This document shows, piece after piece, positions 1 to 64,000 of a stretch of 64,000 nucleotides of DNA. The notes below the pieces were generated by a model. The model worked only from the letters and a program-made list of their open reading frames with translations. It did no database searches and was not told the DNA's origin. A program made the translations under genes and the position numbers. The DNA is from Peredibacter starrii (GTDB lineage: Bacteria; Bdellovibrionota; Bacteriovoracia; Bacteriovoracales; Bacteriovoracaceae): NCBI RefSeq assembly GCF_034259205.1, contig NZ_CP139487.1, positions 1,364,001-1,428,000 on the forward strand, given 5' to 3'. Position 1 is the first letter of the stretch. Each line of letters begins with the position of its first letter.

Positions 1-2149
1 CGGCAAGACCGGCACGGATCAGAAGATCAGCTTCATCTTTTGTGAAACCACCATCAGTCAGAATGCGGTACTTCTCGCGGAGTTCAGACCAGCTGTACTC
101 AAAGACCTTACCTTCACCAAATAGGTGAGCGTCTTCCAGGGCCTTCTGAAGTTTTGCTTTCTCTTCAGGAGAGACCACTTCACGCTTGGTGATCTTCATG
201 GCCTCTTTAAAGCGTTCGTCTTGTTTTAATTGCGAGTTATCAATGATCTTTTTATAAGTAGGAGCATTGTCTTTAATGATCTTAGAGCGTGCTTCGCCTT
301 GTACGACGTGAGCTTGATAACGTTTAAGGAGAGCGGCCTTACGAGCGCCGTCTGGCATTTGCTCAATGGTGATGAAGAGTTCTTTCTCAGCAGCAAGGAC
401 CTTATCGGCCGAAAGTTTCTTCGCGAGATTTCCATACTGAAGTTCAGGGTAGAGGTTTCTTACGATATCTGAGAAATCGGCGTTTTCATCATCAAGAACT
501 TTTTCCAGAAGAGCACGTCGATTTGGTTCGACCTTCTTTAGAAGTTCTTCTTCAAGTTTCGTTGTGTCTTTCTTCTTAACTCGTGCTTCTTCAAGTTTAG
601 CAAGAAGTGTTTCCGTGCCTTTCTCACCCTTCGTGATGGCCGCAGTCGCCGCAGTCGAAACCGCCAAGCGAGGAGCACCTAGAGTGAAGGCCTTATCAAA
701 AGTTCTAGCACCTGATTTAAAGGCGAGAGTCGTAAGAGGGTTATCAATTGGATAAATAACCGCGCGACCAGTTGCTTTGAGGGCCTTACCACCGAAGACG
801 ATGATCTTGCCAGTGCCAGTGTCTTGTAAGAAGACTTTTCCTTTCTTCATCGCTTCAGCAAGCACACCATAGGCACTCTTCGCCACTTTACGAGCAGGCG
901 AGAGAAGATACTTTTTAATTGAAGCAAGAGACGCGGCCACAGTTGCTTTTGCGGCCTTGGCCTTATTCGTAAGTTTTAAGATGTCATCGACTTTGTTACC
1001 AGCTTCTACTGCTGCCTTGGCGGCACGAGAATTTTTAATCGCCTGTAAACTCTTGTCAGAGACTTTAAAGAGCTTCGCGATTTTAGCGGCCCCGTTAGCT
1101 CCGTGTTTTGCGGCAGTAAGAAGACCACCAGTTAAAAAGGCAGGAATTACTTCTGCCACGAGAGTACCCGTAACAGAACACAGACCATTTACCATCGCTT
1201 TACATGAAATACAGTCAAAGCTATCAGTCGGTTTGAGACACTTACTGAAGCGCGGAACTTTTTCCCACTTTTCACAGAAGACGTCTGTTTTAAGCCACTC
1301 TTTTAGAGAGGCCACTAGACCGGTCCACACTTTCTTCATGGTGCCGGAGAAGTCATTGGTCAACATATCGAAGAAGCCAGGATCTTCTGAAGCGCGAGCA
1401 AGAGCAAGTTGAGCAGTAGAAGAGTGATCTTCAGCTCCGCTTACCCAATCCCAGAATTTACCCATCTGCTTACCAGCTGCTTTCCCGGCCATTTTTAAAA
1501 GATCCCAAGCTCCTTCAAAGAAAGAGATGGCGGCCTTTAAAAATCCAGTCGCAAGTTGCGTTGTACAGCTATCATCACCGAGGTGACAGTTTTTTGGTTT
1601 AGCGTTTTCCGGAACCATCATCTCCGCAACATAACCACCGATACCCATGGCACCAGCAATCAGGGCACATGTCATATCACTGCCACATTGATTTTTGATG
1701 GCCTGTTTTTTAGGTTCAGTACAGCTTAGCTGTTGCTGAGATTTAGAGAGTTCTTTAATTTGCGAGTTTAAACTGTCTTCCTGATCAGGAAGTTTACAGT
1801 CTCCACTTTCACAACCAAGTCTTGCTTCAAGACGGTTTTGATGTTTTTGTAATTCAGCTTCGAGATGATTGATCTCTGTGATGTATCTCCAACACTGCTC
1901 AGATAAACCGTTCTCCTCATAATAACTTTTCAGATCCGCCGGACGTCTGCCTTCAGAAGGAAGACAGCCATCTTCATAGACTTTAGTCAGGTCTTCAAGT
2001 TTATCAACGAGTTTTGGAATACATTCGCCGTTTTCACATGTTGATACCGGTGCAGCGGCCTTCTTGGCTTCTGCAAACGCAGGAGCAATGCCAGATAGGG
2101 AAGTGACAAGAAGAACAAGAGCGAGGTGGAATGAAAGAATTTGTTTCAT
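1..2149 (-). CDS. Large Cys-rich secreted protein, C-terminus cut by window edge
   Basis: Open frame of at least 716 codons that runs off the left edge. It starts at an ATG preceded by GGAGGGG, two bases after the stop of the upstream gene, so the two form an operon. Residues 1 to about 26 are a Sec signal peptide (MKQILSFHLALVLLVTSLSG). The first part of the mature protein has many paired cysteines (CENGEC, CESGDC, CGSDMTC and FDCISCKAMVNGLC), which suggests disulphides in the periplasm or outside. After about residue 280 it becomes Ala/Lys-rich and helical. No catalytic motif was recognised. The layout of the N-terminal half resembles that of the secreted GGDEF-like protein at 26609. Function unknown; a secreted effector or envelope protein is only an inference. 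Confidence 0.8.
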   Translation of the reverse strand, partial: MKQILSFHLALVLLVTSLSGIAPAFAEAKKAAAPVSTCENGECIPKLVDKLEDLTKVYEDGCLPSEGRRPADLKSYYEENGLSEQCWRYITEINHLEAELQKHQNRLEARLGCESGDCKLPDQEDSLNSQIKELSKSQQQLSCTEPKKQAIKNQCGSDMTCALIAGAMGIGGYVAEMMVPENAKPKNCHLGDDSCTTQLATGFLKAAISFFEGAWDLLKMAGKAAGKQMGKFWDWVSGAEDHSSTAQLALARASEDPGFFDMLTNDFSGTMKKVWTGLVASLKEWLKTDVFCEKWEKVPRFSKCLKPTDSFDCISCKAMVNGLCSVTGTLVAEVIPAFLTGGLLTAAKHGANGAAKIAKLFKVSDKSLQAIKNSRAAKAAVEAGNKVDDILKLTNKAKAAKATVAASLASIKKYLLSPARKVAKSAYGVLAEAMKKGKVFLQDTGTGKIIVFGGKALKATGRAVIYPIDNPLTTLAFKSGARTFDKAFTLGAPRLAVSTAATAAITKGEKGTETLLAKLEEARVKKKDTTKLEEELLKKVEPNRRALLEKVLDDENADFSDIVRNLYPELQYGNLAKKLSADKVLAAEKELFITIEQMPDGARKAALLKRYQAHVVQGEARSKIIKDNAPTYKKIIDNSQLKQDERFKEAMKITKREVVSPEEKAKLQKALEDAHLFGEGKVFEYSWSELREKYRILTDGGFTKDEADLLIRAGLA

Positions 2150-2150
2150 G

Positions 2151-2684
2151 TTACACCCCTCCACAATCTAGTGAGCCAATGAGATCAGAAAAATCCTTCT
2201 CATGCTTTTCATTTTCCTGAAGTCTTAGAGATTTCGCGAAAATGAGTTTGCCACGGCATTGAATGTAGTTTGATTTTTCAAGATAGGTCTTCCCTTCATG
2301 AACATAAGAGAAGCCGATGGAATGAACACGATGACCATGTTGATTCACAGTTGCTTTATAAGGAACAAATGAGCGAGGAGTGGCACCAACTTTATCCGCC
2401 CAGGCCTTCTTATTGTTCTCATAGGACTTTTGATTGGAAGAAAGAGAGTTAATATCCAACTCCAATTCCGCTCCGGTGTCCGTGAAAGAAATATTTGATC
2501 GCTGTCCATTTGATTCCGGCGAGAAATAAATGAAAGGCATACCGAATAAATCTCGACTGAGTTTCCAGTCAGATTTTTCCTGAATAAAGATAGTTCCCGA
2601 ACTTTTTTTAAGTTCCAAACTTTTAGCTTGGGCCATAAAAGAAAAAGTCATTACAATAGACAGGACGAAAAATGTTTTCATCAT
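2151..2684 (-). CDS. Secreted hypothetical protein, 177 aa
   Basis: Starts at the first of two adjacent ATG codons, six bases after AGGAG. The first 20 residues (MMKTFFVLSIVMTFSFMAQA) form a Sec signal peptide with an AQA cleavage site, so the product is periplasmic or exported. The mature part is about 157 residues with two cysteines near the end (IQCRGK and SLDCGG) that could form a disulphide. The gene lies two bases upstream of the large Cys-rich secreted protein and is probably co-transcribed and co-exported with it. No family recognised. Confidence 0.75.
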   Translation of the reverse strand: MMKTFFVLSIVMTFSFMAQAKSLELKKSSGTIFIQEKSDWKLSRDLFGMPFIYFSPESNGQRSNISFTDTGAELELDINSLSSNQKSYENNKKAWADKVGATPRSFVPYKATVNQHGHRVHSIGFSYVHEGKTYLEKSNYIQCRGKLIFAKSLRLQENEKHEKDFSDLIGSLDCGGV

Positions 2685-2737
2685 ATGAGACTCCTACCTC
2701 GTACTTTTCGGAACTTAGGTAAAAAAGGTGAGTTTGA

Positions 2738-3340
2738 ATGCAGGTCTTAATCGAAAATCCAGATGCGAAGTTAAAAGCCAAACCAAAAACGCTCCTTCCA
2801 AGTTTTTGGTCACCTTCCATGTTTTATATGGGCCCTACGTTTTCAATGACTTCACTCTTTGATTTGAGTGATCCTCTCGGGCTTTCTCCGTTCGTTTCAG
2901 TGGATGCAAAGATTGCTTTCTTAATCGGGCAAATAGATTCTGAAGGTGCGGTCTACGCCAAAAACATGGGGGCCTTGGGTGTGGTGGGACTGCAATTCAT
3001 TTCCCGCAGCGTGACCCATGCAGAAGACCCCAAAAAAATCCTCGATTACTATCGTGAGTATTTTTCATCAGGAACAGAGATAAATCCTGATGTGAATTCA
3101 TTTGATCACGTGGTGGTATTTGGCGAGGCGAGAGTCGTTCCGGAACTGTGGCAGAAACTAAAATCTGGTGGAACTTATATTTTTGGTGCAACAGAACCTT
3201 TGATCTTTCCGGATCCTGCATTATTCGAGGCAAAGGGAAATCTCTGGCCAGTTGGAGAGTCCACAGAATTTGGATGGAAATTCAATAATGATGAATTAGG
3301 GCTTTCTCAATTTGAATTCGGAAGAATTCAGAAGCTATGA
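2738..3340 (+). CDS. Hypothetical cytoplasmic protein, 200 aa
   Basis: A complete frame with an AAGGTG ribosome-binding site about seven bases before the ATG. No signal peptide or membrane helix. The middle part (residues about 115-160, FDHVVVFGEARVVPELWQKL then KSGGTYIFGAT) has the rhythm of the last strands of a Rossmann-like fold, as in methyltransferases, but no SAM motif I is visible, so no function is assigned. It converges with the HvfC-like gene and overlaps its end by six bases. Divergent from the secreted gene at 2684. Confidence 0.6.
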   Translation: MQVLIENPDAKLKAKPKTLLPSFWSPSMFYMGPTFSMTSLFDLSDPLGLSPFVSVDAKIAFLIGQIDSEGAVYAKNMGALGVVGLQFISRSVTHAEDPKKILDYYREYFSSGTEINPDVNSFDHVVVFGEARVVPELWQKLKSGGTYIFGATEPLIFPDPALFEAKGNLWPVGESTEFGWKFNNDELGLSQFEFGRIQKL

Positions 3341-3847
3341 AATCTCGATGATGAGACCTTTCTTCTTTAGAAATTCAAACTGCGATTCATTCTGGACAAA
3401 CTCGCGAGTTGACTGCGGCCCATCTTCCAGGAACTGCAAAAGCTCCAACGCGTCTTCATCTAGTTCCATTGTATGAAGTTTGTTGTGAGTGTCTCTAAAA
3501 AGACAAAGCACATGAGGGCGTTCAATGATTTCAATCTCGCCTGCCAAAGCTTGCTCTAACATTTTCGAAACATCAAATTCAAGACTTAGAAAGAGAGCAG
3601 TGGGATTTAAATAAATGCCTGCTTGATGAGGAAAAGGTTCAATCGAAGTTTTTGCATCAAAAAGCGCAAGTTCATAGAAAGCGAGTTCAAACAGATAGGG
3701 AGGGCAATCTCCATCTAAAGTCTTTTGCTGAAGGTATTCGGGAAATGAAAGATCAATGTAATCTCTTTCGTACTCTTCAGTCACTGCTTCCCAATTCAGG
3801 TCAGAGAAAAGGGTGAGGCTTGGAAACATTTTTTGTAATGAGTTCAT
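3335..3847 (-). CDS. HvfC/BufC-like protein, short form
   Basis: A 170-residue protein with no signal peptide. The segment FPEYLQQ...CPPYLFELAFYELAL (residues about 35-60) and the later NPTALFLSLEF with CLFRDTHNKLHTMELDEDA resemble the second domain of HvfC/NGO1945-type proteins (the DUF2063-linked family), which in bufferin-type clusters works with a DUF692 metal-dependent enzyme that modifies a small exported peptide. The usual N-terminal DUF2063 domain is missing, since known members are about 250 residues. The gene directly follows a small His-rich exported peptide (22-base gap), which is the expected gene order, but no DUF692 gene is in the neighbourhood. The family call is from pattern resemblance only. 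Confidence 0.5.
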   Translation of the reverse strand: MNSLQKMFPSLTLFSDLNWEAVTEEYERDYIDLSFPEYLQQKTLDGDCPPYLFELAFYELALFDAKTSIEPFPHQAGIYLNPTALFLSLEFDVSKMLEQALAGEIEIIERPHVLCLFRDTHNKLHTMELDEDALELLQFLEDGPQSTREFVQNESQFEFLKKKGLIIEIS

Positions 3848-3868
3848 AGACTCTCACCCTTTGTTGAT

Positions 3869-4090
3869 TTACTTCTTCTTAGCTGGCGTTTTTGTATCAA
3901 CGTGCTCAGGATGGTGGGCCTTGTGATCATGGGCCTTGTGGTGAGCTTCGTCATGAGAATGATCGGCAGCTTCCGTCGTCACGTGCTGGTGTTCTTTATC
4001 ATGACCTTGCTTCTTTTTCTCGTCATGGTTGTGTGCGAACGCAGAAACAGTTGTAAGTGCAAGCGCTAGAGCGAAAGTAACGAATTTCAT
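3869..4090 (-). CDS. Small His-rich exported peptide, 73 aa
   Basis: Begins five bases after TTAGGAG with a clean signal peptide (MKFVTFALALALTTVSAFAH). The mature peptide of about 53 residues is extremely rich in His, Lys, Asp and Glu, with HNH, HDKEHQH, HSHDEAHHKAHDHKAHH runs and no cysteine, and it ends in a lysine tail. This composition predicts binding of Zn, Ni or Cu in the periplasm. It is first gene of a two-gene unit with the HvfC-like gene and is divergent from a pair that ends in a CopZ-type copper chaperone, which supports a metal role. Alternatively it could be a plain metal reservoir unrelated to HvfC. Confidence 0.75.
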   Translation of the reverse strand: MKFVTFALALALTTVSAFAHNHDEKKKQGHDKEHQHVTTEAADHSHDEAHHKAHDHKAHHPEHVDTKTPAKKK

Positions 4091-4103
4091 AGGTTCTCCT
4101 AAG

Positions 4104-4133
4104 GTTTGGGATCATTGACTTTTCGTCCCAAAC
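4104..4133. promoter_or_regulatory. Inverted repeat between divergent metal-related genes
   Basis: Perfect 8-bp arms GTTTGGGA and TCCCAAAC separated by 14 bases, in the 63-bp space between the His-rich peptide gene and the gene at 4154. Placement fits an operator for a dimeric regulator acting on both promoters, or a hairpin in the leader of the rightward transcript. It has no T-run, so it is not a good terminator. Confidence 0.4.
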
Positions 4134-4153
4134 GGAGGCAAATTTAATGAAAT

Positions 4154-4429
4154 ATGAGTGATTACCCACAAGAAAGATATATTGAGCTAGAAAATAATCC
4201 TTACCTTTTAGGTCGGATTACTCTGCATCAAGTTAAAGAACAATTTCATGCAGAAGTGGACATAATTAATAAGGAATCTCACAAAATCTTTAAACACGTA
4301 GATATTGTCTATCAGCAGCACACTGCTGAAGAGGCCCTGATTGTGGGTGTGCAAAGGCTACGGAAGTTTTTAGATTCGGTAGAGAAATCAGCAGATGATT
4401 CTGAAGAGAAGCCAGACATTCTGCATTAA
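4154..4429 (+). CDS. Hypothetical protein, 91 aa
   Basis: Small soluble acidic protein with no signal peptide or membrane segment. The first 60 residues look like a beta-rich domain (YIELENNPYLLGRITLHQV...FHAEVDIINKESHKIFKHVDI) and the rest like one long helix ending in a charged tail. A GGAGG lies about 15 bases before the ATG. It is followed after nine bases by the CopZ-type chaperone gene, so the two are probably one transcript. No family recognised. Confidence 0.6.
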   Translation: MSDYPQERYIELENNPYLLGRITLHQVKEQFHAEVDIINKESHKIFKHVDIVYQQHTAEEALIVGVQRLRKFLDSVEKSADDSEEKPDILH

Positions 4430-4438
4430 GAGAGACGT

Positions 4439-4636
4439 ATGAGTACTTTTAAAGTAAGTGATATGAGCTGTGGGCATTGTGAGAAGGCGATTAAGGCCGA
4501 ACTTGCCAAAGAGAACCCAGCTGCCAAGGTAGAAGTTAATCTTCAAGATAAGACCGTGACCGTAGATAACGTAACTGACGAGCGCGTAATTTTCCTACTA
4601 GAAGAAATTGGTTATACTCCCGAAAAAATGAAATAA
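4439..4636 (+). CDS. copZ: Heavy-metal-associated (HMA) chaperone, CopZ-like
   Basis: 65 residues, the usual size of a free-standing HMA domain. The metal site is MSCGHCEKAI (residues 9-18, Cys-x-x-Cys), followed by the expected KVEVNLQDKTVTV strand and the EEIGYTPEK end. Such proteins carry Cu(I) in the cytoplasm to P-type ATPases or regulators. No copper ATPase is in the window, so the partner lies elsewhere. The neighbouring His-rich exported peptide makes a small metal-handling neighbourhood. Confidence 0.85.
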   Translation: MSTFKVSDMSCGHCEKAIKAELAKENPAAKVEVNLQDKTVTVDNVTDERVIFLLEEIGYTPEKMK

Positions 4637-4666
4637 TACAGTCAGGTCAAACTTAAGGATTAGGTT

Positions 4667-5464
4667 TTGCTACAATTAGAGTTTTTCCCCAGGATGGAGC
4701 TAAAATCTCTTTCGGACTTTCAACGTCTGGAGGGAACTCAATTGTCTTTGGGCGACCGAAGACTTCTCGCTCACCATCCGGAATTTTATCAAACTCCAAA
4801 AGCAAATGATGTTATCCGCCGCCAGCATGCCAATATGGTGGATCGTATTCTTGGTTTTCGTTTAAAGTACATCGAAGAAATGATGGTCGCTGAGGCCCGC
4901 GGTTTTGAGCCTGATGGCTCTCACGAGACATGGGGCCCGACTCTGCACTCAGGCGTTCAGACTTGGGTAGGACTTGATCTTCAAACTTTGCAAACGCCTT
5001 ATTCAGAGTGCCTGCGCATTCTTCAGCTTTTAAAGATTAAACCCTATCAGCACATCATTGATCTTGGTGCGGCCTATGGACGCATGGGTATTGTGATTGG
5101 TGGCCTGTATATCAAGAACTCATTTACGGGTTATGAATATGTGAAGGCGAGAGTAGATGAGGGAAATCGAGTTTATAAAGAACTGGGTTTTAGCCGTTCA
5201 CAACTCATCACTCAAGATCTCTTTGATAAATCTTTTGAACTTCCTCTGGCAGATATCTATTTCATCTATGACTACGGCCAGGTTGAGCACATCGATTACA
5301 CTCTCAAACAAATTGAGGCGGTCGCTCATAAGCGTCCGGTAAAAGTTGTGGTGAGAGGGAAATTCACGAAAAGAATCATTGCCGATCGTCACCCGTGGCT
5401 CGATCTTCAGTATGAAGGGAAATTAGAAGAGCTGTTCTCGATTTATTCTGCTTTTATCGTCTGA
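4667..5464 (+). CDS. SAM-dependent methyltransferase family protein
   Basis: Residues about 125-150 carry a SAM-binding motif I (IIDLGAAYGRMGIVIGG) followed by FTGYEYVKARVDEGN as the acidic second strand and YFIYDYGQVEHID as a motif IV equivalent. The start is taken at TTG 4667, five bases after TAAGGATT; an in-frame ATG at 4694 is the alternative, but its AGG is too close. 265 residues. The N-terminal 100 residues are not recognised and may define the substrate. The gene converges with the secreted hypothetical at 5443 and overlaps it by 22 bases. Confidence 0.65.
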   Translation: MLQLEFFPRMELKSLSDFQRLEGTQLSLGDRRLLAHHPEFYQTPKANDVIRRQHANMVDRILGFRLKYIEEMMVAEARGFEPDGSHETWGPTLHSGVQTWVGLDLQTLQTPYSECLRILQLLKIKPYQHIIDLGAAYGRMGIVIGGLYIKNSFTGYEYVKARVDEGNRVYKELGFSRSQLITQDLFDKSFELPLADIYFIYDYGQVEHIDYTLKQIEAVAHKRPVKVVVRGKFTKRIIADRHPWLDLQYEGKLEELFSIYSAFIV

Positions 5465-6258
5465 CAACGCCAGCCCTCAGAACCAGTGAACTTTTGCTTC
5501 ACATCGGTGAGGAAGATACAGCGTTTTTGTGCCTTGTGATTTACACCCACTAACAGAAGGCTCTTAGTGAATTTCTTATCAGTGGCGTTCCATCCAGCAG
5601 CAGTTAAAAAGTCTGCTTCGTCTTTGAAGAAACGTTTCCAAGGAAAATTAACGAATGTGTCTTGTGGCAGAACTTCAAAACCACGAGTGGAGTAGCCCAC
5701 CCATTTAGGGAATTCTCTTTCCTGATAGATGTAATCTTCGTTTTCGATTTTCACCTGACCCATGTCTTTTTCAAGTGACTCTGTCCAGGTGCGAATCGCA
5801 AAACCGTCCACGCGACTTACGGCCTTATCGGTAACATATTCTGTCTCGACGAAGCTGGTAGGGTTAAGAGATGAATCCAGGAACTGAATAGTGAGCTTTT
5901 CTTTAAAAGGGCGATTCTCTTTTAAGAGTAAAACGGCAATGTTGTTTTGATCGATCTGATAACACAGAGTCTTTGTGCAAAGAGTTCCGGTACCAGAAAA
6001 AAACTTAAAGCTATCAGAGCGAAGTTCATTCAGGGTGAAGAGCTTCGGCTTGTCTTTTAGACGATAGAAAAAATATTCTCCAAAGCCCCTCTCGCTTGGT
6101 TCAGTGAATTTGCTGTAACCACGGAGCATAAGCTCCAGGCGCTTACCTTTGTGATAAATGAATGTATTGTCACGAGGGTATGTTTTCTCGAAAGTATTAA
6201 GCGCTTCAGTAGCAGCAAGTGCTGATACAGCAGCAAAGATGAGGGGTAGAAGAATCAT
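5443..6258 (-). CDS. Secreted hypothetical protein, 271 aa, paralogue of the 35612 gene
   Basis: Short signal peptide (MILLPLIFAAVSALA) and a mature part with paired cysteines (CTKTLC, KRCIF, WRC). It shares with the product of 35612-36352 the motif ENRPF...L...F (DNRPF in the other), a YIYQEREFPKWVGY / YNYMERPLEPWVSF block and a terminal Cys-I...W-x-C pattern, so the two are diverged members of one family about 30 kb apart. Function unknown; probably periplasmic. It follows the MscS gene on the same strand with a 44-base gap. Confidence 0.75.
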   Translation of the reverse strand: MILLPLIFAAVSALAATEALNTFEKTYPRDNTFIYHKGKRLELMLRGYSKFTEPSERGFGEYFFYRLKDKPKLFTLNELRSDSFKFFSGTGTLCTKTLCYQIDQNNIAVLLLKENRPFKEKLTIQFLDSSLNPTSFVETEYVTDKAVSRVDGFAIRTWTESLEKDMGQVKIENEDYIYQEREFPKWVGYSTRGFEVLPQDTFVNFPWKRFFKDEADFLTAAGWNATDKKFTKSLLLVGVNHKAQKRCIFLTDVKQKFTGSEGWRCQTIKAE

Positions 6259-6302
6259 ACTTACATTTTAAAGGAAGATGCGATTAAAAGAAAAGGGCCG
6301 GG

Positions 6303-7382
6303 CTAAGAGATTATAGAATCTACAGACTTATGCTCTTGCTGGTTAAAGGGGCGTCCGTTCTCTGACACATAAATTGTTTGCATAGGAGAGGCAAATTCAA
6401 TTCCCGCCTGACTAAAGGCTTGAAGGATCTCCAAGAAGATCTCCTGCTGGATATCCATATAGAGGTTATGGTCTTCGCTAAGCACCCAAAAAACCGTTTC
6501 AATATCAAAAGAAGTGGGACAGATTCGCATAAAGTGACATCTCTCAAAACGAGTGCGGTTCTTGGTGTGAATGATTGAGGTGATGATGCCCACTGCCTCT
6601 TTTAAGCGATCAACGCTTAAATCATGCACGAGATTAAGAAAGAACACCACGCGGCGCTCATGCATGCGTTTATAGTTTCGGATCCTGGTGGCCAGAAGAT
6701 CAGAGTTCGAAATGATGATCTGCTCTCCTGAGAGAGAACGAATGCGAGTGGTTTTAAGTCCGATTTTTTCAACTTCTCCCATGTACTGATCCAGAACGAC
6801 AAAGTCGCCCACCACGAATGGCTTATCCAGAACAATAGAGAGTGAAGAGAAAAGATCGCCCAGAATTTTTTGGAGAGCGAGTGCTACGGCGATACCCCCG
6901 ACCCCAAGACCGGCGATGATAGTGGTAACTCTGATTCCTAAATTACTGAGCGTAAAAAGAAAAAGGGCCGTGAAAAGCAGTAGGCGGGAGAAGAGGCGAA
7001 TCAGACTGACTGAACTCGCCGCCGCGGGATTGGTTCTGGTACGGCGGTAGATTGCATAGGCGAGCCATTTATCCAGCAAGTGATATGACCAAATCGCCAC
7101 TTGCCACATGAGAATAATAAAGAATGCGCGATCTCCATAATGAGACCACTTTTTAGAATGAGGAAGCGCTAGAAAACCAAAATAAATCGCCATTCCTGCC
7201 ATGAAGGTATAGGTGGTCTTCTCAACAGTGAAAACGACAATGTCGTCCCATTTATTTTCCGGCCTTCCGATGAAACGGCCAATTTTGGTTGAGAACAAAA
7301 CCTTCAATCCTAGAACCAGGAAAAAAGAGAGGAGACTGATCCCCACGGCCAGAAGATATGGATTCGGGAGGAGGTTCCTCAT
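6303..7382 (-). CDS. MscS-family mechanosensitive channel
   Basis: 359 residues with about four N-terminal membrane helices, then the pore-lining TM3 with the Gly/Ala pattern IIAGLGVGGIAVALALQ (residues about 155-172) and the beta domain KPFVVGDFVVLDQYMGEVEKIG. The C-terminal mixed domain follows. It is an inner-membrane channel that releases solutes on hypo-osmotic shock. The gene starts two bases after the stop of the trehalose synthesis gene on the same strand, so synthesis of a compatible solute and its release valve appear to share an operon. Confidence 0.9.
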   Translation of the reverse strand: MRNLLPNPYLLAVGISLLSFFLVLGLKVLFSTKIGRFIGRPENKWDDIVVFTVEKTTYTFMAGMAIYFGFLALPHSKKWSHYGDRAFFIILMWQVAIWSYHLLDKWLAYAIYRRTRTNPAAASSVSLIRLFSRLLLFTALFLFTLSNLGIRVTTIIAGLGVGGIAVALALQKILGDLFSSLSIVLDKPFVVGDFVVLDQYMGEVEKIGLKTTRIRSLSGEQIIISNSDLLATRIRNYKRMHERRVVFFLNLVHDLSVDRLKEAVGIITSIIHTKNRTRFERCHFMRICPTSFDIETVFWVLSEDHNLYMDIQQEIFLEILQAFSQAGIEFASPMQTIYVSENGRPFNQQEHKSVDSIIS

Positions 7383-7384
7383 GC

Positions 7385-9574
7385 CTAATTCCCCACACTA
7401 TTCAGGAAATTTTGCAGAAAGAGGTTTACGCTATTTTGTTCTCTAATAAAGTAATGGGCCTGGGTCTTCTCTTGTCCCACCTTAATACAAAAAGGCGAGA
7501 TGTCCTTTCTGTCCTGGATCACATGGAACATGTCCTCATCGGTTGAGTCATCACCAATTGCAACCACCACATCAGGTTTGACAGATTGGTTTTGCATCCA
7601 CTGCTGAACAAAGAAACCTTTATTGGCGTGAATAGATTTAACCTCAATAACTTTTTTTCCGCGAATTACTTGCACCGGTTGATTTGTGAGAGAGGCCTCT
7701 AACTCAAAAAAGAGTTTATTGGCGAGGAAGTCTGCAAATTCTCTCGGAGAGTTTCGATAGTGCCAGGTCATGCCGTGACCTTTATCTTCAATAAAACTTC
7801 CGGGCGTTCTTTGAGTGTAAAGCTCGAGGATATCTTTTACCGATTCTTTCCATTTTGTCGTGTCACCCGGGATCTGATTGTGCCAGACCTTGTCTTGTGG
7901 AGAATACGAGTAGGCCCCATGGCAGGCAGCCAACGGGAACTCAAAATCATTATCGATGAACTGCTCTTCTAAGAATTCTTTATCTCTTCCGCTCACCACC
8001 ACAAATTCGCAGTTCTTTTTCTCTGAAATCATCTGCAAAAGTTCGATGGTCTTGCCATTAAGACGAACATCCTTCGGATATGAAGAAATCGGGGCAAGGG
8101 TTCCGTCAAGATCACAGAAGAAGAGAATTTTCTTTCCTTCGAGATCATTCATCCATTTAAATTTTCCATCTGAAGGAAGTGTAAGCGTGGTATCGGTAAC
8201 GACTGGCTCTCTTACCAGATCTCGCAGAAATACTTTCGCCCAATCAGATGAGTTATAATGAGTAAGAAAATCCCTCATGGCACCAATCTCTTCTTTGCGT
8301 TTGCTTAGAGGATGATGAAGGGCCTCACGTAACTTAATGACAGTATCTTTGATGTTCCATGGATTGATCGAGACCGCATAACTTAATGTGGAATGAGCAC
8401 CTGTGAATTCACTTAAAAGAACGACTCCTGGTTCTTCTTCTGTCTGAGACATAATGTATTCAAGACTCACTAGATTCATCCCATCTCTGCGGCTTCCAAT
8501 ATGCAGCACCTCACTCAATTGATAGAGGGCCGATAATTCGGCCTCTGAAACTGAGTGATAGAGATAGTGAATAGGAGTGTAGGCCGGAGTTCCATACTGG
8601 CCATTGATGCTGGAGACGAGTTGCTCAATTTGTTGTTTTAGATCCTGATATTCAGGGACCTCTGTTCGAGAAGGAATCACGATCTGAACCAATTGAACTT
8701 TACCGCGCTCTTCAGGAAAACGTTTCAGGAATTCTTTAAAAGTTTGGAGCTTGAGTAATAGACCTTTGATGTAATCCAAGCGATCTACACCAAGAATCCA
8801 TTTCATTTCTTTTTTATTTTCTTTGTATTTATGGATGAACTCCAACGTCTCAGGTTTGTTCCTCAAATCTAAAAAGTGTTGCGAATCGATTGAGATAGGA
8901 TACACGCCCCACATGCGATCATTTGAAGGAATTTCGCCCAACACTCGTTGAACTGAACTACGAAAGTGATTTAAATAAGAAAGGTCATGAAAGCCCACCA
9001 GATCACAACGAATGAGTGAACTAATAATTTCTTTGCGCTGTGGAAGCTCACGGAAAATTTCCGAACTTGGAAAAGGAATATGTAAGAAGAATCCCAGTTT
9101 TAAGTTTGGCCTTTTATCTTTCACCAGACCGGGAACTAAAAAAAGTTGGAAGTCATGGACCCAAATTGTGTCGTCATCTCGGGCCTCTTGAACAATTGCA
9201 TCTGCGACTAATTGGTTCACTTCTTTGTAGGCCTCCCATCCATCCTGAGAATTATGAACCATCGAACGTTCATAATGCAGAAGAGGCCACAGCACGTTAT
9301 TGCTGTACTCGTTATAATAGAGATCATATTTTTTTTTGGGCACGATGATAGGATGACTCGGAAGATTACCGACTGGTGTCGTTCGTAGTGAATTAATTTT
9401 CTCTACATCAACATCATCGGTCATTATTCCCATCCATTCAAAATCAAAGCCAACTTTGGATGAATCAAGACCTTTAATAGCGGACACTAGGCCGCCAGAG
9501 CTAGGTGTAAAGATATTAAGTGTTGAGTTAAATGCAACGGGCAAGCGGTTACTGACGAGAAGGCATCGTGACAT
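7385..9574 (-). CDS. otsAB: Bifunctional trehalose-6-phosphate synthase/phosphatase
   Basis: 729 residues. Residues 1 to about 460 are a GT20 trehalose-6-phosphate synthase (SNRLPVAF, SSGGLVSA, HDFQLFLVP, DRLDYIKG, SRRDGMNLV). Residues about 485-729 are a HAD trehalose-6-phosphatase (FFCDLDGTLAPI, VVVSGRD, AIGDDSTDEDMF). The start is at 9574 because GGAGG lies five bases before this ATG; a second ATG 15 bases upstream would place the ribosome site inside the gene. Makes trehalose from UDP-glucose and glucose-6-phosphate in the cytoplasm. The fusion is common in some phyla and is less usual than separate otsA and otsB. Divergent from the GH15 gene. Confidence 0.93.
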   Translation of the reverse strand: MSRCLLVSNRLPVAFNSTLNIFTPSSGGLVSAIKGLDSSKVGFDFEWMGIMTDDVDVEKINSLRTTPVGNLPSHPIIVPKKKYDLYYNEYSNNVLWPLLHYERSMVHNSQDGWEAYKEVNQLVADAIVQEARDDDTIWVHDFQLFLVPGLVKDKRPNLKLGFFLHIPFPSSEIFRELPQRKEIISSLIRCDLVGFHDLSYLNHFRSSVQRVLGEIPSNDRMWGVYPISIDSQHFLDLRNKPETLEFIHKYKENKKEMKWILGVDRLDYIKGLLLKLQTFKEFLKRFPEERGKVQLVQIVIPSRTEVPEYQDLKQQIEQLVSSINGQYGTPAYTPIHYLYHSVSEAELSALYQLSEVLHIGSRRDGMNLVSLEYIMSQTEEEPGVVLLSEFTGAHSTLSYAVSINPWNIKDTVIKLREALHHPLSKRKEEIGAMRDFLTHYNSSDWAKVFLRDLVREPVVTDTTLTLPSDGKFKWMNDLEGKKILFFCDLDGTLAPISSYPKDVRLNGKTIELLQMISEKKNCEFVVVSGRDKEFLEEQFIDNDFEFPLAACHGAYSYSPQDKVWHNQIPGDTTKWKESVKDILELYTQRTPGSFIEDKGHGMTWHYRNSPREFADFLANKLFFELEASLTNQPVQVIRGKKVIEVKSIHANKGFFVQQWMQNQSVKPDVVVAIGDDSTDEDMFHVIQDRKDISPFCIKVGQEKTQAHYFIREQNSVNLFLQNFLNSVGN

Positions 9575-9623
9575 TGGAACCTCCGACATTGAATCAGCAT
9601 GGATAATAATCTAAAATACTACT

Positions 9624-11402
9624 ATGAAGAAGGCACATCGCTACAACTTAGGGATCACCGGAAACTGTCACTACATCGCGTACATCAAGGACGATAGTGA
9701 GGTCCAGTGGATGTGCTGGCCGTATATGGATTCAAGTTTTATTTTTGGCTCTCTACTGGATGATGAGAAAGGTGGAACATTCAAAGTCGTTCCCTGTAAA
9801 CCATTTAAAACTAAACAACAATACGTAGAAAATTCAGCAAGTATAATCACATCTTTTTTCTGTGAAGATGGAGATTTTGAAGTGATCGACTTTGCTCCAC
9901 GTTTTGGTATTCATGATCGCTACCACAAGCCTCTGCAATTTTTTAGAAAAGTGAGAAGGATCAAAGGACAACCACGAATTAAAGTCATCTGTGATCCACG
10001 CGGATATTATGGAGAACAAAAACCAGAAATTTCTGTCGGATCAAATCATATCAATTATAAAGGTCTACATTATCCGGTTCGTCTTACAACCAACGCTGCG
10101 AAGTCTTACATCATTGAACAGCGAGAATTCACGCTGACGGAAGATATCTATATGGTGCTCTCGGGTGGTGATCCTTTTGAAGCGCCACTGAAAGAAACCT
10201 TCGAAGAATTTTATTATAAAACGAATCGTTATTGGCGCGGTTGGGTCAAGGATACTTTCATTCCAAATATCTTTCAAAAAGAAATGATCCGTTCTGCGAT
10301 TACGATTAAGCTTCATCAATTTGAAGACACGGGTGCGATCATTGCTTCAGGGACGACATCACTTCCTGAGTATCCGGGATCTGGCCGAAACTGGGACTAT
10401 CGCTACTGCTGGTTACGAGATTCTTATTTTAGTCTCGCTGCCATGAATAGCTTAGGTCACTTTGAAGAAGCGGAGAGATATCTCCACTTCATTCACAATA
10501 TTCTTTACGATATTTGCAATCTCCAACCGGTTTATCGCATTAATGGGGAATCAGATATTACGGAACGTGAAGTTCCACTAAAAGGATATGATGGGAACGG
10601 ACCGGTGAGAGTAGGGAACGCGGCCTACTATCAAAAACAATATGATTCTTTCGGCCAAGTGATCCTGAGTCTTCTTCCTCTTTATATGGATGAGCGTATC
10701 ATTCATCGTGAACAAATGCTCTCGCTTGATACCATTCGTAATCTTTTAAAAGAGATTGAGACAAGAATGGATGAGCCCGATGCAGGGATTTGGGAATTTA
10801 GAGGCAAACAGCAAAAGCACTTAGAAACTTATGTCTTTCACTGGGCAGGTGCCAAGGCCGGTCTAAAAATCGCTCAGCACTATGGTGATCAACTGCTTGC
10901 TGATCTTGCCGTGAAAATTCTTGAACTCTCGGAGAAAAACATTGAACGCTGTTACTCAAAAGAGTTTGAGTGCTATATGTCCGATCAAACGGTCTCATAC
11001 TTCGATGCCAGTGCCTTTCTTCTGATTATTTTTAATTACCTCGATCCACGCGATCCAAAAACGTTGAAGCATTTCGTGCGCCTTGAGCAGGAGCTTTTAA
11101 CTCCCGAAGGTATGATCTATCGATACCGCGCTCATGATGATTTTGGTGACACTCACGCTACGTTCCTAATTTGTACTTACTGGTACATTGAGTCCCTGTT
11201 GGTGCTGAATCGCCTGGATGAGGCAGAAAAGAGCCTTCAAAATATTATCATCCACTCCAACCACTTGGGCCTTTTAAGTGAAGATCTAAGTTCCGATGAT
11301 GGTGGGCAGTGGGGTAACTTCCCGCAGACTTACAGTCACGTAGGTCTTATTAACACCGTCACTCGTCTGGCCCGTAAGCGAGACAAGCTTATTTTTGAGT
11401 AG
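9624..11402 (+). CDS. GH15-family glycoside hydrolase (trehalase or glucoamylase)
   Basis: 592 residues, the usual length. The GH15 signature GSGRNWDYRYCWLRDS lies near residues 250-265, and the N-terminal beta-sandwich with MCWPYMDSSFIFGSLLD is typical of the trehalase-like branch. There is no signal peptide, so it acts in the cytoplasm. It is divergent from otsAB with under 50 bases between the starts, which makes an intracellular trehalase, or an alpha-1,4-glucan hydrolase feeding the same pool, the likely role. Substrate cannot be decided from sequence alone. Confidence 0.85.
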   Translation: MKKAHRYNLGITGNCHYIAYIKDDSEVQWMCWPYMDSSFIFGSLLDDEKGGTFKVVPCKPFKTKQQYVENSASIITSFFCEDGDFEVIDFAPRFGIHDRYHKPLQFFRKVRRIKGQPRIKVICDPRGYYGEQKPEISVGSNHINYKGLHYPVRLTTNAAKSYIIEQREFTLTEDIYMVLSGGDPFEAPLKETFEEFYYKTNRYWRGWVKDTFIPNIFQKEMIRSAITIKLHQFEDTGAIIASGTTSLPEYPGSGRNWDYRYCWLRDSYFSLAAMNSLGHFEEAERYLHFIHNILYDICNLQPVYRINGESDITEREVPLKGYDGNGPVRVGNAAYYQKQYDSFGQVILSLLPLYMDERIIHREQMLSLDTIRNLLKEIETRMDEPDAGIWEFRGKQQKHLETYVFHWAGAKAGLKIAQHYGDQLLADLAVKILELSEKNIERCYSKEFECYMSDQTVSYFDASAFLLIIFNYLDPRDPKTLKHFVRLEQELLTPEGMIYRYRAHDDFGDTHATFLICTYWYIESLLVLNRLDEAEKSLQNIIIHSNHLGLLSEDLSSDDGGQWGNFPQTYSHVGLINTVTRLARKRDKLIFE

Positions 11403-11452
11403 TTTTTATACCCTCTCTATTAAATAAGACTCCGTTCCTTTAAATAGAGGGC

Positions 11453-12109
11453 ATGAAAACCTTCATCCTTTCACTACTTATTCTAAGTACCAATGCTTTT
11501 GCTTTGGAGGGGCTTTCGATCCCAAATTCTTTCCAGGTGGATCGTCATGGACATGTGTTTCGTGGGAAGGAACCAAAATCGGCCGTTGAAGAGCTCGCGC
11601 ACTTTGGAATCTCAGACGTCATCATTTATAAAAATGAAGTAAAAGACGAAGTACAAAAAGAAATCCTCGCTCTAAATAGTCTTGGCATTAATGCTTATCA
11701 TATTCCTTTTCGTTGGAAAGAATACGAATCCATGGAGCTCGCCTGTGAACAGACAGTTGAGGCCTTGAATCTCATTTATAGAATTAAGGCAAAAGGTGGA
11801 CGTGTTTTCTTCCACTGTACAGCCGGAGAAGATCGTACTGGGATGCTCGCTGGGCTTTACCGCATGTTGGAGGAGCGCATTCCTGGAAAAGTCGCTTTCC
11901 AATATGAGATGTGTGCTCGTGGTTATTCGGATGGCAATGGCCGCAAACCACCTCTTGTGACAGGTGCCATTCAAAAAGAACTGACCCCATTGTTCATTAC
12001 CCTTGCTCAAAAAATTGAAAATAGAGAATGGAAATTAGGGCACATTCCGAAGCGAAGCTGTCAGGGGCTTGTGGTTTATCCCACTAAACTTCAGTGTCGA
12101 AACAAATAA
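11453..12109 (+). CDS. Exported dual-specificity-type phosphatase
   Basis: Signal peptide (MKTFILSLLILSTNAFA) followed by a 200-residue domain with the Cys-phosphatase signature HCTAGEDRTG (residues about 119-128, catalytic Cys and Arg). The upstream FRGKEPKSAVEELAHFGISDVI is the typical start of bacterial tyrosine or dual-specificity phosphatases of the DSP/PTP-like kind. The product is probably periplasmic. Two extra cysteines at the end (SCQGL, LQCR) may form a disulphide. Follows the GH15 gene by 50 bases on the same strand. Confidence 0.8.
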   Translation: MKTFILSLLILSTNAFALEGLSIPNSFQVDRHGHVFRGKEPKSAVEELAHFGISDVIIYKNEVKDEVQKEILALNSLGINAYHIPFRWKEYESMELACEQTVEALNLIYRIKAKGGRVFFHCTAGEDRTGMLAGLYRMLEERIPGKVAFQYEMCARGYSDGNGRKPPLVTGAIQKELTPLFITLAQKIENREWKLGHIPKRSCQGLVVYPTKLQCRNK

Positions 12110-12155
12110 CTCCTCATTCGACTTTAAGCTCTTCATATAGCTCTTTTCCGTTTTA

Positions 12156-12184
12156 CATATGCCCTTTTCAAAAGGAAGCATATG
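12156..12184 (+). promoter_or_regulatory. Hairpin covering ribosome-binding site and start of the RAYT gene
   Basis: Left arm CATATGCCCTTTT and right arm AAAAGGAAGCATATG pair almost perfectly, with two unpaired bases and a one-base C between the arms. The right arm contains the AAGGA ribosome site and the ATG at 12182. The 13 bases ATATGCCCTTTTC also occur inverted inside the gene near 12630. It could be a translational off-switch or a recognition site of the encoded HUH protein. Confidence 0.5.
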
Positions 12185-12817
12185 CAATTGAAGCTCAATA
12201 TTTATCGTGGTTCTCATGGTGGAAGACGTCCCGGATCAGGGCGAAAGCGTCTTCATTCAAAAGGTGTTGCCCACCGAGAACGAGAAAAGGTAAATTCCCG
12301 AACTCCACTTCATATCAATTTCAAATTTCGTACTTACATCAGGAATAAGAATGCGCTTCGAATCTTGAAAAGGGCAATTCTCAATTCGAGAAGACAGGGA
12401 CTAAGAATTTTACACTTTTCAATGCAATCCAATCACATTCATCTCATTGTTGAAGCGGCCAACAATGAAATACTCACATCAGGAATGAGGTCATTAACAG
12501 TGACATTCGCCAAAGGACTCAATAAAGGAAGAATTCAAGTTGAGAGGTATCACCTGCATGTGCTTAAGACGATTCAAGCATCAAAGAACGCCATCCACTA
12601 TGTTCTCTTTAATCTGCAAAAACATGAAAAGGGCATATATTCAAAAATCGACGAGTATTCATCGGTTTTAAGTATGCGGGAAGGTCTAAAATTAATTCGG
12701 AATTTTTGTCGGTCAGAGAAAGTTGTCATAAAACTCTCTAAAGTTGAGCCTTGGAATCTAGACCTTGGAACCAGCTATTTCGCTCGTAAAGGGCTATCTA
12801 GGTTATTGGAAATATAG
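12182..12817 (+). CDS. Y1/RAYT-like HUH transposase
   Basis: 211 residues. The HUH metal site is SNHIHLIVEA (residues about 82-91) and the nucleophile Tyr is expected in HYVLFNLQKH (residues about 139-148). The Lys/Arg-rich N-terminus with GGRRPGSGRKR is typical of the REP-associated tyrosine transposase branch of IS200/IS605 enzymes, which process single-stranded palindromes. No IS-type ends flank it, so it looks like a domesticated single-copy RAYT. Its start codon sits in a strong hairpin. Confidence 0.8.
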   Translation: MQLKLNIYRGSHGGRRPGSGRKRLHSKGVAHREREKVNSRTPLHINFKFRTYIRNKNALRILKRAILNSRRQGLRILHFSMQSNHIHLIVEAANNEILTSGMRSLTVTFAKGLNKGRIQVERYHLHVLKTIQASKNAIHYVLFNLQKHEKGIYSKIDEYSSVLSMREGLKLIRNFCRSEKVVIKLSKVEPWNLDLGTSYFARKGLSRLLEI

Positions 12818-12866
12818 GTAAAAAGAACCTTGGCCCATCTGTGCTCGTTAGAGTAAAATCGGCCCC

Positions 12867-13352
12867 ATGAAAACGATTATTTTTAAGGGTATAGCGGTAT
12901 TTTTCATCCTATTAGTTGCGACTTCTATGATGATGGATATTTTTAAAACTCCATTCGGAACAGTCGACTTCTTCCAAAAGCACGGCGTGTTCTTTTTGAT
13001 CTTCATTACATTTTTTCCACGGCTCACACTTTTATTTTCGTCAGTGGCCTTCGGTGGATTCTTTTGGTGGTTAGGTTTCTTCTTTTGCCCAAGAGTTCTT
13101 GTGGCAAGTTTAGCGACGGTGGCCTACTTCCATACTAACCCGATACTGGTGACAATCAGCTGGATCGTAGCTCTTGGTGGTGAAACCATGGAGAAAGCGG
13201 GACTTACTGGTGGAAAGAAACGTTTTGTTTTCCGCACCTACAATATGGGCAACATGGGTGGCGGTGCTCGTCCTTATCAAGAGGAGCCACGTCCACATAG
13301 CGCAATCAATAAAGACGATGCCATTGAAGCTGAGTTTACGAAAAGGTCCTAA
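12867..13352 (+). CDS. Hypothetical membrane protein, 161 aa
   Basis: Three hydrophobic segments (residues about 8-25, 42-75 and 85-105) then a soluble C-terminal tail with MGNMGGGARPYQEEPRPH. No clear ribosome site before the ATG (GGCCCC). Its stop codon overlaps the start of the next gene (TAATG), so the two are translationally coupled and their products probably act together at the inner membrane. No family recognised. Confidence 0.7.
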   Translation: MKTIIFKGIAVFFILLVATSMMMDIFKTPFGTVDFFQKHGVFFLIFITFFPRLTLLFSSVAFGGFFWWLGFFFCPRVLVASLATVAYFHTNPILVTISWIVALGGETMEKAGLTGGKKRFVFRTYNMGNMGGGARPYQEEPRPHSAINKDDAIEAEFTKRS

Positions 13353-14515
13353 TGGCAAAGAAAGTCCTGCGCTCTGATTTAGAACTTAATGGTATTGCAC
13401 CTAATCTTCTTCTCAAAGATATCGAAGTCACGGCCCCCTTTCTTTTTAAAGGTGAGTTGAACCTTGAAGGAAAGAACCGCGCTTATCTTGCGAAGCTTGT
13501 GTTCTATAAAAAGAACTTAAACGCGCTTAAATATATTAATCTTACAGAATACTTCTATGTCTGCATGGCCGCACACTGGACCACGGCCGGAACGTTTGTT
13601 CCTACCAACGTGGATAACCAGATTCGTGAAGGTCTGTGGAAGCATAAGGAAATCCAGGCACACATTGATCGCATGGCCCGTATCACGATTGAATCGTGGA
13701 ACTGGGACTATGAGCAAGTCACCAATCGTAAGGCCTACAATCCTGGCAATGGTCAGGTGATGAGTACCCACGAAGGAACTTGGTTAAGTGTGGCGATTGG
13801 CGCTTACTGTGCTCTGGTAAAACATAAGAAAACAGAACTCGCGGAAGAAGTGGCGAATGTGATCCTCGCAGAAATCGAAAAAGAAGAAAAACTTCTGATC
13901 GAACTTCGTGAGAAACGTGACCATGTAAACTTCCTTCGTTCAACGGCACTCATGGCCCACAACTTTGGTGACCTTGACCGCGTAATTGATCAGTGGGAAA
14001 TGCCGGAAGACGATTCATTCAGAAAAAGAATCTATAAGCTAGGACATATTCCAAATGTTAACTATTCACCGATATTGGCCTTTGCGGGCCAGGTGAATAA
14101 GCGCTTCCTTTCAGTGGAAAATCACCGTCACATGTCGATGAGACAGGCGAAGTGTCTAAGACGTTCATACAAGTTTTTAATTCCTGTGGGTCCATTCATG
14201 GATACTTGGGGAGAAACTCTTGCTGGCTCTAATCTTCTTTCAATGGAAGAGAAGGGTGAGATCGTGGCGGCACTTTATGAAGGCTTTAAACGTCAGGATC
14301 AGGCCTTTGGTTATGCTCGTGCTTTCAGAGGAATGATGAGTCAGTTTCCTCGTGGAATTGATTCTCTTGAGGCCGATCTTCCTTTTGATCTAGTCGCAGA
14401 GATTCGTAAGTCTCGCTTTAATCAGATCGCGGAACTTCCTCGTGAAGAATTCGAAGCAGATTTTGGAAAAAGTCTGGAAGCTTTCGTTTGCCCAATCACA
14501 TCACTTAAATTCTAA
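13352..14515 (+). CDS. Hypothetical soluble protein, 387 aa
   Basis: Starts inside the stop codon of the preceding membrane-protein gene. Largely alpha-helical with no signal peptide or membrane segment. Conspicuous features are a Trp/His-rich central stretch (MAAHWTTAGTF, ITIESWNWDYEQ) and a repeated HNFGDLDRV / HIPNVNYSP pattern, but no catalytic motif could be named. A strong bidirectional terminator follows. It may be a partner of the coupled membrane protein. Confidence 0.7.
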   Translation: MAKKVLRSDLELNGIAPNLLLKDIEVTAPFLFKGELNLEGKNRAYLAKLVFYKKNLNALKYINLTEYFYVCMAAHWTTAGTFVPTNVDNQIREGLWKHKEIQAHIDRMARITIESWNWDYEQVTNRKAYNPGNGQVMSTHEGTWLSVAIGAYCALVKHKKTELAEEVANVILAEIEKEEKLLIELREKRDHVNFLRSTALMAHNFGDLDRVIDQWEMPEDDSFRKRIYKLGHIPNVNYSPILAFAGQVNKRFLSVENHRHMSMRQAKCLRRSYKFLIPVGPFMDTWGETLAGSNLLSMEEKGEIVAALYEGFKRQDQAFGYARAFRGMMSQFPRGIDSLEADLPFDLVAEIRKSRFNQIAELPREEFEADFGKSLEAFVCPITSLKF

Positions 14516-14520
14516 AAAAA

Positions 14521-14543
14521 GGGCCACAGGATGGTTGTGGCCC
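14521..14543. terminator. Bidirectional terminator
   Basis: Stem GGGCCACA with TGTGGCCC and a 7-base loop, preceded by a run of seven A and followed by TTAAATTT, between the converging genes that end at 14515 and 14551. Confidence 0.8.
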
Positions 14544-14550
14544 CTTAAAT

Positions 14551-15252
14551 TTAGTTACTTTGGATTTCTTCGACTTTTTTTGCGGCATCGTGGGCCTCTT
14601 CTTGAGCTTCAAGAGAACCCGGTTGCCCCTTTGCACCTAAACCTGGATCTGCGGTATTTCCTTCAACTCGGAAATTTAGTCCGGTCAGATACCGATTTGA
14701 TGTTCCGGTAGAGAAGGCGAGAGCTGATTTCTCATAGGTGCTCTTCGCTTGTTCAACACTCATGTCACCTCGGATGACCTTATCAGCAAGATTGAGTGCT
14801 AAGAAGTTCATTTCTTCTTTATCACTTCTTGCTGCTAATTCACCTTTCGTGCGATCAACCAAGAGTGAGCCATCAAGTTGCGAGATCTCATCAAGTTTGT
14901 CTCGCGGAACACGATAGTCCACCACTTGGACAAGAACATCTGAGTGCTCATAAGGAAATTGATGCTTAAGTTCGTCCTTATACACAACAGTACGTTTGAA
15001 TGGCGCCGTATTGTACCAGATGAGTTGATCGGCCGAGACAATATTCGGTAGTCCATACTTGTTAATCATACTATTGGTGGCCGCTCTCGAGGCCAAGGGC
15101 CAATCCTTAGTAACAGCTGCCACACTCTCATTAGTTACCTTCATTGTGTAACCCGAGCTTGTGATCTCCTTCCCCTGTTTTTTCTGATCATGACTGCATG
15201 CCGCTACAATCAGCAATGCTGCGGTCATGAAGGGGAGAGCGAATTTTTTCAT
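14551..15252 (-). CDS. Lipoprotein, 233 aa, unknown function
   Basis: Strong AGGAGG five bases before the ATG. The first 19 residues (MKKFALPFMTAALLIVAAC) end in a lipobox VAAC, so the protein is lipid-anchored. The mature protein contains RAATNSMINKYGLPN and a YNTAPFKRTVVYKDE block typical of secreted proteins that sense or bind something in the envelope, and it ends in an acidic helical tail. No family recognised. Stands alone between a terminator and the TrxC gene. Confidence 0.75.
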   Translation of the reverse strand: MKKFALPFMTAALLIVAACSHDQKKQGKEITSSGYTMKVTNESVAAVTKDWPLASRAATNSMINKYGLPNIVSADQLIWYNTAPFKRTVVYKDELKHQFPYEHSDVLVQVVDYRVPRDKLDEISQLDGSLLVDRTKGELAARSDKEEMNFLALNLADKVIRGDMSVEQAKSTYEKSALAFSTGTSNRYLTGLNFRVEGNTADPGLGAKGQPGSLEAQEEAHDAAKKVEEIQSN

Positions 15253-15401
15253 ATGACCTCCTGGTTCAAATTTAACTCCTTATTTAGAAGCAAGTGGGAG
15301 GCCACAAATTATGGCGGTTATTGAATGCTTCACATCTGGCCGTGGGCAATTTGGTGCATATAATAGAGGATGAGTAGTGTATTAAGCGTTAAGGATTAAA
15401 A

Positions 15402-15827
15402 ATGAGTCACACATTTGCTATTTGTAAAAAATGTCAGGCCGCTAATCGAATTCAAACTGATAAAGCCAAGGACGCTGTTTGCGGAAAATGCAAAACACCT
15501 ATTCCTTTTCATGGACTGGTGATGGATGTGACGACGGAAGAGTTTAATAAACTCCTTCGTATCAGTGATAAACCAGTGATCGCTGATTTCTGGGCGAGCT
15601 GGTGTGGCCCTTGCAAAATGTATGGCCCTGAATTCGAGAAGGCTTCGCTTACAAGTACTGATGCTGTCTTTGTTAAGATCAATACTGAGGTCGAGATGAA
15701 CCTTTCGGGGTCCTTAGGTATTCGTGGCATCCCATGTACCATCGTTTTTAAAGATGGAAGGGAAATCAAAAGACAATCTGGGGCCATGAATGCGGATGAG
15801 GTTAAAAGCCTGCTACATTCTATATAG
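15402..15827 (+). CDS. trxC: Thioredoxin 2
   Basis: 141 residues. An N-terminal zinc finger (CKKC near residue 8 and CGKC near residue 27) precedes a thioredoxin domain with the active site WASWCGPCK (residues about 63-71) and the cis-Pro region RGIPCTIVF. This zinc-finger plus WCGPC layout is diagnostic for TrxC, a cytoplasmic disulphide reductase linked to oxidative stress. AAGGATT precedes the ATG. An extra cysteine in the cis-Pro loop (GIPC in place of the usual GIPT) is a small oddity. Confidence 0.9.
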   Translation: MSHTFAICKKCQAANRIQTDKAKDAVCGKCKTPIPFHGLVMDVTTEEFNKLLRISDKPVIADFWASWCGPCKMYGPEFEKASLTSTDAVFVKINTEVEMNLSGSLGIRGIPCTIVFKDGREIKRQSGAMNADEVKSLLHSI

Positions 15828-15910
15828 GTATGTAATTTTTACTCACCTAATTACTAAAGATTTCTTAACAAGATTGCTCCGGGTTTTAAAAACTGATACT
15901 TCCCCGGTTC

Positions 15911-18379
15911 ATGTACGTTGATAAAAACCGCTTTAAACTTAGCTGGGAACAGAAGATCGCCTTAAATGTGGTGCTCGCTGTCCTTCATGTCCTTTCTGGG
16001 AAGGTCGGTCTCTTACTATCAACTCACAACTCGGCAATCTCATCATTGTGGCCTCCCAGTGGAGTTGCCCTTGCAGCGGTTTTAGCTTTTGGCGCTTATC
16101 AAGTTCTTCCCGGTCTCCTGGCCGGTATTTTGATACTTTCTTTTCAAAACTTTACTGCACCTGTGACGATCATTGGTGTTTCTGCCTCCTGTTTATCAGA
16201 AACGCTTATAGCGACCTTGCTTCTTCATTCAATCGGTAAAGGAAAGTTTCGCTTTAAGACACCGAAGGACATTTTCCGATTCATATGTACGGCCGTTTTT
16301 CTAGCACCTTTCGTTTCAAGTACTATGAGTACGACCTTCATGTTCATGGGGAATGTTTTCGGAACGAAAGAAGTGCCTTCGATTTGGTTCAATCTTTTCG
16401 TAGGAAACTCTCTCGGGATTTTGATCTTTACTCCCTTCCTTCTTACTTTCTTTGTGAGACGTGAACGAAAAACTAATTATTTTGAGGCCGCTCTTCTTTA
16501 TATCGGTCTGGGATTTATTTCCTACTGGGCCTTCCAGGGACAAGAAACAAAACGCTTTCTGGTGCTTCCATTTGCTTGTTGGGCCGCACTTCGTTTCGGT
16601 TATCGTGGTGTGAGTGTAGCAACCATCATAATGGGCTTTATGGCCGTCTTCCGTTCCACTCATTGGGTGACAACTCCCGATGCCCCTGGAATTGATTTGT
16701 TTTGGGTCCAGTGCCTGACCTTTGGTACTGCCATTGGTGGATATTTTATGGCCACAGTAGTTGAAGCACATGAGATGGCCCAGGAAAAAGAGCTTGAGTA
16801 TTTTATCAGTCTTGAGCATAAGAAAGTCGCAGAGGAGGCCCTGGCCATTCTCGACCAAGCAATTCAAAAATCGCCCATTGGCTTTGCTCTCGTCGATAAG
16901 CAATACCGTTACATTCGAATTAATGCGGCCTTTGCTTCTATCAATGGTCAGCCCGCGGAATGCCATTTAGGTCGCACTTTAAATGAAATGATTCCATATA
17001 TTTCGGATGTGGTTGAAGTGATGGTGAACCGGGTCTTTGAAACGGGGCAGTCCCTCATGAACATTCCTTACCATGGCCCTGCAAATACTCCGGGACAAAC
17101 CATCTCGGGGCTAGTGAGTTATTATCCAGTAAAGCATCCCATCACTGAAGAAATTTTCGGAGTAGCGATTAGTTATCAGGATCTAACTGAGCATCATCGC
17201 ACTCAGGAACTCTTAAAAGAAAATGAAGCTCGTCTTGCATTCGCTCAAGAGGCCGGACGCATCGGTGCCTTTGAATGGGACATGAGTACAAATAAGATTC
17301 TCTGGACCTCGGAGCTTGAGTGTATCTACGCCCTTAATCCGGGTGAGTTCGGAGGAACTTTTGAGGCCTGGATGGAGCGCATTCATGCGGAAGACGTTCA
17401 AGTCTTCCATGAGAACATTGTAAGGGTTCTCATTGGTGAAAGTGAATTTAACCTTCAATTTAGAATTGTGACTAAGTTCCATGATGTTCGCTGGCTTCTT
17501 GCTCGTGGACGTATGATGAGAGACAGTCAGGGCAGAGGAGTGAAGTTCATTGGAATTAATATTGATATAACTGATCAAAAAATGACGGAGCAAAAACTCC
17601 GGGTAACAGAAGCAAATCTCCTTCACGCGCTTTCGGTTCGTGATGAATTCATGGCGATTGCGTCTCACGAGTTAAAAACTCCTCTGACGTCTCTTAAACT
17701 TCAAATTGAACTTTATCAGCGTGGTGTCCTTAAAGGGGATTTGTCAATTTATTCACCGGAGAAGATCAATATCTTATTAGAAAGAAATTCTCGGCAGATT
17801 GATCGCCTGACTCGTCTGGTGGATGACATGCTGGATATTTCTCGTATTAGAACTGGTAAGCTGACCCTTAAAAAAGAAGAGTGTGATCTAAGTGAAATGC
17901 TGAAAGACATTCTCAATCGCACGAGGGAACAATTTAGAGCTTCAGGTTCAGGTGAACCGATTATAGAAAGCGTTTCTGAGGCAAGAGGTGAATGGGACCC
18001 TCTTCGTATTGATCAAGTGATGACCAACATCATTACCAATGCCATTCGATATGGTCAGGGTAAACCTGTAACGATCAAAATCAAAAACTATGAAGAGAGC
18101 GTGCGTATTTCCGTTAAAGACCAGGGCCTAGGGATCGCAAAGTCTGATCAGGAAAAAATCTTCCAGCGCTATGAACGAGGACTAATTGCTCGCGAAGTGA
18201 GTGGTCTGGGACTTGGTCTCTTCATTTGTCAGCAAATCGTTGAGGCCCATGGCGGAAGCATTTGGGTAGAGAGTGAAGTCAACCAAGGTGCGACTTTCTT
18301 TGTGGATCTTCCCCGCGTGAATGCTTCAACTCCTTTTATGCCTTATCTTCACCACGATCTTATCCCATCAGAAAATTAG
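15911..18379 (+). CDS. MASE1-PAS-PAS sensor histidine kinase
   Basis: 822 residues. Residues about 20-290 form a MASE1 membrane sensor (LWPPSGVALAAVLAFG is its hallmark) with about eight helices. Two PAS domains follow (about 315-425 and 440-555, the second with FEWDMSTNKILWT and a PAC-type end), then HisKA with the phospho-His in ASHELKTPL and an HATPase domain (N box TNIITNAIRYG, G boxes DQGLGIA and GLGLGLF). No receiver domain and no linked response regulator, so it is an orphan kinase. Its kinase core is closely related to that of the island kinase at 53985. Confidence 0.88.
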   Translation: MYVDKNRFKLSWEQKIALNVVLAVLHVLSGKVGLLLSTHNSAISSLWPPSGVALAAVLAFGAYQVLPGLLAGILILSFQNFTAPVTIIGVSASCLSETLIATLLLHSIGKGKFRFKTPKDIFRFICTAVFLAPFVSSTMSTTFMFMGNVFGTKEVPSIWFNLFVGNSLGILIFTPFLLTFFVRRERKTNYFEAALLYIGLGFISYWAFQGQETKRFLVLPFACWAALRFGYRGVSVATIIMGFMAVFRSTHWVTTPDAPGIDLFWVQCLTFGTAIGGYFMATVVEAHEMAQEKELEYFISLEHKKVAEEALAILDQAIQKSPIGFALVDKQYRYIRINAAFASINGQPAECHLGRTLNEMIPYISDVVEVMVNRVFETGQSLMNIPYHGPANTPGQTISGLVSYYPVKHPITEEIFGVAISYQDLTEHHRTQELLKENEARLAFAQEAGRIGAFEWDMSTNKILWTSELECIYALNPGEFGGTFEAWMERIHAEDVQVFHENIVRVLIGESEFNLQFRIVTKFHDVRWLLARGRMMRDSQGRGVKFIGINIDITDQKMTEQKLRVTEANLLHALSVRDEFMAIASHELKTPLTSLKLQIELYQRGVLKGDLSIYSPEKINILLERNSRQIDRLTRLVDDMLDISRIRTGKLTLKKEECDLSEMLKDILNRTREQFRASGSGEPIIESVSEARGEWDPLRIDQVMTNIITNAIRYGQGKPVTIKIKNYEESVRISVKDQGLGIAKSDQEKIFQRYERGLIAREVSGLGLGLFICQQIVEAHGGSIWVESEVNQGATFFVDLPRVNASTPFMPYLHHDLIPSEN

Positions 18380-19085
18380 TCAGAGGGATCACCAGCATTC
18401 CACCCAGGAAGTCTTTCGCTTTCAGATGTTTTCCTAAACTCATTGATTCATGCACTTCTAAAAGTACCGACATCATCATCGCTCCACCGGCAAGTGCCAG
18501 CAAGAACGGTAGGAGAGTGACAGTATCCTGAAGAAGAAAACCTGCAACGATTGCTCCACTCATTTCAACCAATCCGGAAATGATTCCACCCAGAACTGAC
18601 CAAAAGAGAGATAGACCTAGTCCTTGTAAGAGCATGGTCAGAAGCAGTCCTTCCGCTACGTTTTGAATTGAGATCGCCATCTGAAGGGGAATGGCCTCAT
18701 TTAAACTCATACCTGCGAGAGACGCTCCGGCACCCATACCTTCAGGAAGGTTATGGAAAACCAGTGCCGCTACCAGGAGAGTCTTATAGGAATTATATTT
18801 TTCATCACGGTTAAAATAAGAAATGAGTTTGTGTGTCAGAAGAATAAAGAGTCCTCCGGCAATCAAACCTGAAAAAATGAGTTTTAAGTGAAGCCCCTTC
18901 ATAAGTTCTGGTCCCACTAATGAGAAGGCAACTGCCGAGAGCATGACACCCAAAGCGAAGTCCATACTCATGTGATACTTACGAAGAGTTTCAAATTTTG
19001 AGAAGAGAGGAGCGAGAAGTGAACCGATACTCGTGCTCACGGCCGATACAATCCCTCCAATAAATGCCAAAAGTAAAATGCTCAT
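18360..19085 (-). CDS. ZIP-family metal transporter
   Basis: About 241 residues with eight membrane helices. The metal-binding helix pair is visible as HNLPEGMGAGASLAG and the following IQNVAEGLLLTMLL, as in ZupT/GufA-type carriers that import Zn, Fe or Mn. The start is placed at 19085, because AGGAG is six bases before it while it abuts an ATG six bases upstream. The end overlaps the kinase gene's end by 20 bases (convergent). Confidence 0.87.
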   Translation of the reverse strand: MSILLLAFIGGIVSAVSTSIGSLLAPLFSKFETLRKYHMSMDFALGVMLSAVAFSLVGPELMKGLHLKLIFSGLIAGGLFILLTHKLISYFNRDEKYNSYKTLLVAALVFHNLPEGMGAGASLAGMSLNEAIPLQMAISIQNVAEGLLLTMLLQGLGLSLFWSVLGGIISGLVEMSGAIVAGFLLQDTVTLLPFLLALAGGAMMMSVLLEVHESMSLGKHLKAKDFLGGMLVIPLTNFLMG

Positions 19086-19175
19086 ACACATCTCCTGGGT
19101 CTATTATCGAAGAAACTGAGTTTCAGCTCCAATCACTAGTATTGATAGTTCGATAGAGGGAGGCTATAGTGGGCC

Positions 19176-20582
19176 ATGCCTAAATTTGATAATACTTTCA
19201 GAAACTTACCGGCTTTTCTTTATGAGGACGTTCGTCCCACTCCGATCTCTCACCCTAAACTTATCCATGTTTCAAGGCTCGCGAATGATTTTAACTTGGG
19301 TCTAACGGATGAAGAGTTAGTGTCGTGGTTAAATGGTGAAAAGAATCTTCCCGGTGAGCAACGTATCTCAACTCGTTATGCTGGTCACCAGTTTGGTGTA
19401 TGGGCCGGACAGTTGGGTGATGGAAGGGCGATTTCATTAGGCGAAATTCTTACTGATAAAATTGGCAGACAAGAAATTCAAACCAAGGGCTCTGGACTCA
19501 CGCCATTTTCTCGAAGAGGTGATGGTAAGGCCGTCATCCGCTCTTCAGTTCGTGAATATCTTTGTTCTGAGGCGATGTTTGGTTTAGGAATTCCTACTAC
19601 GAGAGTACTGGCACTCGTGACAGGTGATGATCGGGTCTACCGCGAAACCGTTGAGCGCTCAGCGATTGTCGCTCGCGTGTTTCCGTCCAATCTTCGTTTT
19701 GGTCACTTCGAGATGTGCTTTCATTTTGAAAAAGATGAGGAGCTTAAGGCGCTCATTGAATACACTCGTTCGACTTTCTATCCAGGCCTTTCGGTTGAAG
19801 AGATGTTAAGAGAAATCATTACAAGAACCGCCAAGCTCATGGCCCAATGGCAGAACGTTGGTTTTTGTCATGGGGTGATGAACACCGATAATATGTCGGC
19901 CTTAGGACTTACGATTGATTATGGTCCATATGGATTCCTGGAAGACACAATTCTAAATTACATCTGTAACCACTCTGATCATCAGGGACGTTACGCTTAT
20001 AATCAGCAGCCCTCGATTGGTATGTGGAATCTTGAACGTCTTCTGGTGTGCTTTTTAAAAGAAGTGCCGAAAGAAAAACTTCAAGTGCTCTTAAATGAGT
20101 ATCCGATGATTTTCGAGGCTGAGTATCAGCGACTTTCTCGCGAAAAGCTGGGCCTTTATAAAGAAGAAGAGAAGGACTTTGAACTCTTCATCGAGCTTCT
20201 TCAAACGCTTAATAAACTTTCAGTTGATTATACTTTCTTCTTTAGGACTCTCGCTGAAGGAGATCTAAAAAAGATTTGGGATTACTACGGTAATCGTGAA
20301 GAACTAAAGGCATGGAATGAGCGCTATGAAGAGCGTCTGACACGTGAAGAACTTTCAAAAGACGAGCGCATTCTTCGCATGAAAAAAACGAATCCTAAAT
20401 TCGTTCTGAAAAATTATATCGCTCAAGAGATCATTGAAGATGTAGAAGCGGGAAGCTCTAAAAAGCTCGAAGCTTGGCTCAATGTTTTCTATGCGCCTTT
20501 TGATGAGCATCCAGAATTTGAAAGCTACGCTGGTCCAACTCCACCAAATAAAAAGAACTTTGAGGTCTCTTGTTCTAGTTAG
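19176..20582 (+). CDS. selO: Protein adenylyltransferase SelO family
   Basis: 468 residues, near the usual 480. Family marks are YAGHQFGVWAGQLGDGRAI, LKGSGLTPFSRRGDGKAV-like KGSGLTPFSRRGDGKA, and GVMNTDNMSALGLTIDYGPYGFL, the pseudokinase active site that transfers AMP to protein hydroxyls. Ends in SCSS, the position where eukaryotic SelO has selenocysteine. Cytoplasmic, linked to redox stress. Stands alone and meets the PPK2 gene end to end with four bases of overlap. Confidence 0.92.
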   Translation: MPKFDNTFRNLPAFLYEDVRPTPISHPKLIHVSRLANDFNLGLTDEELVSWLNGEKNLPGEQRISTRYAGHQFGVWAGQLGDGRAISLGEILTDKIGRQEIQTKGSGLTPFSRRGDGKAVIRSSVREYLCSEAMFGLGIPTTRVLALVTGDDRVYRETVERSAIVARVFPSNLRFGHFEMCFHFEKDEELKALIEYTRSTFYPGLSVEEMLREIITRTAKLMAQWQNVGFCHGVMNTDNMSALGLTIDYGPYGFLEDTILNYICNHSDHQGRYAYNQQPSIGMWNLERLLVCFLKEVPKEKLQVLLNEYPMIFEAEYQRLSREKLGLYKEEEKDFELFIELLQTLNKLSVDYTFFFRTLAEGDLKKIWDYYGNREELKAWNERYEERLTREELSKDERILRMKKTNPKFVLKNYIAQEIIEDVEAGSSKKLEAWLNVFYAPFDEHPEFESYAGPTPPNKKNFEVSCSS

Positions 20583-21328
20583 TGAAGTTTTCTTAGGGCC
20601 TTCTTAAGTTCTTTGGTGTCCTGGTCTAAGGCATGCTTCTCAGACCAAGTGGCCTTGGCCCTCAATCGATCAGTAATGATTGATAAGACCTCTAATCGCG
20701 CGGCCTCTTTATCATCTGCCTCAATTACATACCAAGGTGACTCAGTGGTGCTGGTTTCGAGCAGCATGTCCCTGACCGCCTTGGCATATGAGCCCCATTT
20801 CTCACGGGCCTTGATGTCGGCCTCAGTCAGTTTCCAGTGCTTATAAGGATCATTTAAACGTTCTTCAAAGCGCTTTAACTGTTCGCCTTTGGAAATGCGA
20901 AGAAAGATTTTAATGAGCTCAATACCATCATCAGTAAGGGTCTTTTCGAAATTATTGATTTCCTTGTAGGCCTCTTTCCAGCGCTTCTTTGGAATTAATT
21001 CGTCCACGCGTTCGACTAGCACTCGTCCATACCAACTGCGATCAAAAATTGCCATGATCCCTTTGGCGGGAAGGTTCATCCAAAAGCGATAGAGGTAATG
21101 CTTCCCTTGGTCTTCTTCATTGGGTGGGCCAATGGGATGAACACGATAGCCACGTGGATCCAAAGTTTCCGTCACACGACGAATGCAACCACCTTTTCCG
21201 GCGGCATCAAAGCCCTCGAAAACGATGATGACTCTTTCTTTGTTGTGCCAGATACACTGCTGAATCCGCAGCATTTTGAGTTGAAGTTTTTTTATTAGGT
21301 CTTTCGAATCATCTTTTAGTTTCGACAT
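20579..21328 (-). CDS. ppk2: Polyphosphate kinase 2 family protein
   Basis: 249 residues, single PPK2 domain. Walker A-like FEGFDAAGKGGCI (residues about 37-49), then RVTETLDPRGYRVHPIGPP and the lid/Walker B region FDRSWYGRVLVERVD are diagnostic. It moves phosphate between polyphosphate and nucleotides. The start overlaps the end of the ATP-grasp gene by 20 bases, so the two are co-translated. Which nucleotide is used (ADP, GDP or AMP) cannot be read off safely. Confidence 0.9.
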   Translation of the reverse strand: MSKLKDDSKDLIKKLQLKMLRIQQCIWHNKERVIIVFEGFDAAGKGGCIRRVTETLDPRGYRVHPIGPPNEEDQGKHYLYRFWMNLPAKGIMAIFDRSWYGRVLVERVDELIPKKRWKEAYKEINNFEKTLTDDGIELIKIFLRISKGEQLKRFEERLNDPYKHWKLTEADIKAREKWGSYAKAVRDMLLETSTTESPWYVIEADDKEAARLEVLSIITDRLRAKATWSEKHALDQDTKELKKALRKLH

Positions 21329-22151
21329 CCATCAGCGCCTTTGCAAAGTTTTTAGCAGCGTTCGGGTTCGTTCTAAAATAAAGGGATGGTTCAATGAGCT
21401 CAAGCTCCATCAGAGCGAAGTGGCCCTCATGAGGAACAAGATCTACTCGAGCATAAAGGAGCTCTTCCGGGATGGCCTCCATAATCTTTTGACCAAGAGC
21501 TAAGAGTTCTTGTGAAGCATTATAGGAAGTGATTTCTCCACCAAATTCTTCCTGCACCCGGAAGTCTCCGGCCTTAGGAACTTTCAGAAGCGCGTGACTG
21601 AATTTTTTGTTGAAGTAAATGAGCGAGACTTCGCCATCTGTGATGTGCGGTATAAAGGGCTGGCACATCCAGTCGCCGGGCACGAGTTCATTTTTATATT
21701 CGTGATTTAAAATTTTCTCACGCGGCAACACTACTGTTTTGTAAGAGGTCGCAGAGATCGCGGGCTTCACGACAAACTTTGCGGCATTCCAATCACTCGG
21801 TAATTTCAAATCTTCGTCATGCTTAAAGAGGAGAGTAGGCACAATTGTGACGCCTCTTTTCTCGAGCATTTTGAGATAGCTTTTATGAATGTTCCACTCA
21901 ACTGTTGAGATGGAGTTATACAACTTTGTTTGAATCGAGATGTGCTGAAGTTTTTTAAAGAACTTCTCCGGCATGGACACATAATCCCAAGTGGTGCGAA
22001 TGATCGCGCAATCAAAGCGAGACCAATCCGTATCGTGGGTCCAGGCAATGGTTTCGACTGAATGGCCCTGTTCTTGAAGTTCAGTTACCAAGAGGTAATC
22101 GTCAGAGACATAACCAGTAAGGGATTCGCAGGAAAGAAAGAGTATTTTCAT
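21309..22151 (-). CDS. ATP-grasp domain protein
   Basis: 280 residues from the ATG at 22151; a longer frame upstream is intergenic AT-rich sequence and is not used. The N-terminal part (MKILFLSCESLTGYVSDDYL) and the ATP-grasp core with FVVKPAISATSYKTVVL, VPGDWMCQPFIPHITDGEVSLIYF and YARVDLVPHEGHFALMELELIEPSLYF resemble the glutathione-synthetase-like/RimK-type peptide ligases. It would join a carboxylate to an amine or thiol using ATP. Substrate unknown. Upstream of and overlapping ppk2. Confidence 0.8.
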   Translation of the reverse strand: MKILFLSCESLTGYVSDDYLLVTELQEQGHSVETIAWTHDTDWSRFDCAIIRTTWDYVSMPEKFFKKLQHISIQTKLYNSISTVEWNIHKSYLKMLEKRGVTIVPTLLFKHDEDLKLPSDWNAAKFVVKPAISATSYKTVVLPREKILNHEYKNELVPGDWMCQPFIPHITDGEVSLIYFNKKFSHALLKVPKAGDFRVQEEFGGEITSYNASQELLALGQKIMEAIPEELLYARVDLVPHEGHFALMELELIEPSLYFRTNPNAAKNFAKALMDVETKR

Positions 22152-22281
22152 TCTGTAATCATCCCTAAAAGGGCCAAAACTGACAAGTAAATCTATATAA
22201 CTAAAACTTATAAAGAAGGTAAAAATTATATAATTTCTTTTTATAACTAGATCGACGATAATGGTTTCAAGGAGAACGGTT

Positions 22282-23079
22282 ATGAAAAGAAGAACGTTTC
22301 TATTTGGGTCCCTGGGAATGAGTGCACTGGCCCTACCTATCTCTTCAAAAGTTATTAACAATAAAAAAGGAGTTCATATGATTATTCACGCATCAGAATC
22401 TAGAGGAATTGCTAACCACGGTTGGCTTAACAGTAAACACACTTTCAGCTTTGCGGATTATTACAATCCACAACGTATGGGCTTCGGTGCTCTACGAGTA
22501 ATCAATGATGACTCAGTGGACGCAGGAGCTGGTTTTGGACGTCACCCTCACCGTGACATGGAAATTATCTCGATTCCTCTTGAAGGCGCATTGGCTCACC
22601 AGGACTCTGAAGGTAACTCAACTGTGATCCGTAAAGGTGAAGTTCAAATCATGTCGGCCGGTACAGGTATTTTCCACTCCGAGATGAATGCTTCTACAAC
22701 TGAAGCTGTGAAGTTCCTGCAAATTTGGGTTCTTCCTAAGAAGATGGGAATCAAACCTCGTTATGGCCAACAAGCTTTTAAAGCTGAGGACAGAAAAAAT
22801 AAAATCCAGAATGTGGTTTCACCAGATGGTCGAGACGGTTCCGTGATCATTAATCAGGACGCATTCTTCGCTCTAACTGATATCGACGCTGGTAACAGTG
22901 TGACTTATGAAAGACAATTGGAAGGTAACGGAGTTTATATCTTCGTACTAAGTGGCGAAGTAGAAATTGACGGACAAACTTTCAAGGCCCGTGATGGTAT
23001 TGGTCTGGCACAATTTGAAGAAGTGAAGCTTAATGCTTCGAAAAATGCTGAAGTTCTTTTGATGGAGGTACCAGCGTGA
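22282..23079 (+). CDS. Pirin-family protein with Tat-like leader and a second start
   Basis: Long form from 22282 (AAGGAG seven bases before the ATG) begins MKRRTFLFGSLGMSALALP, a twin-arginine type leader. A second ATG at 22378 has an equally good AAGGAG five bases upstream and gives the normal cytoplasmic pirin start MIIHASESRGIANHGW. The domain itself has GFGRHPHRDMEIISIPLEG and GTGIFHSEMNA, the metal and cupin motifs of the YhaK/quercetinase-type pirins. First gene of a pirin-OsmC-pirin operon; its stop overlaps the next start. Either export, dual targeting or an acquired leader is possible. Confidence 0.85.
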   Translation: MKRRTFLFGSLGMSALALPISSKVINNKKGVHMIIHASESRGIANHGWLNSKHTFSFADYYNPQRMGFGALRVINDDSVDAGAGFGRHPHRDMEIISIPLEGALAHQDSEGNSTVIRKGEVQIMSAGTGIFHSEMNASTTEAVKFLQIWVLPKKMGIKPRYGQQAFKAEDRKNKIQNVVSPDGRDGSVIINQDAFFALTDIDAGNSVTYERQLEGNGVYIFVLSGEVEIDGQTFKARDGIGLAQFEEVKLNASKNAEVLLMEVPA

Positions 23080-23456
23080 TTACCGTAAACCAATATGGAA
23101 AAATGAGTGTTGAGCTTACTAATGGTGAACACAGTATAATCTCTGATGTCTCCAAGGAAACAGGCGGAGAAGACGAAGGGCTAAATCCCCACGAGTTGGT
23201 GGAGGCGGCCCTTGGCGCCTGTACGACTCTTACATTGGAGCTGTATGCTCGAAGAAAAAATTGGGACCTGACAAACATGGTGGTTAATATAAAGATTGTT
23301 AAAGAAACGAAAGAGAGTTCAGTGATTGAACGCTCAATTACTTTCGGAGAACAAACCACTCCAGAGCAGCGTGCCCGTTTATTAGAAATTGCTAACAAGT
23401 GTCCCATTCACAATTTATTGGAAAGTAACATTAAGGTAGAGACGTATGAAAAATGA
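23076..23456 (+). CDS. OsmC-family peroxide-reducing protein
   Basis: 126 residues, starting at GTG with GGAGG eight bases upstream and overlapping the pirin stop. The OsmC/Ohr cysteines are in EAALGACTTLTLE (residues about 43-55) and NKCPIHNLL (residues about 107-115), so it should reduce organic or fatty-acid hydroperoxides, or act on thiols as the YhfA branch does. It sits between two pirin genes, overlapping both, which points to a joint role in oxidative or electrophile stress. Confidence 0.88.
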   Translation: MITVNQYGKMSVELTNGEHSIISDVSKETGGEDEGLNPHELVEAALGACTTLTLELYARRKNWDLTNMVVNIKIVKETKESSVIERSITFGEQTTPEQRARLLEIANKCPIHNLLESNIKVETYEK

Positions 23457-24318
23457 TATCAACTTGACCATCGAACCACGTGTAAAAGACATCGGTATTC
23501 CGGTTCGAAGAATTCTACCTTGGGCAAAGAAACGCATGGTGGGTCCTTTTATATTCTTAGATGAAATGGGACCGGTTTTCTTACACGCGCCAGATGATCA
23601 TATTGATGTCAGACCTCATCCGCATATCGGACTTTCAACTCTGACTTATCTATTTGAAGGCTCTCTTTATCACCGTGATTCACTTGGAACAGTCCAAGAA
23701 ATTCTCCCAGGGGAAGTGAACTGGATGACGGCCGGTAAAGGTATTTCTCACTCTGAGCGTGAAACGAAAGAGGCGCGATCAAAAGACCGTAGACTTCATG
23801 GTCTACAATTTTGGGTCGCACTTCCAAAACATGCCGAAGATATGGATCCGACTTTTTTCCACTACGATTCAAACTTAGTTCCTAAAGTTGAAACGGGGTC
23901 TGCCAAGATTGATGTGGTGGCAGGAACATTCGCGGGCCAGACTTCGCCCCTGATTGCTCACAGTCCGATGATCTTCCTTACTGCCCGCGCGAGCAAAGAG
24001 GGGATGCTTCATATCCCATCAAATGGTTTTGAACTGGCAATCTATGTGGTGAAAGGAACTGCAATGATTAACGGAGAAAAAACGTCAGAGAATAAAATGG
24101 TAGTGTTTAATACCGGCAGTGATCTGGCAATTGAACACTCGGCCGATGCCTTGATTGCGGTGATTGGCGGAGAACCATTCCCTGAGGAGCGCTACATTTA
24201 CTGGAACTTCGTTTCGAGTAGCAAAGAGAAGATCGAGAAGGCGAAGATCGCCTGGGAAGATGGAAGCTTTCCACAAGTCCCAGGGGACGCGGAAAAAATT
24301 CCTCTGCCGAAGGATTAA
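23446..24318 (+). CDS. Pirin-family protein
   Basis: 290 residues, the full length of a two-cupin pirin. Motifs: GPFIFLDEMGP, VRPHPHIGLSTLTYLFEG (metal His residues) and MTAGKGISHSERE. Pirins bind Fe and some have quercetin 2,3-dioxygenase activity or act as redox cofactors of transcription. This one belongs to the classical branch (LDEMGP, HPHIGLST), unlike the YhaK-like protein at the head of the operon. Overlaps the OsmC gene by 11 bases; no leader peptide. Confidence 0.9.
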   Translation: MKNDINLTIEPRVKDIGIPVRRILPWAKKRMVGPFIFLDEMGPVFLHAPDDHIDVRPHPHIGLSTLTYLFEGSLYHRDSLGTVQEILPGEVNWMTAGKGISHSERETKEARSKDRRLHGLQFWVALPKHAEDMDPTFFHYDSNLVPKVETGSAKIDVVAGTFAGQTSPLIAHSPMIFLTARASKEGMLHIPSNGFELAIYVVKGTAMINGEKTSENKMVVFNTGSDLAIEHSADALIAVIGGEPFPEERYIYWNFVSSSKEKIEKAKIAWEDGSFPQVPGDAEKIPLPKD

Positions 24319-24437
24319 GCGATTAAGTCTTATCGGCTAACTGAAGGAAATCTTAAGACGGTCAGAATTATTTCAACCAGTTCTTTATTTCAACCTTAAT
24401 TCAACCGATAATAGTTCCTCAAACAGGGAACATAACA

Positions 24438-24914
24438 ATGATCGATATTAACTTCGTAAATCCATTTTTAGCGGCGACTCTACATGTATTAAAGGTGCAG
24501 GCGAATGTTGAGGCCACACCAGGAAAAGTTTATTTAAAGAAAGATAATCCCGCTACTTTGAGTGGTGACGTATCCGGAGTGATTGGGATTGTGTCGGAGA
24601 CTTTTAACGGCACAGTTGTCATCAGTTTCCCTGAAGAAACGTTCTTGAAAGTGATGTCGAGCATGTTAGGTGAAGAATTCACTCAGCTGAGTCAGGACAT
24701 TCTGGATGGTGCAGGTGAAATCACAAACATGATTTTTGGTCAGGCCAAGATCACGTTAAATGAAAGAGGGTACGGTATCAAAATCGCTCTTCCAACAGTG
24801 GTATCTGGTAAGGGGCATACTCTTCAAGGTACGACTAAAAACGGTCCAACAGTTGTGATTCCATTCACAAGTCCGGTTGGAAACTTCTTCGTAGAAATCA
24901 CTCTCTCTAATTAA
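24438..24914 (+). CDS. cheX: CheX-like chemotaxis phosphatase
   Basis: 158 residues, the normal length. The CheY-P phosphatase helix is seen in LDGAGEITNMIFGQAKITL (E-x2-N motif, residues about 93-111). CheX dephosphorylates CheY-P in the cytoplasm. No other chemotaxis gene is nearby, so it is an orphan gene. A short leader with AGGGAAC precedes the ATG, and a strong hairpin follows the stop. Confidence 0.85.
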   Translation: MIDINFVNPFLAATLHVLKVQANVEATPGKVYLKKDNPATLSGDVSGVIGIVSETFNGTVVISFPEETFLKVMSSMLGEEFTQLSQDILDGAGEITNMIFGQAKITLNERGYGIKIALPTVVSGKGHTLQGTTKNGPTVVIPFTSPVGNFFVEITLSN

Positions 24915-24926
24915 TTTTCAAATCAT

Positions 24927-24951
24927 CACCTTCGCTCTATGAGCGAAGGTG
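24927..24951. terminator. Bidirectional terminator hairpin
   Basis: Perfect 11-bp stem CACCTTCGCTC with GAGCGAAGGTG and a three-base loop between the converging cheX and zinc-ribbon genes. AATTT follows on the top strand and AATT-rich sequence on the bottom strand, so it can serve both. Confidence 0.75.
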
Positions 24952-24956
24952 AATTT

Positions 24957-25205
24957 CTAAGGTTGCAGTTGATCTACGTGATCTTTCAATTGAGTCACGC
25001 CAAATTGACGAGCACAACCAGCACAACAGAACAATTGATCTCCATTCTCCATTCCATGGCCAATGATCTGAGTTCCGCAACACTCACAAACAGGGGCGAG
25101 CATGGCGATGGCACATTCAAAACTATCAAAGGTGTATTGCTTTCCTTGCATCTCGACATGGAAGGCATTGTGGTAGGCATTTCCGCATTTATCACATCTC
25201 TCCAT
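24957..25205 (-). CDS. Small four-CxxC zinc-ribbon-type protein
   Basis: 82 residues with CDKCGNAYH at the start, FECAIAML, CECCGTQIIGHG in the middle and CCAGCARQFG near the end, i.e. three paired-cysteine knuckles and one single Cys, expected to bind Zn or act as a TRASH-like metal sensor. No signal peptide. The GGAG ribosome site lies in the loop and right arm of a perfect 10-bp hairpin that also holds the first two bases of the start codon, suggesting control of translation. Confidence 0.75.
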   Translation of the reverse strand: MERCDKCGNAYHNAFHVEMQGKQYTFDSFECAIAMLAPVCECCGTQIIGHGMENGDQLFCCAGCARQFGVTQLKDHVDQLQP

Positions 25206-25227
25206 AGTGATCTCCTTAGATCACTAT
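25204..25227 (-). promoter_or_regulatory. Perfect hairpin enclosing ribosome site and start codon
   Basis: On the bottom strand ATAGTGATCT, loop AAGG, AGATCACTAT, with the AAGGAG ribosome site in the loop and stem and the ATG of the 82-aa gene beginning in the last two bases of the right arm. It can be a translational switch or, as DNA, a dimer operator. Confidence 0.55.
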
Positions 25228-25287
25228 AGAGTGCCTCGACTGAGGAAAAGATGAAAGTGACGAGTAATCAAGAGTGAATCGAACAGA

Positions 25288-25422
25288 TTATCTGTTCATG
25301 TTGTAAGACTCGGCATTGATGCCTTCATCCACAGTCTGTTGTGATGCTGGAGTTCTTTGCTCGTGGTGAGATGCGCACGAAGCCAGCATGAGAGAAATTA
25401 CTGCAATCATAACGAATTTCAT
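25288..25422 (-). CDS. Small lipoprotein, 44 aa
   Basis: A 44-residue frame with GGAGG six bases before the ATG. It begins MKFVMIAVISLMLASCASHH, an entericidin-sized lipoprotein signal with lipobox LASC, so about 30 residues remain after processing (HHEQRTPASQQTV then DEGINAESYNMNR). Anchored in the inner or outer membrane. Role unknown. Lies between the zinc-ribbon gene and the GST gene, all on one strand. Confidence 0.7.
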   Translation of the reverse strand: MKFVMIAVISLMLASCASHHEQRTPASQQTVDEGINAESYNMNR

Positions 25423-25497
25423 GATTGACCTCCGTTGTGACCATTATCTCACAATACGGGGTTCTATGACAGACGAGGTAAAAAATGTCTGTCCGAC

Positions 25498-26157
25498 CTA
25501 AATGATGTGGTATTCCCCACCTCGTTCCAATGCCTTCTGATAGGCAGGACGAGAATGAATCTTATTTAGATACTCTTTGAGCTTGGGCCTTTCACTCAAA
25601 TAGCCACGAGATTCTGCCGCTTCCACTGGAAAACTCATCTGAATATCGGCCGCTGAGAATTCAGTTCCAGCAAACCAATTGTTCTTCGTAAGTTCGCTTT
25701 CCATAAAGTCGAAATGGGTTTTAAGCTGAGGATTAATGAACATGTCTCTTACGGTCCCAGTGATCTTTGAAGTAATCGGTTTAACTAAGAACGGGGCATT
25801 GGCGTCGATCTTGTTAAAAATCAAGGCCAGCAGGAGAGGAGGCATGGCCGAGCCTTCAGCGTAGTGAAGCCAGTAAGTATAGCGAAGCTGCTCTTTCTCG
25901 CTCGATGGTTTCAGGCGACCTTGCCCATACTTATTCACCAGATACTCAACAATCGCACCAGACTCAGCAATCACTAAATCACCATCGGTAATGACAGGTG
26001 ATTTTCCAAGTGGGTGAATTGCTTTAAGCTCAGGGGGTGCCAGCATCGTGACCTTATTTCTTTGATAGCGCTTAATCTCATATGGGAGACCAAGTTCTTC
26101 CATGAGCCAGAGGATACGTTGTGAGCGGGAGTTATTGAGGTGGTGAAGTGTAATCAT
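25498..26157 (-). CDS. Glutathione S-transferase family protein
   Basis: 219 residues with an N-terminal thioredoxin-like domain (LHHLNNSRSQRILWLMEELGLPYE, with SRSQR at the usual catalytic position, and GKSPVITDGDLVIAESGAIVEYL) and a helical C-terminal domain with ADIQMSFPVEA. Transfers glutathione or handles peroxides in the cytoplasm. Single gene; its 3' end lies 75 bases from the small lipoprotein gene on the same strand. Confidence 0.88.
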   Translation of the reverse strand: MITLHHLNNSRSQRILWLMEELGLPYEIKRYQRNKVTMLAPPELKAIHPLGKSPVITDGDLVIAESGAIVEYLVNKYGQGRLKPSSEKEQLRYTYWLHYAEGSAMPPLLLALIFNKIDANAPFLVKPITSKITGTVRDMFINPQLKTHFDFMESELTKNNWFAGTEFSAADIQMSFPVEAAESRGYLSERPKLKEYLNKIHSRPAYQKALERGGEYHII

Positions 26158-26229
26158 CTTATTATGATGAAGTTTTGTTCAGGCCCGGTCAAGCTTAAGA
26201 AAAGTTAGTAAATAGACGATAAGCATACG

Positions 26230-26616
26230 ATGTTGCTACCTAAAATTGGTCTCATTTTTATCCTGATCTGCTTTGCGCTTTCATTAAGGGCAGAGGATCC
26301 GCATCCTAAAGCTCCCGCTGGTTGGGTAGAGATGAATAGCATTGAACCAGTGATTCTAACTTGGGCCAAGGCCGATCCCACAAAAAAATTAGAAGAAGTT
26401 CCAAGTGCGATGGTTCAGAAATTTCCCCGAACTGAGAAGTTTGTGAAATTTGTGAATGAGAAGCCACTTGATATGCAAGGCTGTCGTTCTCAAACTGTGG
26501 ATGGTTGGAATCAGATCTGGTGTTTAAGACCTCAGTCAGTTCTCGCCATCGTTTATCGCGGACAAGCTGAATCTATTCCTGAGCAACTTAAGAAGTGGGT
26601 CCTGACTCATGATTAA
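26230..26616 (+). CDS. Secreted hypothetical protein, 128 aa
   Basis: Signal peptide (MLLPKIGLIFILICFALSLRA) and a mature domain of about 107 residues with two cysteines (MQGCRS and IWCLRP). The mature part starts with DPHPKAPAGWVEMNSIEPVIL, reminiscent of small periplasmic proteins that bind envelope partners, but no family is recognised. Its last eight bases overlap the next gene, so the two are translationally coupled and probably cooperate outside the cytoplasm. Confidence 0.72.
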   Translation: MLLPKIGLIFILICFALSLRAEDPHPKAPAGWVEMNSIEPVILTWAKADPTKKLEEVPSAMVQKFPRTEKFVKFVNEKPLDMQGCRSQTVDGWNQIWCLRPQSVLAIVYRGQAESIPEQLKKWVLTHD

Positions 26617-28183
26617 GTTTATCCTTCTCTTCATCATTTCATTTTCTGCTTTTGCTCAGATGCCAAATTGTCCTGAGCTTTATCCTTTTTCCGAAGTTCA
26701 ATCGCTTTCAACTGCAGTTACTGAAACTGCTGAGAAGGCCTGCGTAGAAAAAGATAAAGATGAAGGTGGAATTGTTGATCTCGCCTGGGGATGTCTCACT
26801 GGTGGTGGTAACGCCGTGGTGGGAGCGATTACTGGTTTCATTGATATTCTAAAACTCCTCCTCGTTGATGCTCCTGTATGGGTATGGGGAGAGGCGAAGG
26901 AAAAAATAACGAAGCTTGTCTCGGGAGAGTTAAGTCCCGGTCAAATGGCCTCCGCCATCGCGAGTATCAATCTCAGTTCACAGAGTAGTATTTGGGACAA
27001 GGCAGTTGATTATTGGAAGGCCTTCAAAAAATTTGCCAGTGAACTGAAAGATAATCTCGTGACAGAAATCAAAGGTTTTCCTTGTCTTCCATTAAAGAAG
27101 CAAAGTGAAATCGTTTGTCGTGGTGTAAGTGAAGTCTTTCTCTTGTACTTTGCTCCAGTGAAATTCATTCAGGGAGCGAAGTGGACCATCAATACGGGTA
27201 AGGCCCTAAAAACTTTTGTGACTGAAACCAAGGCCATGAATGGATTAGGGGAGGCGAATCTCGCCGACCGCTTAAAGCTTGCTCAAGAAGCGCTTAGAAA
27301 ATCTAAGAGCGGTAACGAAATTCTTAAAATGAATAATGCTCGTCTGATCGAAACCGAACTTCCGACCGGAGAGAAGATCCTTCAGTATGAGCAGATGGTG
27401 ACTGGTAAGGACGGTAAACTTCACAAAATTGTCAAAGACGTTCCGGTCGATGGCAAGACCCATGCCATTGATGCCAACTCTGCCATTGGTAAAGAAATCA
27501 TGAGTGAGATGGTGAAGGCCAATGCAGGGAACGGAAGTTTGATCTTCGTTGACGTGAACCATTTGGGAAAAGTGAACTACTTTAAACGTGGTACCCAGGG
27601 GGGAGATGACTATCTTGAGAACGTGGCCGAGTCCCTTCGAAAGAGCCTTCGTCCCGGAGATATCGTTTTTAAGAACGGTGGTGATGAGTTGGTCGTTGTT
27701 GTTGGTACGAATAAACCTGAAGTGGTGAAGAATATTTCTCAGCGTATGATCAATGAAGTGGACCAGAATCCACGTGTTCGCCAGCTCTTTAAGCAAGAGG
27801 TGATTGATCTGTCTCAAAAGTATAAAGGTGTGAACAAGGCGAAGTCTTGGGAAGAACTTCCTGATGCTGTAAGAAACAATCTTACCGAGCAAGAAGAACT
27901 CCTCGCAAAGAAGAGCTTTGCTAAGTTTCAAGACCAGAAGAAAAAAGAAATTCTCGCCGAGGCCCAGGAGCAATCCACTTACAGAGGTTCGATTTCAGTT
28001 GGTTCATCTCTTGTGAAAGAGCAGGAGAGTCTCGCTGATGTTTTACAACGAGCAGAGAAACAGGCAGCGGAAGTGAAGGCTCGCTACAAAGCTACTTACG
28101 GGCATGATGTTTCGAAATATAAATTGGAAGTTGAAGTTCCTGTGACCAGACGTGGTGCTCCGATCGCATTGGAGCCAAATTAA
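26609..28183 (+). CDS. Secreted protein with GGDEF-like domain
   Basis: 524 residues with a Sec signal peptide (MIKFILLFIISFSAFA). Residues about 20-240 form a helical Cys-containing region unlike any known domain. Residues about 285-490 look like a diguanylate cyclase fold: LIFVDVNHLGKVNYF (DIDNFK-like strand), GGDDYLENVAESLRK, then the signature NGGDELVVVVG near residue 368, and RGSISVGSSLV...DVLQRAEKQAAEVK as the end of the fold. The loop between signature and the last strand is about 80 residues longer than usual. Because it is exported, no GTP would be at hand, so it is more likely a binding or repurposed domain. No TM helix besides the leader. Confidence 0.72.
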   Translation: MIKFILLFIISFSAFAQMPNCPELYPFSEVQSLSTAVTETAEKACVEKDKDEGGIVDLAWGCLTGGGNAVVGAITGFIDILKLLLVDAPVWVWGEAKEKITKLVSGELSPGQMASAIASINLSSQSSIWDKAVDYWKAFKKFASELKDNLVTEIKGFPCLPLKKQSEIVCRGVSEVFLLYFAPVKFIQGAKWTINTGKALKTFVTETKAMNGLGEANLADRLKLAQEALRKSKSGNEILKMNNARLIETELPTGEKILQYEQMVTGKDGKLHKIVKDVPVDGKTHAIDANSAIGKEIMSEMVKANAGNGSLIFVDVNHLGKVNYFKRGTQGGDDYLENVAESLRKSLRPGDIVFKNGGDELVVVVGTNKPEVVKNISQRMINEVDQNPRVRQLFKQEVIDLSQKYKGVNKAKSWEELPDAVRNNLTEQEELLAKKSFAKFQDQKKKEILAEAQEQSTYRGSISVGSSLVKEQESLADVLQRAEKQAAEVKARYKATYGHDVSKYKLEVEVPVTRRGAPIALEPN

Positions 28184-28186
28184 AAA

Positions 28187-28204
28187 GGGCCCTTTTCAGG
28201 GCCC
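28187..28204. terminator. Bidirectional terminator
   Basis: GGGCCC and GGGCCC arms around TTTTCA, with five A before and CAACTTTTT after, between the converging genes that end at 28183 and 28212. Confidence 0.7.
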
Positions 28205-28211
28205 CAACTTT

Positions 28212-29498
28212 TTAATTCATACCTTTGGCCTCGAAGACCGCGTTCAGTGTGTTCACACCAGCGCGCTTTCCGTTACATGATTTGTTACAAGCTTTAATCA
28301 GAGCACCTGTAAGACCATGTTGAATATCTGAGTCTTCGTTCATATCAAAGTGAGCGTTGTGAACGATCTCATCATAGTTTGCTAGAGGTGGTTGGTTTTT
28401 CTTCGCACGTTGCTCGTTCGCTTTATCGAATTCTGTTTTACCTTTCCAAAGAAGGCTTAGAGTAAAGTCAGAAGTCGAGTTCCACGATCCTTCAAGGTAC
28501 GGGTGATACAACATACGAGACTCTGTATCTCTGTGGTTGTTGTTCGAGAAACCTTCAATTCTGTCATACATCTTTCTACGAGTTGCAATTCGAGCAGCGA
28601 AGTAGTCCGCCATACCTTCAATTGTTGGTACAGAGTGTACGGTCTTCATCGTGTCCGACATCGCGATATGAGCGAACTCGTGATAGATAATTTCTGGAAT
28701 CATGGCCGTGTCTACATAGTAGTATTTTTCCATGAACCACTTGTCCATATACTTAGAAGTTTCAACCAATGCCACCATGATGGCGATCGCTCCAAGGCGC
28801 TTAAGCGCTTCTTCTAAAACCATACTCTGGTTAAGGCTCGGTTGAGCGATATAGGCCAGACCTTGGTAAATCAAAGCAGACTTCTGGTTATCAATGACCG
28901 GATCCTTCACCAGGATCAAGCTTTGGTGAATAGGGTTATCACCTTTTGATTTAACTTCTTTGCGTTGCTCGATCTTCTTCATCGGGCTGAACCAGATCTC
29001 TTTGCCCCATTTTAACTTTTCTTTGGCAAAAGACGGCGTCTCACCCTCTGGAATTGACCAGGCGTTGTTGTAGTTCTTCTCAAGTTCTTCGTTCTTATAG
29101 TGACGAGTATTTGAGAAGGCGTTCGTGATATTCAAGCGCACCGTAATTTGCGGGAGCTTTCTCACGTAATCAGATTTAATTTCTTCGAGCCAGAAAGTCT
29201 TCGCCACTGAAAGGTGGTGATAAACGTTGGCCGCCTTCTTCAAAAGTTCCGGATCTTTGTTATCGAAAGAAATCGCTTCTTCACTAGTCGATTCTACGAT
29301 CTTAAAGTCCGCACCCTCGAAGGTGTTATTACAGTAGAGTCTCTCTAACTGCTTAGGCACCATCTGGTAATTATCTCCCTTGGTCCGCTCGAGAACATTG
29401 AAGGTCTTCGGGCAGAACTGGTCGGCGGCAAGAGCGCTACCAGTAAGGAATAATCCTAAAAACAGAGAACTATTCAATAAACGTGGCAGGGTTGTCAT
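28212..29498 (-). CDS. Secreted zinc metalloprotease (gluzincin-type)
   Basis: 428 residues with a signal peptide (MTTLPRLLNSSLFLGLFLTG, cut near ALA). The zinc site is YHEFAHIAM (HExxH, residues about 262-270) and a second-ligand motif EGMADYFAARI lies about 20 residues on, the gluzincin spacing. Two cysteine pairs (FCPKTF...LYCNN and CNKSCNG) suggest disulphides. Exported to act on extracytoplasmic protein. Start overlaps the end of the 29470 gene by 29 bases, with GGAGCGG six bases upstream of this ATG. Probably an operon of two co-exported proteins. Confidence 0.8.
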   Translation of the reverse strand: MTTLPRLLNSSLFLGLFLTGSALAADQFCPKTFNVLERTKGDNYQMVPKQLERLYCNNTFEGADFKIVESTSEEAISFDNKDPELLKKAANVYHHLSVAKTFWLEEIKSDYVRKLPQITVRLNITNAFSNTRHYKNEELEKNYNNAWSIPEGETPSFAKEKLKWGKEIWFSPMKKIEQRKEVKSKGDNPIHQSLILVKDPVIDNQKSALIYQGLAYIAQPSLNQSMVLEEALKRLGAIAIMVALVETSKYMDKWFMEKYYYVDTAMIPEIIYHEFAHIAMSDTMKTVHSVPTIEGMADYFAARIATRRKMYDRIEGFSNNNHRDTESRMLYHPYLEGSWNSTSDFTLSLLWKGKTEFDKANEQRAKKNQPPLANYDEIVHNAHFDMNEDSDIQHGLTGALIKACNKSCNGKRAGVNTLNAVFEAKGMN

Positions 29499-30888
29499 TT
29501 TCCGCTCCAGTTGAAAGTTTGTTATCTACTACACCTTCTACAACTCCAAGACCGATCGATGCGATGACGTTCCAAGGAGGTGGTAGGAAGAAGGTCGAAT
29601 ACCCTGCCACTGTGAACACGAAGCCCGAAATTCTTTGATATTTCGAGATGGTCGGATTCCAAAGGTCGTCATATTTAACGACATATTCAATGTCTTCGAG
29701 TGAGATGTAACCAGTTTCAAGGGCCGCCATTACCACGTCTTCGTGTGTAATAGTGAGCTTGTTGAACACATCCATCATTTGCAGATCAATCATGTCCTTA
29801 CGCATGCGACGACGGGCAAGGTTGTATTGAGACTGCGGATCGAGTTCAAGTGTTTCTACATAGTTCTCTTGCTGGCCATTACCAAGGTCAATCCAGAATT
29901 CCTGAGAAATGACTGGAATACCGGTCTTCGTATCAGGATCGGCACCCATACGACGTGAGGCCTTTTGAAGAACTTGTGCAAGTAGAATGATCTGCGTTTG
30001 ATCATACTTACGGTAAAGGAGACGACGCCTCGTGATTTTCGAGAAGCGCTTGATTCTTTCCGATGAGAACTCTGCCTCATCTTCAATGTTCTTCACTTCA
30101 TAGGTCTTCTTAATTGGATTCAGTTTGTTCTTCGCCAGGAAGATGATCTTCAAATAGTCCTGCATCCATAGGTCACGCTTATCCAGATCTGCATCTGAAA
30201 GGTAATAGTGAAGCTTATGGTACGTTTCAAGTGAGATCAATTTTTGCTTGTGTGCCTCATTGATCATCGCCTTAACGTCTTTATCCTTGTCAGACTTTTT
30301 GTTGTCTTTATTAAAGATGTTCTTTTTAATGAAGAAAAATTCCTGGTATGAACAAGAGTTCTTTTCGTCCGGCCATTCCTGGAAGTTATGGAAGAGCTCT
30401 TCAATATTGTTGTTCTTCAGTAACTCTTCGCTCGCGCCACTTTTACTGGCACTGGCCTTGAGGTTAAGTGAAGCGATTTTAACGTCGTCCTCAACTGCCT
30501 TGGTGATAATAAGGTAGAAGACATCATCAATATCATTATTCGTGCGAAGAACTTTTAAATACTCTTCGATGCTCTTTTGATCTGATCCAAGATCATTGGC
30601 CTTAAGTTTTGCTTTAAGACCTTTTACCAAGTCCGGTTCACAAAGCGCATCGTTCTCATTCACCATCTCAAAGACTGTCGTATAGAGAATGCGTTTCAGA
30701 AGGGCCTTCTGATTTTCGTCCTTATACTTTTCTTTGATTCTGAGTCGCTCACGCTTAGAAAAGACAGAAACCATTGGTTCCTTATCATTTCTAAGAAGGC
30801 CCATTTCCTCATACGAGTACTCGGCGTGCACTTTAGGCATAACTAAAAGAGCAGCAGACACCGTCATCAACCGAATCATGTTTTTCAT
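29470..30888 (-). CDS. Secreted hypothetical protein, 472 aa
   Basis: Start taken at 30888 because AAAGGAA precedes this ATG and the signal peptide (MKNMIRLMTVSAALLVMPKV, cut near HA) begins there; a longer frame upstream is not used. The mature part is highly charged and helical (KKSDKDKDVKAMINEAHKQK and similar) and ends with a hydrophobic stretch (FVFTVAGYSTFFLPPPWNVIASIG) that could insert in a membrane. First gene of a unit with the metalloprotease. Function unknown; substrate, chaperone or inhibitor of the protease are possibilities. Confidence 0.72.
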   Translation of the reverse strand: MKNMIRLMTVSAALLVMPKVHAEYSYEEMGLLRNDKEPMVSVFSKRERLRIKEKYKDENQKALLKRILYTTVFEMVNENDALCEPDLVKGLKAKLKANDLGSDQKSIEEYLKVLRTNNDIDDVFYLIITKAVEDDVKIASLNLKASASKSGASEELLKNNNIEELFHNFQEWPDEKNSCSYQEFFFIKKNIFNKDNKKSDKDKDVKAMINEAHKQKLISLETYHKLHYYLSDADLDKRDLWMQDYLKIIFLAKNKLNPIKKTYEVKNIEDEAEFSSERIKRFSKITRRRLLYRKYDQTQIILLAQVLQKASRRMGADPDTKTGIPVISQEFWIDLGNGQQENYVETLELDPQSQYNLARRRMRKDMIDLQMMDVFNKLTITHEDVVMAALETGYISLEDIEYVVKYDDLWNPTISKYQRISGFVFTVAGYSTFFLPPPWNVIASIGLGVVEGVVDNKLSTGAENDNPATFIE

Positions 30889-31177
30889 AGGGTTCCTTTG
30901 TGGAGTACCTAGCTGCAATGGCCATGCCAAAAAAGAAACTCTTAATACTTCCTGTAAGTATTTGGAATTTAAGTAATTTAACGGATCTTTTGTCGACGCT
31001 TTAGACGGCCGTATATCGGCTTAACATTTTAAGCAGTGATTAAATTTTTTGACAAAAATTAAGGCACTTGGGGTGTGTAAAGATTACCTTATCACACTCA
31101 TAAGTCTCTTAATTCCATTAGGATGTCCCAATTCTTAAACGAACGCTTAATCATTAACACTATCATCGGAGTTTTAA
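30889..31177. other. Intergenic region before the collagen-like gene
   Basis: 289 bases between the divergent genes. A TTGACA lies at about 31049, and the rightward gene has GGAG six bases before its ATG, so it holds the promoter and a long leader for the collagen-like gene. No small gene or RNA was recognised. Confidence 0.4.
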
Positions 31178-32968
<1,791 letters not shown>

Positions 32969-32993
32969 TTTAGCCGCTTAAAATAGTTATCCG

Positions 32994-33019
32994 AAGGGCC
33001 TCGAAAGGGGCCCTTTTTT
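32994..33019 (+). terminator. Rho-independent terminator
   Basis: AAGGGCC paired with GGCCCTT around TCGAAAGG, followed by nine T, 26 bases after the stop of the collagen-like gene. Confidence 0.85.
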
Positions 33020-33099
33020 TTTGACCTCATCTTCTCAGTCGGAAATATCTGGTCTTCTAATTGCAAATTCCTTCCTTAGCTAAATCCCAAGGAGGAACT

Positions 33100-33546
33100 A
33101 TGGCAAACAATAACAATGCATTCAGTGGTGATGAAGTTTCTCAAGAGGCAACTTTGCCTCAGGAACAATCTTCTCAATTTAAAGAGTATGGGAAGAAAAG
33201 TCTCGCTCCCTTCGTTGATCTCATTCATCAATATCAGAATGATATCAGTCCTTATTTATCTGCATTAAGCAAAGGCCTACAGGCCGCCTGCGATTCTTTT
33301 CAAGAATCAGAGCAAATGTCTGAAGCCGATCGAGTTGTTTCAGGTTGGTTTAATGAAATAAATAGATGGTTTGTTGGGGCCCGCGAAAAAATAAATTCTG
33401 GTGATGAAAAAGACTTTCTCCGTTTTTTGGAAGACGAAGCAAGAGCGCATCCAGCGGCCATGTTCTCTTCATCCTACATAGCAGGTCTCTTATTTGGAAG
33501 AATGGGGCGACATATGGCACGAATGAAAAAGGACCAACTTCACTAA
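33100..33546 (+). CDS. Hypothetical helical protein, 148 aa, envelope operon
   Basis: Start at 33100 with AAGGAGG seven bases before; an upstream TTG frame is not used. Soluble and helical, with a low-complexity N-terminus, an amphipathic middle (FVDLIHQYQNDISPYLSALSKGLQAA) and a short hydrophobic tail (MFSSSYIAGLLFGRMG) that could touch the membrane. First gene of a four-gene run with a YqjE-like and a YqjD-like protein, so an envelope stress role is inferred. Confidence 0.68.
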   Translation: MANNNNAFSGDEVSQEATLPQEQSSQFKEYGKKSLAPFVDLIHQYQNDISPYLSALSKGLQAACDSFQESEQMSEADRVVSGWFNEINRWFVGAREKINSGDEKDFLRFLEDEARAHPAAMFSSSYIAGLLFGRMGRHMARMKKDQLH

Positions 33547-33556
33547 GGAGTTTTTT

Positions 33557-34015
33557 ATGGAAGGAAATATTGAAAACTATCGGGAAAACAATTTTCAAGT
33601 TGAGTCCAGGGAGTCCTGGAGAGAAGTATTGGATCATCTTTACGATGATATGTCTCACCTCTATGAGAGACAGGGCCTTCTTATTAGACAAGAAGTCAGA
33701 GAGAAAATTGATGAGGCCAAAGGCGCCGTTGTTACCATGGCGATTGGCGGATCACTTCTCTTTGTAGGGATCTTCGCAGCAGTGGCCACGGCCATTATTG
33801 CTTTAGATTATGTGATGCCTTTGTGGGCATCTGCTCTCATCGTGACGTTGGTTCTTCTTTGTGTGGGCGGAATTATGTACTCAGGAGCGAAGAAAAAACT
33901 CTCGGGTAGAAATTTAGTGCCAACTCATTCTCTGGAAACCATGGGCGAAATCAAAACAACACTCAAGGAGCGAGTCAATGAATACAAATCAACCAGACAA
34001 CATGAAATCCACTGA
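33557..34015 (+). CDS. YqjE/phage-holin-III-like (DUF1469) membrane protein
   Basis: 152 residues with a helical N-terminus (LYDDMSHLYERQGLLIRQEV) and two membrane helices near residues 57-80 and 85-108 (MAIGGSLLFVGIFAAVATAI, WASALIVTLVLLCVGGIMY), the layout of DUF1469 proteins that usually neighbour DUF3618/YqjD proteins. Inner membrane. The next gene starts 38 bases inside this one. Confidence 0.75.
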   Translation: MEGNIENYRENNFQVESRESWREVLDHLYDDMSHLYERQGLLIRQEVREKIDEAKGAVVTMAIGGSLLFVGIFAAVATAIIALDYVMPLWASALIVTLVLLCVGGIMYSGAKKKLSGRNLVPTHSLETMGEIKTTLKERVNEYKSTRQHEIH

Positions 34016-34742
34016 GGAACTGAAGAATCAGGTCCTGAGTGATATTGAGAAAGTGAAGGACGACTTCAGGGAAATTAAACAACGAATGACTCCTGGTCAG
34101 ATCATTGATGATGCTCTTTTTTATCGTGGTCGCAGAGAACCAGGCGAGACCTTCGCTTACTTAAGAGCAAATCCCATTGGGACAACTTTTTTAACTCTCG
34201 GAACTTTGCTTCTGATGGAAGATGAGCAGCATCGCTCGTTTGAAACTTTGGCCCGTGAGCAGGCAACTGTTGTGAAAGACAGAGTTGCTGAAAAGAAAGA
34301 TCAGATCAGTGCCAGAGTTTCTGAGACTGTGAATGAGGCCAAAGAGAAAATTGCCCAAAAGAAAGATGAGCTCAAGTCATCAATTGAAAGGGCCAAACAA
34401 GGAACTGAAACTGCCTATACAACTTCAATCGATGAGTTCACTTCAGCAGCTCAACCTGGTGAGGCCTTGGATAAAGTAAAAGAGAAAGGGCGTGAGGTCC
34501 TGGACTTTGCTCGTGATTTAGATCCGATGATTTATCTAGCACTAGGAGCGGGACTTGGAACGATCACTGGAGCAGGTCTGCCTTTGTCAGATAAAGAAAT
34601 AGAGGCAGTGGACTCAGCTCAATCAGAGAAGATGTCTAAGTTTGCCAATGAGATTCAAACAGCTCTTAACCAATCAGTGAACATTCTTAAGAATGAAGTG
34701 ATTGGTGGAATGACCGACTTTAAGTTTGATCTTTTTAGATGA
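33978..34742 (+). CDS. DUF3618/YqjD-like protein with long helical tail
   Basis: 254 residues. The start has AAGGAG seven bases before and lies inside the YqjE-like gene. N-terminus MKSTEELKNQVLSDIEKVKD matches DUF3618-type proteins, and residues about 90-170 are a heptad-like charged coiled coil (RVAEKKDQISARVSETVNEA). A C-terminal glycine-rich hydrophobic segment (MIYLALGAGLGTITGAGLP) should anchor it, as in YqjD, which ties ribosomes to the membrane in stationary phase. Longer than YqjD. Confidence 0.7.
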   Translation: MNTNQPDNMKSTEELKNQVLSDIEKVKDDFREIKQRMTPGQIIDDALFYRGRREPGETFAYLRANPIGTTFLTLGTLLLMEDEQHRSFETLAREQATVVKDRVAEKKDQISARVSETVNEAKEKIAQKKDELKSSIERAKQGTETAYTTSIDEFTSAAQPGEALDKVKEKGREVLDFARDLDPMIYLALGAGLGTITGAGLPLSDKEIEAVDSAQSEKMSKFANEIQTALNQSVNILKNEVIGGMTDFKFDLFR

Positions 34743-34750
34743 GGTGAAAA

Positions 34751-35029
34751 ATGAAACTCTTACTTATGGTGTTAGTCATGCTCACATCAAATGTATATGC
34801 CGAAGGCAAAGCTGCACCCAGCAAGAATCCCACGAGCTCTGGCCCTTCCTACATGGAAGGTGCTTCAGATGGGCCTTTGGGTCCTTCGACCAAAGAAGAA
34901 AAACAAGAAGAGCGTAAAGAGGGACAAAGTATGGGAGGAGCTCCCAATGTTGGGGCCGGCATGGGTACCGGAACTGGAGCAGGATCTACCGTTGGAAGGC
35001 CAGTCAAAATTGAAGAAGATAATGACTAG
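34751..35029 (+). CDS. Small secreted Gly/Ala/Pro-rich protein, 92 aa
   Basis: GAGGTG before the ATG and a signal peptide (MKLLLMVLVMLTSNVYA). The mature 75 residues are low-complexity, with a run of glycine and alanine (GGAPNVGAGMGTGTGAGSTV) and no structured motif. Last gene of the envelope operon that begins at 33100; its end overlaps the AlkB-like gene by four bases (convergent). Role unknown. Confidence 0.65.
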   Translation: MKLLLMVLVMLTSNVYAEGKAAPSKNPTSSGPSYMEGASDGPLGPSTKEEKQEERKEGQSMGGAPNVGAGMGTGTGAGSTVGRPVKIEEDND

Positions 35030-35577
35030 TCTTTCATCGTTCTCATCGTAATAGAGTATCGTTCAGTTTTTACCGCTGGAATGTGGTGTTGCCATTTCCA
35101 GCGGGCCTCACCTTCAATAATGTAACCAGAGCGCGGTTCAAGTTCTGTTTTATAATTTCCAGAATCACTTCTAAATTTCATCGTACAAGAATTCTCGAGT
35201 GATACTCCAAAGACGGATTCAAACATCGGTGCATCTCTGTGCCATCCAATCGGAGCACCCACTGGATAATAAGAAATGAGGATTTCTTTGATGGATTGAG
35301 GTGCGACCTTTAATGCTTTGGCTGCCCGCTTGATTAAAAACTGAAGTTCCTTGGGAGCAGGAGTGGTGGGAGAGAAAGTCCGCGAATCGTAGTAATAGTC
35401 CATGCCGAAATGAACGACTTTTCTTTTTGCGATCACTCCGTGCATGTGAATATTTTTCCAATCAAGACTTTGGAGAAAGGCGAGAAGCTTCTTCTCTTCA
35501 GCAACTGAAATGAAATCCGGGAAATATTTAAATCCCTTCGGAGGTGAATCTTCTAAAAATGCGAGTTGTTTTTGCAT
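35026..35577 (-). CDS. AlkB-like Fe(II)/2-oxoglutarate dioxygenase
   Basis: 183 residues, near the usual AlkB/AlkB-homologue length. The Fe ligands HRD (GWHRDAP, residues about 116-122) and a distal His in WQHHIPAV, and the 2OG Arg in RYSITMR, are all present. Repairs alkylated bases (1-methyladenine, 3-methylcytosine) by oxidative demethylation. An isolated repair gene. N-terminal EDSPPKGFKYFPDFIS is the common start of the family. Confidence 0.85.
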   Translation of the reverse strand: MQKQLAFLEDSPPKGFKYFPDFISVAEEKKLLAFLQSLDWKNIHMHGVIAKRKVVHFGMDYYYDSRTFSPTTPAPKELQFLIKRAAKALKVAPQSIKEILISYYPVGAPIGWHRDAPMFESVFGVSLENSCTMKFRSDSGNYKTELEPRSGYIIEGEARWKWQHHIPAVKTERYSITMRTMKD

Positions 35578-35611
35578 AACAGGTCATTATACCTGAAACG
35601 CGAGAGTTGTT

Positions 35612-36352
35612 CTAGTTACAGACCCATTCACTTTGGTTAAGTGAAATGCATTCCTTCTTGAGAACTGGATTAACGGCGATGGAAATGGTGGCATTCTTAT
35701 AATCAGTTAATTTTGCCCAATGAGCTTTTTGTAGAAGAGCTTTATATTCAAATTTTTCGCGCGAGAGATCTAGGTCCAGTTTAAAATTTCTACCATCGAA
35801 AGAGACCCATGGTTCCAGTGGGCGTTCCATATAATTGTACTTCTGACCATTAATCGTCGTTGTGCCGTATTTGACTTCAACATTCTTAGAAGTCTTGAAA
35901 AAGATCTTTTTATCTCTTGAAAGCGCACCTTTCACCGGCATGTAAGTCGGAACCACTTCCGTTTCATGGGTCTTAATGTTGTAGAAGAGAACCATTAACA
36001 GATCAGTGAAGGGACGATTATCTTTCATAAAGAAGAAGGCGATCTCATCGTCCTTGGTGGGAATCGCCAGAAGTTTGGGACAGAAGTCGTTATAGAGTTT
36101 CAGCATACGGTAGCGACCGATGCCCATGTCACGAAGATCAACTCGTGAGAGCTTATCTTTGTGCTTAATGAAAACGATTTCACCGTATTCATCGTCTTCC
36201 GAGACGGAGTACTGCTCAGAAGTCCTCATATCAAGATCGATCAATTCACCTTTGTACTTACAAACATCATGGTCGTGCCTGAATGTTTTTTCTGCCTTCG
36301 CGAAAAAACTAATGAACAGCATGAATAGAACAACCAGGACTTTTGTTCTCAT
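35612..36352 (-). CDS. Secreted hypothetical protein, 246 aa, paralogue of the 5443 gene
   Basis: Signal peptide (MRTKVLVVLFMLFISFFAKA). Shares with the product of 5443-6258 the blocks DNRPF, YNYMERPLEPWVSF and a terminal Cys-x-x-x-x-x-x-W-x-C. It lies downstream of a small secreted protein and a metallo-hydrolase on the same strand, overlapping the preceding gene by four bases, so it is the third gene of that operon under the TetR-controlled promoter. Function unknown. Confidence 0.75.
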   Translation of the reverse strand: MRTKVLVVLFMLFISFFAKAEKTFRHDHDVCKYKGELIDLDMRTSEQYSVSEDDEYGEIVFIKHKDKLSRVDLRDMGIGRYRMLKLYNDFCPKLLAIPTKDDEIAFFFMKDNRPFTDLLMVLFYNIKTHETEVVPTYMPVKGALSRDKKIFFKTSKNVEVKYGTTTINGQKYNYMERPLEPWVSFDGRNFKLDLDLSREKFEYKALLQKAHWAKLTDYKNATISIAVNPVLKKECISLNQSEWVCN

Positions 36353-36777
36353 TGGATGATTTGTTCAACCTCTTTCTGAATGGCCATGGTGCGAGCACTT
36401 GGACGTGCGGCAATGACTCTGATCAAGATCGAATCATCGTATAGTCTCAAGGCAACTTTCCCTGACATGGCAAACGAGCGACCACGGAGGATGATGAGCT
36501 TCGTTTCACCTTTGTAAGTTAAGTTGCCTTTGATTTTGAATTCTTCAGCGTCACCAAAGATCTCGGTACTTTCGAAAGAGGCATCAGGAGACTCTACCTT
36601 GAGGGTAGAGTCCCTGAAATTTTCTTTGATGTCGATAAAACCAGAAGAGTCCTGATTTTCAGCAAACAGGGTGATCTTTGATTGGGAAGAGTCTACCTGA
36701 AAGAGTCCAGTAGGGAGTTCGCTTTTAGCGAGGACTGGTAAACTCATTATTAACAGGGACAGGATAAAAGCTTTCAT
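36349..36777 (-). CDS. Secreted hypothetical protein, 142 aa
   Basis: Start at 36777, overlapping the stop of the metallo-hydrolase gene as ATGA; a longer frame into that gene has no signal peptide at its start. Signal peptide MKAFILSLLIMSLPVLAKS, then a beta-rich mature domain (GLFQVDSSQSKITLFAE, FKIKGNLTYKGETKLIILRG, VALRLYDDSILIRVIA) of the YceI-like flavour, i.e. a small lipocalin-type binding protein, although the exact family is uncertain. Middle gene of a three-gene operon. Confidence 0.7.
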   Translation of the reverse strand: MKAFILSLLIMSLPVLAKSELPTGLFQVDSSQSKITLFAENQDSSGFIDIKENFRDSTLKVESPDASFESTEIFGDAEEFKIKGNLTYKGETKLIILRGRSFAMSGKVALRLYDDSILIRVIAARPSARTMAIQKEVEQIIQ

Positions 36778-37910
36778 TTCGCGAGCTCCGGAACTAGTTT
36801 CATGCCAAGCTTTTGATCCTGGGCTTGTGTTGTTGTTGCAGTTGGAATTGGTTCCCACCATGGAGTATTCACATAAGTCGGTTTACCGGTATCTACGACT
36901 TCACCAAACTTAGGAGTGAAGATCGGAATGTCCCACGCTTTCGCAATTTGGTAAGTGCGCTTAATGGGTTCAGACCAGTGATGAAGAGAAAGATCGAACA
37001 TGCCCCAGTGAACTGGAACAAGTGCTTTCGCATCTACATCAACCATCGCCTGAAGTGATTCTTCGGGTTGCATATGAACATCCGGCCAGCGTTCGTTGTA
37101 TTGGCCGTTTTCCATAAAGGCGATATCAAATGGCCCATAACGTTTGCCGATTTCTTTGAAGTGATCTCCGTAACCAGAGTCACCTGAGTAGAAAAGCTTG
37201 TCGTGTTTTCCTTGGATCACCCAAGAGGCCCACAGAGTTTTGTTGCGATCAAAGAGACCGCGACCTGAGAAGTGACGAGCGGGAGTGGCAGTAAATTTAA
37301 TCCCTACTTGAGAAATAGATTCACCCCAGTTTAGTTCCACGATGCGTATTGGTTTCACACCCCACTCAAGCAGGTGATCACCCACACCAAGTGGAACAAT
37401 GAACTCCACGTTCTTTTCTGCGAAATACTTCACAGTAGTTTTATCTAAGTGATCATAATGATCATGAGAAATAAGGATGGCATCAATATTAGGAAGTTCT
37501 TCTAATTTAAGGACCGGCGGTTGAAATCTGGTCACCAGGAAATCAAAAGGAGATGCTGATTTCCCGAAGACCGGATCAATCAAGAGGATCCTTCCATCTA
37601 GATTAAGGAGCAGGGTTGAATGTCCGAACCAGATAAATTTCACGAAATCGGACGGTTTTAAAAATTCATTCATGTCAGGTTTTATTTCCGGCAGTTTTGC
37701 CTGCGGAGCGCGAGTGGACTTTTCCAGAAAGACTTTCTTTAAAATTGAAAGTGTTTCCATGAAACCCATTTTATTTACTTTATTATCTTTTGCCGGAAGG
37801 TTCACAAATTCACCGGCTTCGATCGAATAGTTCGTAGGCTTTTGGGCAGGCATACATTCTCCAAGAAGTGGAACAAGTAACAGTAAAACCGCTAGTAGGT
37901 ACTGGATCAT
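36774..37910 (-). CDS. Exported metallo-beta-lactamase-fold hydrolase (NAPE-PLD/UlaG-like)
   Basis: Frame begins at 37919, but the ATG at 37910 (MIQYLLAVLLLLVPLLGECM) is the better start, since a promoter TTGACA-N17-CAAAAT ends seven bases before it. Metal motif ISHDHYDHLD (HxHxDH, residues about 140-150), then PARHFSGRGLFD, FYSGDSGYG and PVHWGMFDLSLHHW, the pattern of the NAPE-PLD-like branch. Exported or membrane-anchored and likely a lipid phosphodiesterase or lactonase. Divergent from tetR and followed by two secreted proteins. Confidence 0.82.
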   Translation of the reverse strand: MIQYLLAVLLLLVPLLGECMPAQKPTNYSIEAGEFVNLPAKDNKVNKMGFMETLSILKKVFLEKSTRAPQAKLPEIKPDMNEFLKPSDFVKFIWFGHSTLLLNLDGRILLIDPVFGKSASPFDFLVTRFQPPVLKLEELPNIDAILISHDHYDHLDKTTVKYFAEKNVEFIVPLGVGDHLLEWGVKPIRIVELNWGESISQVGIKFTATPARHFSGRGLFDRNKTLWASWVIQGKHDKLFYSGDSGYGDHFKEIGKRYGPFDIAFMENGQYNERWPDVHMQPEESLQAMVDVDAKALVPVHWGMFDLSLHHWSEPIKRTYQIAKAWDIPIFTPKFGEVVDTGKPTYVNTPWWEPIPTATTTQAQDQKLGMKLVPELAK

Positions 37911-37921
37911 GAATGACATTT

Positions 37922-37945
37922 TGACATAATTTCTTTATTTTGTCA
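37922..37945. promoter_or_regulatory. TetR operator copy 1 (hydrolase side)
   Basis: TGACA, 14 bases, TGTCA. It overlaps the region between the -10 (CAAAAT) and -35 (TTGACA) of the leftward promoter. Its centre is 46 bp from that of an identical-pattern site at 37968. Confidence 0.6.
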
Positions 37946-37966
37946 ATTTGTCTAAATTGTTGGAAG

Positions 37967-37995
37967 TTGACACTTTTTACAAATAATGTCATAAT
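37967..37995 (+). promoter_or_regulatory. Sigma-70 promoter of the tetR gene
   Basis: TTGACA at 37967, spacer of 17 bases, CATAAT at 37990. The ATG at 38002 lies only six bases past the -10 box, so the transcript should begin at or beside the start codon, giving a leaderless message. Confidence 0.6.
37968..37991. promoter_or_regulatory. TetR operator copy 2 (regulator side)
   Basis: The second TGACA-N14-TGTCA site. It lies inside the TTGACA-N17-CATAAT promoter of tetR (37967-37995), so binding would block RNA polymerase; a classic autorepression layout. Confidence 0.6.
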
Positions 37996-38001
37996 TCTTT
38001 C

Positions 38002-38541
38002 ATGGCTAAAGCAACAAATACCAACATTGAAGAACGTAAGAAGGACATCCTGGATGCCGCTCTTTACTGCTTTCTGAACTTTGGTTACTCCAAAACTTCG
38101 ATGGATGATGTCGCTAAGAAGGCGGGGATTTCCCGTCCGCTCATCTATTTAAAGTTTAAAAATAAAGAAGACCTTCTATTAGGTCTCTTTGATTACGTGA
38201 TGGAAGGAAGACTGGAAGAAGCTGAGAAAGTGGTCGACCAGAACAACCTCACGAAGAAAGAGAAGCTTTGGAGAATGATCGAGATCATCAAGGTTGAACC
38301 TTGGGGCAAGATCTCTGGTTGTCCGATGTCGCAGGAATTTTTCAATACCTGTTGTGACATGGATGAGAAGAACTTTGAGAAGTTTGAAAAAACAAAACTC
38401 AAAATTCTAACCGAAATTCTGGGTGATAAATTTGAGGCCGAAGTTTTCATGATGGCGTCAGATGGTCTTCTTGAAGATACACCGACTTGTACTATTTTAA
38501 AGAAGCGCCTCGAAGTGCTGATCGATAAGTTCGGAAAATAA
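38002..38541 (+). CDS. TetR-family transcriptional regulator
   Basis: 179 residues with an N-terminal helix-turn-helix (ILDAALYCFLNFGYSKTSMDDVAKKAGISRPLIYLKFKNKEDLL, residues about 14-58) and a ligand-binding helical C-terminal half with a Cys-rich patch (SGCPMSQEFFNTCCDMD). It is divergent from the metallo-hydrolase operon, and two perfect TGACA-N14-TGTCA sites overlap both promoters, so it most likely represses itself and that operon until a ligand binds. No ribosome site precedes its ATG. Confidence 0.88.
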   Translation: MAKATNTNIEERKKDILDAALYCFLNFGYSKTSMDDVAKKAGISRPLIYLKFKNKEDLLLGLFDYVMEGRLEEAEKVVDQNNLTKKEKLWRMIEIIKVEPWGKISGCPMSQEFFNTCCDMDEKNFEKFEKTKLKILTEILGDKFEAEVFMMASDGLLEDTPTCTILKKRLEVLIDKFGK

Positions 38542-38564
38542 TCCACTAAGTTAATAGCAATGCA

Positions 38565-38606
38565 GTAGTCCCGGCATGTCTTTTTAGACCGACATGCTTG
38601 GACTAC
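38565..38606. other. Long hairpin between tetR and the serine protease gene
   Basis: GTAGTCC with GGACTAC as the outer arms and GCATGTC with GACATGC as the inner ones, around TTTTTAGACC. No T-run follows, so either a strong terminator-like attenuator or a REP-type element. It ends 10 bases before the protease ATG. Confidence 0.45.
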
Positions 38607-38616
38607 GCTTTGATGC

Positions 38617-39420
38617 ATGAAAGTGAAGCCGCTGTTCTTCCTTTTATCTCTTCTTATTTTCCAAATCTCTTGTTCCAAGAGTTCTTCCTCAAATAGACGT
38701 GAAACCACCATTCGCGAAGAGCAGATCAATGAGATCATGAACAATCAGCATTTTGATTGTGCTTCGATTGATGGAGGGCCGTGTCCGGATGGAGTGACGA
38801 GACTCTTGATTGTGAATCCGGCGGATGAGAATCGTTCGGCGGTTTGCACGGGGTTTATGATTTCACCGACGAGGCTTGTGACGAACTATCACTGTTTGAA
38901 TACGACAGAAGAGTGTGCGAATACTTTTATCGCGATTTATTCTGGGAATAGTTACACCAAAACTCGTTGTAGTTCGATTGTTCGAAGTGAGCAGGATGTG
39001 GCGGATCCGAATGATCCATCGAGGGCACTTGATTATACGGTTTTAGAGACCACTGATCCTTTCACGGGAAGGCATTTTCCTCTTTCGGATGATCTGGCTC
39101 AGATTGGAGATAAGATTCAAACTTGGGTCGTGGATCATACGGGACTAGATACTATTCCGCCGAATCTGACTGATTCACGGATTACGGAATTAGATTGTAC
39201 GGTGATTGATAGTCCGCGAGCGTCGCTGGTGATGCAGAAGTGTCCTATCATCAGTGGGAACTCGGGAAGTCCTGCTTTGAATACCAAGGGTGAAGTAGTG
39301 AGTGTGATTTGGGGAGGGACGGCGACGTTTAGTTCGAGTCTTGATCTCACGTTTAGAAGGCAACTTAATGAACTGGGGCTTGCCACTGAGGTGAATTACT
39401 TCAGTGACCTTGGGCCTTAG
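38617..39420 (+). CDS. Secreted trypsin-like serine protease, possible lipoprotein
   Basis: 267 residues. The leader (MKVKPLFFLLSLLIFQISC) ends in an ISC lipobox-like site with a Ser-rich linker. The catalytic triad is NYHC (His), ALDYTVLE (Asp) and GNSGSPAL (Ser), typical of the S1/trypsin-like family with an oxyanion hole. Conserved cysteines (CLNTTEEC, CTVI...KC) should form disulphides. A surface-anchored protease is inferred. It follows a long hairpin and converges with the alpha/beta hydrolase gene, overlapping by 20 bases. Confidence 0.85.
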   Translation: MKVKPLFFLLSLLIFQISCSKSSSSNRRETTIREEQINEIMNNQHFDCASIDGGPCPDGVTRLLIVNPADENRSAVCTGFMISPTRLVTNYHCLNTTEECANTFIAIYSGNSYTKTRCSSIVRSEQDVADPNDPSRALDYTVLETTDPFTGRHFPLSDDLAQIGDKIQTWVVDHTGLDTIPPNLTDSRITELDCTVIDSPRASLVMQKCPIISGNSGSPALNTKGEVVSVIWGGTATFSSSLDLTFRRQLNELGLATEVNYFSDLGP

Positions 39421-40216
39421 AGCTGTCATTAAAAAACTTTACGACTGAATTTCCGTCCCAAACCCATGAGAGCACAATCGCCCCAAAGTGATTAAACGAG
39501 TAATTGATCACAGTCTTGGGGCGCCAATGTTCCTGGAGTTTCTTTTGGTTCTCATAAGGAACTGTCGTATCAGAAGTCGCGAGAATCATACCGAGATCTT
39601 TGTTCTCGAACTTCCTTGGAAGTTTGAGCGGATCGTACGGGATCTTCTCACTTAAAAGATCAATATAGGTTTTCTTGTCTGGGATGTTGAAGAGCTTCTG
39701 GCGTTTCTTCCAGGCCGTGACCATGAGTTCCTGATCGGAATTAGCGATCATACTTGGCATGTCAGCACCAGACGCAATCACGAAAGCGCTGTTGGGACGA
39801 TCATAAAGTCCCATGGCCATGGCAGCATGAATGCCACCGATGCTGGTACCCAGAAGACCCACGTAATGCTCTGGAGGAATGGTGGCCAGATACATTCCAA
39901 TCGCTCGTTGTGTGCGAGAATAAAAACGCTGATGGATATCAAGATCAAGAGCGTACTCATCATCATTTGTGAAGTGTTCTAAGATGTGAGTTCGGAAACC
40001 CGCCTCACAAAATTTCTTTGCCCAGTTGCGATCAATCACATTGGTACCACCAGTAGGTGGGATGACCAGAATATGTTTGCTGGAAGATTTGGGGCCAAAG
40101 ACCAAGAGGTCAACTTTGAAGTCGAGTTCGGTAAGTGTTATCGATTCAGACTTACAGGTCTCTGATCGAACGGGAAGGGCGAGTATGAAGAAGAAGGCGG
40201 CGTATATGAACTTCAT
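39401..40216 (-). CDS. Exported alpha/beta hydrolase
   Basis: Start at 40216 from the signal peptide (MKFIYAAFFFILALPVRS); an ATG 21 bases upstream adds seven residues and is the alternative, and neither has a close ribosome site. Catalytic marks: GTSIGGIHA (nucleophile Ser), an acidic residue in MILATSDTTVP, and His in YSFNHFGAI. About 270 residues, like periplasmic esterases or lipases. Leaves a small gap to the LpqC-type esterase, which points the same way; the two may share a role in breaking down external esters. Confidence 0.78.
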   Translation of the reverse strand: MKFIYAAFFFILALPVRSETCKSESITLTELDFKVDLLVFGPKSSSKHILVIPPTGGTNVIDRNWAKKFCEAGFRTHILEHFTNDDEYALDLDIHQRFYSRTQRAIGMYLATIPPEHYVGLLGTSIGGIHAAMAMGLYDRPNSAFVIASGADMPSMIANSDQELMVTAWKKRQKLFNIPDKKTYIDLLSEKIPYDPLKLPRKFENKDLGMILATSDTTVPYENQKKLQEHWRPKTVINYSFNHFGAIVLSWVWDGNSVVKFFNDSSKAQGH

Positions 40217-40279
40217 AGAAAAATGGTAAGTCTCCATTTAACTGAGAGTCAATTACACCACTTCAACAATTGATGAACA

Positions 40280-41251
40280 TTAAGGCGCTGACAAGAATTC
40301 CCAGATTGTATCAGTGGCCGAGATCGCCTCACTTGGACGAGGGCCTACGCCACGAGGTTTCATACCACCGGGCCAAGAGTGTCCGCCGTTCTCAGTCACA
40401 CATAGTTGAACTGATACATTGTTTTTACATTCTAGATACTGATCGCAGTAAGCACCTTTTTTATCCAACACGCGTTTTGCTTTTGGATTACATTCATTGA
40501 ACTTCACCCATTTTTCAATTGTCGCTGGCACTGATGTGAAGTTTGTGACCTTGGATCTATCTTGGAAAGCATCTTCACCGGCACCACCGTTAAAGAGCAC
40601 GTGGGTATCGTCTTTGGCGTGAATGTGAATGAGGGAGATTGGATTCTTAGGTGTGCAAGTTGTGGTGTTGTCAGTTCCGGCGACTGCGCCGATGCCTGTG
40701 ATGACATCTGAGAGTTCGCAGGCGAGGCGATAAGACATCATCGCACCATTAGACATTCCGATGGAGTAGATGCGTTTTGAATCGATATTGTATCTTGAAG
40801 TGATATCAGTGATGAGAGCACGTAAGAAGGCCACATCATCTGAGTTCACGTCACGAGCATCGCCACAGCAGTTGCCTGCGTTCCAGGTTGCAAACTTCTG
40901 CGATGGAAACTTTGAATAACCGTTCGGGAAGATGGCGATGAAGCCTTCTTTCTCAGATTTTGAAATGATGTTGTAGAAGCGATCGGCCGCTTGAATCTCC
41001 ATGTTGCCGCCTCCGCCGTGAAGAGCGAGGAGAAGTGGTGCGGGTTTTACCTGCTGATAGGACTTAGGCACGTGGATGATGTAGTAACGGTCTTTGTCCC
41101 CAACCTTGATCGATCTCAGCGTGTCGGTCAATTTTGGAGTGTCTCCCTGCATTTCTCGGGCTAGCCAGCGCTCGCGGATCTTGTCGCGGAATGGTCCAGC
41201 ATAGAGGGATAATGAGAGGGAAAGTAGGGTAAGGGTCGTTATGATTTTCAT
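40280..41251 (-). CDS. Secreted LpqC/PHB-depolymerase-type esterase
   Basis: 323 residues with signal peptide (MKIITTLTLLSLSLSLYAGP). Oxyanion region LLLALHGGGGNM, the nucleophile in GMSNGAMMSYRLAC, Asp in IHAKDDTHV and His in GGHSWPGG are those of the PHB depolymerase/feruloyl esterase family. The N-terminal CGDARDVNSDDV cysteine pair (NCCGD) fits disulphides. Acts outside the cytoplasm on polyester or acyl-ester substrates. Last backbone gene before the tmRNA locus. Confidence 0.85.
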   Translation of the reverse strand: MKIITTLTLLSLSLSLYAGPFRDKIRERWLAREMQGDTPKLTDTLRSIKVGDKDRYYIIHVPKSYQQVKPAPLLLALHGGGGNMEIQAADRFYNIISKSEKEGFIAIFPNGYSKFPSQKFATWNAGNCCGDARDVNSDDVAFLRALITDITSRYNIDSKRIYSIGMSNGAMMSYRLACELSDVITGIGAVAGTDNTTTCTPKNPISLIHIHAKDDTHVLFNGGAGEDAFQDRSKVTNFTSVPATIEKWVKFNECNPKAKRVLDKKGAYCDQYLECKNNVSVQLCVTENGGHSWPGGMKPRGVGPRPSEAISATDTIWEFLSAP

Positions 41252-41318
41252 AATAATAGCTTCGGTGAGAGTGGAAATAGAGGCAATAGGAATTTGACTA
41301 AACCGTTCCGCTCACTCC

Positions 41319-41347
41319 TTGTGAGACCTATTGCGTTGTGATATAGT
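41319..41347 (+). promoter_or_regulatory. Promoter of the tmRNA gene
   Basis: TTGTGA, a 17-base spacer, TATAGT, ending 16 bases before the mature tmRNA 5' end; the extra leader is expected because RNase P trims the 5' end. Confidence 0.55.
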
Positions 41348-41363
41348 GGATGAACTTAAATCC

Positions 41364-41731
41364 GGGGGTGCCCAGGTTTCGACGGGGGATTAGAAGGATT
41401 GAGTGCGTGCAGTGGTTGATCGACAGGCCACTTCAAAAGTCGATCACTTGTTAATCGGCAACGATTACGCAATGGCTGCTTAATTAGAACTAAGTTTTAA
41501 TTAACGTCTGAGGGGCCAGCACCGATAACAAAAAGCTGGTAAAGAGGTTGGGTGAAACCTCGGAAATCTAAATCACCGGGAGATTTGGCGTGAAACTCTT
41601 TAAAAACAACGACTGTCTGCTGGTTCAGTAAAGATCAGAAATAGTATCAGTACTAACTTACTGGAGACGCACGTGGGACTCTCTACTGGAAGGTCTTTCG
41701 GACGTGGGTTCGATTCCCACCACCTCCACCA
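41364..41731 (+). ncRNA. ssrA: tmRNA (ssrA)
   Basis: 368 bases, one-piece tmRNA. The 5' GGGGGTG pairs with CACCTCC near the 3' end, followed by A-CCA, and the T-arm GTGGGTTCGATTCCCAC is present. The mRNA-like part encodes a resume codon GGC and the tag GNDYAMAA ending in TAA at 41483, an unusual Met in place of the usual Leu before the last two alanines. Rescues stalled ribosomes. The last 17 bases serve as the integration core for the element to the right. Followed by a terminator at 41743. Confidence 0.95.
41715..41731. other. attL core, 3' end of the tmRNA gene
   Basis: The 17 bases TCCCACCACCTCCACCA at the tmRNA 3' end are repeated exactly at 57032-57048, the pattern left when a tyrosine integrase inserts at a tmRNA and restores its end. 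Confidence 0.8.
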
Positions 41732-41742
41732 TCGGATTTCTT

Positions 41743-41772
41743 AAAAAAGCCGCAGCGATTGCGGCTTTTTTT
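41743..41772 (+). terminator. Terminator of the tmRNA gene
   Basis: AAAAAAGCCGCA with TGCGGCTTTTTTT and a five-base loop, 12 bases after the tmRNA CCA. Confidence 0.85.
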
Positions 41773-42020
41773 ATTTCATCTTTCATTTCAGCGACTTAAT
41801 TACAATCACTTGGCGATTATCGACGAGCTACAAACCTGTCTGGAGTTGTCTCAAACTGTCTCCATGTGGCTATTTGTGGCTACACCGAAAATCTTGAAAA
41901 GTTCTCAGGACTATTTTGCGTAGTTAATTTTCACAAGAGGCAAAACTAAGTCATTAAAACGATTCAACTACTTTGCGTATCTGAAGAGCACTTTAACCCT
42001 AATTCCTGAGGAGGAAGTGC
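41773..42020. other. Element left end, non-coding
   Basis: About 250 bases without a gene. Holds helically phased TGTCT and TGTGGCTA repeats next to attL (see separate entry) and the leader of the XRE gene, which has a GAGGAGG site before its ATG. Confidence 0.5.
41837..41882. repeat. Phased short repeats near attL, probable integrase arm sites
   Basis: TGTCT begins at 41837, 41847 and 41857, each exactly 10 bp apart, and TGTGGCTA begins at 41865 and 41875. A similar TTGGCTACA lies 31 bp before attR near 56993. Even 10-bp spacing on one face of the helix suggests binding by an integrase arm domain or excisionase. Confidence 0.45.
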
Positions 42021-42374
42021 ATGAAAATTATCAAAAAGAAAACCAGAAGATCAGACACCAAGGTCATGACAAAAGATGCCCGAATCTTGAAGTTTCTGCG
42101 GGAGTCTCGAAATCTTTCTATGAGGCAGGCCGGACGCTTAATCGGGAAGTCTGATGCCATTGTAAATCACGCAGAGAACGGAAGATTAGATTTAACGCCT
42201 CAATTAATTTTGAAGCTTCTAGGAGCTTATGGGTACACCTATGAGGAATTTCAAAAAATGCAGAGCGATGAGTTTTCGGTCCCTGAGCATACCCTTTCTG
42301 AATGCATCAGAATTTTACAACGCCTAAGCCCCGCAAAGTTAAGAACCATCAAAAACATTTTGGAGTCCTTCTAA
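42021..42374 (+). CDS. XRE-family HTH regulator
   Basis: 117 residues with a GAGGAGG ribosome site. The helix-turn-helix is ILKFLRESRNLSMRQAGRLIGKSDAIVNHAENGRLDLTPQLILKLL (residues about 22-67). The final TAA overlaps the ATG of the chimeric gene, so both are translated together. First gene of the element, reading inward from attL, and probably controls excision or transfer. Confidence 0.82.
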   Translation: MKIIKKKTRRSDTKVMTKDARILKFLRESRNLSMRQAGRLIGKSDAIVNHAENGRLDLTPQLILKLLGAYGYTYEEFQKMQSDEFSVPEHTLSECIRILQRLSPAKLRTIKNILESF

Positions 42375-43768
42375 TGATTAAATACGATGAAGCCAAGAAG
42401 TTATATCGAGTGAGCTATAGCCGAAGACATCCTGTTACTAAACAGGCGACAAGTCTTACCAGGACAGGAATTAAGACCATGGAGGAAGCTAAAAGAACCT
42501 ATAACGAACTCATCATTAAAATGGAACAGAAGTTTAATCGCTCTCTTTTTCCATTATGGCCCGAGATCGTAGATCGGTTCATAGAGCATTTCAGAAATAG
42601 AGGAATCGCTAATAATACTGTTTATAACTATAAAACAGGCCTCTATTCCCATACCGTTCCGAGATGGGAGAAGAAACAAATAAATGAGATCACAACTTCA
42701 GATATTAGGGAGCTTGTCTTAGATGGTCTTGGTCACAAGTCTGAGGCTTTAAGGAAAGACATCCTAAAATATATTAGGGCCACTTTCACCTATGCTGTGG
42801 ACATGGGAATTATTCAGCGAGATCCAACTCCTAAAATAAAGTCCATTTCCCTTAATCCTTTGATGGAGGGAACTGTTAACCAAGTGGTTGATAGGATCAT
42901 GAGGTCATTTGATTGGTCAGAACCATACTATCGAGATGCTTCAAGGAGAAGTTTAACCAAGGCCTTGCAAAAACTTGAAAAGGATGGTGAAGGCTTTACT
43001 CTAAAGAAGGTCTTCGATGAATTGGTGCGACTCGAGAGCAAAGAGAATATTGGGCTTATTGCTAAAATTGAGGCGATTCTTGTTTCAGACTTCGGAAAGA
43101 TTCTAAATTCTGATGGGCCAGATGCGCTCACTCTATCAAAAATACGTGATGAAAAGGCTTGCCTGTATATAGGTTTATCTACTCAAGGCTATGGAGAAAC
43201 GGCTACAGCGGTAGGGAAACTCTTTTTAGGGGAACTTCTTTATAACTCCTATAAGACATTATCAAAAGAGGACTCCAAGGGATTGGAAAATCCGATTAGT
43301 ATTTATTTTGATGAATTTGGCTCTCTTGTTACTCCTGAGTTCATCGAATTACAAAATAAGTGTCGTGGTGCCGGAATGGAACTTACCCTTGCTGTTCAAA
43401 CGGCATCCGATATAGACCGAGTAAATCCAGACCTAACCAAACAGGTTATCGAGAACGCCGGAAATCTTTTTATCCTTAAACAAAGACTTGATAGCTCAGC
43501 CTCACTTTTTGCAGATGCCGTTGGAACAATTCTCGCTAAGAAGCAAACCTACAGAATTGAAAACGGTGAGCAACAAAAGTCAGGAAGTGAACGTGAAGTT
43601 TATGAGCTTATCGTTCACCCGGACATTATTAAGAACCTTGGAATAGGCCAGTGTGTGCTTTTAAGGCAAGGGCCCACAAGGGTTAATATGATCAACGTGA
43701 GGAATAGAAGATGGGATGTCCTCAGGAAAGATAACGCTGCCAAACACTCGGCACCTTCAATTGTCTAG
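42374..43768 (+). CDS. Chimera: integrase N-terminus fused to TraD/VirD4-like coupling protein C-terminal half
   Basis: 464 residues from the ATG overlapping the preceding stop; an upstream in-frame ATG lies inside the XRE gene and is rejected. Residues 1-155 are an integrase-type arm and core-binding domain (KTMEEAKRTYNELIIK, FIEHFRNRGIANNTVYNYKTGLY, ITTSDIREL) and resemble the start of the intact integrase at 45589. From about residue 160 the sequence is that of a TraD/VirD4-like coupling ATPase (NPLMEGTVNQVVDRI, Walker B FDEFGSL at 312, AVQTASDI). Both the integrase catalytic domain and the coupling protein's membrane part and Walker A are missing. Probably a deletion fusion, without coupling function. 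Confidence 0.8.
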   Translation: MIKYDEAKKLYRVSYSRRHPVTKQATSLTRTGIKTMEEAKRTYNELIIKMEQKFNRSLFPLWPEIVDRFIEHFRNRGIANNTVYNYKTGLYSHTVPRWEKKQINEITTSDIRELVLDGLGHKSEALRKDILKYIRATFTYAVDMGIIQRDPTPKIKSISLNPLMEGTVNQVVDRIMRSFDWSEPYYRDASRRSLTKALQKLEKDGEGFTLKKVFDELVRLESKENIGLIAKIEAILVSDFGKILNSDGPDALTLSKIRDEKACLYIGLSTQGYGETATAVGKLFLGELLYNSYKTLSKEDSKGLENPISIYFDEFGSLVTPEFIELQNKCRGAGMELTLAVQTASDIDRVNPDLTKQVIENAGNLFILKQRLDSSASLFADAVGTILAKKQTYRIENGEQQKSGSEREVYELIVHPDIIKNLGIGQCVLLRQGPTRVNMINVRNRRWDVLRKDNAAKHSAPSIV

Positions 43769-43788
43769 AGAATTACTAAGGAGGTCTT

Positions 43789-44523
43789 ATGGATAAAAGA
43801 ACCAATATCAACAGTCTTCATCTCAATTACCTTACGCCGCTTCATAAGTGGAGGGTCATGGATGTTAATTCACTAAGGAAGGAGTGTTTGCGTGCGCCGA
43901 ACTACCATAATTTTTGTAGGGTCATCAGAAAGCTTGAAAAAGATAAAATTCTTGAGGCATACCGAGACCCATATTCTCGCAAGAAATTTGTCTTTCTCGG
44001 CCCAAGCGGAGAACGCTTGCTTTCACTCAAAGACAATCCGACGGCCATTTCAAATGAGACAGTGATTCACGATCTAAGGGTTTCTGAGATTACTCACCGT
44101 CTCTATGACTCTGGCCTTGTGGACGATGTGGAACTGGAACATGAAATCAATGACAAAAGAAATTTTAGAACGATCTATAAAATCATTCCAGACGCCATTC
44201 TTCACCTTGAGAAAAATGGGCACATGTACAAGATTGCTTTTGAGCTGGAGCTGAATCGTAAAAGTAATTCAAGAATCACTGAGAAAATGAAGCAATACGA
44301 GGACAGCACATTCTACAACTACGCCATGTATCTCTTTCCGACAGAAAAGATGATGGAAACATACATGAAGGAGGCAGAAAAAGAGCTTGGCTCTACCTCA
44401 ATGAGCAAATTCATGTTCTTCTGTCACCCTGAGCTGTCGTCTGGAATTCATAAGCCTTCTGAGATTAAAGGAGTGCTTCAGGGGAAAAAGATTACCTTGG
44501 ATGATGTCTTGAGAAGAAATTAA
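43789..44523 (+). CDS. Replic_Relax-family protein
   Basis: 244 residues with the family layout: winged-helix start (LHKWRVMDVNSLRKECL, FCRVIRKLEKDKIL), then HDLRVSEITHRL, IIPDAILHL and FELELNRKSNSRITEKMKQYE. These proteins accompany relaxase or replication functions on mobile elements and often lie beside a coupling ATPase, as here. AAGGAGG six bases before the ATG. Acts near the origin of transfer or replication; the large hairpin lies right after this gene. Confidence 0.75.
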   Translation: MDKRTNINSLHLNYLTPLHKWRVMDVNSLRKECLRAPNYHNFCRVIRKLEKDKILEAYRDPYSRKKFVFLGPSGERLLSLKDNPTAISNETVIHDLRVSEITHRLYDSGLVDDVELEHEINDKRNFRTIYKIIPDAILHLEKNGHMYKIAFELELNRKSNSRITEKMKQYEDSTFYNYAMYLFPTEKMMETYMKEAEKELGSTSMSKFMFFCHPELSSGIHKPSEIKGVLQGKKITLDDVLRRN

Positions 44524-44568
44524 CTGAGCATCAAATAGGAATTAACTGATGAGCAATTCAATTTTTCC

Positions 44569-44696
44569 CTGCCTGCTAAGTCGTTGGAACCCATGGGGAA
44601 ACGCGCGTGACGAATGTGACTCCCTCTCTCTCACGTGTTCGATAGCGGGAGTCACATTCTACGCGCGGTTTGAAAGAAAGGTCGATTAGCAGGCAG
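44569..44696. other. 128-bp imperfect inverted repeat, candidate oriT or replication origin
   Basis: Outer arms CTGCCTGCTAA (44569) and TTAGCAGGCAG (to 44696), middle arms near AACGCGCGT and ACGCGCGGTT, inner arms AATGTGACTCCC (44613-44624) and GGGAGTCACATT (44647-44658), and a 22-base loop. Between the Replic_Relax gene and the operon for a small protein, SSB and Xis. The structure would form a long cruciform or single-stranded hairpin, as at oriT, sso or a plasmid origin. An RNA gene is the other possibility. Confidence 0.6.
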
Positions 44697-44717
44697 TTAT
44701 TTGAGAGGAGGAAGGTA

Positions 44718-45086
44718 ATGGAAGAAATGAATGTAGTAGAGAATAAAAAAAGGGGAAGGAAGCCCAAAAATCAAAAGAAGGATGTAAGTCTAAATCAAGA
44801 GCAATCAAAGTTTTTCGTGGACTTGAGTAATGAAAAAGATTCTTTGGATTTGATTTTTGGTCTTCTAAAGAAATGCAATGAAAAGGATTACGGGAAGGTA
44901 ATCCTTTTTAAAGACCTCTGTCTTTATGCTGTTAGCAAGCTCACAGATAAAGACATCGATAAAATCCAGGAATCAAGCCTTGGAGAAATGGAGAAGGTGC
45001 AGAGGCTTCTTGATGACCATAACAAGAAGGCTGGCACAACTCTAAGCCTTGGTGAATTTTTAGTGAAGAAGCTTGGAATTAGCTAA
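44718..45086 (+). CDS. Hypothetical protein with AT-hook-like N-terminus, 122 aa
   Basis: Start at 44718 with GAGGAGGAAGG just before; an upstream frame would start inside the large hairpin. Residues about 10-22 (KKRGRKPKNQKK) are an AT-hook-like basic stretch, and the rest is helical and charged, ending in LGEFLVKKLGIS. DNA-binding is likely from the basic stretch. It is followed by ssb in the same operon, so a role in plasmid-type DNA processing is inferred. Confidence 0.65.
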   Translation: MEEMNVVENKKRGRKPKNQKKDVSLNQEQSKFFVDLSNEKDSLDLIFGLLKKCNEKDYGKVILFKDLCLYAVSKLTDKDIDKIQESSLGEMEKVQRLLDDHNKKAGTTLSLGEFLVKKLGIS

Positions 45087-45101
45087 TAAGAAGGAGCGAA
45101 A

Positions 45102-45416
45102 ATGAATCAGAAAAAGATTATCTTTTACGGACTTCTCGGTAAAGAACCGGAGCTTAAATATACTCGAAATCAAAAGGCTATTTGTCATCTAGCTGTAGCA
45201 GAGAAAATTGACGGGCAAGAGAAACCTATTTGGCATAAAGTAATAGTTTGGGGGAAGCAAGCGGAGAGCTGTCAGGTTCTACTTAAGAAAGGAGGAAATG
45301 TTTTTGTGCAAGGCCGAGTTGTGGAAAAAGAGTTCACAAACGAACAAGGGGAAATCAAACGATACTGTGAAGTAACCGCTGATAAAGTTGGATACCCTAT
45401 GGACTTCAAAGAATGA
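45102..45416 (+). CDS. ssb: Single-stranded DNA-binding protein (OB fold)
   Basis: 104 residues, shorter than the usual 150-180 and without the acidic DDDIPF-type tail. The OB fold is clear (GLLGKEPELKYTRNQKAICHLAVAE, IWHKVIVWGKQAESCQVLLKKGGNVFVQGRV, YCEVTADKV). Coats single-stranded DNA during transfer or replication of the element. Its stop TGA overlaps the next start as ATGA. Confidence 0.85.
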   Translation: MNQKKIIFYGLLGKEPELKYTRNQKAICHLAVAEKIDGQEKPIWHKVIVWGKQAESCQVLLKKGGNVFVQGRVVEKEFTNEQGEIKRYCEVTADKVGYPMDFKE

Positions 45417-45580
45417 AGCAATGGATGACCTCTGATGAGGTTGCTACATATTTAGGTCGTTCAAAAAACGCAATCTGGCTTTTAGTCTCAAGAGGACTTT
45501 TGATGAAGCGCAAATGGCACGGCCGCCTTTATTTTAAAAAGTCAGAGATAGATCGCTTAATTGATTCGGGAATTGGTTAG
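45413..45580 (+). CDS. Excisionase-like helix-turn-helix protein, 55 aa
   Basis: Starts inside the ssb stop (ATGA). The protein reads MKQWMTSDEVATYLGRSKNA and continues IWLLVSRGLLMKRKWHGRLY to SEIDRLIDSGIG, the winged-helix form of AlpA/Xis/MerR-type small DNA-binders, so it should bind near the att sites and steer excision. Ends eight bases before the integrase ATG, in one operon with it; GAGGAAAT precedes that ATG. Confidence 0.75.
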   Translation: MKQWMTSDEVATYLGRSKNAIWLLVSRGLLMKRKWHGRLYFKKSEIDRLIDSGIG

Positions 45581-45588
45581 GAGGAAAT

Positions 45589-46788
45589 ATGGCAATAAGT
45601 GAGTGGACAGGACCCAAAGGTGAAAAGGGTTATTCTGTTTATGTAAATCTTCGTAGTCGTCCAATGCCACATTTACGATTTCAGAAACGCGTGACGGGCC
45701 TTAAAACAATGGCTGAAGCTCAGAGAACTGAGAAGGCACTGGTCAAGGAACTCACAATGAAAGTGGCTCAGGGTGAGGGGCATGGTTTCACATGGCGAAT
45801 GGTTGTTGATAAATGGGCCACTTTTGTAGATTCTCCATATTTCATGGATAGGAAGTACAACCCTGCTACTGTTTCTGATTATGTATCGATGATGCATACC
45901 TGGACAAAGGACTGGCTAGATACGCCTGCAGCCGATATCAGCCGTGGTGATGGCCGAGAGGTACTAGATAGAGTCTTAGCCCAGGGACGGACCAAAGCCT
46001 TTCAGAAACGATTGAAGAACACCATCAACATGATTTTCAATTGGGGAATCGAATCAAAGATCATTCGGGGAGTAACTCACTCCCCAGTCTTTGGTTTGAA
46101 GATTGTTTTAAAAGAAGACAAGAAGCCGGAGATTTTGAAGTTGGAAGAGATCCGACAGCTGCTAAAGGAGGCCAGAGATAAGAATCATCCTTGGTATCCG
46201 ATCTGGGCTGTGGCCCTTCTCACGGGGATGAGGAACGGTGAATTGTTTGCACTAAAGTGGAGTGATGTAGATTTAGAGAAGGGGCTGATTACGGTTCAGC
46301 GTTCATACAATAAGAGGACGAAGGAGTTTAAGAGCACCAAGGCGGGATACTGGAGGACAGTGCCAGTCTCACAAGAGCTAAAACAGCTTCTGCTCCCTCT
46401 TCGTCAGCAGCAGCAGCACAGAAATCACCATACTCATAGTTGTGGTGGCGGCGAAAGTGGAGATCATGGTGGTGGTGGTTTTACCGGCAGTCGCGGTGGT
46501 GGTCGTGACTCAGTTGGTTTGGATTTTGTTCTTCCCCGTATTGAAATGTGGGTCCAGGGTGCACAGGCTCGGGTTTTGAGAGAATTCTGTGTTTTAGTTG
46601 GTTTGAGTCCCATAAAGTTCCATACCCTGAGGGCCTGCTTTGCGACTCAACTCATTTCATCAGGGGTAGAACCAATTAAAGTGATGAAGGTTTGTGGGTG
46701 GATGGATTTAAAAACGATGGCTAGGTATGTGCGTCTAGCGGGAATAGAGGAAAAAGGTGTGACCGAGCATATTAAGTTGCTCCATTAA
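45589..46788 (+). CDS. int: Tyrosine recombinase (integrase) of the element
   Basis: 399 residues. N-terminal arm domain (GYSVYVNLRSR...KTMAEAQRTEKALVKEL), core-binding domain and catalytic domain with the active-site set R (TGMRNGELFAL), K (STKAGYWRTV), HxxR (HTLRACFATQL), W in place of the second H (CGWMDLKTM) and Tyr (ARYVRLAGI). Between beta strands and the HxxR box there is a low-complexity stretch of about 35 residues rich in Gln, His, Gly (nt about 46400-46510). Inserts the element at the tmRNA 3' end. Immediately downstream of the excisionase-like gene. Confidence 0.9.
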   Translation: MAISEWTGPKGEKGYSVYVNLRSRPMPHLRFQKRVTGLKTMAEAQRTEKALVKELTMKVAQGEGHGFTWRMVVDKWATFVDSPYFMDRKYNPATVSDYVSMMHTWTKDWLDTPAADISRGDGREVLDRVLAQGRTKAFQKRLKNTINMIFNWGIESKIIRGVTHSPVFGLKIVLKEDKKPEILKLEEIRQLLKEARDKNHPWYPIWAVALLTGMRNGELFALKWSDVDLEKGLITVQRSYNKRTKEFKSTKAGYWRTVPVSQELKQLLLPLRQQQQHRNHHTHSCGGGESGDHGGGGFTGSRGGGRDSVGLDFVLPRIEMWVQGAQARVLREFCVLVGLSPIKFHTLRACFATQLISSGVEPIKVMKVCGWMDLKTMARYVRLAGIEEKGVTEHIKLLH

Positions 46789-46812
46789 ATCTGTTCGTGA
46801 AATAGTGAATTT

Positions 46813-47544
46813 ATGAAAAACTCTAAAATTCAAAATAAAAATCTTTTTGGTTTTACTCTCGCTTCCGATGCCACGGAAGATTATCTTGCTGCTCGAATTC
46901 TTTTTGAAAAGGAGCATATCCTTCCGGCAATTCAGTTAGCAACAACTGCTATAGAGAAGCTGTTTAAATCATTCATTAACATTGCGTATGATGAAATATT
47001 TGATAAGCGTGTTCATGAGCCATATCAACTCTACTTATGTGCTGAAGAGGGCTTTAAACATCATGGTTTAAATTTCAGTACAGATTTTCTCTTTTGGCTG
47101 GATCAGGTTTACCATTCTCGCTATTCGTCCAATCTTTATCCCGCAAAAGAGATTACATTTGGTGAAAAGCATTTTCTTATGAATTTAGATGAAATTTTTT
47201 ATAAGACGTTTGAGTTTTATAAAAAATGTAATGATGAATTGGCGTCCTTATATTTTTGTAAGCCGTTTCTTTCCCAAATCACCGCTAATAATCACATTCA
47301 TCAGGGACTAAAAAAAGAAGACGAATCCAAGAAGGCGCAGAAGATTTTCTCATTCTTCTTCATTGATGGGAGAAGGACTGATGTGAAAACTCATATTAGG
47401 GCTTTTAATCCGTCAAACCCATTTGTGTTTAAGGACGTACAAATCCAAGGGGAAAGTGTCGTCTTCAATTTGGATGTAGGAACCTTGTCCCCCATGGACC
47501 TACCTCCTGACTATTGGACGCAATATAGCGAGCAATGGACTTGA
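46813..47544 (+). CDS. HEPN-like hypothetical protein, 243 aa
   Basis: The first 60 residues (DYLAARILFEKEHILPAIQL, TTAIEKLFKSFI) have the helical make-up and the R-x6-H spacing (RILFEKEH) seen in HEPN-type domains, but the match is weak and the position of the Arg-His pair is not the normal one. The C-terminal part is not recognised. Weak ribosome site. It sits between int and the AbiE pair, where defence-type cargo is common; function is uncertain. Confidence 0.45.
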   Translation: MKNSKIQNKNLFGFTLASDATEDYLAARILFEKEHILPAIQLATTAIEKLFKSFINIAYDEIFDKRVHEPYQLYLCAEEGFKHHGLNFSTDFLFWLDQVYHSRYSSNLYPAKEITFGEKHFLMNLDEIFYKTFEFYKKCNDELASLYFCKPFLSQITANNHIHQGLKKEDESKKAQKIFSFFFIDGRRTDVKTHIRAFNPSNPFVFKDVQIQGESVVFNLDVGTLSPMDLPPDYWTQYSEQWT

Positions 47545-47615
47545 TGATTTTTGGGCTATTTTAATCTACTTTAGATAAACGCTACGTAATAACAATAGGT
47601 TATTGTCTGGTTAAA

Positions 47616-47715
47616 GATGTAATATAGTTATGTCGATACCTTCATGGTGACATAGGTTGATTACACTGGCTTGTTGATGTAATATGTATATGTCAAACCA
47701 TCTTTGAGACATAGG
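47616..47715. promoter_or_regulatory. Twin AbiEi operators before the abiE pair
   Basis: Two copies of GATGTAATAT start at 47616 and 47676 (60 bp apart). Each is followed by TATGTC (47629, 47689), 13-14 bases, and GACATA (47649, 47708), then GG. AbiEi antitoxins are known to bind two such inverted repeats cooperatively and repress the operon. Confidence 0.65.
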
Positions 47716-47723
47716 ATACTTAC

Positions 47724-48395
47724 ATGATGCTAGAGAAGCTTAAAAGCAAATTTTCGAAGGGGACTTTCAGCTCTAAGGATGCTGAGGCACTTGGAATAAG
47801 TGCGCGCATGCTTACTCATCTTTTTAAGAAAGGTGAGATACAAAGAATAAGTCGAGGCCTTTATGCACTGGCTGGAGTTGATCCAAGTGGTGAAGACTGG
47901 AAATATTATGATCTGGCCGTAACTGCGAGTTCATATAAAGACGCAGTTATTTGCCTCATCTCGGCTCTCTCTTACTGGGAGGTCACAGAAGAATTTGCTC
48001 GTTCCTTCTGGCTTGCCTTTCCAAACAATCATCCCCCAATAAAAAATTCGATGGTGAGAATGATTCGACCGAGAAATCTAGAACTCGGAATAATTAAAAT
48101 TCAACTTTCTGGAGTCGTGGTTAAAATCACAGATCCGGAAAGAAGTATTGTGGATGCCTTTAAGTATTTGGACGAAGAAAGTTCTGTTACAAGTCTTAGA
48201 ATGTATCTAAATCAAGAAGAATCAAAAATTAATATCGTGAAGCTTGTTAATTACGCAGTGACACTTAAGGAAGTTAAGCTTCTAAAAATTCTAAAAGACA
48301 TAGCGTCTGCACAGGCAAAGTCTTACCCATCCCTTAAAGGAAAAGCTTTTAAGGATACGATTAAAGAGATTTCAAAAATTAGGGAACACGCATGA
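47724..48395 (+). CDS. abiEi: AbiEi-type antitoxin of a type IV toxin-antitoxin system
   Basis: 223 residues. The N-terminal winged helix (FSSKDAEALGISARMLTHLFKKGEIQRISRGLYAL, residues about 14-49) and the AbiEi C-terminal half with PERSIVDAFKYLDEE fit the family. It represses its own promoter by binding inverted repeats and neutralises the AbiEii nucleotidyltransferase. The stop TGA overlaps the toxin ATG. Two repeats of the operator type lie directly upstream. Confidence 0.85.
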   Translation: MMLEKLKSKFSKGTFSSKDAEALGISARMLTHLFKKGEIQRISRGLYALAGVDPSGEDWKYYDLAVTASSYKDAVICLISALSYWEVTEEFARSFWLAFPNNHPPIKNSMVRMIRPRNLELGIIKIQLSGVVVKITDPERSIVDAFKYLDEESSVTSLRMYLNQEESKINIVKLVNYAVTLKEVKLLKILKDIASAQAKSYPSLKGKAFKDTIKEISKIREHA

Positions 48396-49213
48396 ACGAG
48401 GAACAAATCAAAGCACGCCTTGTCGCAATAGCAAAAGATCAAAAGAAGACATTCAATGATCTGTTGAAGCCGTTATCCTTTGAGAGATTGCTGGCAAGGG
48501 TTGCAGTGTCTCCTCATCGCAGCAAACTCATCTTTAAAGGAGGACTTTGCTTAAAGCAATTTATTGATGGAGGAAGAGAGACGATTGACATTGATTTTCT
48601 CATTAGAAGAGTTGCAGCAGAAGCTGGAGTCATAGAGCAAGTTTTTAAAGAGATTTTAGCCAACGAACTGGATGACTCTTTTAAGTTTTCATTTATAGAT
48701 TGTGAGCAATTGGACGTTCAGAGCAAAAAGTATCCTGGATATAGAATCAATATACAGGTGAACCTTGGTAAGACTAAAGATCGCTTGCAGGTCGACCTGG
48801 GAATCGGTGATGTCGTTGATGAATTTGAAATGGAGTTTGATGTCCTCCAGTACAAAGGGGAGCCACTTATTAGTCAGGGAGGAGTTAGTATTCTTGCATA
48901 TCCTCCAGAGTTTATTTTCTCTGAAAAACTTCAGGCTATTATTGATCTTGGTGCCCTTAATTCAAGGATGAAAGACTACTTTGATTGTCATGTCTTAATT
49001 ACAAAAGGTGTACTTGATGAAGAGAAAGTTGTTTCCGCTATTCAGAAGACATTTCAAAATAGGAAAACAGAACTCAAGAAAATTGAACCCGCTCAGGAAG
49101 AAATGATAGGCCTTTGGTTGTCCTTCCAGAGGAAGGTTCCTGTTGCTCCGAAGGACATTTCCGAGGCGATCAACGCAATCAATGGATATCTTGTTAAAAT
49201 TGGACTCGTTTAA
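48392..49213 (+). CDS. abiEii: AbiEii/AbiGii-type nucleotidyltransferase toxin
   Basis: 273 residues. The toxin signature is KGGLCLKQFIDGGRETIDIDFLI (GG and R-x-T-x-DxD, residues about 50-72), the nucleotidyltransferase active site, followed by ILAYPPEFIFSEKLQAI. These toxins block growth on phage infection by acting on tRNA. It starts inside the antitoxin stop. The pair provides phage defence and keeps the element in the cell. Confidence 0.88.
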   Translation: MNEEQIKARLVAIAKDQKKTFNDLLKPLSFERLLARVAVSPHRSKLIFKGGLCLKQFIDGGRETIDIDFLIRRVAAEAGVIEQVFKEILANELDDSFKFSFIDCEQLDVQSKKYPGYRINIQVNLGKTKDRLQVDLGIGDVVDEFEMEFDVLQYKGEPLISQGGVSILAYPPEFIFSEKLQAIIDLGALNSRMKDYFDCHVLITKGVLDEEKVVSAIQKTFQNRKTELKKIEPAQEEMIGLWLSFQRKVPVAPKDISEAINAINGYLVKIGLV

Positions 49214-49310
49214 CGGAGAGTACGTATGGAGGACTACAAATACAGTATTCAATAGCTTGTTTTAATCTCAACATTCGATCAAAACGCCTTTTTAAGTAGC
49301 AGGACTTTTT

Positions 49311-49688
49311 TCAATTAGATTGTTTCTCGTCCCGTTCAGGGAAGAGAGTTTGAATAGCCTTAAGAATTTCCTCGATATTGGGTGGTTTTCTTAAAAATAA
49401 GTCCCACTCAATTTTAACATTCTGATGCATAAGACCTGCGCTAGATAAGATTATTTTTACCTTTTTATCACCGTGTATCTCACGGATTGATTTTATCATC
49501 TCTACGCCGCTCATAAGAGGCATCATATTGTCAGTAATAATCAAATCAGGTTTAGACTTCAGATAAACCTCGATTCCAGATTTTCCATCATAGGCCGACT
49601 CCACTTTGTAACCTTCCATTTCCAGCAAGTCTCTGATTATTTCTGCAATTTCGGTTTCGTCATCGATGACAAGTATTTTTAGAGTCAT
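49311..49688 (-). CDS. Receiver-only response regulator
   Basis: 125 residues, a bare CheY-like receiver: acidic pocket VIDDETE, phospho-acceptor in LIITDNMMPLMSG (residue about 53), Ser in ILSSAG and Lys in LRKPPN. No output domain. Its ATG overlaps the stop of the upstream KaiC-like gene (four bases), so the two are translated together. The same pairing repeats at 52035/52403. Its last residues (FPERDEKQSN) are a short tail. Confidence 0.87.
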   Translation of the reverse strand: MTLKILVIDDETEIAEIIRDLLEMEGYKVESAYDGKSGIEVYLKSKPDLIITDNMMPLMSGVEMIKSIREIHGDKKVKIILSSAGLMHQNVKIEWDLFLRKPPNIEEILKAIQTLFPERDEKQSN

Positions 49689-51136
49689 TCCTTCTGACTC
49701 CTCTCAATTTTATAATTTGAAACTTTATCAAGAGAAAATGTTTCGGGGTTAACAAAGACCCCATCTGCTGAGATCGTGAACTCTCTAACGCTCGTATCGT
49801 ATTCACTTTCTCTTGCTTTCATAATTGATATGAGTCGATGGAGATTGTAATTTACTTCTTCGAAGCGAAGAGAGATAAGGTTTTCGAACAAAGCTGAATG
49901 TTCTCCAAACTTCAAGATAGTTTCGTAGTTAAAAGAGGCTTCTTCTGTTACAATTGTTGTAGCACCACTGTCCCTTAACTGAAGACTTAAGGCTGCCATA
50001 TAAAATGATAATCTGTCAGGAAAAGCAGAAGACATTTTCATTCCATCTATCCCATCGACCAAGACTCTAGCAGCTTTATGTTCAGTAATAGATTTGATGA
50101 GAATTTCTGAAAGCTCGTCTAGAAGATTTTCCGTAGGAGGAAACCATAAAATGATTAGCTTTTTACTTTTCACGTATGATGAAAGATCCAAACCTATAGC
50201 ACTTGCCTTTGATAAAATTTGATCAGGCTTTTCATAAAAGCCAAAATATAGACAAGTTTCGCCACTCTGAAGCCCTTCTTTTAGAAAATTTAGGCCTATG
50301 ATGGTCTTACCTGATCCAGGTGGCCCAATGATTGATGTTATAGATTTAGGTATAATTCCGCCATCAAGCATTTGATCCAGGTTGGTAATTCCAAATTTAA
50401 ACTTATTGGATTTTGAGTTTACCGAAATTTTCTGTGGGTCTCTTGCCTCTGTACGGGGAAAGAAGTTCAGGCCATTTTCATCGATTTTAAAAACATGCTT
50501 TCCTTGCTTCTGCTTCAAGCCGCGCATTTTATAAATTTGAATTTCACGAATCGCTCTTAGTCCAACGTCAGCGTTACTCAATTCAATGATCCCATCAACT
50601 AAGCCTTCGAGGGAAGTTGAAGACTTCGGATAGGTTGGCTGATTCAAAATTAAAATAGTACATTCAGTTGTACTTGCGAGTGCACTCAGTTCATGAATAA
50701 AAGTCGCGACTTCCATTTCGCCTGACGAAAAGCTATTCGCAATTCGAAATCCGTCAATGACCATGAACTTTAATTTTGAATCATGAATGACCTTTGTTAA
50801 ATAATTTCTGAAGGCCGTCAATTTACCCTCTTTCAGTGTCTGGTATGCCCCATAGAAAAAGATGCAGCTCCCGATTATCTTCTCATCAAAGAAGTTGAAC
50901 TCTCCGATGTGGTCGAGCATTTTTCCATGCGACTCAGCCAGTAATGTAATAAAAGCAGCATGTTCTTCTGAATTTGCGAGGTTAAATAGAACCTGATTGG
51001 CTAAGATGGTTTTTCCTGAGCCCGGAGGACCTTCGATCAAGTAGATACTACCTCTAACGAGTCCTCCGCCGAGAACTTCGTCAAAACCTTTTATGTTTGT
51101 TTTTATTATCTTTTTTAAAAGTAATTCTCTTGGCAT
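49685..51136 (-). CDS. KaiC-like protein with two RecA domains, copy 1
   Basis: 483 residues with two RecA/KaiC domains: Walker A GPPGSGKT at residues about 36-43, and a second GPPGSGKT near residue 265, with Walker B-like FMVIDGF and VLVDGIDGM. Domain 1 has LLAES where KaiC has the catalytic Glu pair, while domain 2 keeps a Glu (FYEKP). Unlike KaiC there is no KaiA/KaiB nearby. Expected to be an ATP-driven signalling switch working with the receivers on either side. Same strand as the two receivers. Confidence 0.82.
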   Translation of the reverse strand: MPRELLLKKIIKTNIKGFDEVLGGGLVRGSIYLIEGPPGSGKTILANQVLFNLANSEEHAAFITLLAESHGKMLDHIGEFNFFDEKIIGSCIFFYGAYQTLKEGKLTAFRNYLTKVIHDSKLKFMVIDGFRIANSFSSGEMEVATFIHELSALASTTECTILILNQPTYPKSSTSLEGLVDGIIELSNADVGLRAIREIQIYKMRGLKQKQGKHVFKIDENGLNFFPRTEARDPQKISVNSKSNKFKFGITNLDQMLDGGIIPKSITSIIGPPGSGKTIIGLNFLKEGLQSGETCLYFGFYEKPDQILSKASAIGLDLSSYVKSKKLIILWFPPTENLLDELSEILIKSITEHKAARVLVDGIDGMKMSSAFPDRLSFYMAALSLQLRDSGATTIVTEEASFNYETILKFGEHSALFENLISLRFEEVNYNLHRLISIMKARESEYDTSVREFTISADGVFVNPETFSLDKVSNYKIERSQKE

Positions 51137-51193
51137 CTTTTTTCCTCTCGAAAAGGAAAATGCAATTTTAGAACCATACTTTTGAATTGGGAT

Positions 51194-51559
51194 TTACTTT
51201 GAGCTATCTTTAAGGAGCTTTGCAACGACTTCGAGCATATTGTAGATATTAAAAGGTTTTTTAAAAAAGTAATTCCACTCAGGTTTACGAGCAGGATCTG
51301 GAGCGCCGCCAGCACTCATCAGTATATAGGGGGTAAGATGGTACTCAGGAAGTGTCCGAATTTGTTCTAATGTGTCGTATCCATTCTTAAACGGCATCAT
51401 GATATCACTAATGATTAGGTCTGGTTTTATCTCAGAAAGACGATCAAGGGCTTCCTGTCCATTCTGAGCAATCACTACCTCATAGCCTTCGTCAGAGAGA
51501 AGCATTTCTAGTGTGCTGGAAATATCATATTCGTCTTCTATTACGAGAATTTTCGCCAT
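51194..51559 (-). CDS. Receiver-only response regulator (KaiC operon)
   Basis: 121 residues with VIEDEYDIS, LIISDIMMPFKNG (phospho-acceptor), LMSAGG and FFKKPF. No output domain. It lies 57 bases upstream of KaiC-like copy 1 on the same strand, so that ATPase is flanked by two different receivers. It is diverged from the paired receivers at 49311 and 52035 (different tail region, KPFNIYNMLEVV). Confidence 0.85.
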   Translation of the reverse strand: MAKILVIEDEYDISSTLEMLLSDEGYEVVIAQNGQEALDRLSEIKPDLIISDIMMPFKNGYDTLEQIRTLPEYHLTPYILMSAGGAPDPARKPEWNYFFKKPFNIYNMLEVVAKLLKDSSK

Positions 51560-51638
51560 TGATTCCCAATTTTATTGTTTTTAAGGATTTTTACAGGCGA
51601 GAGGTAATTGATGTAAACTCGTAGAGGGTAGGGAATTT

Positions 51639-52008
51639 ATGCACAATATCCTTGTAGTGATGATGAATATGACATCAGTTCAACTATAGAAATGTCCTTG
51701 AAATAGAAGGCCATTCTGTCTATTTGGCAAGAAATGGTGTATAGGCTTTAAATCTTCTATCCACTATGAATAGACCAAATCTCATAATAATGGACATCAT
51801 GATGCCATTTATGGGTGGAGTGGAATGTTTGAAATTAATTCGTCAAAATGCAGATTTGAAGCAGACTCCTGTTATTCTAATGAGCGCTGGGATCAGGCCA
51901 ATGTCAGAGAGTGGAGATATGACTTACTTTATTAGTAAGCCTTTCAATTTATATAAGCTTCTAAATTTGATAAATAATATTCTTGATTCTTCCCATGACG
52001 GAAGATGA
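51639..52008 (+). pseudogene. Decayed receiver-domain gene
   Basis: Only the second half, from an ATG at 51766, is intact (NRPNLIIMDIMMPFMGGVEC to ISKPFNLYKLLNLI). Upstream the first half can be read from ATG 51639 as HNILVV, then in the next frame DDEYDISSTIEMSL, then in a third EIEGHSVYLARNGV followed by a stop and ALNLLST, so there are two frameshifts and one stop. Closest in pattern to the receiver at 51194. Lies on the other strand between two receiver genes. Confidence 0.75.
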
Positions 52009-52034
52009 AAAGATTTTTAGACCTTTAAAACTTT

Positions 52035-52406
52035 TTATTGATCGGCACCAGCGTGCTGGAATAATTTTTGGATTGCTTTGAGATAATCATCAATATTTGG
52101 AGGTTTTCTTAGAAATAGGTCCCATTGAACTTCTGCACCTAAGTGCTTTACTCCTGCACTGGATAAAATAATTTTCACATTATTGTCTTTGTACTCTTCT
52201 CGTATCTTTCTAATCATACCTAAACCATCTAGCACAGGCATCATCTGATCTGTGATAATGAGATTGGGCTTTATTTTTAGATATGCTTCAAGACCAAGCT
52301 TCCCATTATACGCTGTCGTTACAGTGTGCCCTTCCAGTCCAAGCAATTCCTTAACTAGTTCTGTGAGATCTTTTTCGTCGTCTACGACGAGAATGTTTAA
52401 ACTCAT
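52035..52406 (-). CDS. Receiver-only response regulator, paired with KaiC-like copy 2
   Basis: 123 residues with VVDDEKDLTE, LIITDQMMPVLDG (phospho-acceptor), ILSSAG and LRKPPN; the DLFLRKPPNI...LKAIQ block is the same as in the 49311 product. It overlaps the preceding KaiC-like gene by four bases. Together they repeat the 49311/49685 pair. Confidence 0.87.
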   Translation of the reverse strand: MSLNILVVDDEKDLTELVKELLGLEGHTVTTAYNGKLGLEAYLKIKPNLIITDQMMPVLDGLGMIRKIREEYKDNNVKIILSSAGVKHLGAEVQWDLFLRKPPNIDDYLKAIQKLFQHAGADQ

Positions 52407-53845
52407 AACGTTCTCGGATTCTTATGTTCCACAACTTCATCTGCGAAGAAAGAATTTTGGTTCACGTCGATACCCTGAGAAGAGATTGAAAACTCTCTTG
52501 AACTAGTATCATATGGACTTTCTCTTACCTTCAAAATTGCAATCAATCTATGAAGTTTGGAAAATACATTAACATATCTAAGAGAAATTATATTTTCTAT
52601 TAATGCAGAATGCTCACCTTGCTTAAGTGATAAATCGTTGTTGAAGGAGGTTTCTTCTGTCAAGAGAGAAGTTGCACCACTGTATCTCAAAAGAATGCTT
52701 AAAGCCGCTACATATTTCGAAAATCTTTCTGGATAAACCGAAGACATTTTGATGCCATCAATTCCATCAACAAAAACCCTTGAAGCACTATGTTTTGTAA
52801 TGAGATTCATTAGCGTTTCTGAAATCTCGTCGATTAAGTTTTCTGTTGGAGGACACCAAAACACTATCAATCTTTGGTTTTCCAGATAAGGAGTAAGATC
52901 TATGCCTATACTTGCAGCTTTTGTTACTAGTTGAGAGGGTTCTTCATAAAATCCAAAGAAGACACAAGTTTCTCCAAGCTTCAGACCTTCTTCGAGAAAT
53001 TTTAAACCAAAAAATGTTTTTCCTGATCCTGGAGGGCCAATCAAGGATGTGGTGGAGCCAGCTTTGATTCCTCCAATCAACATTTCATCAAGACACTTTA
53101 TTCCGAATTTAAGATTACTATGTGAATTTTTGAAGATGGATCTTCCCATTTTTCGCGATTCTGTTCGAGTAAATATTTTAATCCCGTCAGCAGAGATATT
53201 AAATACGTGATGGCCTTTATTCTGATCCAAGCCACGCATTTTATAAATTTGTATTTCGCGAATTGTCCTAAGACCGGTATCAATTAATTTCAATTCGATG
53301 ATGCCATCAACTAAAGCTTCTAAAGAAGTTGGGCTTAAGGATTTTGTTCCTTGGTTGAGGAGTAGTAGCGTACATCCAGTGGTACTGGCCAGGGCACTCA
53401 ATTCATGAACAAATCTTGCGGATTCCGTTTCTACAGAAGAAAAATAATCAACGATTTTGAAGCCATCAATAACAATGAACTTAAGGTTTTGGGCATGTAT
53501 AAGATCAACCAAGAATTTTCTTAACGCTGCTAATTTTCCCGCCTCAAGAATGTGATATGCACCATAATAAGATATATCAATTCCTACTTTTGATTTGTTG
53601 AAGTAATTCATCTCACCAATGTGGTCCAGCATTTTGCCATGCATTTCTGCGAGTAAAGTAATAAATGCGGCAGGGTCTTTCGGGGTGGCGAGATTAAAAA
53701 TGATTTGATTTCCGAGAATTGTTTTTCCTGAACCAGGAGGGCCATCTATCAAATAAATACTTCCTCGGATAAGTCCTCCACCTAGTATCTCGTCAAGACC
53801 ATGCACTTTAGTCTTTATTATCTTTTTTTTTAATTCATTAGGCAT
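52403..53845 (-). CDS. KaiC-like protein with two RecA domains, copy 2
   Basis: 480 residues, clearly homologous to copy 1 along its whole length, with GPPGSGKT in both domains, LLAEMHGKMLDHIGEMN in domain 1, FYEEP in domain 2 and VFVDGIDGIKM. Starts with KKKIIKTKVHGLDEILGGGL. Overlaps the receiver gene that follows. A PAS kinase lies 140 bases upstream on the same strand. Role as for copy 1. Confidence 0.82.
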   Translation of the reverse strand: MPNELKKKIIKTKVHGLDEILGGGLIRGSIYLIDGPPGSGKTILGNQIIFNLATPKDPAAFITLLAEMHGKMLDHIGEMNYFNKSKVGIDISYYGAYHILEAGKLAALRKFLVDLIHAQNLKFIVIDGFKIVDYFSSVETESARFVHELSALASTTGCTLLLLNQGTKSLSPTSLEALVDGIIELKLIDTGLRTIREIQIYKMRGLDQNKGHHVFNISADGIKIFTRTESRKMGRSIFKNSHSNLKFGIKCLDEMLIGGIKAGSTTSLIGPPGSGKTFFGLKFLEEGLKLGETCVFFGFYEEPSQLVTKAASIGIDLTPYLENQRLIVFWCPPTENLIDEISETLMNLITKHSASRVFVDGIDGIKMSSVYPERFSKYVAALSILLRYSGATSLLTEETSFNNDLSLKQGEHSALIENIISLRYVNVFSKLHRLIAILKVRESPYDTSSREFSISSQGIDVNQNSFFADEVVEHKNPRTL

Positions 53846-53984
53846 GGCAAATACTCCTACAAATATGCATGCAACATCATGGCCTTTTTTGTTGGCTTTA
53901 AATGATTAATATTTGGAAATTTATTTGGACATGTTTCTACGCGGCTGTGGCAGATAGGGATTTATCATAGAGTGAATCACTCTT

Positions 53985-55373
53985 TTATGGGGAAACATTG
54001 TGATCTTTGGAGTTTTTCATAGCGTAAATTGGAAGTTCTACAGTAAAAGTGGAGCCTTCATTTAGCTTACTATCAACATGAATCTTACCTCCATGTGCCT
54101 CTACAAATTGCTTCGTAATATAAAGTCCCAGACCCAGCCCACTTACTTCGTCTTGTGAGGCCACTCGCTCGAACTGGTCGAAGATTCTCTTATTGTCGAC
54201 CTCCGCGATTCCAATTCCTTCATCGCGAACAGTCAGAAGCCCTTTGTCGCCCAGCTTAGATATTCTAATATAAATGGGGTTCCCTTCTCCATATTTCATG
54301 GCGTTTGTAAGAAGGTTCGTAACTACCTGTTCAATGCGGTGGCTATCCCATTGGCCAACGACTCTTGCAGCTGTATCTAAATTGATATCAATTTCTGAGC
54401 TTTCGAGCAGCGGTCTAAATCTATTGACTACCTCGAGGACGACTGCTCCAAGATCTGTTTCTTCAATTGAAAGCTGAAATTTTCCCGTTGCGAGCCTCGA
54501 AACATCAAGCATATCATCTACCAGACGGATCAGACGATTCAAGTGTCGCTCATCATCATGTAAAAGGGCGGGAATGCGCTCTGGCGAGAATTCATCTAGA
54601 TTTCCCATTTCAAATTTGCGCTTTCTGAGTTGCACTTGAAGCCTAAGCGAGGAAAGTGGTGTTTTTAGTTCGTGGGAAGCGAGGGATAAAAATTCGTCAC
54701 GAGCTTTAATCGCATCCCTCAAATCCTTCTCCGTATTCTTGATTTCTATGATTTTCACCCGAAGTTTCTCATTCGCATCTTGCAATTCCTGAGAATGCCT
54801 AAGAATATCGAATTCCATCTGACTCGTCTTATGTTGGAGATCTTCTGTTAATTTATCTTTTTCCATCCCGAGTTGCTTTAAGCGAACATAATCAGTCACA
54901 TCTTCAACTTTATGTATGATGACATGAAGCCGGCCGTTAGAATCCTGCACAGGCGTATTTGCCGGACTCCAATAACGCTCTTCAAATCCTCCACCCTTAG
55001 AGGCAGGAAGGCGGATATCATATTTCTGGACTGCCATGGCGTCGGGGGCCTTGGTCTTGATAACTCTATTCAGAGATGCACGAAGATTATTTACCCCGGT
55101 TGCTTTCAAGTCCTCGGGATTGTCTGGGAATACTTCAAAAAGTCCACGTCCTACAATTTCTTCTCGCTTTGTCATGGTTGCTTCTGCATATGAGTTACTT
55201 ACCTCGACGATAGTAAAATTCTCGTCAGGTAAAAGAACCAAATACATTCCAGGAGCGGATACAAAAAGGGCGCGGTAATCGAGGTCGAATTCAGCCTTTT
55301 GATTTAACTGTGAATGAGATGATATATCGTTTCTGTTTTCGGGTTCTCCCATCTTCGCATTATGAGAGTTCAA
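53985..55373 (-). CDS. PAS histidine kinase of the island
   Basis: 462 residues with no membrane segment. A PAS domain ([20 protein letters not shown] to [11 protein letters not shown], residues about 30-165), a coiled-coil linker, HisKA (phospho-His in [10 protein letters not shown]) and HATPase (N box [12 protein letters not shown] boxes DEGIGIA and GLGLGLY). The kinase core resembles that of the chromosomal kinase at 15911. It is upstream of the KaiC-like copy 2/receiver pair on the same strand and is their likely phosphodonor. Confidence 0.85.
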
Positions 55374-55633
55374 AAAATGACTGTCAAATGTGGTGCCTCA
55401 ATGCAGAGAACTTAAGTGAGTCATGTCGATATTAATTCACGAAGTGAAGTACGTAGATTAATAAATTGTGAAATATTATGGATAAATAATGAAAAAGCTA
55501 ATGTGCGCAAAATCGTACTGTCTGTAGCTTCTTATGCATCTCATTTTGACTTCCCAGCCTGACCTTCCGAAAATGCATTTAACTCTTATGAGAAGATAAT
55601 AGTTACATTGAGCGAATAGAGGAAATATTTCAA

Positions 55634-56821
55634 ATGCCACAACTAGAAGAAGCAATGTATCGATCAATTTATGGGCAAATGCTTCTAGATAACCGCAAAA
55701 AATTGTTAGCTCTATTCATTCAGAAAGTGCGGCAAACAATGCCATCTGCAAAGACTCTCGATGATAGAACGCTTGAGAATAGTTTATTTGAATTTATAAC
55801 ATCTATTGCAAAAATTATTTCTTTGGAAGCAGACTTAGATAATTGGGATCTATTCAAGGAGAATGTTGAAGCATCACGTGAACATGGAAAGTCACGCGCT
55901 AAAATAGCTAGTTATACTCTGGATCAGGTCATCTCTGAATTTCGTTTACTTCGCTCCTTAATCTTTTCAGCTTTGGAGGAAGATGGAACTTTTCCAGCTA
56001 TTGAGAGAGATAAAATATTATTCGCTATCGATAACGGAATGACTCAAGCAGCTACAGAGTTTGCCTACGAAAGAGGCTTCAAAGATGCTCGGCTCTCTAA
56101 AGAAATATCTGCAAAGAACTTGGCCTTGGATGAAGCGAATTTTCTTAGGAATGAACGTAAACAAAGAGAGACATTTTTCTCCACCGTGACCCATGATATG
56201 CGAAATCCTCTCTCCATCATCAAGTCCAGCGCAGAAATGATAGTCAAACGACCGGATGATCTTCCAAGTGTTCTCAAATATGCAAATAAGATCATAAAAA
56301 ATATTGATAGATCTAATGTCATGATCAAAGACCTTCTAGATAGTAAGATGTTAAGAAGTGGTGGAAAACTTTCATTGCAGAAGGTGGAATGTGACCTTGG
56401 AAGCATAATCAAAGAGACATGTGAAGATCTATCAGAGGTATATGGACCTCGATTTAAAACTGAAAAGATCCCAACAGTAAAAGGTAGGTTTGATTGCAGC
56501 GGCTTGAAGAGAGCCCTGGAAAATCTCATGATAAATGCAATAAAATACGGGGCTCCAGATAAACCAATAAAAGTTTCCCTAAATCAAACTAAAACTGAAT
56601 TATGTATTCAGGTACATAATGAAGGCAATCCTATCCCATTAAAGGATCAAGCCTCTCTTTTCGAGTACTACCATAGATCGAATGTTCAAAATGGGTCTCA
56701 ACTGGGGTGGGGGATAGGTCTGACTTTAGTCAAAGGTATAGCCGAGGGCCATGATGGTAAAGTTGAAGTGAGAAGCTCAAAGGATGAAGGAACCACTTTC
56801 TTTATTATACTTCCCATTTAA
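55634..56821 (+). CDS. Soluble histidine kinase with RsbRD-like N-terminal domain
   Basis: 395 residues with no membrane helix. Residues about 15-150 look like an RsbRD_N globin-like sensor (DNRKKLLALFIQKVRQTM...VISEFRLLRSLIFSALEEDG), then HisKA with TVTHDMRNPL, N box ENLMINAIKYG and G box GWGIGLTLVKG. GAGGAAAT precedes the ATG. Divergent from the PAS kinase and last gene of the element before attR. May feed the receivers of the island. Confidence 0.83.
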   Translation: MPQLEEAMYRSIYGQMLLDNRKKLLALFIQKVRQTMPSAKTLDDRTLENSLFEFITSIAKIISLEADLDNWDLFKENVEASREHGKSRAKIASYTLDQVISEFRLLRSLIFSALEEDGTFPAIERDKILFAIDNGMTQAATEFAYERGFKDARLSKEISAKNLALDEANFLRNERKQRETFFSTVTHDMRNPLSIIKSSAEMIVKRPDDLPSVLKYANKIIKNIDRSNVMIKDLLDSKMLRSGGKLSLQKVECDLGSIIKETCEDLSEVYGPRFKTEKIPTVKGRFDCSGLKRALENLMINAIKYGAPDKPIKVSLNQTKTELCIQVHNEGNPIPLKDQASLFEYYHRSNVQNGSQLGWGIGLTLVKGIAEGHDGKVEVRSSKDEGTTFFIILPI

Positions 56822-57031
56822 ATTAGATCCTCATCTAAAAAGAATTAGCGGCTTATGTCTGGACTACGGAAATGAGTAGCATTAAAATCAAAGCATACTT
56901 GAGCTCATTTTTGAGCGTTTAGTAGGTCTTGTGACAATAAAAGTTTCGCGGAAATCACAAGATGATTTGAAATCCTACGGGCCGTGACTATTTTGGCTAC
57001 AAACGACTTATAAGTTTTTGTAATTAATCAG
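56822..57031. other. Element right end, non-coding
   Basis: Sequence between the last kinase and attR. It contains a TTGGCTAC motif near 56993 that matches the TGTGGCTAC repeats beside attL, a likely arm site. No gene or RNA recognised. Confidence 0.4.
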
Positions 57032-57048
57032 TCCCACCACCTCCACCA
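57032..57048. other. attR core
   Basis: Exact 17-base copy of the tmRNA 3' end (TCCCACCACCTCCACCA), followed 15 bases on by a strong terminator that was presumably the host's original tmRNA terminator. Confidence 0.8.
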
Positions 57049-57062
57049 GAAATCGAAAAAAT

Positions 57063-57093
57063 AGGGCCGGCAGAAATGCTGGCCCTTTTTTTT
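57063..57093 (+). terminator. Strong Rho-independent terminator after attR
   Basis: AGGGCCGGCA with TGCTGGCCCT closed by a GAAA tetraloop, then eight T. Its position 15 bases past the tmRNA-end copy fits the displaced terminator of the original tmRNA gene. Confidence 0.85.
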
Positions 57094-57108
57094 GATTTAA
57101 GAAGACGT

Positions 57109-57190
57109 GCCCATGATGGGCGAGGCTGGATTCGAAGAAGCCCAAGGGCGCCGGAGCATGGATGCGGAGGCGACACTCCCACCAAGCACA
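57109..57190. repeat. GC-rich dispersed element, copy near attR
   Basis: CATGATGGGCGAGGCTGG, GAAGAAGCCCAAGGGCGCC and GCGGAGGCGACACTCCCACC form a block much richer in G and C than its surroundings. Related pieces (GGATGCCCGA, GACATTCCCACCACC, GGAGGCG) occur near 60205 and at 62741-62855. No gene. Confidence 0.4.
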
Positions 57191-57192
57191 TT

Positions 57193-58119
57193 TCAGCGTC
57201 CAGGTGTGAATATTGATCCATGTCGACCAGGTCGATGTCCCACTATTTTATTGAAAGCGTAACTGAAGGCACTCTCAGATTCGTATCCGACAATCTGTGA
57301 GATCTCAGCAATCTTCTTTTCGCGCTTTTCGAGTAATTCGCATGCGATTTGCATTCGGTACCTCGTGAGATAATCCAGCGGCGAGAAGCCCACTTGGTTT
57401 TTAAACTTTAGAGCAAACCCAGATCGGGACATTCCTGCGAGCTTTGCGAGGCTTTCCAGGCTCCAATTCTTTCCGAAATCGGTATGCATGGATTCAATAA
57501 CCTTCATCAAATTCGCATCTTCGAGCGCAGTAATCCAATTCGACTCCTTTTTCTCTATTTGAAGGTACACACGGAAGATCTGTAGAAGCATGATCGGAGC
57601 AAGGTGATTTAGAATGACTGACCTACCGGGCCTTTGATTGAGGTACTCCGAATGAAAACGCTCAAGGCCCCATCGAAGAACCAAGGCTTGATCAAGATTT
57701 TCTGGGATATGAATGACGGGTGGAAGCTTTTCTAGAACGACTTTCGCAAAGGGTCCTTCGAATGTGAAAAGGGCACCCGTTAACAAAAAGTCCTCACCGC
57801 CGTTGAATGATGCAGTACCTTCGGAGTTCTTCGAAAGGACGGTTAAAGCGTTAACTTTTCTCTTGCTGCTTAAATCCCTTCCAATAGAAAAGGGTTTCCC
57901 TTGAGTCATAAGGAAACAGTCACCCGTTTTGAAATGATATTTCTGGCGACTTCCTACTATTGAGAGGGAGCATTCCCCTCGTAAGATGACGTTGAACTTT
58001 ATGCCTTCATATCCTGGAAATTCTATCACCGTGCGCCCTCCGGCTTCGAAGCCTCGGCTAACGGAAGTTTTGAGATGCACGTTTGTAAGCGTCGTCGAAA
58101 GTATATCGGTCTTATTCAT
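57193..58119 (-). CDS. AraC-family regulator
   Basis: 308 residues with an N-terminal cupin-like sensor (FKTGDCFLMTQGKPFSIG) and a C-terminal AraC double helix-turn-helix (WSLESLAKLAGMSRSGFALKFKNQVGFSPLDYLTRYRMQIA, and IAEISQIVGYESESAFSYAFNKIVGHRP). Divergent from the epimerase gene; two ACT-x-T-x-TAGCAT direct repeats 21 bp apart lie between them. It probably activates that operon. The end of the gene overlaps the GC-rich block. Confidence 0.87.
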   Translation of the reverse strand: MNKTDILSTTLTNVHLKTSVSRGFEAGGRTVIEFPGYEGIKFNVILRGECSLSIVGSRQKYHFKTGDCFLMTQGKPFSIGRDLSSKRKVNALTVLSKNSEGTASFNGGEDFLLTGALFTFEGPFAKVVLEKLPPVIHIPENLDQALVLRWGLERFHSEYLNQRPGRSVILNHLAPIMLLQIFRVYLQIEKKESNWITALEDANLMKVIESMHTDFGKNWSLESLAKLAGMSRSGFALKFKNQVGFSPLDYLTRYRMQIACELLEKREKKIAEISQIVGYESESAFSYAFNKIVGHRPGRHGSIFTPGR

Positions 58120-58123
58120 TTGG

Positions 58124-58156
58124 ACTATTTAGCATAACCATCGCACTTTGTAGCAT
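58124..58156. promoter_or_regulatory. AraC operator candidates
   Basis: ACTATTTAGCAT at 58124 and ACTTTGTAGCAT at 58145, direct repeats 21 bp apart (two helical turns), match the half-site layout of AraC-type activators, between the regulator and the epimerase gene. Confidence 0.5.
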
Positions 58157-58208
58157 TTAAAATCTCGTCCCCCTGCTTTAAGATAAGATTTTTTGAAGGA
58201 GAGATCTT

Positions 58209-59105
58209 ATGAAAATATTTGTTACTGGCGCTACGGGCTTTATTGGTTCTGCTGTCGTAAAAGAATTGATTCGCTCAGGACATGAGGTTCTAGGTTTAGC
58301 TCGCTCTGAGAAGTCTGCACTGTCCCTGCTTGAAGCCGGAGCAAAAGTACATCGCGGAGATCTAGGTGATTTGCAGAGCTTAGCGAGCGGAGCAGCTCTA
58401 TCTGATGGTGTGATTCACACGGCCTTCAATCACGACTTTTCTCAATATGTGGAAAATTGTGAGAGTGATCGAAGAGTAATCGAAGCGCTAGGATCTTCAC
58501 TCATAGGAACCAAAAAACCTATCGTCGTCACATCAGGGACTGTTGTTTTACAGAATGGTGTGATGGGACGGGAGAACGATTCCAGAATTGGAACTTCGAA
58601 AGATATTCCGCGTCTCGCTTCGGAAGAAGCTGCACTGACCCTTTCGGCGAAAGGGGTAAATGCTTCTATTGTTAGACTTTCTCCTAGTGTTCACGGTGAA
58701 GGTGATCATGGCTTTGTTCCAGCGCTTATTGCAATTGCACGTGAAAAAGGCTTTTCTGCCTACGTCGGAGGAGGAAAAAATCGATGGCCCACGGTCCACA
58801 GACTAGACGCTGCCAGGCTTTTCCGTCTGGCTTTAGAAAAGAGCGGTCACTGTCAGGTTTATCACGGGGTAGGCGAAGAAGGCATCGCAACGAAAAACAT
58901 TGCTTTAGCTATTGGGAGAGGATTGAACATCCCAGTGAAGTCAATTTCAGAAGAAGAGGCTTCGAGCCACTTTGGCTGGCTTGGTGATTTTATGCTGAAG
59001 GACGTGCCGACCTCCTCCGAACAAACTCGCAATCAACTTGGGTGGATGCCTCGAGAGGTGGGATTAATTGATGATTTAGATTCAGGGATATATTATAACA
59101 AATAA
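58209..59105 (+). CDS. NAD(P)-dependent epimerase/SDR family protein
   Basis: 298 residues with a Rossmann nucleotide site GATGFIGSAV (residues 7-16), GDLGDLQSL as the acidic second strand and HGEGDHGFVPALI in the substrate region. The Tyr-x3-Lys pair of classical SDRs is not clear, so it belongs with the extended, atypical type. GGAGAGATC precedes the ATG. Followed by RidA in the same operon. Confidence 0.82.
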   Translation: MKIFVTGATGFIGSAVVKELIRSGHEVLGLARSEKSALSLLEAGAKVHRGDLGDLQSLASGAALSDGVIHTAFNHDFSQYVENCESDRRVIEALGSSLIGTKKPIVVTSGTVVLQNGVMGRENDSRIGTSKDIPRLASEEAALTLSAKGVNASIVRLSPSVHGEGDHGFVPALIAIAREKGFSAYVGGGKNRWPTVHRLDAARLFRLALEKSGHCQVYHGVGEEGIATKNIALAIGRGLNIPVKSISEEEASSHFGWLGDFMLKDVPTSSEQTRNQLGWMPREVGLIDDLDSGIYYNK

Positions 59106-59117
59106 AAAGGAATCGAT

Positions 59118-59510
59118 ATGTTTAAACGTGAAGCTATTTTCCCTCGTGATCCGCATGCCCTCTATGAACAGCACGGTTATTCTCCTGCTGTAAAATCCGG
59201 CGACCTTCTTTTCGTATCTGGACAAGTTGGAGCAAGGAAAGATGGAACACCTGAGCCAGATATACAAAAACAAGTCCAATTGGCGTTCGATAATCTTAAT
59301 AGTGTTTTATCGGCTGCTGGTTGTAGTTTTGAGAATGTGGTTGATGTGACCATATTTATCGTTGATCCTGAGAAGAACTTCGAAAAAATCTTTCCAGTCT
59401 TTCAGAAAAACTGGGGAGAAAAGCCATTTCCGACGGTCACGGCCGTAGGGGTAACATGGTTGTCTGGGTTTTTGTTTGAGATTAAGGTCATCGCGCAGAT
59501 GAATCCTTGA
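59118..59510 (+). CDS. RidA-family protein
   Basis: 130 residues. YjgF/RidA marks: SPAVKSGDLLFVSGQVG, QVQLAFDNLNSVLSAAGCSFENVVDVTIF, and FPTVTAVGVTWL. RidA proteins deaminate reactive enamines or imines made by PLP enzymes. Here it follows the epimerase gene with an AAAGGAA site. An aminotransferase lies further right, a likely functional link. Confidence 0.87.
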   Translation: MFKREAIFPRDPHALYEQHGYSPAVKSGDLLFVSGQVGARKDGTPEPDIQKQVQLAFDNLNSVLSAAGCSFENVVDVTIFIVDPEKNFEKIFPVFQKNWGEKPFPTVTAVGVTWLSGFLFEIKVIAQMNP

Positions 59511-59525
59511 ACTCAGAAAGGTCCC

Positions 59526-60041
59526 ATGCCTAGATATGTAGCCTTCCTTCGGGGAGTCAGCCCGATGAATTGCAAGATGCCGGACCTCAAGAGGTGTCTT
59601 GAGGATGCCGGATTCACGAATGTGAAAACGGTGATTGCCAGTGGGAATGTTGTGTTTGATTCAAGGAAGACAGCAGAGTCATCACTCGAAAGAAAAGTGG
59701 AGGCGGCCATCAAAAAAGGACTTGGTCGCGAATTTCTCACCTGTGTCCGATCTGTGGATTATCTTCAGAAGATGCTTGATATGAATCCCTACTCCGATTT
59801 CAAACTTAAGGTCGGATCTAAGCGTGTAGTTACTTTCCGGCGTGACAACACATCAGTTGATCTCAAGCTACCATTCGAGCTTGATAATGCTCGCATGCTC
59901 CGTCTTGTGGGCCAAGAGCTCTTCAGTGTTTATGTACCTTCTCCAAAGAGTCCTGCATTCATGCAATTGATTGAGAAGTCGTTGGGCAAAAACGTCACGA
60001 CTCGCACTTGGGAGACGGTCCAAAAAGTCGTGCGTGCTTAA
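59526..60041 (+). CDS. DUF1697 protein
   Basis: 171 residues with the family start (RYVAFLRGVSPMNCKMPDLKRCLEDAGF) and TVIASGNVVFDS. DUF1697 proteins are small, widespread and without a known function. It follows RidA by 15 bases in the same direction. AAAGGTCCC before the ATG. Confidence 0.85.
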   Translation: MPRYVAFLRGVSPMNCKMPDLKRCLEDAGFTNVKTVIASGNVVFDSRKTAESSLERKVEAAIKKGLGREFLTCVRSVDYLQKMLDMNPYSDFKLKVGSKRVVTFRRDNTSVDLKLPFELDNARMLRLVGQELFSVYVPSPKSPAFMQLIEKSLGKNVTTRTWETVQKVVRA

Positions 60042-60048
60042 GTAGACC

Positions 60049-60215
60049 TTACGGAATCAAAACAGTTAATTCGTTGATATCTTCGTAGAGAGTGTCCGGT
60101 TCAGCGCCTAAAGCTTTTTTCCACTTTCCATTGAATCATTCAATCTCAAGAATCGTGTCTATCTTGGGATCAAAATGAACAGTAAACAAAGGCGGGATGC
60201 CCGAAGACATTCCCA
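60049..60215 (-). pseudogene. C-terminal remnant of a protein with one stop codon
   Basis: On the bottom strand a frame reads PPLFTVHFDPKIDTILEIE, then TGA, then FNGKWKKALGAEPDTLYEDI and ends NELTVLIP plus TAA (60049). The coding look, with an in-frame stop, suggests the end of a broken gene whose start is lost. No family recognised. Its beginning merges with a piece of the GC-rich element. Confidence 0.4.
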
Positions 60216-60238
60216 CCACCTTTTAAATTTTACCGAAG

Positions 60239-60598
60239 TTAATTGATTGGCATAAGCTTCGTGAGTCTCTCATCTCTTAAATAAAGCCCAAGCCAAGCAA
60301 AGATTGGAAGAAGAGTTTGCAACACGACTGGCTCTCCAATTCTTAAATGAGTAAAAATTGCTCCGCCCATATAGCCAGTAATTAAAACCGCACCAATATA
60401 AGCTGTTTTAGGAATCACATACAGGATAGTTGATAACAATTGAAGAATGAGTAAAGTCGGGACGAGAGTTTCAGGAACTCCGGCATTAATCATATTTTTA
60501 ATATAATCGGCATTCTTAGTTAGTTTCATTGAAGCACTGAAAAGCAAAATCAAAACAGGCAAAGCCGAAATTACACGTCCAATCCAAATTTTTTTCAT
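60239..60598 (-). CDS. DoxX-like small membrane protein
   Basis: 119 residues with four membrane helices (WIGRVISALPVLILLFSA, TLLILQLLSTILYVIP, AYIGAVLITGYMGGAI, VLQTLLPIFAWLGLYL), the size and pattern of DoxX-like family proteins. AAAGGAAC before the ATG. Divergent from the HxlR gene, which probably controls it; both promoters have a GTATACT box (60612, 60688). Confidence 0.8.
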   Translation of the reverse strand: MKKIWIGRVISALPVLILLFSASMKLTKNADYIKNMINAGVPETLVPTLLILQLLSTILYVIPKTAYIGAVLITGYMGGAIFTHLRIGEPVVLQTLLPIFAWLGLYLRDERLTKLMPIN

Positions 60599-60611
60599 GA
60601 TAGTTCCTTTT

Positions 60612-60694
60612 GTATACTGGGTTCTCTTTATAGACTGATCCTAACATGCTATTTTGAATTGCAAAGATGGCACATTCAATTCACTAGGTATACT
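60612..60694. promoter_or_regulatory. GTATACT boxes between the DoxX-like and HxlR genes
   Basis: GTATACT at 60612-60618 and again at 60688-60694, one at each end of the divergent space. HxlR-type regulators bind short palindromes of TACT/AGTA type, so these are reasonable operators; the evidence is thin. Confidence 0.3.
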
Positions 60695-60705
60695 CGAGGG
60701 AACCA

Positions 60706-61095
60706 ATGGCTAAAACAATCACGATCCCAGGATATGATCCCCAAAAATGTGAACTTAGAAGTTTCATAGATAGAGTCGCGGACAAGTGGTCTTTGATGAT
60801 CATCAGTTTGCTCGCCAATTCTCCAGACGAGAAGGCGCGGTTCTCTGACCTTAAAAAGTCAATTCCTGGTATTTCCCAAAGAATGTTAACGACCACTCTT
60901 AGGAATCTCGAAAGAGATGGCCTGGTTAATCGTGAAGTCTTTGCTGAAGTGCCTCCACGAGTGGAATATCAATTAACGAAGTTAGGTAAAAACCTGAAAG
61001 TTCCAGTTGGCCAACTCATGGCATGGATTGAAGGTAATTGGGGAACGATTAAGAAGTCGCGGGAAAAATTTGATTTGAAAGCGAGTAGAAGTTAG
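60706..61095 (+). CDS. HxlR-family regulator
   Basis: 129 residues. Winged helix with CELRSFIDRVADKWSLMIISLL and FSDLKKSIPGISQRMLTTTLRNLERDGLVNREVFAEVPPRVEYQLT, the HxlR pattern. An early Cys (residue about 13) is the position used for redox or electrophile sensing in many members. Divergent from the DoxX-like gene, its likely target. AGGGAACC precedes the ATG. Confidence 0.9.
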   Translation: MAKTITIPGYDPQKCELRSFIDRVADKWSLMIISLLANSPDEKARFSDLKKSIPGISQRMLTTTLRNLERDGLVNREVFAEVPPRVEYQLTKLGKNLKVPVGQLMAWIEGNWGTIKKSREKFDLKASRS

Positions 61096-61276
61096 ATGGT
61101 TATATGAATCGCTCCTGTTCTACTCATCACTAGGACTTATTGATGTGATAGAAATCCTTAGTAAAATTATGAGGATTATGAAAGGCATCAATCAAGAGCT
61201 ATGCTGTCTGAAATTAGTGCGACTTGCCCAAACTCCCTCACACTAGAAGAATAGTGGAAAAATAAGGGGTTCCTTT

Positions 61277-62425
61277 ATGCAAATCAATTCTAGAGAAGAA
61301 AAACATTTTGCGAAAAGTGAAGAAGCGAAGCCGCTGAGAATTAAAGACGCTGAAGGGAGCTATCTCATCAGTGAAGAAGGAAAGCGGTATATCGATTTCA
61401 GCTCTGGTTGGTGCGTAGGAAATTTAGGCTGGAAGCATCCACAGATTGATGAGGCCATCCGAAACTTTAAAGGACCTACATACATCTATCCTCATTTTGA
61501 ATACGAACCTTGGTTCGAGCTTGCAAGTCTTTTGTCAGAGATAACTCCGGGGAAATTAACAAAGTGTTTTCGGGCCACAGGTGGAACTGAAGCAGTGGAA
61601 ATTGCACTTCAGGCAGCAATGGCCCATACGGGAAGGCAAGAGTTCATCGCAATTGATGGGGCCTATCACGGGAACTCGATTGCGACTCAAGGTTTAGTGG
61701 GAGATTCGCCGTTCTTTAATTGGAAAAAATTAAAGCCACCTCTCACGGAAGAAAGTCTCAATGATTTGGAAAAGCTACTCAAGGGCAAAAAAGTGGCCGC
61801 CTTCATCATGGAACCCGTGAGCATGAATTTGGATGTGATGATTCCAAAAGCCGCATTCATGCAGGGAATGCAAGAGCTCTGTCGAAAGTACGGCACGCTT
61901 ATCATCATGGATGAAGTCGCAACTGGTTTCGGGCGAACAGGCAAACTCTTCGCTACAGAATATTTTGATATCGAGCCTGATATCATGTGTATTGCGAAGG
62001 CCCTCTCAGCTGGAGCTGCTCCCATTGGTGCCACTCTCTTGAATAAAGAAGTAGGGAAGTCGATGCAAGAGGAAAATTACCCTTATTCCACTTACGGGTG
62101 GCATCCTCTGAGTGTGGCCGCGGCGATCGCAAGTGTGCGCTTCTTTCAAAAGCATTGGGACGAATTACAGGTTAATATTCAATTCATGAATGAATACTTC
62201 CAACAAAGATTCTCTCAGATGGAATTCAAAAAAACTCCAAAGATGAATATTATGGGCATGGCCATGCATCTGGATTTTGGGAAGTCAGATTATGGCGAGA
62301 AAGTGACGGAAAGGGCCTTCAAGAAAGGTCTAATCCTTGCGGAAGGCACGACTCTGTTTCCGGCCCTTGATATCGATTTTGAGACTGCTAAGGCGGGGTT
62401 GGATATACTGGAGAAGAGTTTGTAA
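61277..62425 (+). CDS. Class III aminotransferase
   Basis: 382 residues. PLP-fold marks: YIDFSSGWCVGNLGWKHP, FRATGGTEAVEIALQAA, the acidic cofactor residue in IIMDEVATGFGRTG, the PLP Lys in MCIAKALSAGAAP and STYGWHPLSVAAA. Shorter at the N-terminus than many omega-aminotransferases (usually about 430). AGGGGTTCC before the ATG. Its stop overlaps a short frame that is cut by the tmRNA copy. Confidence 0.88.
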   Translation: MQINSREEKHFAKSEEAKPLRIKDAEGSYLISEEGKRYIDFSSGWCVGNLGWKHPQIDEAIRNFKGPTYIYPHFEYEPWFELASLLSEITPGKLTKCFRATGGTEAVEIALQAAMAHTGRQEFIAIDGAYHGNSIATQGLVGDSPFFNWKKLKPPLTEESLNDLEKLLKGKKVAAFIMEPVSMNLDVMIPKAAFMQGMQELCRKYGTLIIMDEVATGFGRTGKLFATEYFDIEPDIMCIAKALSAGAAPIGATLLNKEVGKSMQEENYPYSTYGWHPLSVAAAIASVRFFQKHWDELQVNIQFMNEYFQQRFSQMEFKKTPKMNIMGMAMHLDFGKSDYGEKVTERAFKKGLILAEGTTLFPALDIDFETAKAGLDILEKSL

Positions 62426-62547
62426 TGATGAGTCCTACTTATTTCTTTCTAAAGCACTTCGAAACCGAAGGATTTACACCTGTTCGCTTCTCCTGCCACT
62501 TGCTTGCTCAGAGATTGGGAAGTAGCCTGAGGGGCCAGCACCGATAA
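62425..62547 (+). pseudogene. Short frame cut by the tmRNA copy
   Basis: ATG ATG overlaps the aminotransferase stop (TAATG). It reads MMSPTYFFLKHFETEGFTPV then RFSCHLLAQRLGSSL and then runs into the tmRNA copy at 62527, ending at 62547. The coupled start and coding look suggest a gene truncated when that copy arrived. Could also be chance. Confidence 0.3.
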
Positions 62548-62733
62548 CAAAAAGCTGGTAAAGAGGTTGGGTGAAATCTCGGAAATCTAAATCACCGGGA
62601 GATTTGGCGTGAAACTCTTTAAAAACAACGACTGTCTGCTAGTTCAGTAAAGATCAGAAATAGTATCAGTACTAACTTACTGGAGCCGCACGTGGGACTC
62701 TCTACTGGAAAGTCTTTCGGACGTGGGTTCGAT
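62527..62733 (+). ncRNA. Partial tmRNA copy (3' part, not functional)
   Basis: 207 bases, colinear without gaps with 41508-41714 and with four mismatches seen. It lacks the 5' half, the tag sequence and the last 17 bases (acceptor end and CCA), so it cannot work as a tmRNA. The repeat stops exactly where the 17-bp integration core begins. Remnant of an earlier integration or duplication. Confidence 0.85.
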
Positions 62734-62740
62734 GACGAGG

Positions 62741-62775
62741 ACGGGATGCCCGAGGCTGCGAGCGAAGATGGTAAG
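62741..62775. repeat. GC-rich dispersed element, copy near the tmRNA fragment
   Basis: GACGGGATGCCCGAGGCTGC followed by GAGCGAAGATGG, a piece shared with the block at 60205 (GCGGGATGCCCGA). Borders the tmRNA copy on one side and a tRNA fragment on the other. Confidence 0.35.
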
Positions 62776-62783
62776 CTGGGGTC

Positions 62784-62811
62784 GGCGGTTCAATTCCGCC
62801 CGTTGTTACCA
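62784..62811 (+). tRNA. tRNA 3' fragment (T-arm, acceptor strand, CCA)
   Basis: T-stem GGCGG, loop TTCAATT and CCGCC, then a 7-base acceptor strand CGTTGTT, discriminator A and CCA: exactly the spacing of a tRNA 3' end. There is no matching 5' half (an AACAACG start) in the preceding 80 bases, so it is an orphan fragment, as left by integration into a tRNA. Confidence 0.6.
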
Positions 62812-62996
62812 TTGGAGCGAGTTCATCGAAGCGGTGGAGGCGCGGAGACATTCCCATCACTAAAAATTTCAGACGGTGCCCAAACTAATTGAAAACATTA
62901 CTGCTTCTCACACACTCGTAAGGGCGTGTGGCAGAAATGTGGCAAGAAAAGAAATCTTAAGTAAATTCACAATAATAAAATGTCGATAAATCTATA
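62812..62996. other. Non-coding, with GC-rich remnant
   Basis: GCGGTGGAGGCGCGG and GACATTCCCATCAC at 62831-62855 resemble the block near 57165 (GCGGAGGCGACACTCCCACC). The rest, up to the next small gene, shows nothing further. Confidence 0.35.
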
Positions 62997-63245
62997 ATGC
63001 TAAGACGGATTATCCTTAAAATATTTAGGGTTTATATTATCGTTGATAAAAAGAGTGAGAGCTTCACCTTCGTTCACTATTTAGTAATAGTCGCCATTTC
63101 AGCAGTCGTTACAGCAAGTATAAAGAGGTTCGTTACTCAAGGTCATATTTTTGATAAAAGGCCTGCAAGCTATATTATTTACGATGTTGTGGAACCTCAA
63201 ATCTCACTGCCTATTCATGAGCAACTAAGACAATATGATGATTAG
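62997..63245 (+). CDS. Small membrane protein, 82 aa
   Basis: A frame of 82 residues with one or two weak hydrophobic segments (IILKIFRVYIIV near the start, VHYLVIVAISAVVTASI in the middle). No good ribosome site. AT-rich like its surroundings. It could be a chance frame; function unknown. Confidence 0.35.
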   Translation: MLRRIILKIFRVYIIVDKKSESFTFVHYLVIVAISAVVTASIKRFVTQGHIFDKRPASYIIYDVVEPQISLPIHEQLRQYDD

Positions 63246-63346
63246 AGATCGTTTCTTAATTAAGAAATGGGTTTAGCACGATGCTACTTAAAGCCATGAA
63301 GACCATTTTCTGTAAAAGGCGACTTTAACTTTTTAAGTGATAGATA

Positions 63347-64000
63347 ATGAATCGACTTATAAAACAAATTGTTTACCTCTATCTTAGAGAAAATAGAAAG
63401 CGAAAAAAGCTTAACGAGGTTGGATGCTTTAGATCACTTCACACTGCTCTTCGTAAAAAGCCGGGTATTGTTGTTAAAGAATATCATGCAAAATCGTATG
63501 TAAAATTTTCGATTCAAGATACTAACTTTAAGAAAATAAAAAAATATGGCAAATGCGAGCTGTCTGACCTTGTTATCATATCTTTTTCATCTAAAAAGCA
63601 GCATCCAGTTAAGATAACATTTCTTCAAGCTAAAATTACCAAAAATAGTATCTCCCATGCGAAAAGGTATAAACACAAGTACTCTGTAGATCATACGCAA
63701 TGGGATCTTTTACATAATCGTCCTTCTGTGAAGCCGACAGGACAAATTAAAAATAAAGTTCCATCAACAATACTTTCTAATGCTGTTTATCCATCTATTG
63801 GTTCATATGGTTTTTTTATTCCAGAAAGTAATGGGAAAGATGCTGGATTCAGTTTTTTCAGTTCAGCCATATTAAGACCCGTGAAAGCGATTTGTGGAAA
63901 AGCGGGTCAGGTCACTGTACAGATGGGTAAAAACAGAAAAACAAATCCAGATGAAACAAACTATTGTTGTTGTTTATCCATTTTTTTAGAAAATTTATTT
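63347..64000 (+). CDS. Hypothetical protein, cut by right edge
   Basis: Open frame of 218 codons still running at the window end. It starts at ATG 63347 (MNRLIKQIVYLYLRENRKRK) without a clear ribosome site. AT-rich codons, many Lys and Ile, unlike the backbone genes, so probably transferred. CELSDLVIISF followed by KITFLQAKITKN has the spacing of a restriction-enzyme-like D...(E/Q)xK core, but that is a guess. It contains CCCLSI near the visible end. Confidence 0.55.
   Translation, partial: MNRLIKQIVYLYLRENRKRKKLNEVGCFRSLHTALRKKPGIVVKEYHAKSYVKFSIQDTNFKKIKKYGKCELSDLVIISFSSKKQHPVKITFLQAKITKNSISHAKRYKHKYSVDHTQWDLLHNRPSVKPTGQIKNKVPSTILSNAVYPSIGSYGFFIPESNGKDAGFSFFSSAILRPVKAICGKAGQVTVQMGKNRKTNPDETNYCCCLSIFLENLF

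Follow-up and report, generated by a model that had tools for sequence, protein, structure and literature searches.

The 64,000-nt stretch of Peredibacter starrii DNA analyzed here ("the window"; host genome, 4.15 Mb) carries, on an element integrated at the tmRNA gene, two KaiC-like ATPase genes that are each directly followed by a gene for a single-domain receiver, an arrangement that is conserved across several phyla and is found on several kinds of mobile carriers. We give a probability of about one in two to the reading that this cluster is a duplicated kinase/receiver/KaiC module, in which a kinase phosphorylates the receiver and the receiver then switches a KaiC ring. In such a module, one or both of the encoded histidine kinases (HK1 and HK2) would phosphorylate a single-domain receiver at Asp53, and the receiver would dock on the ring of its partner KaiC, setting its ATPase or conformational state. 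The predicted ring would be the output, binding further targets, and the whole module would ride as cargo of the integrative element.

The first pair consists of KaiCa (positions 49685–51136, minus strand; two PF06745 matches, 239 bits, against a Pfam cut-off for this KaiC family of 26.6 bits) and the receiver RR1 (49311–49688, minus strand; PF00072, 78.6 bits), in which the acceptor Asp53, the Ser, and Lys101 are present. The second consists of KaiCb (52403–53845, minus strand; two PF06745 matches, 227 bits) and RR3 (52035–52406, minus strand; PF00072, 60.8 bits). At each junction, the two genes share exactly 4 nt. A third single-domain receiver, RR2 (51194–51559, minus strand; PF00072, 69.7 bits), lies upstream of KaiCa and shares 39% identity with RR1, and a decayed receiver lies on the plus strand (51640–52008), with its N-terminal half frameshifted and its C-terminal half open (51766–52008); its nearest relative is RR2 (44%). 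HK1 (53985–55373, minus strand), with a PAS-HisKA-HATPase architecture in Pfam, is located 139 nt from KaiCb, and HK2 (55634–56821, plus strand), an RsbRD_N-HisKA-HATPase protein, is divergently oriented. The first-pass annotation had described two double-RecA ATPase/receiver pairs with 4-base overlaps, accompanied on a tmRNA-integrated element by a third receiver, a decayed receiver, and two histidine kinases; the coordinates, the Pfam matches, and a 17-bp repeat (see below) confirmed all of these. KaiCa and KaiCb share 62% identity and are sisters on the KaiC tree (support 100), and RR1 and RR3 share 56% identity, indicating a genuine duplication of the whole pair.

Passages of De Luca et al. 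2011 (PMC3164672) sort bacterial kaiC genes into three contexts: kaiBC, kaiC-HK, and a third ("black") context in which a receiver gene often follows kaiC. KaiCa and KaiCb, each directly preceding a single-domain receiver, have the gene order of the third context. GTDB species genomes were scanned with a profile and the 80 best KaiC loci were kept; they came from Pseudomonadota, Myxococcota, Bdellovibrionota, Chloroflexota, and Acidobacteriota. In 78 of these loci, the gene directly after KaiC encoded a receiver, whereas each of the remaining 500-bp bins in the flanks held 0–4 receiver domains, and at one of the two exceptions (L081) the contig terminates at the KaiC stop codon. A start codon giving the 4-nt overlap with the KaiC stop was available in 52 of 92 pairs. 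The distance matrices of KaiC and receiver were correlated (r = 0.80, 67 pairs; 0 of 2000 permutations as high), a mirror-tree value that contains shared species history, for which the comparison of paralogs controls in the myxobacteria only. In the paralogous pairs of Corallococcus and Archangium, each receiver was nearest to the receiver of the orthologous KaiC in other species (82–95%), and paralogous receivers within the same genome shared only 34–49% identity. On the KaiC tree, the receiver-paired KaiCs, including those of the window, formed a single clade (support 99; 66 of its 68 rows paired), separate from the KaiBC and KaiC-HK types, the purity of this clade being partly due to sampling because the 80 loci were chosen by their likeness to the query profile. 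Co-conservation of the pair in other genomes, the check suggested in the first-pass annotation, was thus borne out. The distribution within Bdellovibrionota is patchy: 8 of 291 genomes matched a receiver-paired KaiC at E ≤ 1e−50, and one of these matches (L161) is a KaiC-kinase locus without a receiver. At another locus (L158, genome G197), KaiC is broken up, other ORFs separating its first fragments, and the receiver remains open. When the neighboring genes were clustered in search of a constant third partner, nothing clear emerged apart from PAS proteins and kinases, and the largest cluster appears to consist of shadow ORFs.

Across the 92 pairs of the clade, the residues of an active ATPase are retained: the Walker A motifs, the Walker B Asp, and the catalytic Glu68 are conserved in 100%, the catalytic Glu302 in 96%, and the K-x-R motifs of the two domains (K203/R205 and K440/R442) in 99–100%. 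The AlphaFold single-chain model of KaiCa (pLDDT 90) has a double RecA-like fold and matches KaiC structures over its full length (approximately residues 2–475; Z 36–38, rmsd 3–4). A double-domain ATPase with conserved catalytic residues would also suit a minimal hourglass or circadian timer acting without KaiA or KaiB, and the passages cited above (PMC3164672) suggest an hourglass for those KaiCs of the kaiC-HK context that lack KaiB. We nevertheless regard a timer as highly improbable, for several reasons. In the alignment, both window KaiCs carry Ser-Ala at the positions equivalent to 431 and 432, in other words, the Ser431/Thr432 pair is absent; a phosphorylatable residue occurs at both sites in only 21 of the 92 clade members, and Ser-Thr in 1. 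The KaiCs of the third context are likewise described as having mostly one or no phosphorylation site, and the same source (PMC3164672) judges that a KaiC unable to phosphorylate two residues would probably not support cyclic timing. Furthermore, the absence of KaiB, which had been seen in the window, extends to the genus: KaiB (PF07689) was found in 0 of 26 genomes (the host and 25 congeners), and the Synechococcus elongatus positive control was matched. With KaiB absent and paired Ser/Thr autophosphorylation sites usually missing, the window module is not a KaiABC clock. The receiver residues behave differently from the KaiC sites, with D53 present in 92 of 92 receivers and K101 in 98%. Because the acceptor Asp is invariant and the phosphorylation sites of KaiC are not, it is probably the receiver, and not KaiC itself, through which phosphorylation exerts control.

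The two-component parts list is complete in the window: both kinases have HisKA and HATPase domains, and the receivers have the acceptor Asp and the Lys. HK1 occupies the upstream position that is usual in kinase-KaiC-receiver operons, and its kinase core is of the type seen upstream of KaiC in myxobacteria and proteobacteria. The closest relatives of the window KaiCs (47–48% identity), from two genomes of the same family (G073 and G230; loci L156 and L157), belong to compact HK-KaiC-receiver operons with overlapping gene ends. RsbRD_N, the N-terminal domain of HK2, is rare (genomes of the genus hold approximately one match each), and kinases with this domain adjoin the KaiC-receiver loci L026 and L080, the L080 match being slightly below the Pfam cut-off. 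Like the window, L026 has two KaiC-receiver pairs in tandem and a divergent RsbRD_N kinase, its last receiver being truncated by the contig end. On the tree, the two KaiCs of L026 are neither sisters of one another nor of the window KaiCs, indicating that doubling of the pair arose more than once. The suggestion that a kinase stays with the pair therefore held in part: it often does, as in L156 and L157, but only 25 of the 80 sampled loci had a HisKA-type kinase at a distance of 4 kb or less (19 directly upstream on the same strand), a count that probably overlooked HWE-type PAS kinases. Control by a kinase may thus often originate elsewhere.

The main rival to the module proposed above reverses the direction of signaling, with KaiC acting upstream: its nucleotide or phosphorylation state would control the kinase, as clock KaiC does with SasA, and the receiver would deliver the output by protein contact, in the manner of CheY or DivK. 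Elsewhere in the same genus, KaiC genes directly precede a kinase gene (L029–L038), most of them without an adjacent receiver, and the kinase core of HK2 is of this KaiC-HK-context type, which adjoins most KaiCs within its own phylum. KaiC-interacting kinases were proposed for the kaiC-HK context in the passages of De Luca et al. 2011, where co-transcription of one such pair (Rta_04330/Rta_04340 of Ramlibacter tataouinensis) is reported from RT-PCR (PMC3164672). The near-constant partner in the receiver-paired clade, however, is the receiver, with HisKA kinases nearby in the minority of loci counted above, and the N-terminus of HK2 matches RsbRD_N and no KaiB/SasA family. We give this reversed direction a lower but appreciable probability, and continue to prefer a receiver that acts on KaiC.

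The cluster occupies the right end of an element flanked by a repeat. The tmRNA gene (41364–41731, plus strand) ends in the 17 nt TCCCACCACCTCCACCA (att core, 41715–41731), which recur as an exact copy at 57032–57048 (plus strand), for which the probability of a chance match in 64 kb is of the order of 1e−5; this repeat delimits an element of approximately 15.3 kb. The genes given below with coordinates in the element are on the plus strand. At the left end is an HTH gene (42021–42374) conserved in the tmRNA elements of sister species, followed by a gene (42302–43768), a deletion remnant, in which the N-terminal portion of a tmRNA-site integrase continues in frame into a TraG/TraD C-terminal domain. 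Unbroken relatives of this integrase (350–374 aa) are present in the sister-species elements L198 and L199, and the fusion suggests that conjugation genes were lost by deletion. A Replic_Relax protein (43789–44523; PF13814) is a mobilization remnant, and the element also encodes a tyrosine integrase (45589–46788; PF00589), a single-strand-binding protein, and an AbiEi/AbiEii type IV toxin-antitoxin pair (47724–48395 and 48392–49213). L198 (genome G004) and L199 (genome G009) have near-identical left ends with the HTH gene and the intact integrase, and their cargo consists of type I restriction-modification genes. The tmRNA site is therefore a hotspot of integration and cargo exchange in the genus, and since these elements share the left end and differ in cargo, the best interpretation is that the KaiC cluster is cargo that can be exchanged. 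Outside the element, positions 62527–62733 hold a 207-nt near-copy (approximately 98%) of tmRNA nt 145–351, which stops exactly where the att core starts, and the core itself does not follow. A tmRNA copy with identical borders occurs in a congener (G010, C86:10682–10889), approximately 34 kb from its tmRNA.

Movement of the pair as cargo, which had been inferred from the window element, is seen also on plasmids and prophage-like contigs. PLSDB contains 287 plasmid records with a KaiC relative, 119 of them typed as conjugative; the receiver follows KaiC in 7 of the 7 top-scoring plasmid loci scanned (L041–L047), and the 287 are not all receiver-paired because the set also holds KaiBC and KaiC-HK loci. 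A profile search of IMG/VR found four contigs with a full-length KaiC relative, all four with a receiver; a search of viral contigs with one query sequence found no KaiC relative. On a 62-kb IMG/VR record with a terminase (L204), the pair lies between tail-fiber and O-acetyltransferase genes and an integrase, and on another (L205) it lies 2.4 kb past lambda-type tail genes; in gene order, these pairs are placed as accessory cargo of the predicted prophages would be. PHROGs contains a matching ATPase family, phrog_6891. Matches in phage GenBank records were rejected as KaiC; those listed covered at most approximately 30% of the query, and the annotated ones were DnaB-like DNA helicases. The suggestion that such pairs lie on tmRNA elements did not hold beyond the window: at nine related Bdellovibrionota loci, there was no tmRNA and there were no relatives of the element's other genes. 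The best reading is that tmRNA elements are one carrier among several rather than the usual one.

These carriers also bear on whether the cluster is a defense or counter-defense cassette on a defense-loaded element. The AbiEi/AbiEii pair, the restriction-modification cargo of the sister elements, and the prophage-like contigs bearing the pair are all consistent with such a role. We consider it very unlikely, since matches of PADLOC models to KaiC and the kinases were weak and mostly confined to short stretches, many pair loci are on large chromosomal contigs, and neighbor clustering gave no recurring defense neighbor. Its presence on plasmids and prophages as well makes the pair look like a portable signaling switch, not a clock, and its carriage by three kinds of element suggests a module useful to many hosts. 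More tentatively, such pairs may form a portable, phosphorelay-controlled ATPase switch with which prophages, plasmids, and integrative elements alter their hosts, duplicated copies forming mixed KaiC rings under several receivers.

Many bacterial KaiC homologs occur without KaiB, and their roles are largely obscure. A 2024 study of myxobacteria found every kaiC homolog of two species to be expressed, their function being unstudied (PMC11832031). In the literature searched, from which subscription journals were mostly missing, we found no experimental or biochemical test of a KaiC-receiver pair and no relevant link between KaiC and Bdellovibrio. If the receiver is a fixed partner, what controls a KaiC outside clocks can be tested directly with two purified proteins.

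Among known systems, the KaiABC-SasA clock and the bacterial KaiBC-HK operons (such as that of Cereibacter sphaeroides, L151) have the double-domain fold and ATPase residues in common with the window, which differs from them in being without KaiB, in having a receiver as partner, and in belonging to a clade usually without the phosphorylation-site pair. The kaiC-HK operons, as in R. tataouinensis, resemble the window in having KaiC without KaiB, and similar pairs occur elsewhere in its genus; they couple KaiC to a HisKA kinase, whereas in the window a receiver directly follows kaiC and the KaiCs fall in a separate clade. In archaea, where KaiC proteins act as hubs, KaiC-REC fusions are reported from Methanosarcinaceae (PMC5847659, in a passage citing Makarova 2017), so that KaiC is coupled to REC there by fusion and here as separate, overlapping genes. 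The closest likeness is to the third kaiC context as those passages of De Luca et al. 2011 describe it (PMC3164672), in which the genes are ordered in the same way, kaiB is not adjacent, KaiC has at most one phosphorylation site, and kinases are nearby. The layout, for which the first-pass annotation knew of no described system, is thus already known. The window differs from that description in its two diverged tandem pairs, its extra and decayed receivers, its two kinases of different lineages, and the location of all of these on an integrated element; what the present analysis adds to those passages is the strength with which the pair is conserved, its several mobile carriers, and a doubled form that recurs together with an RsbRD_N kinase.
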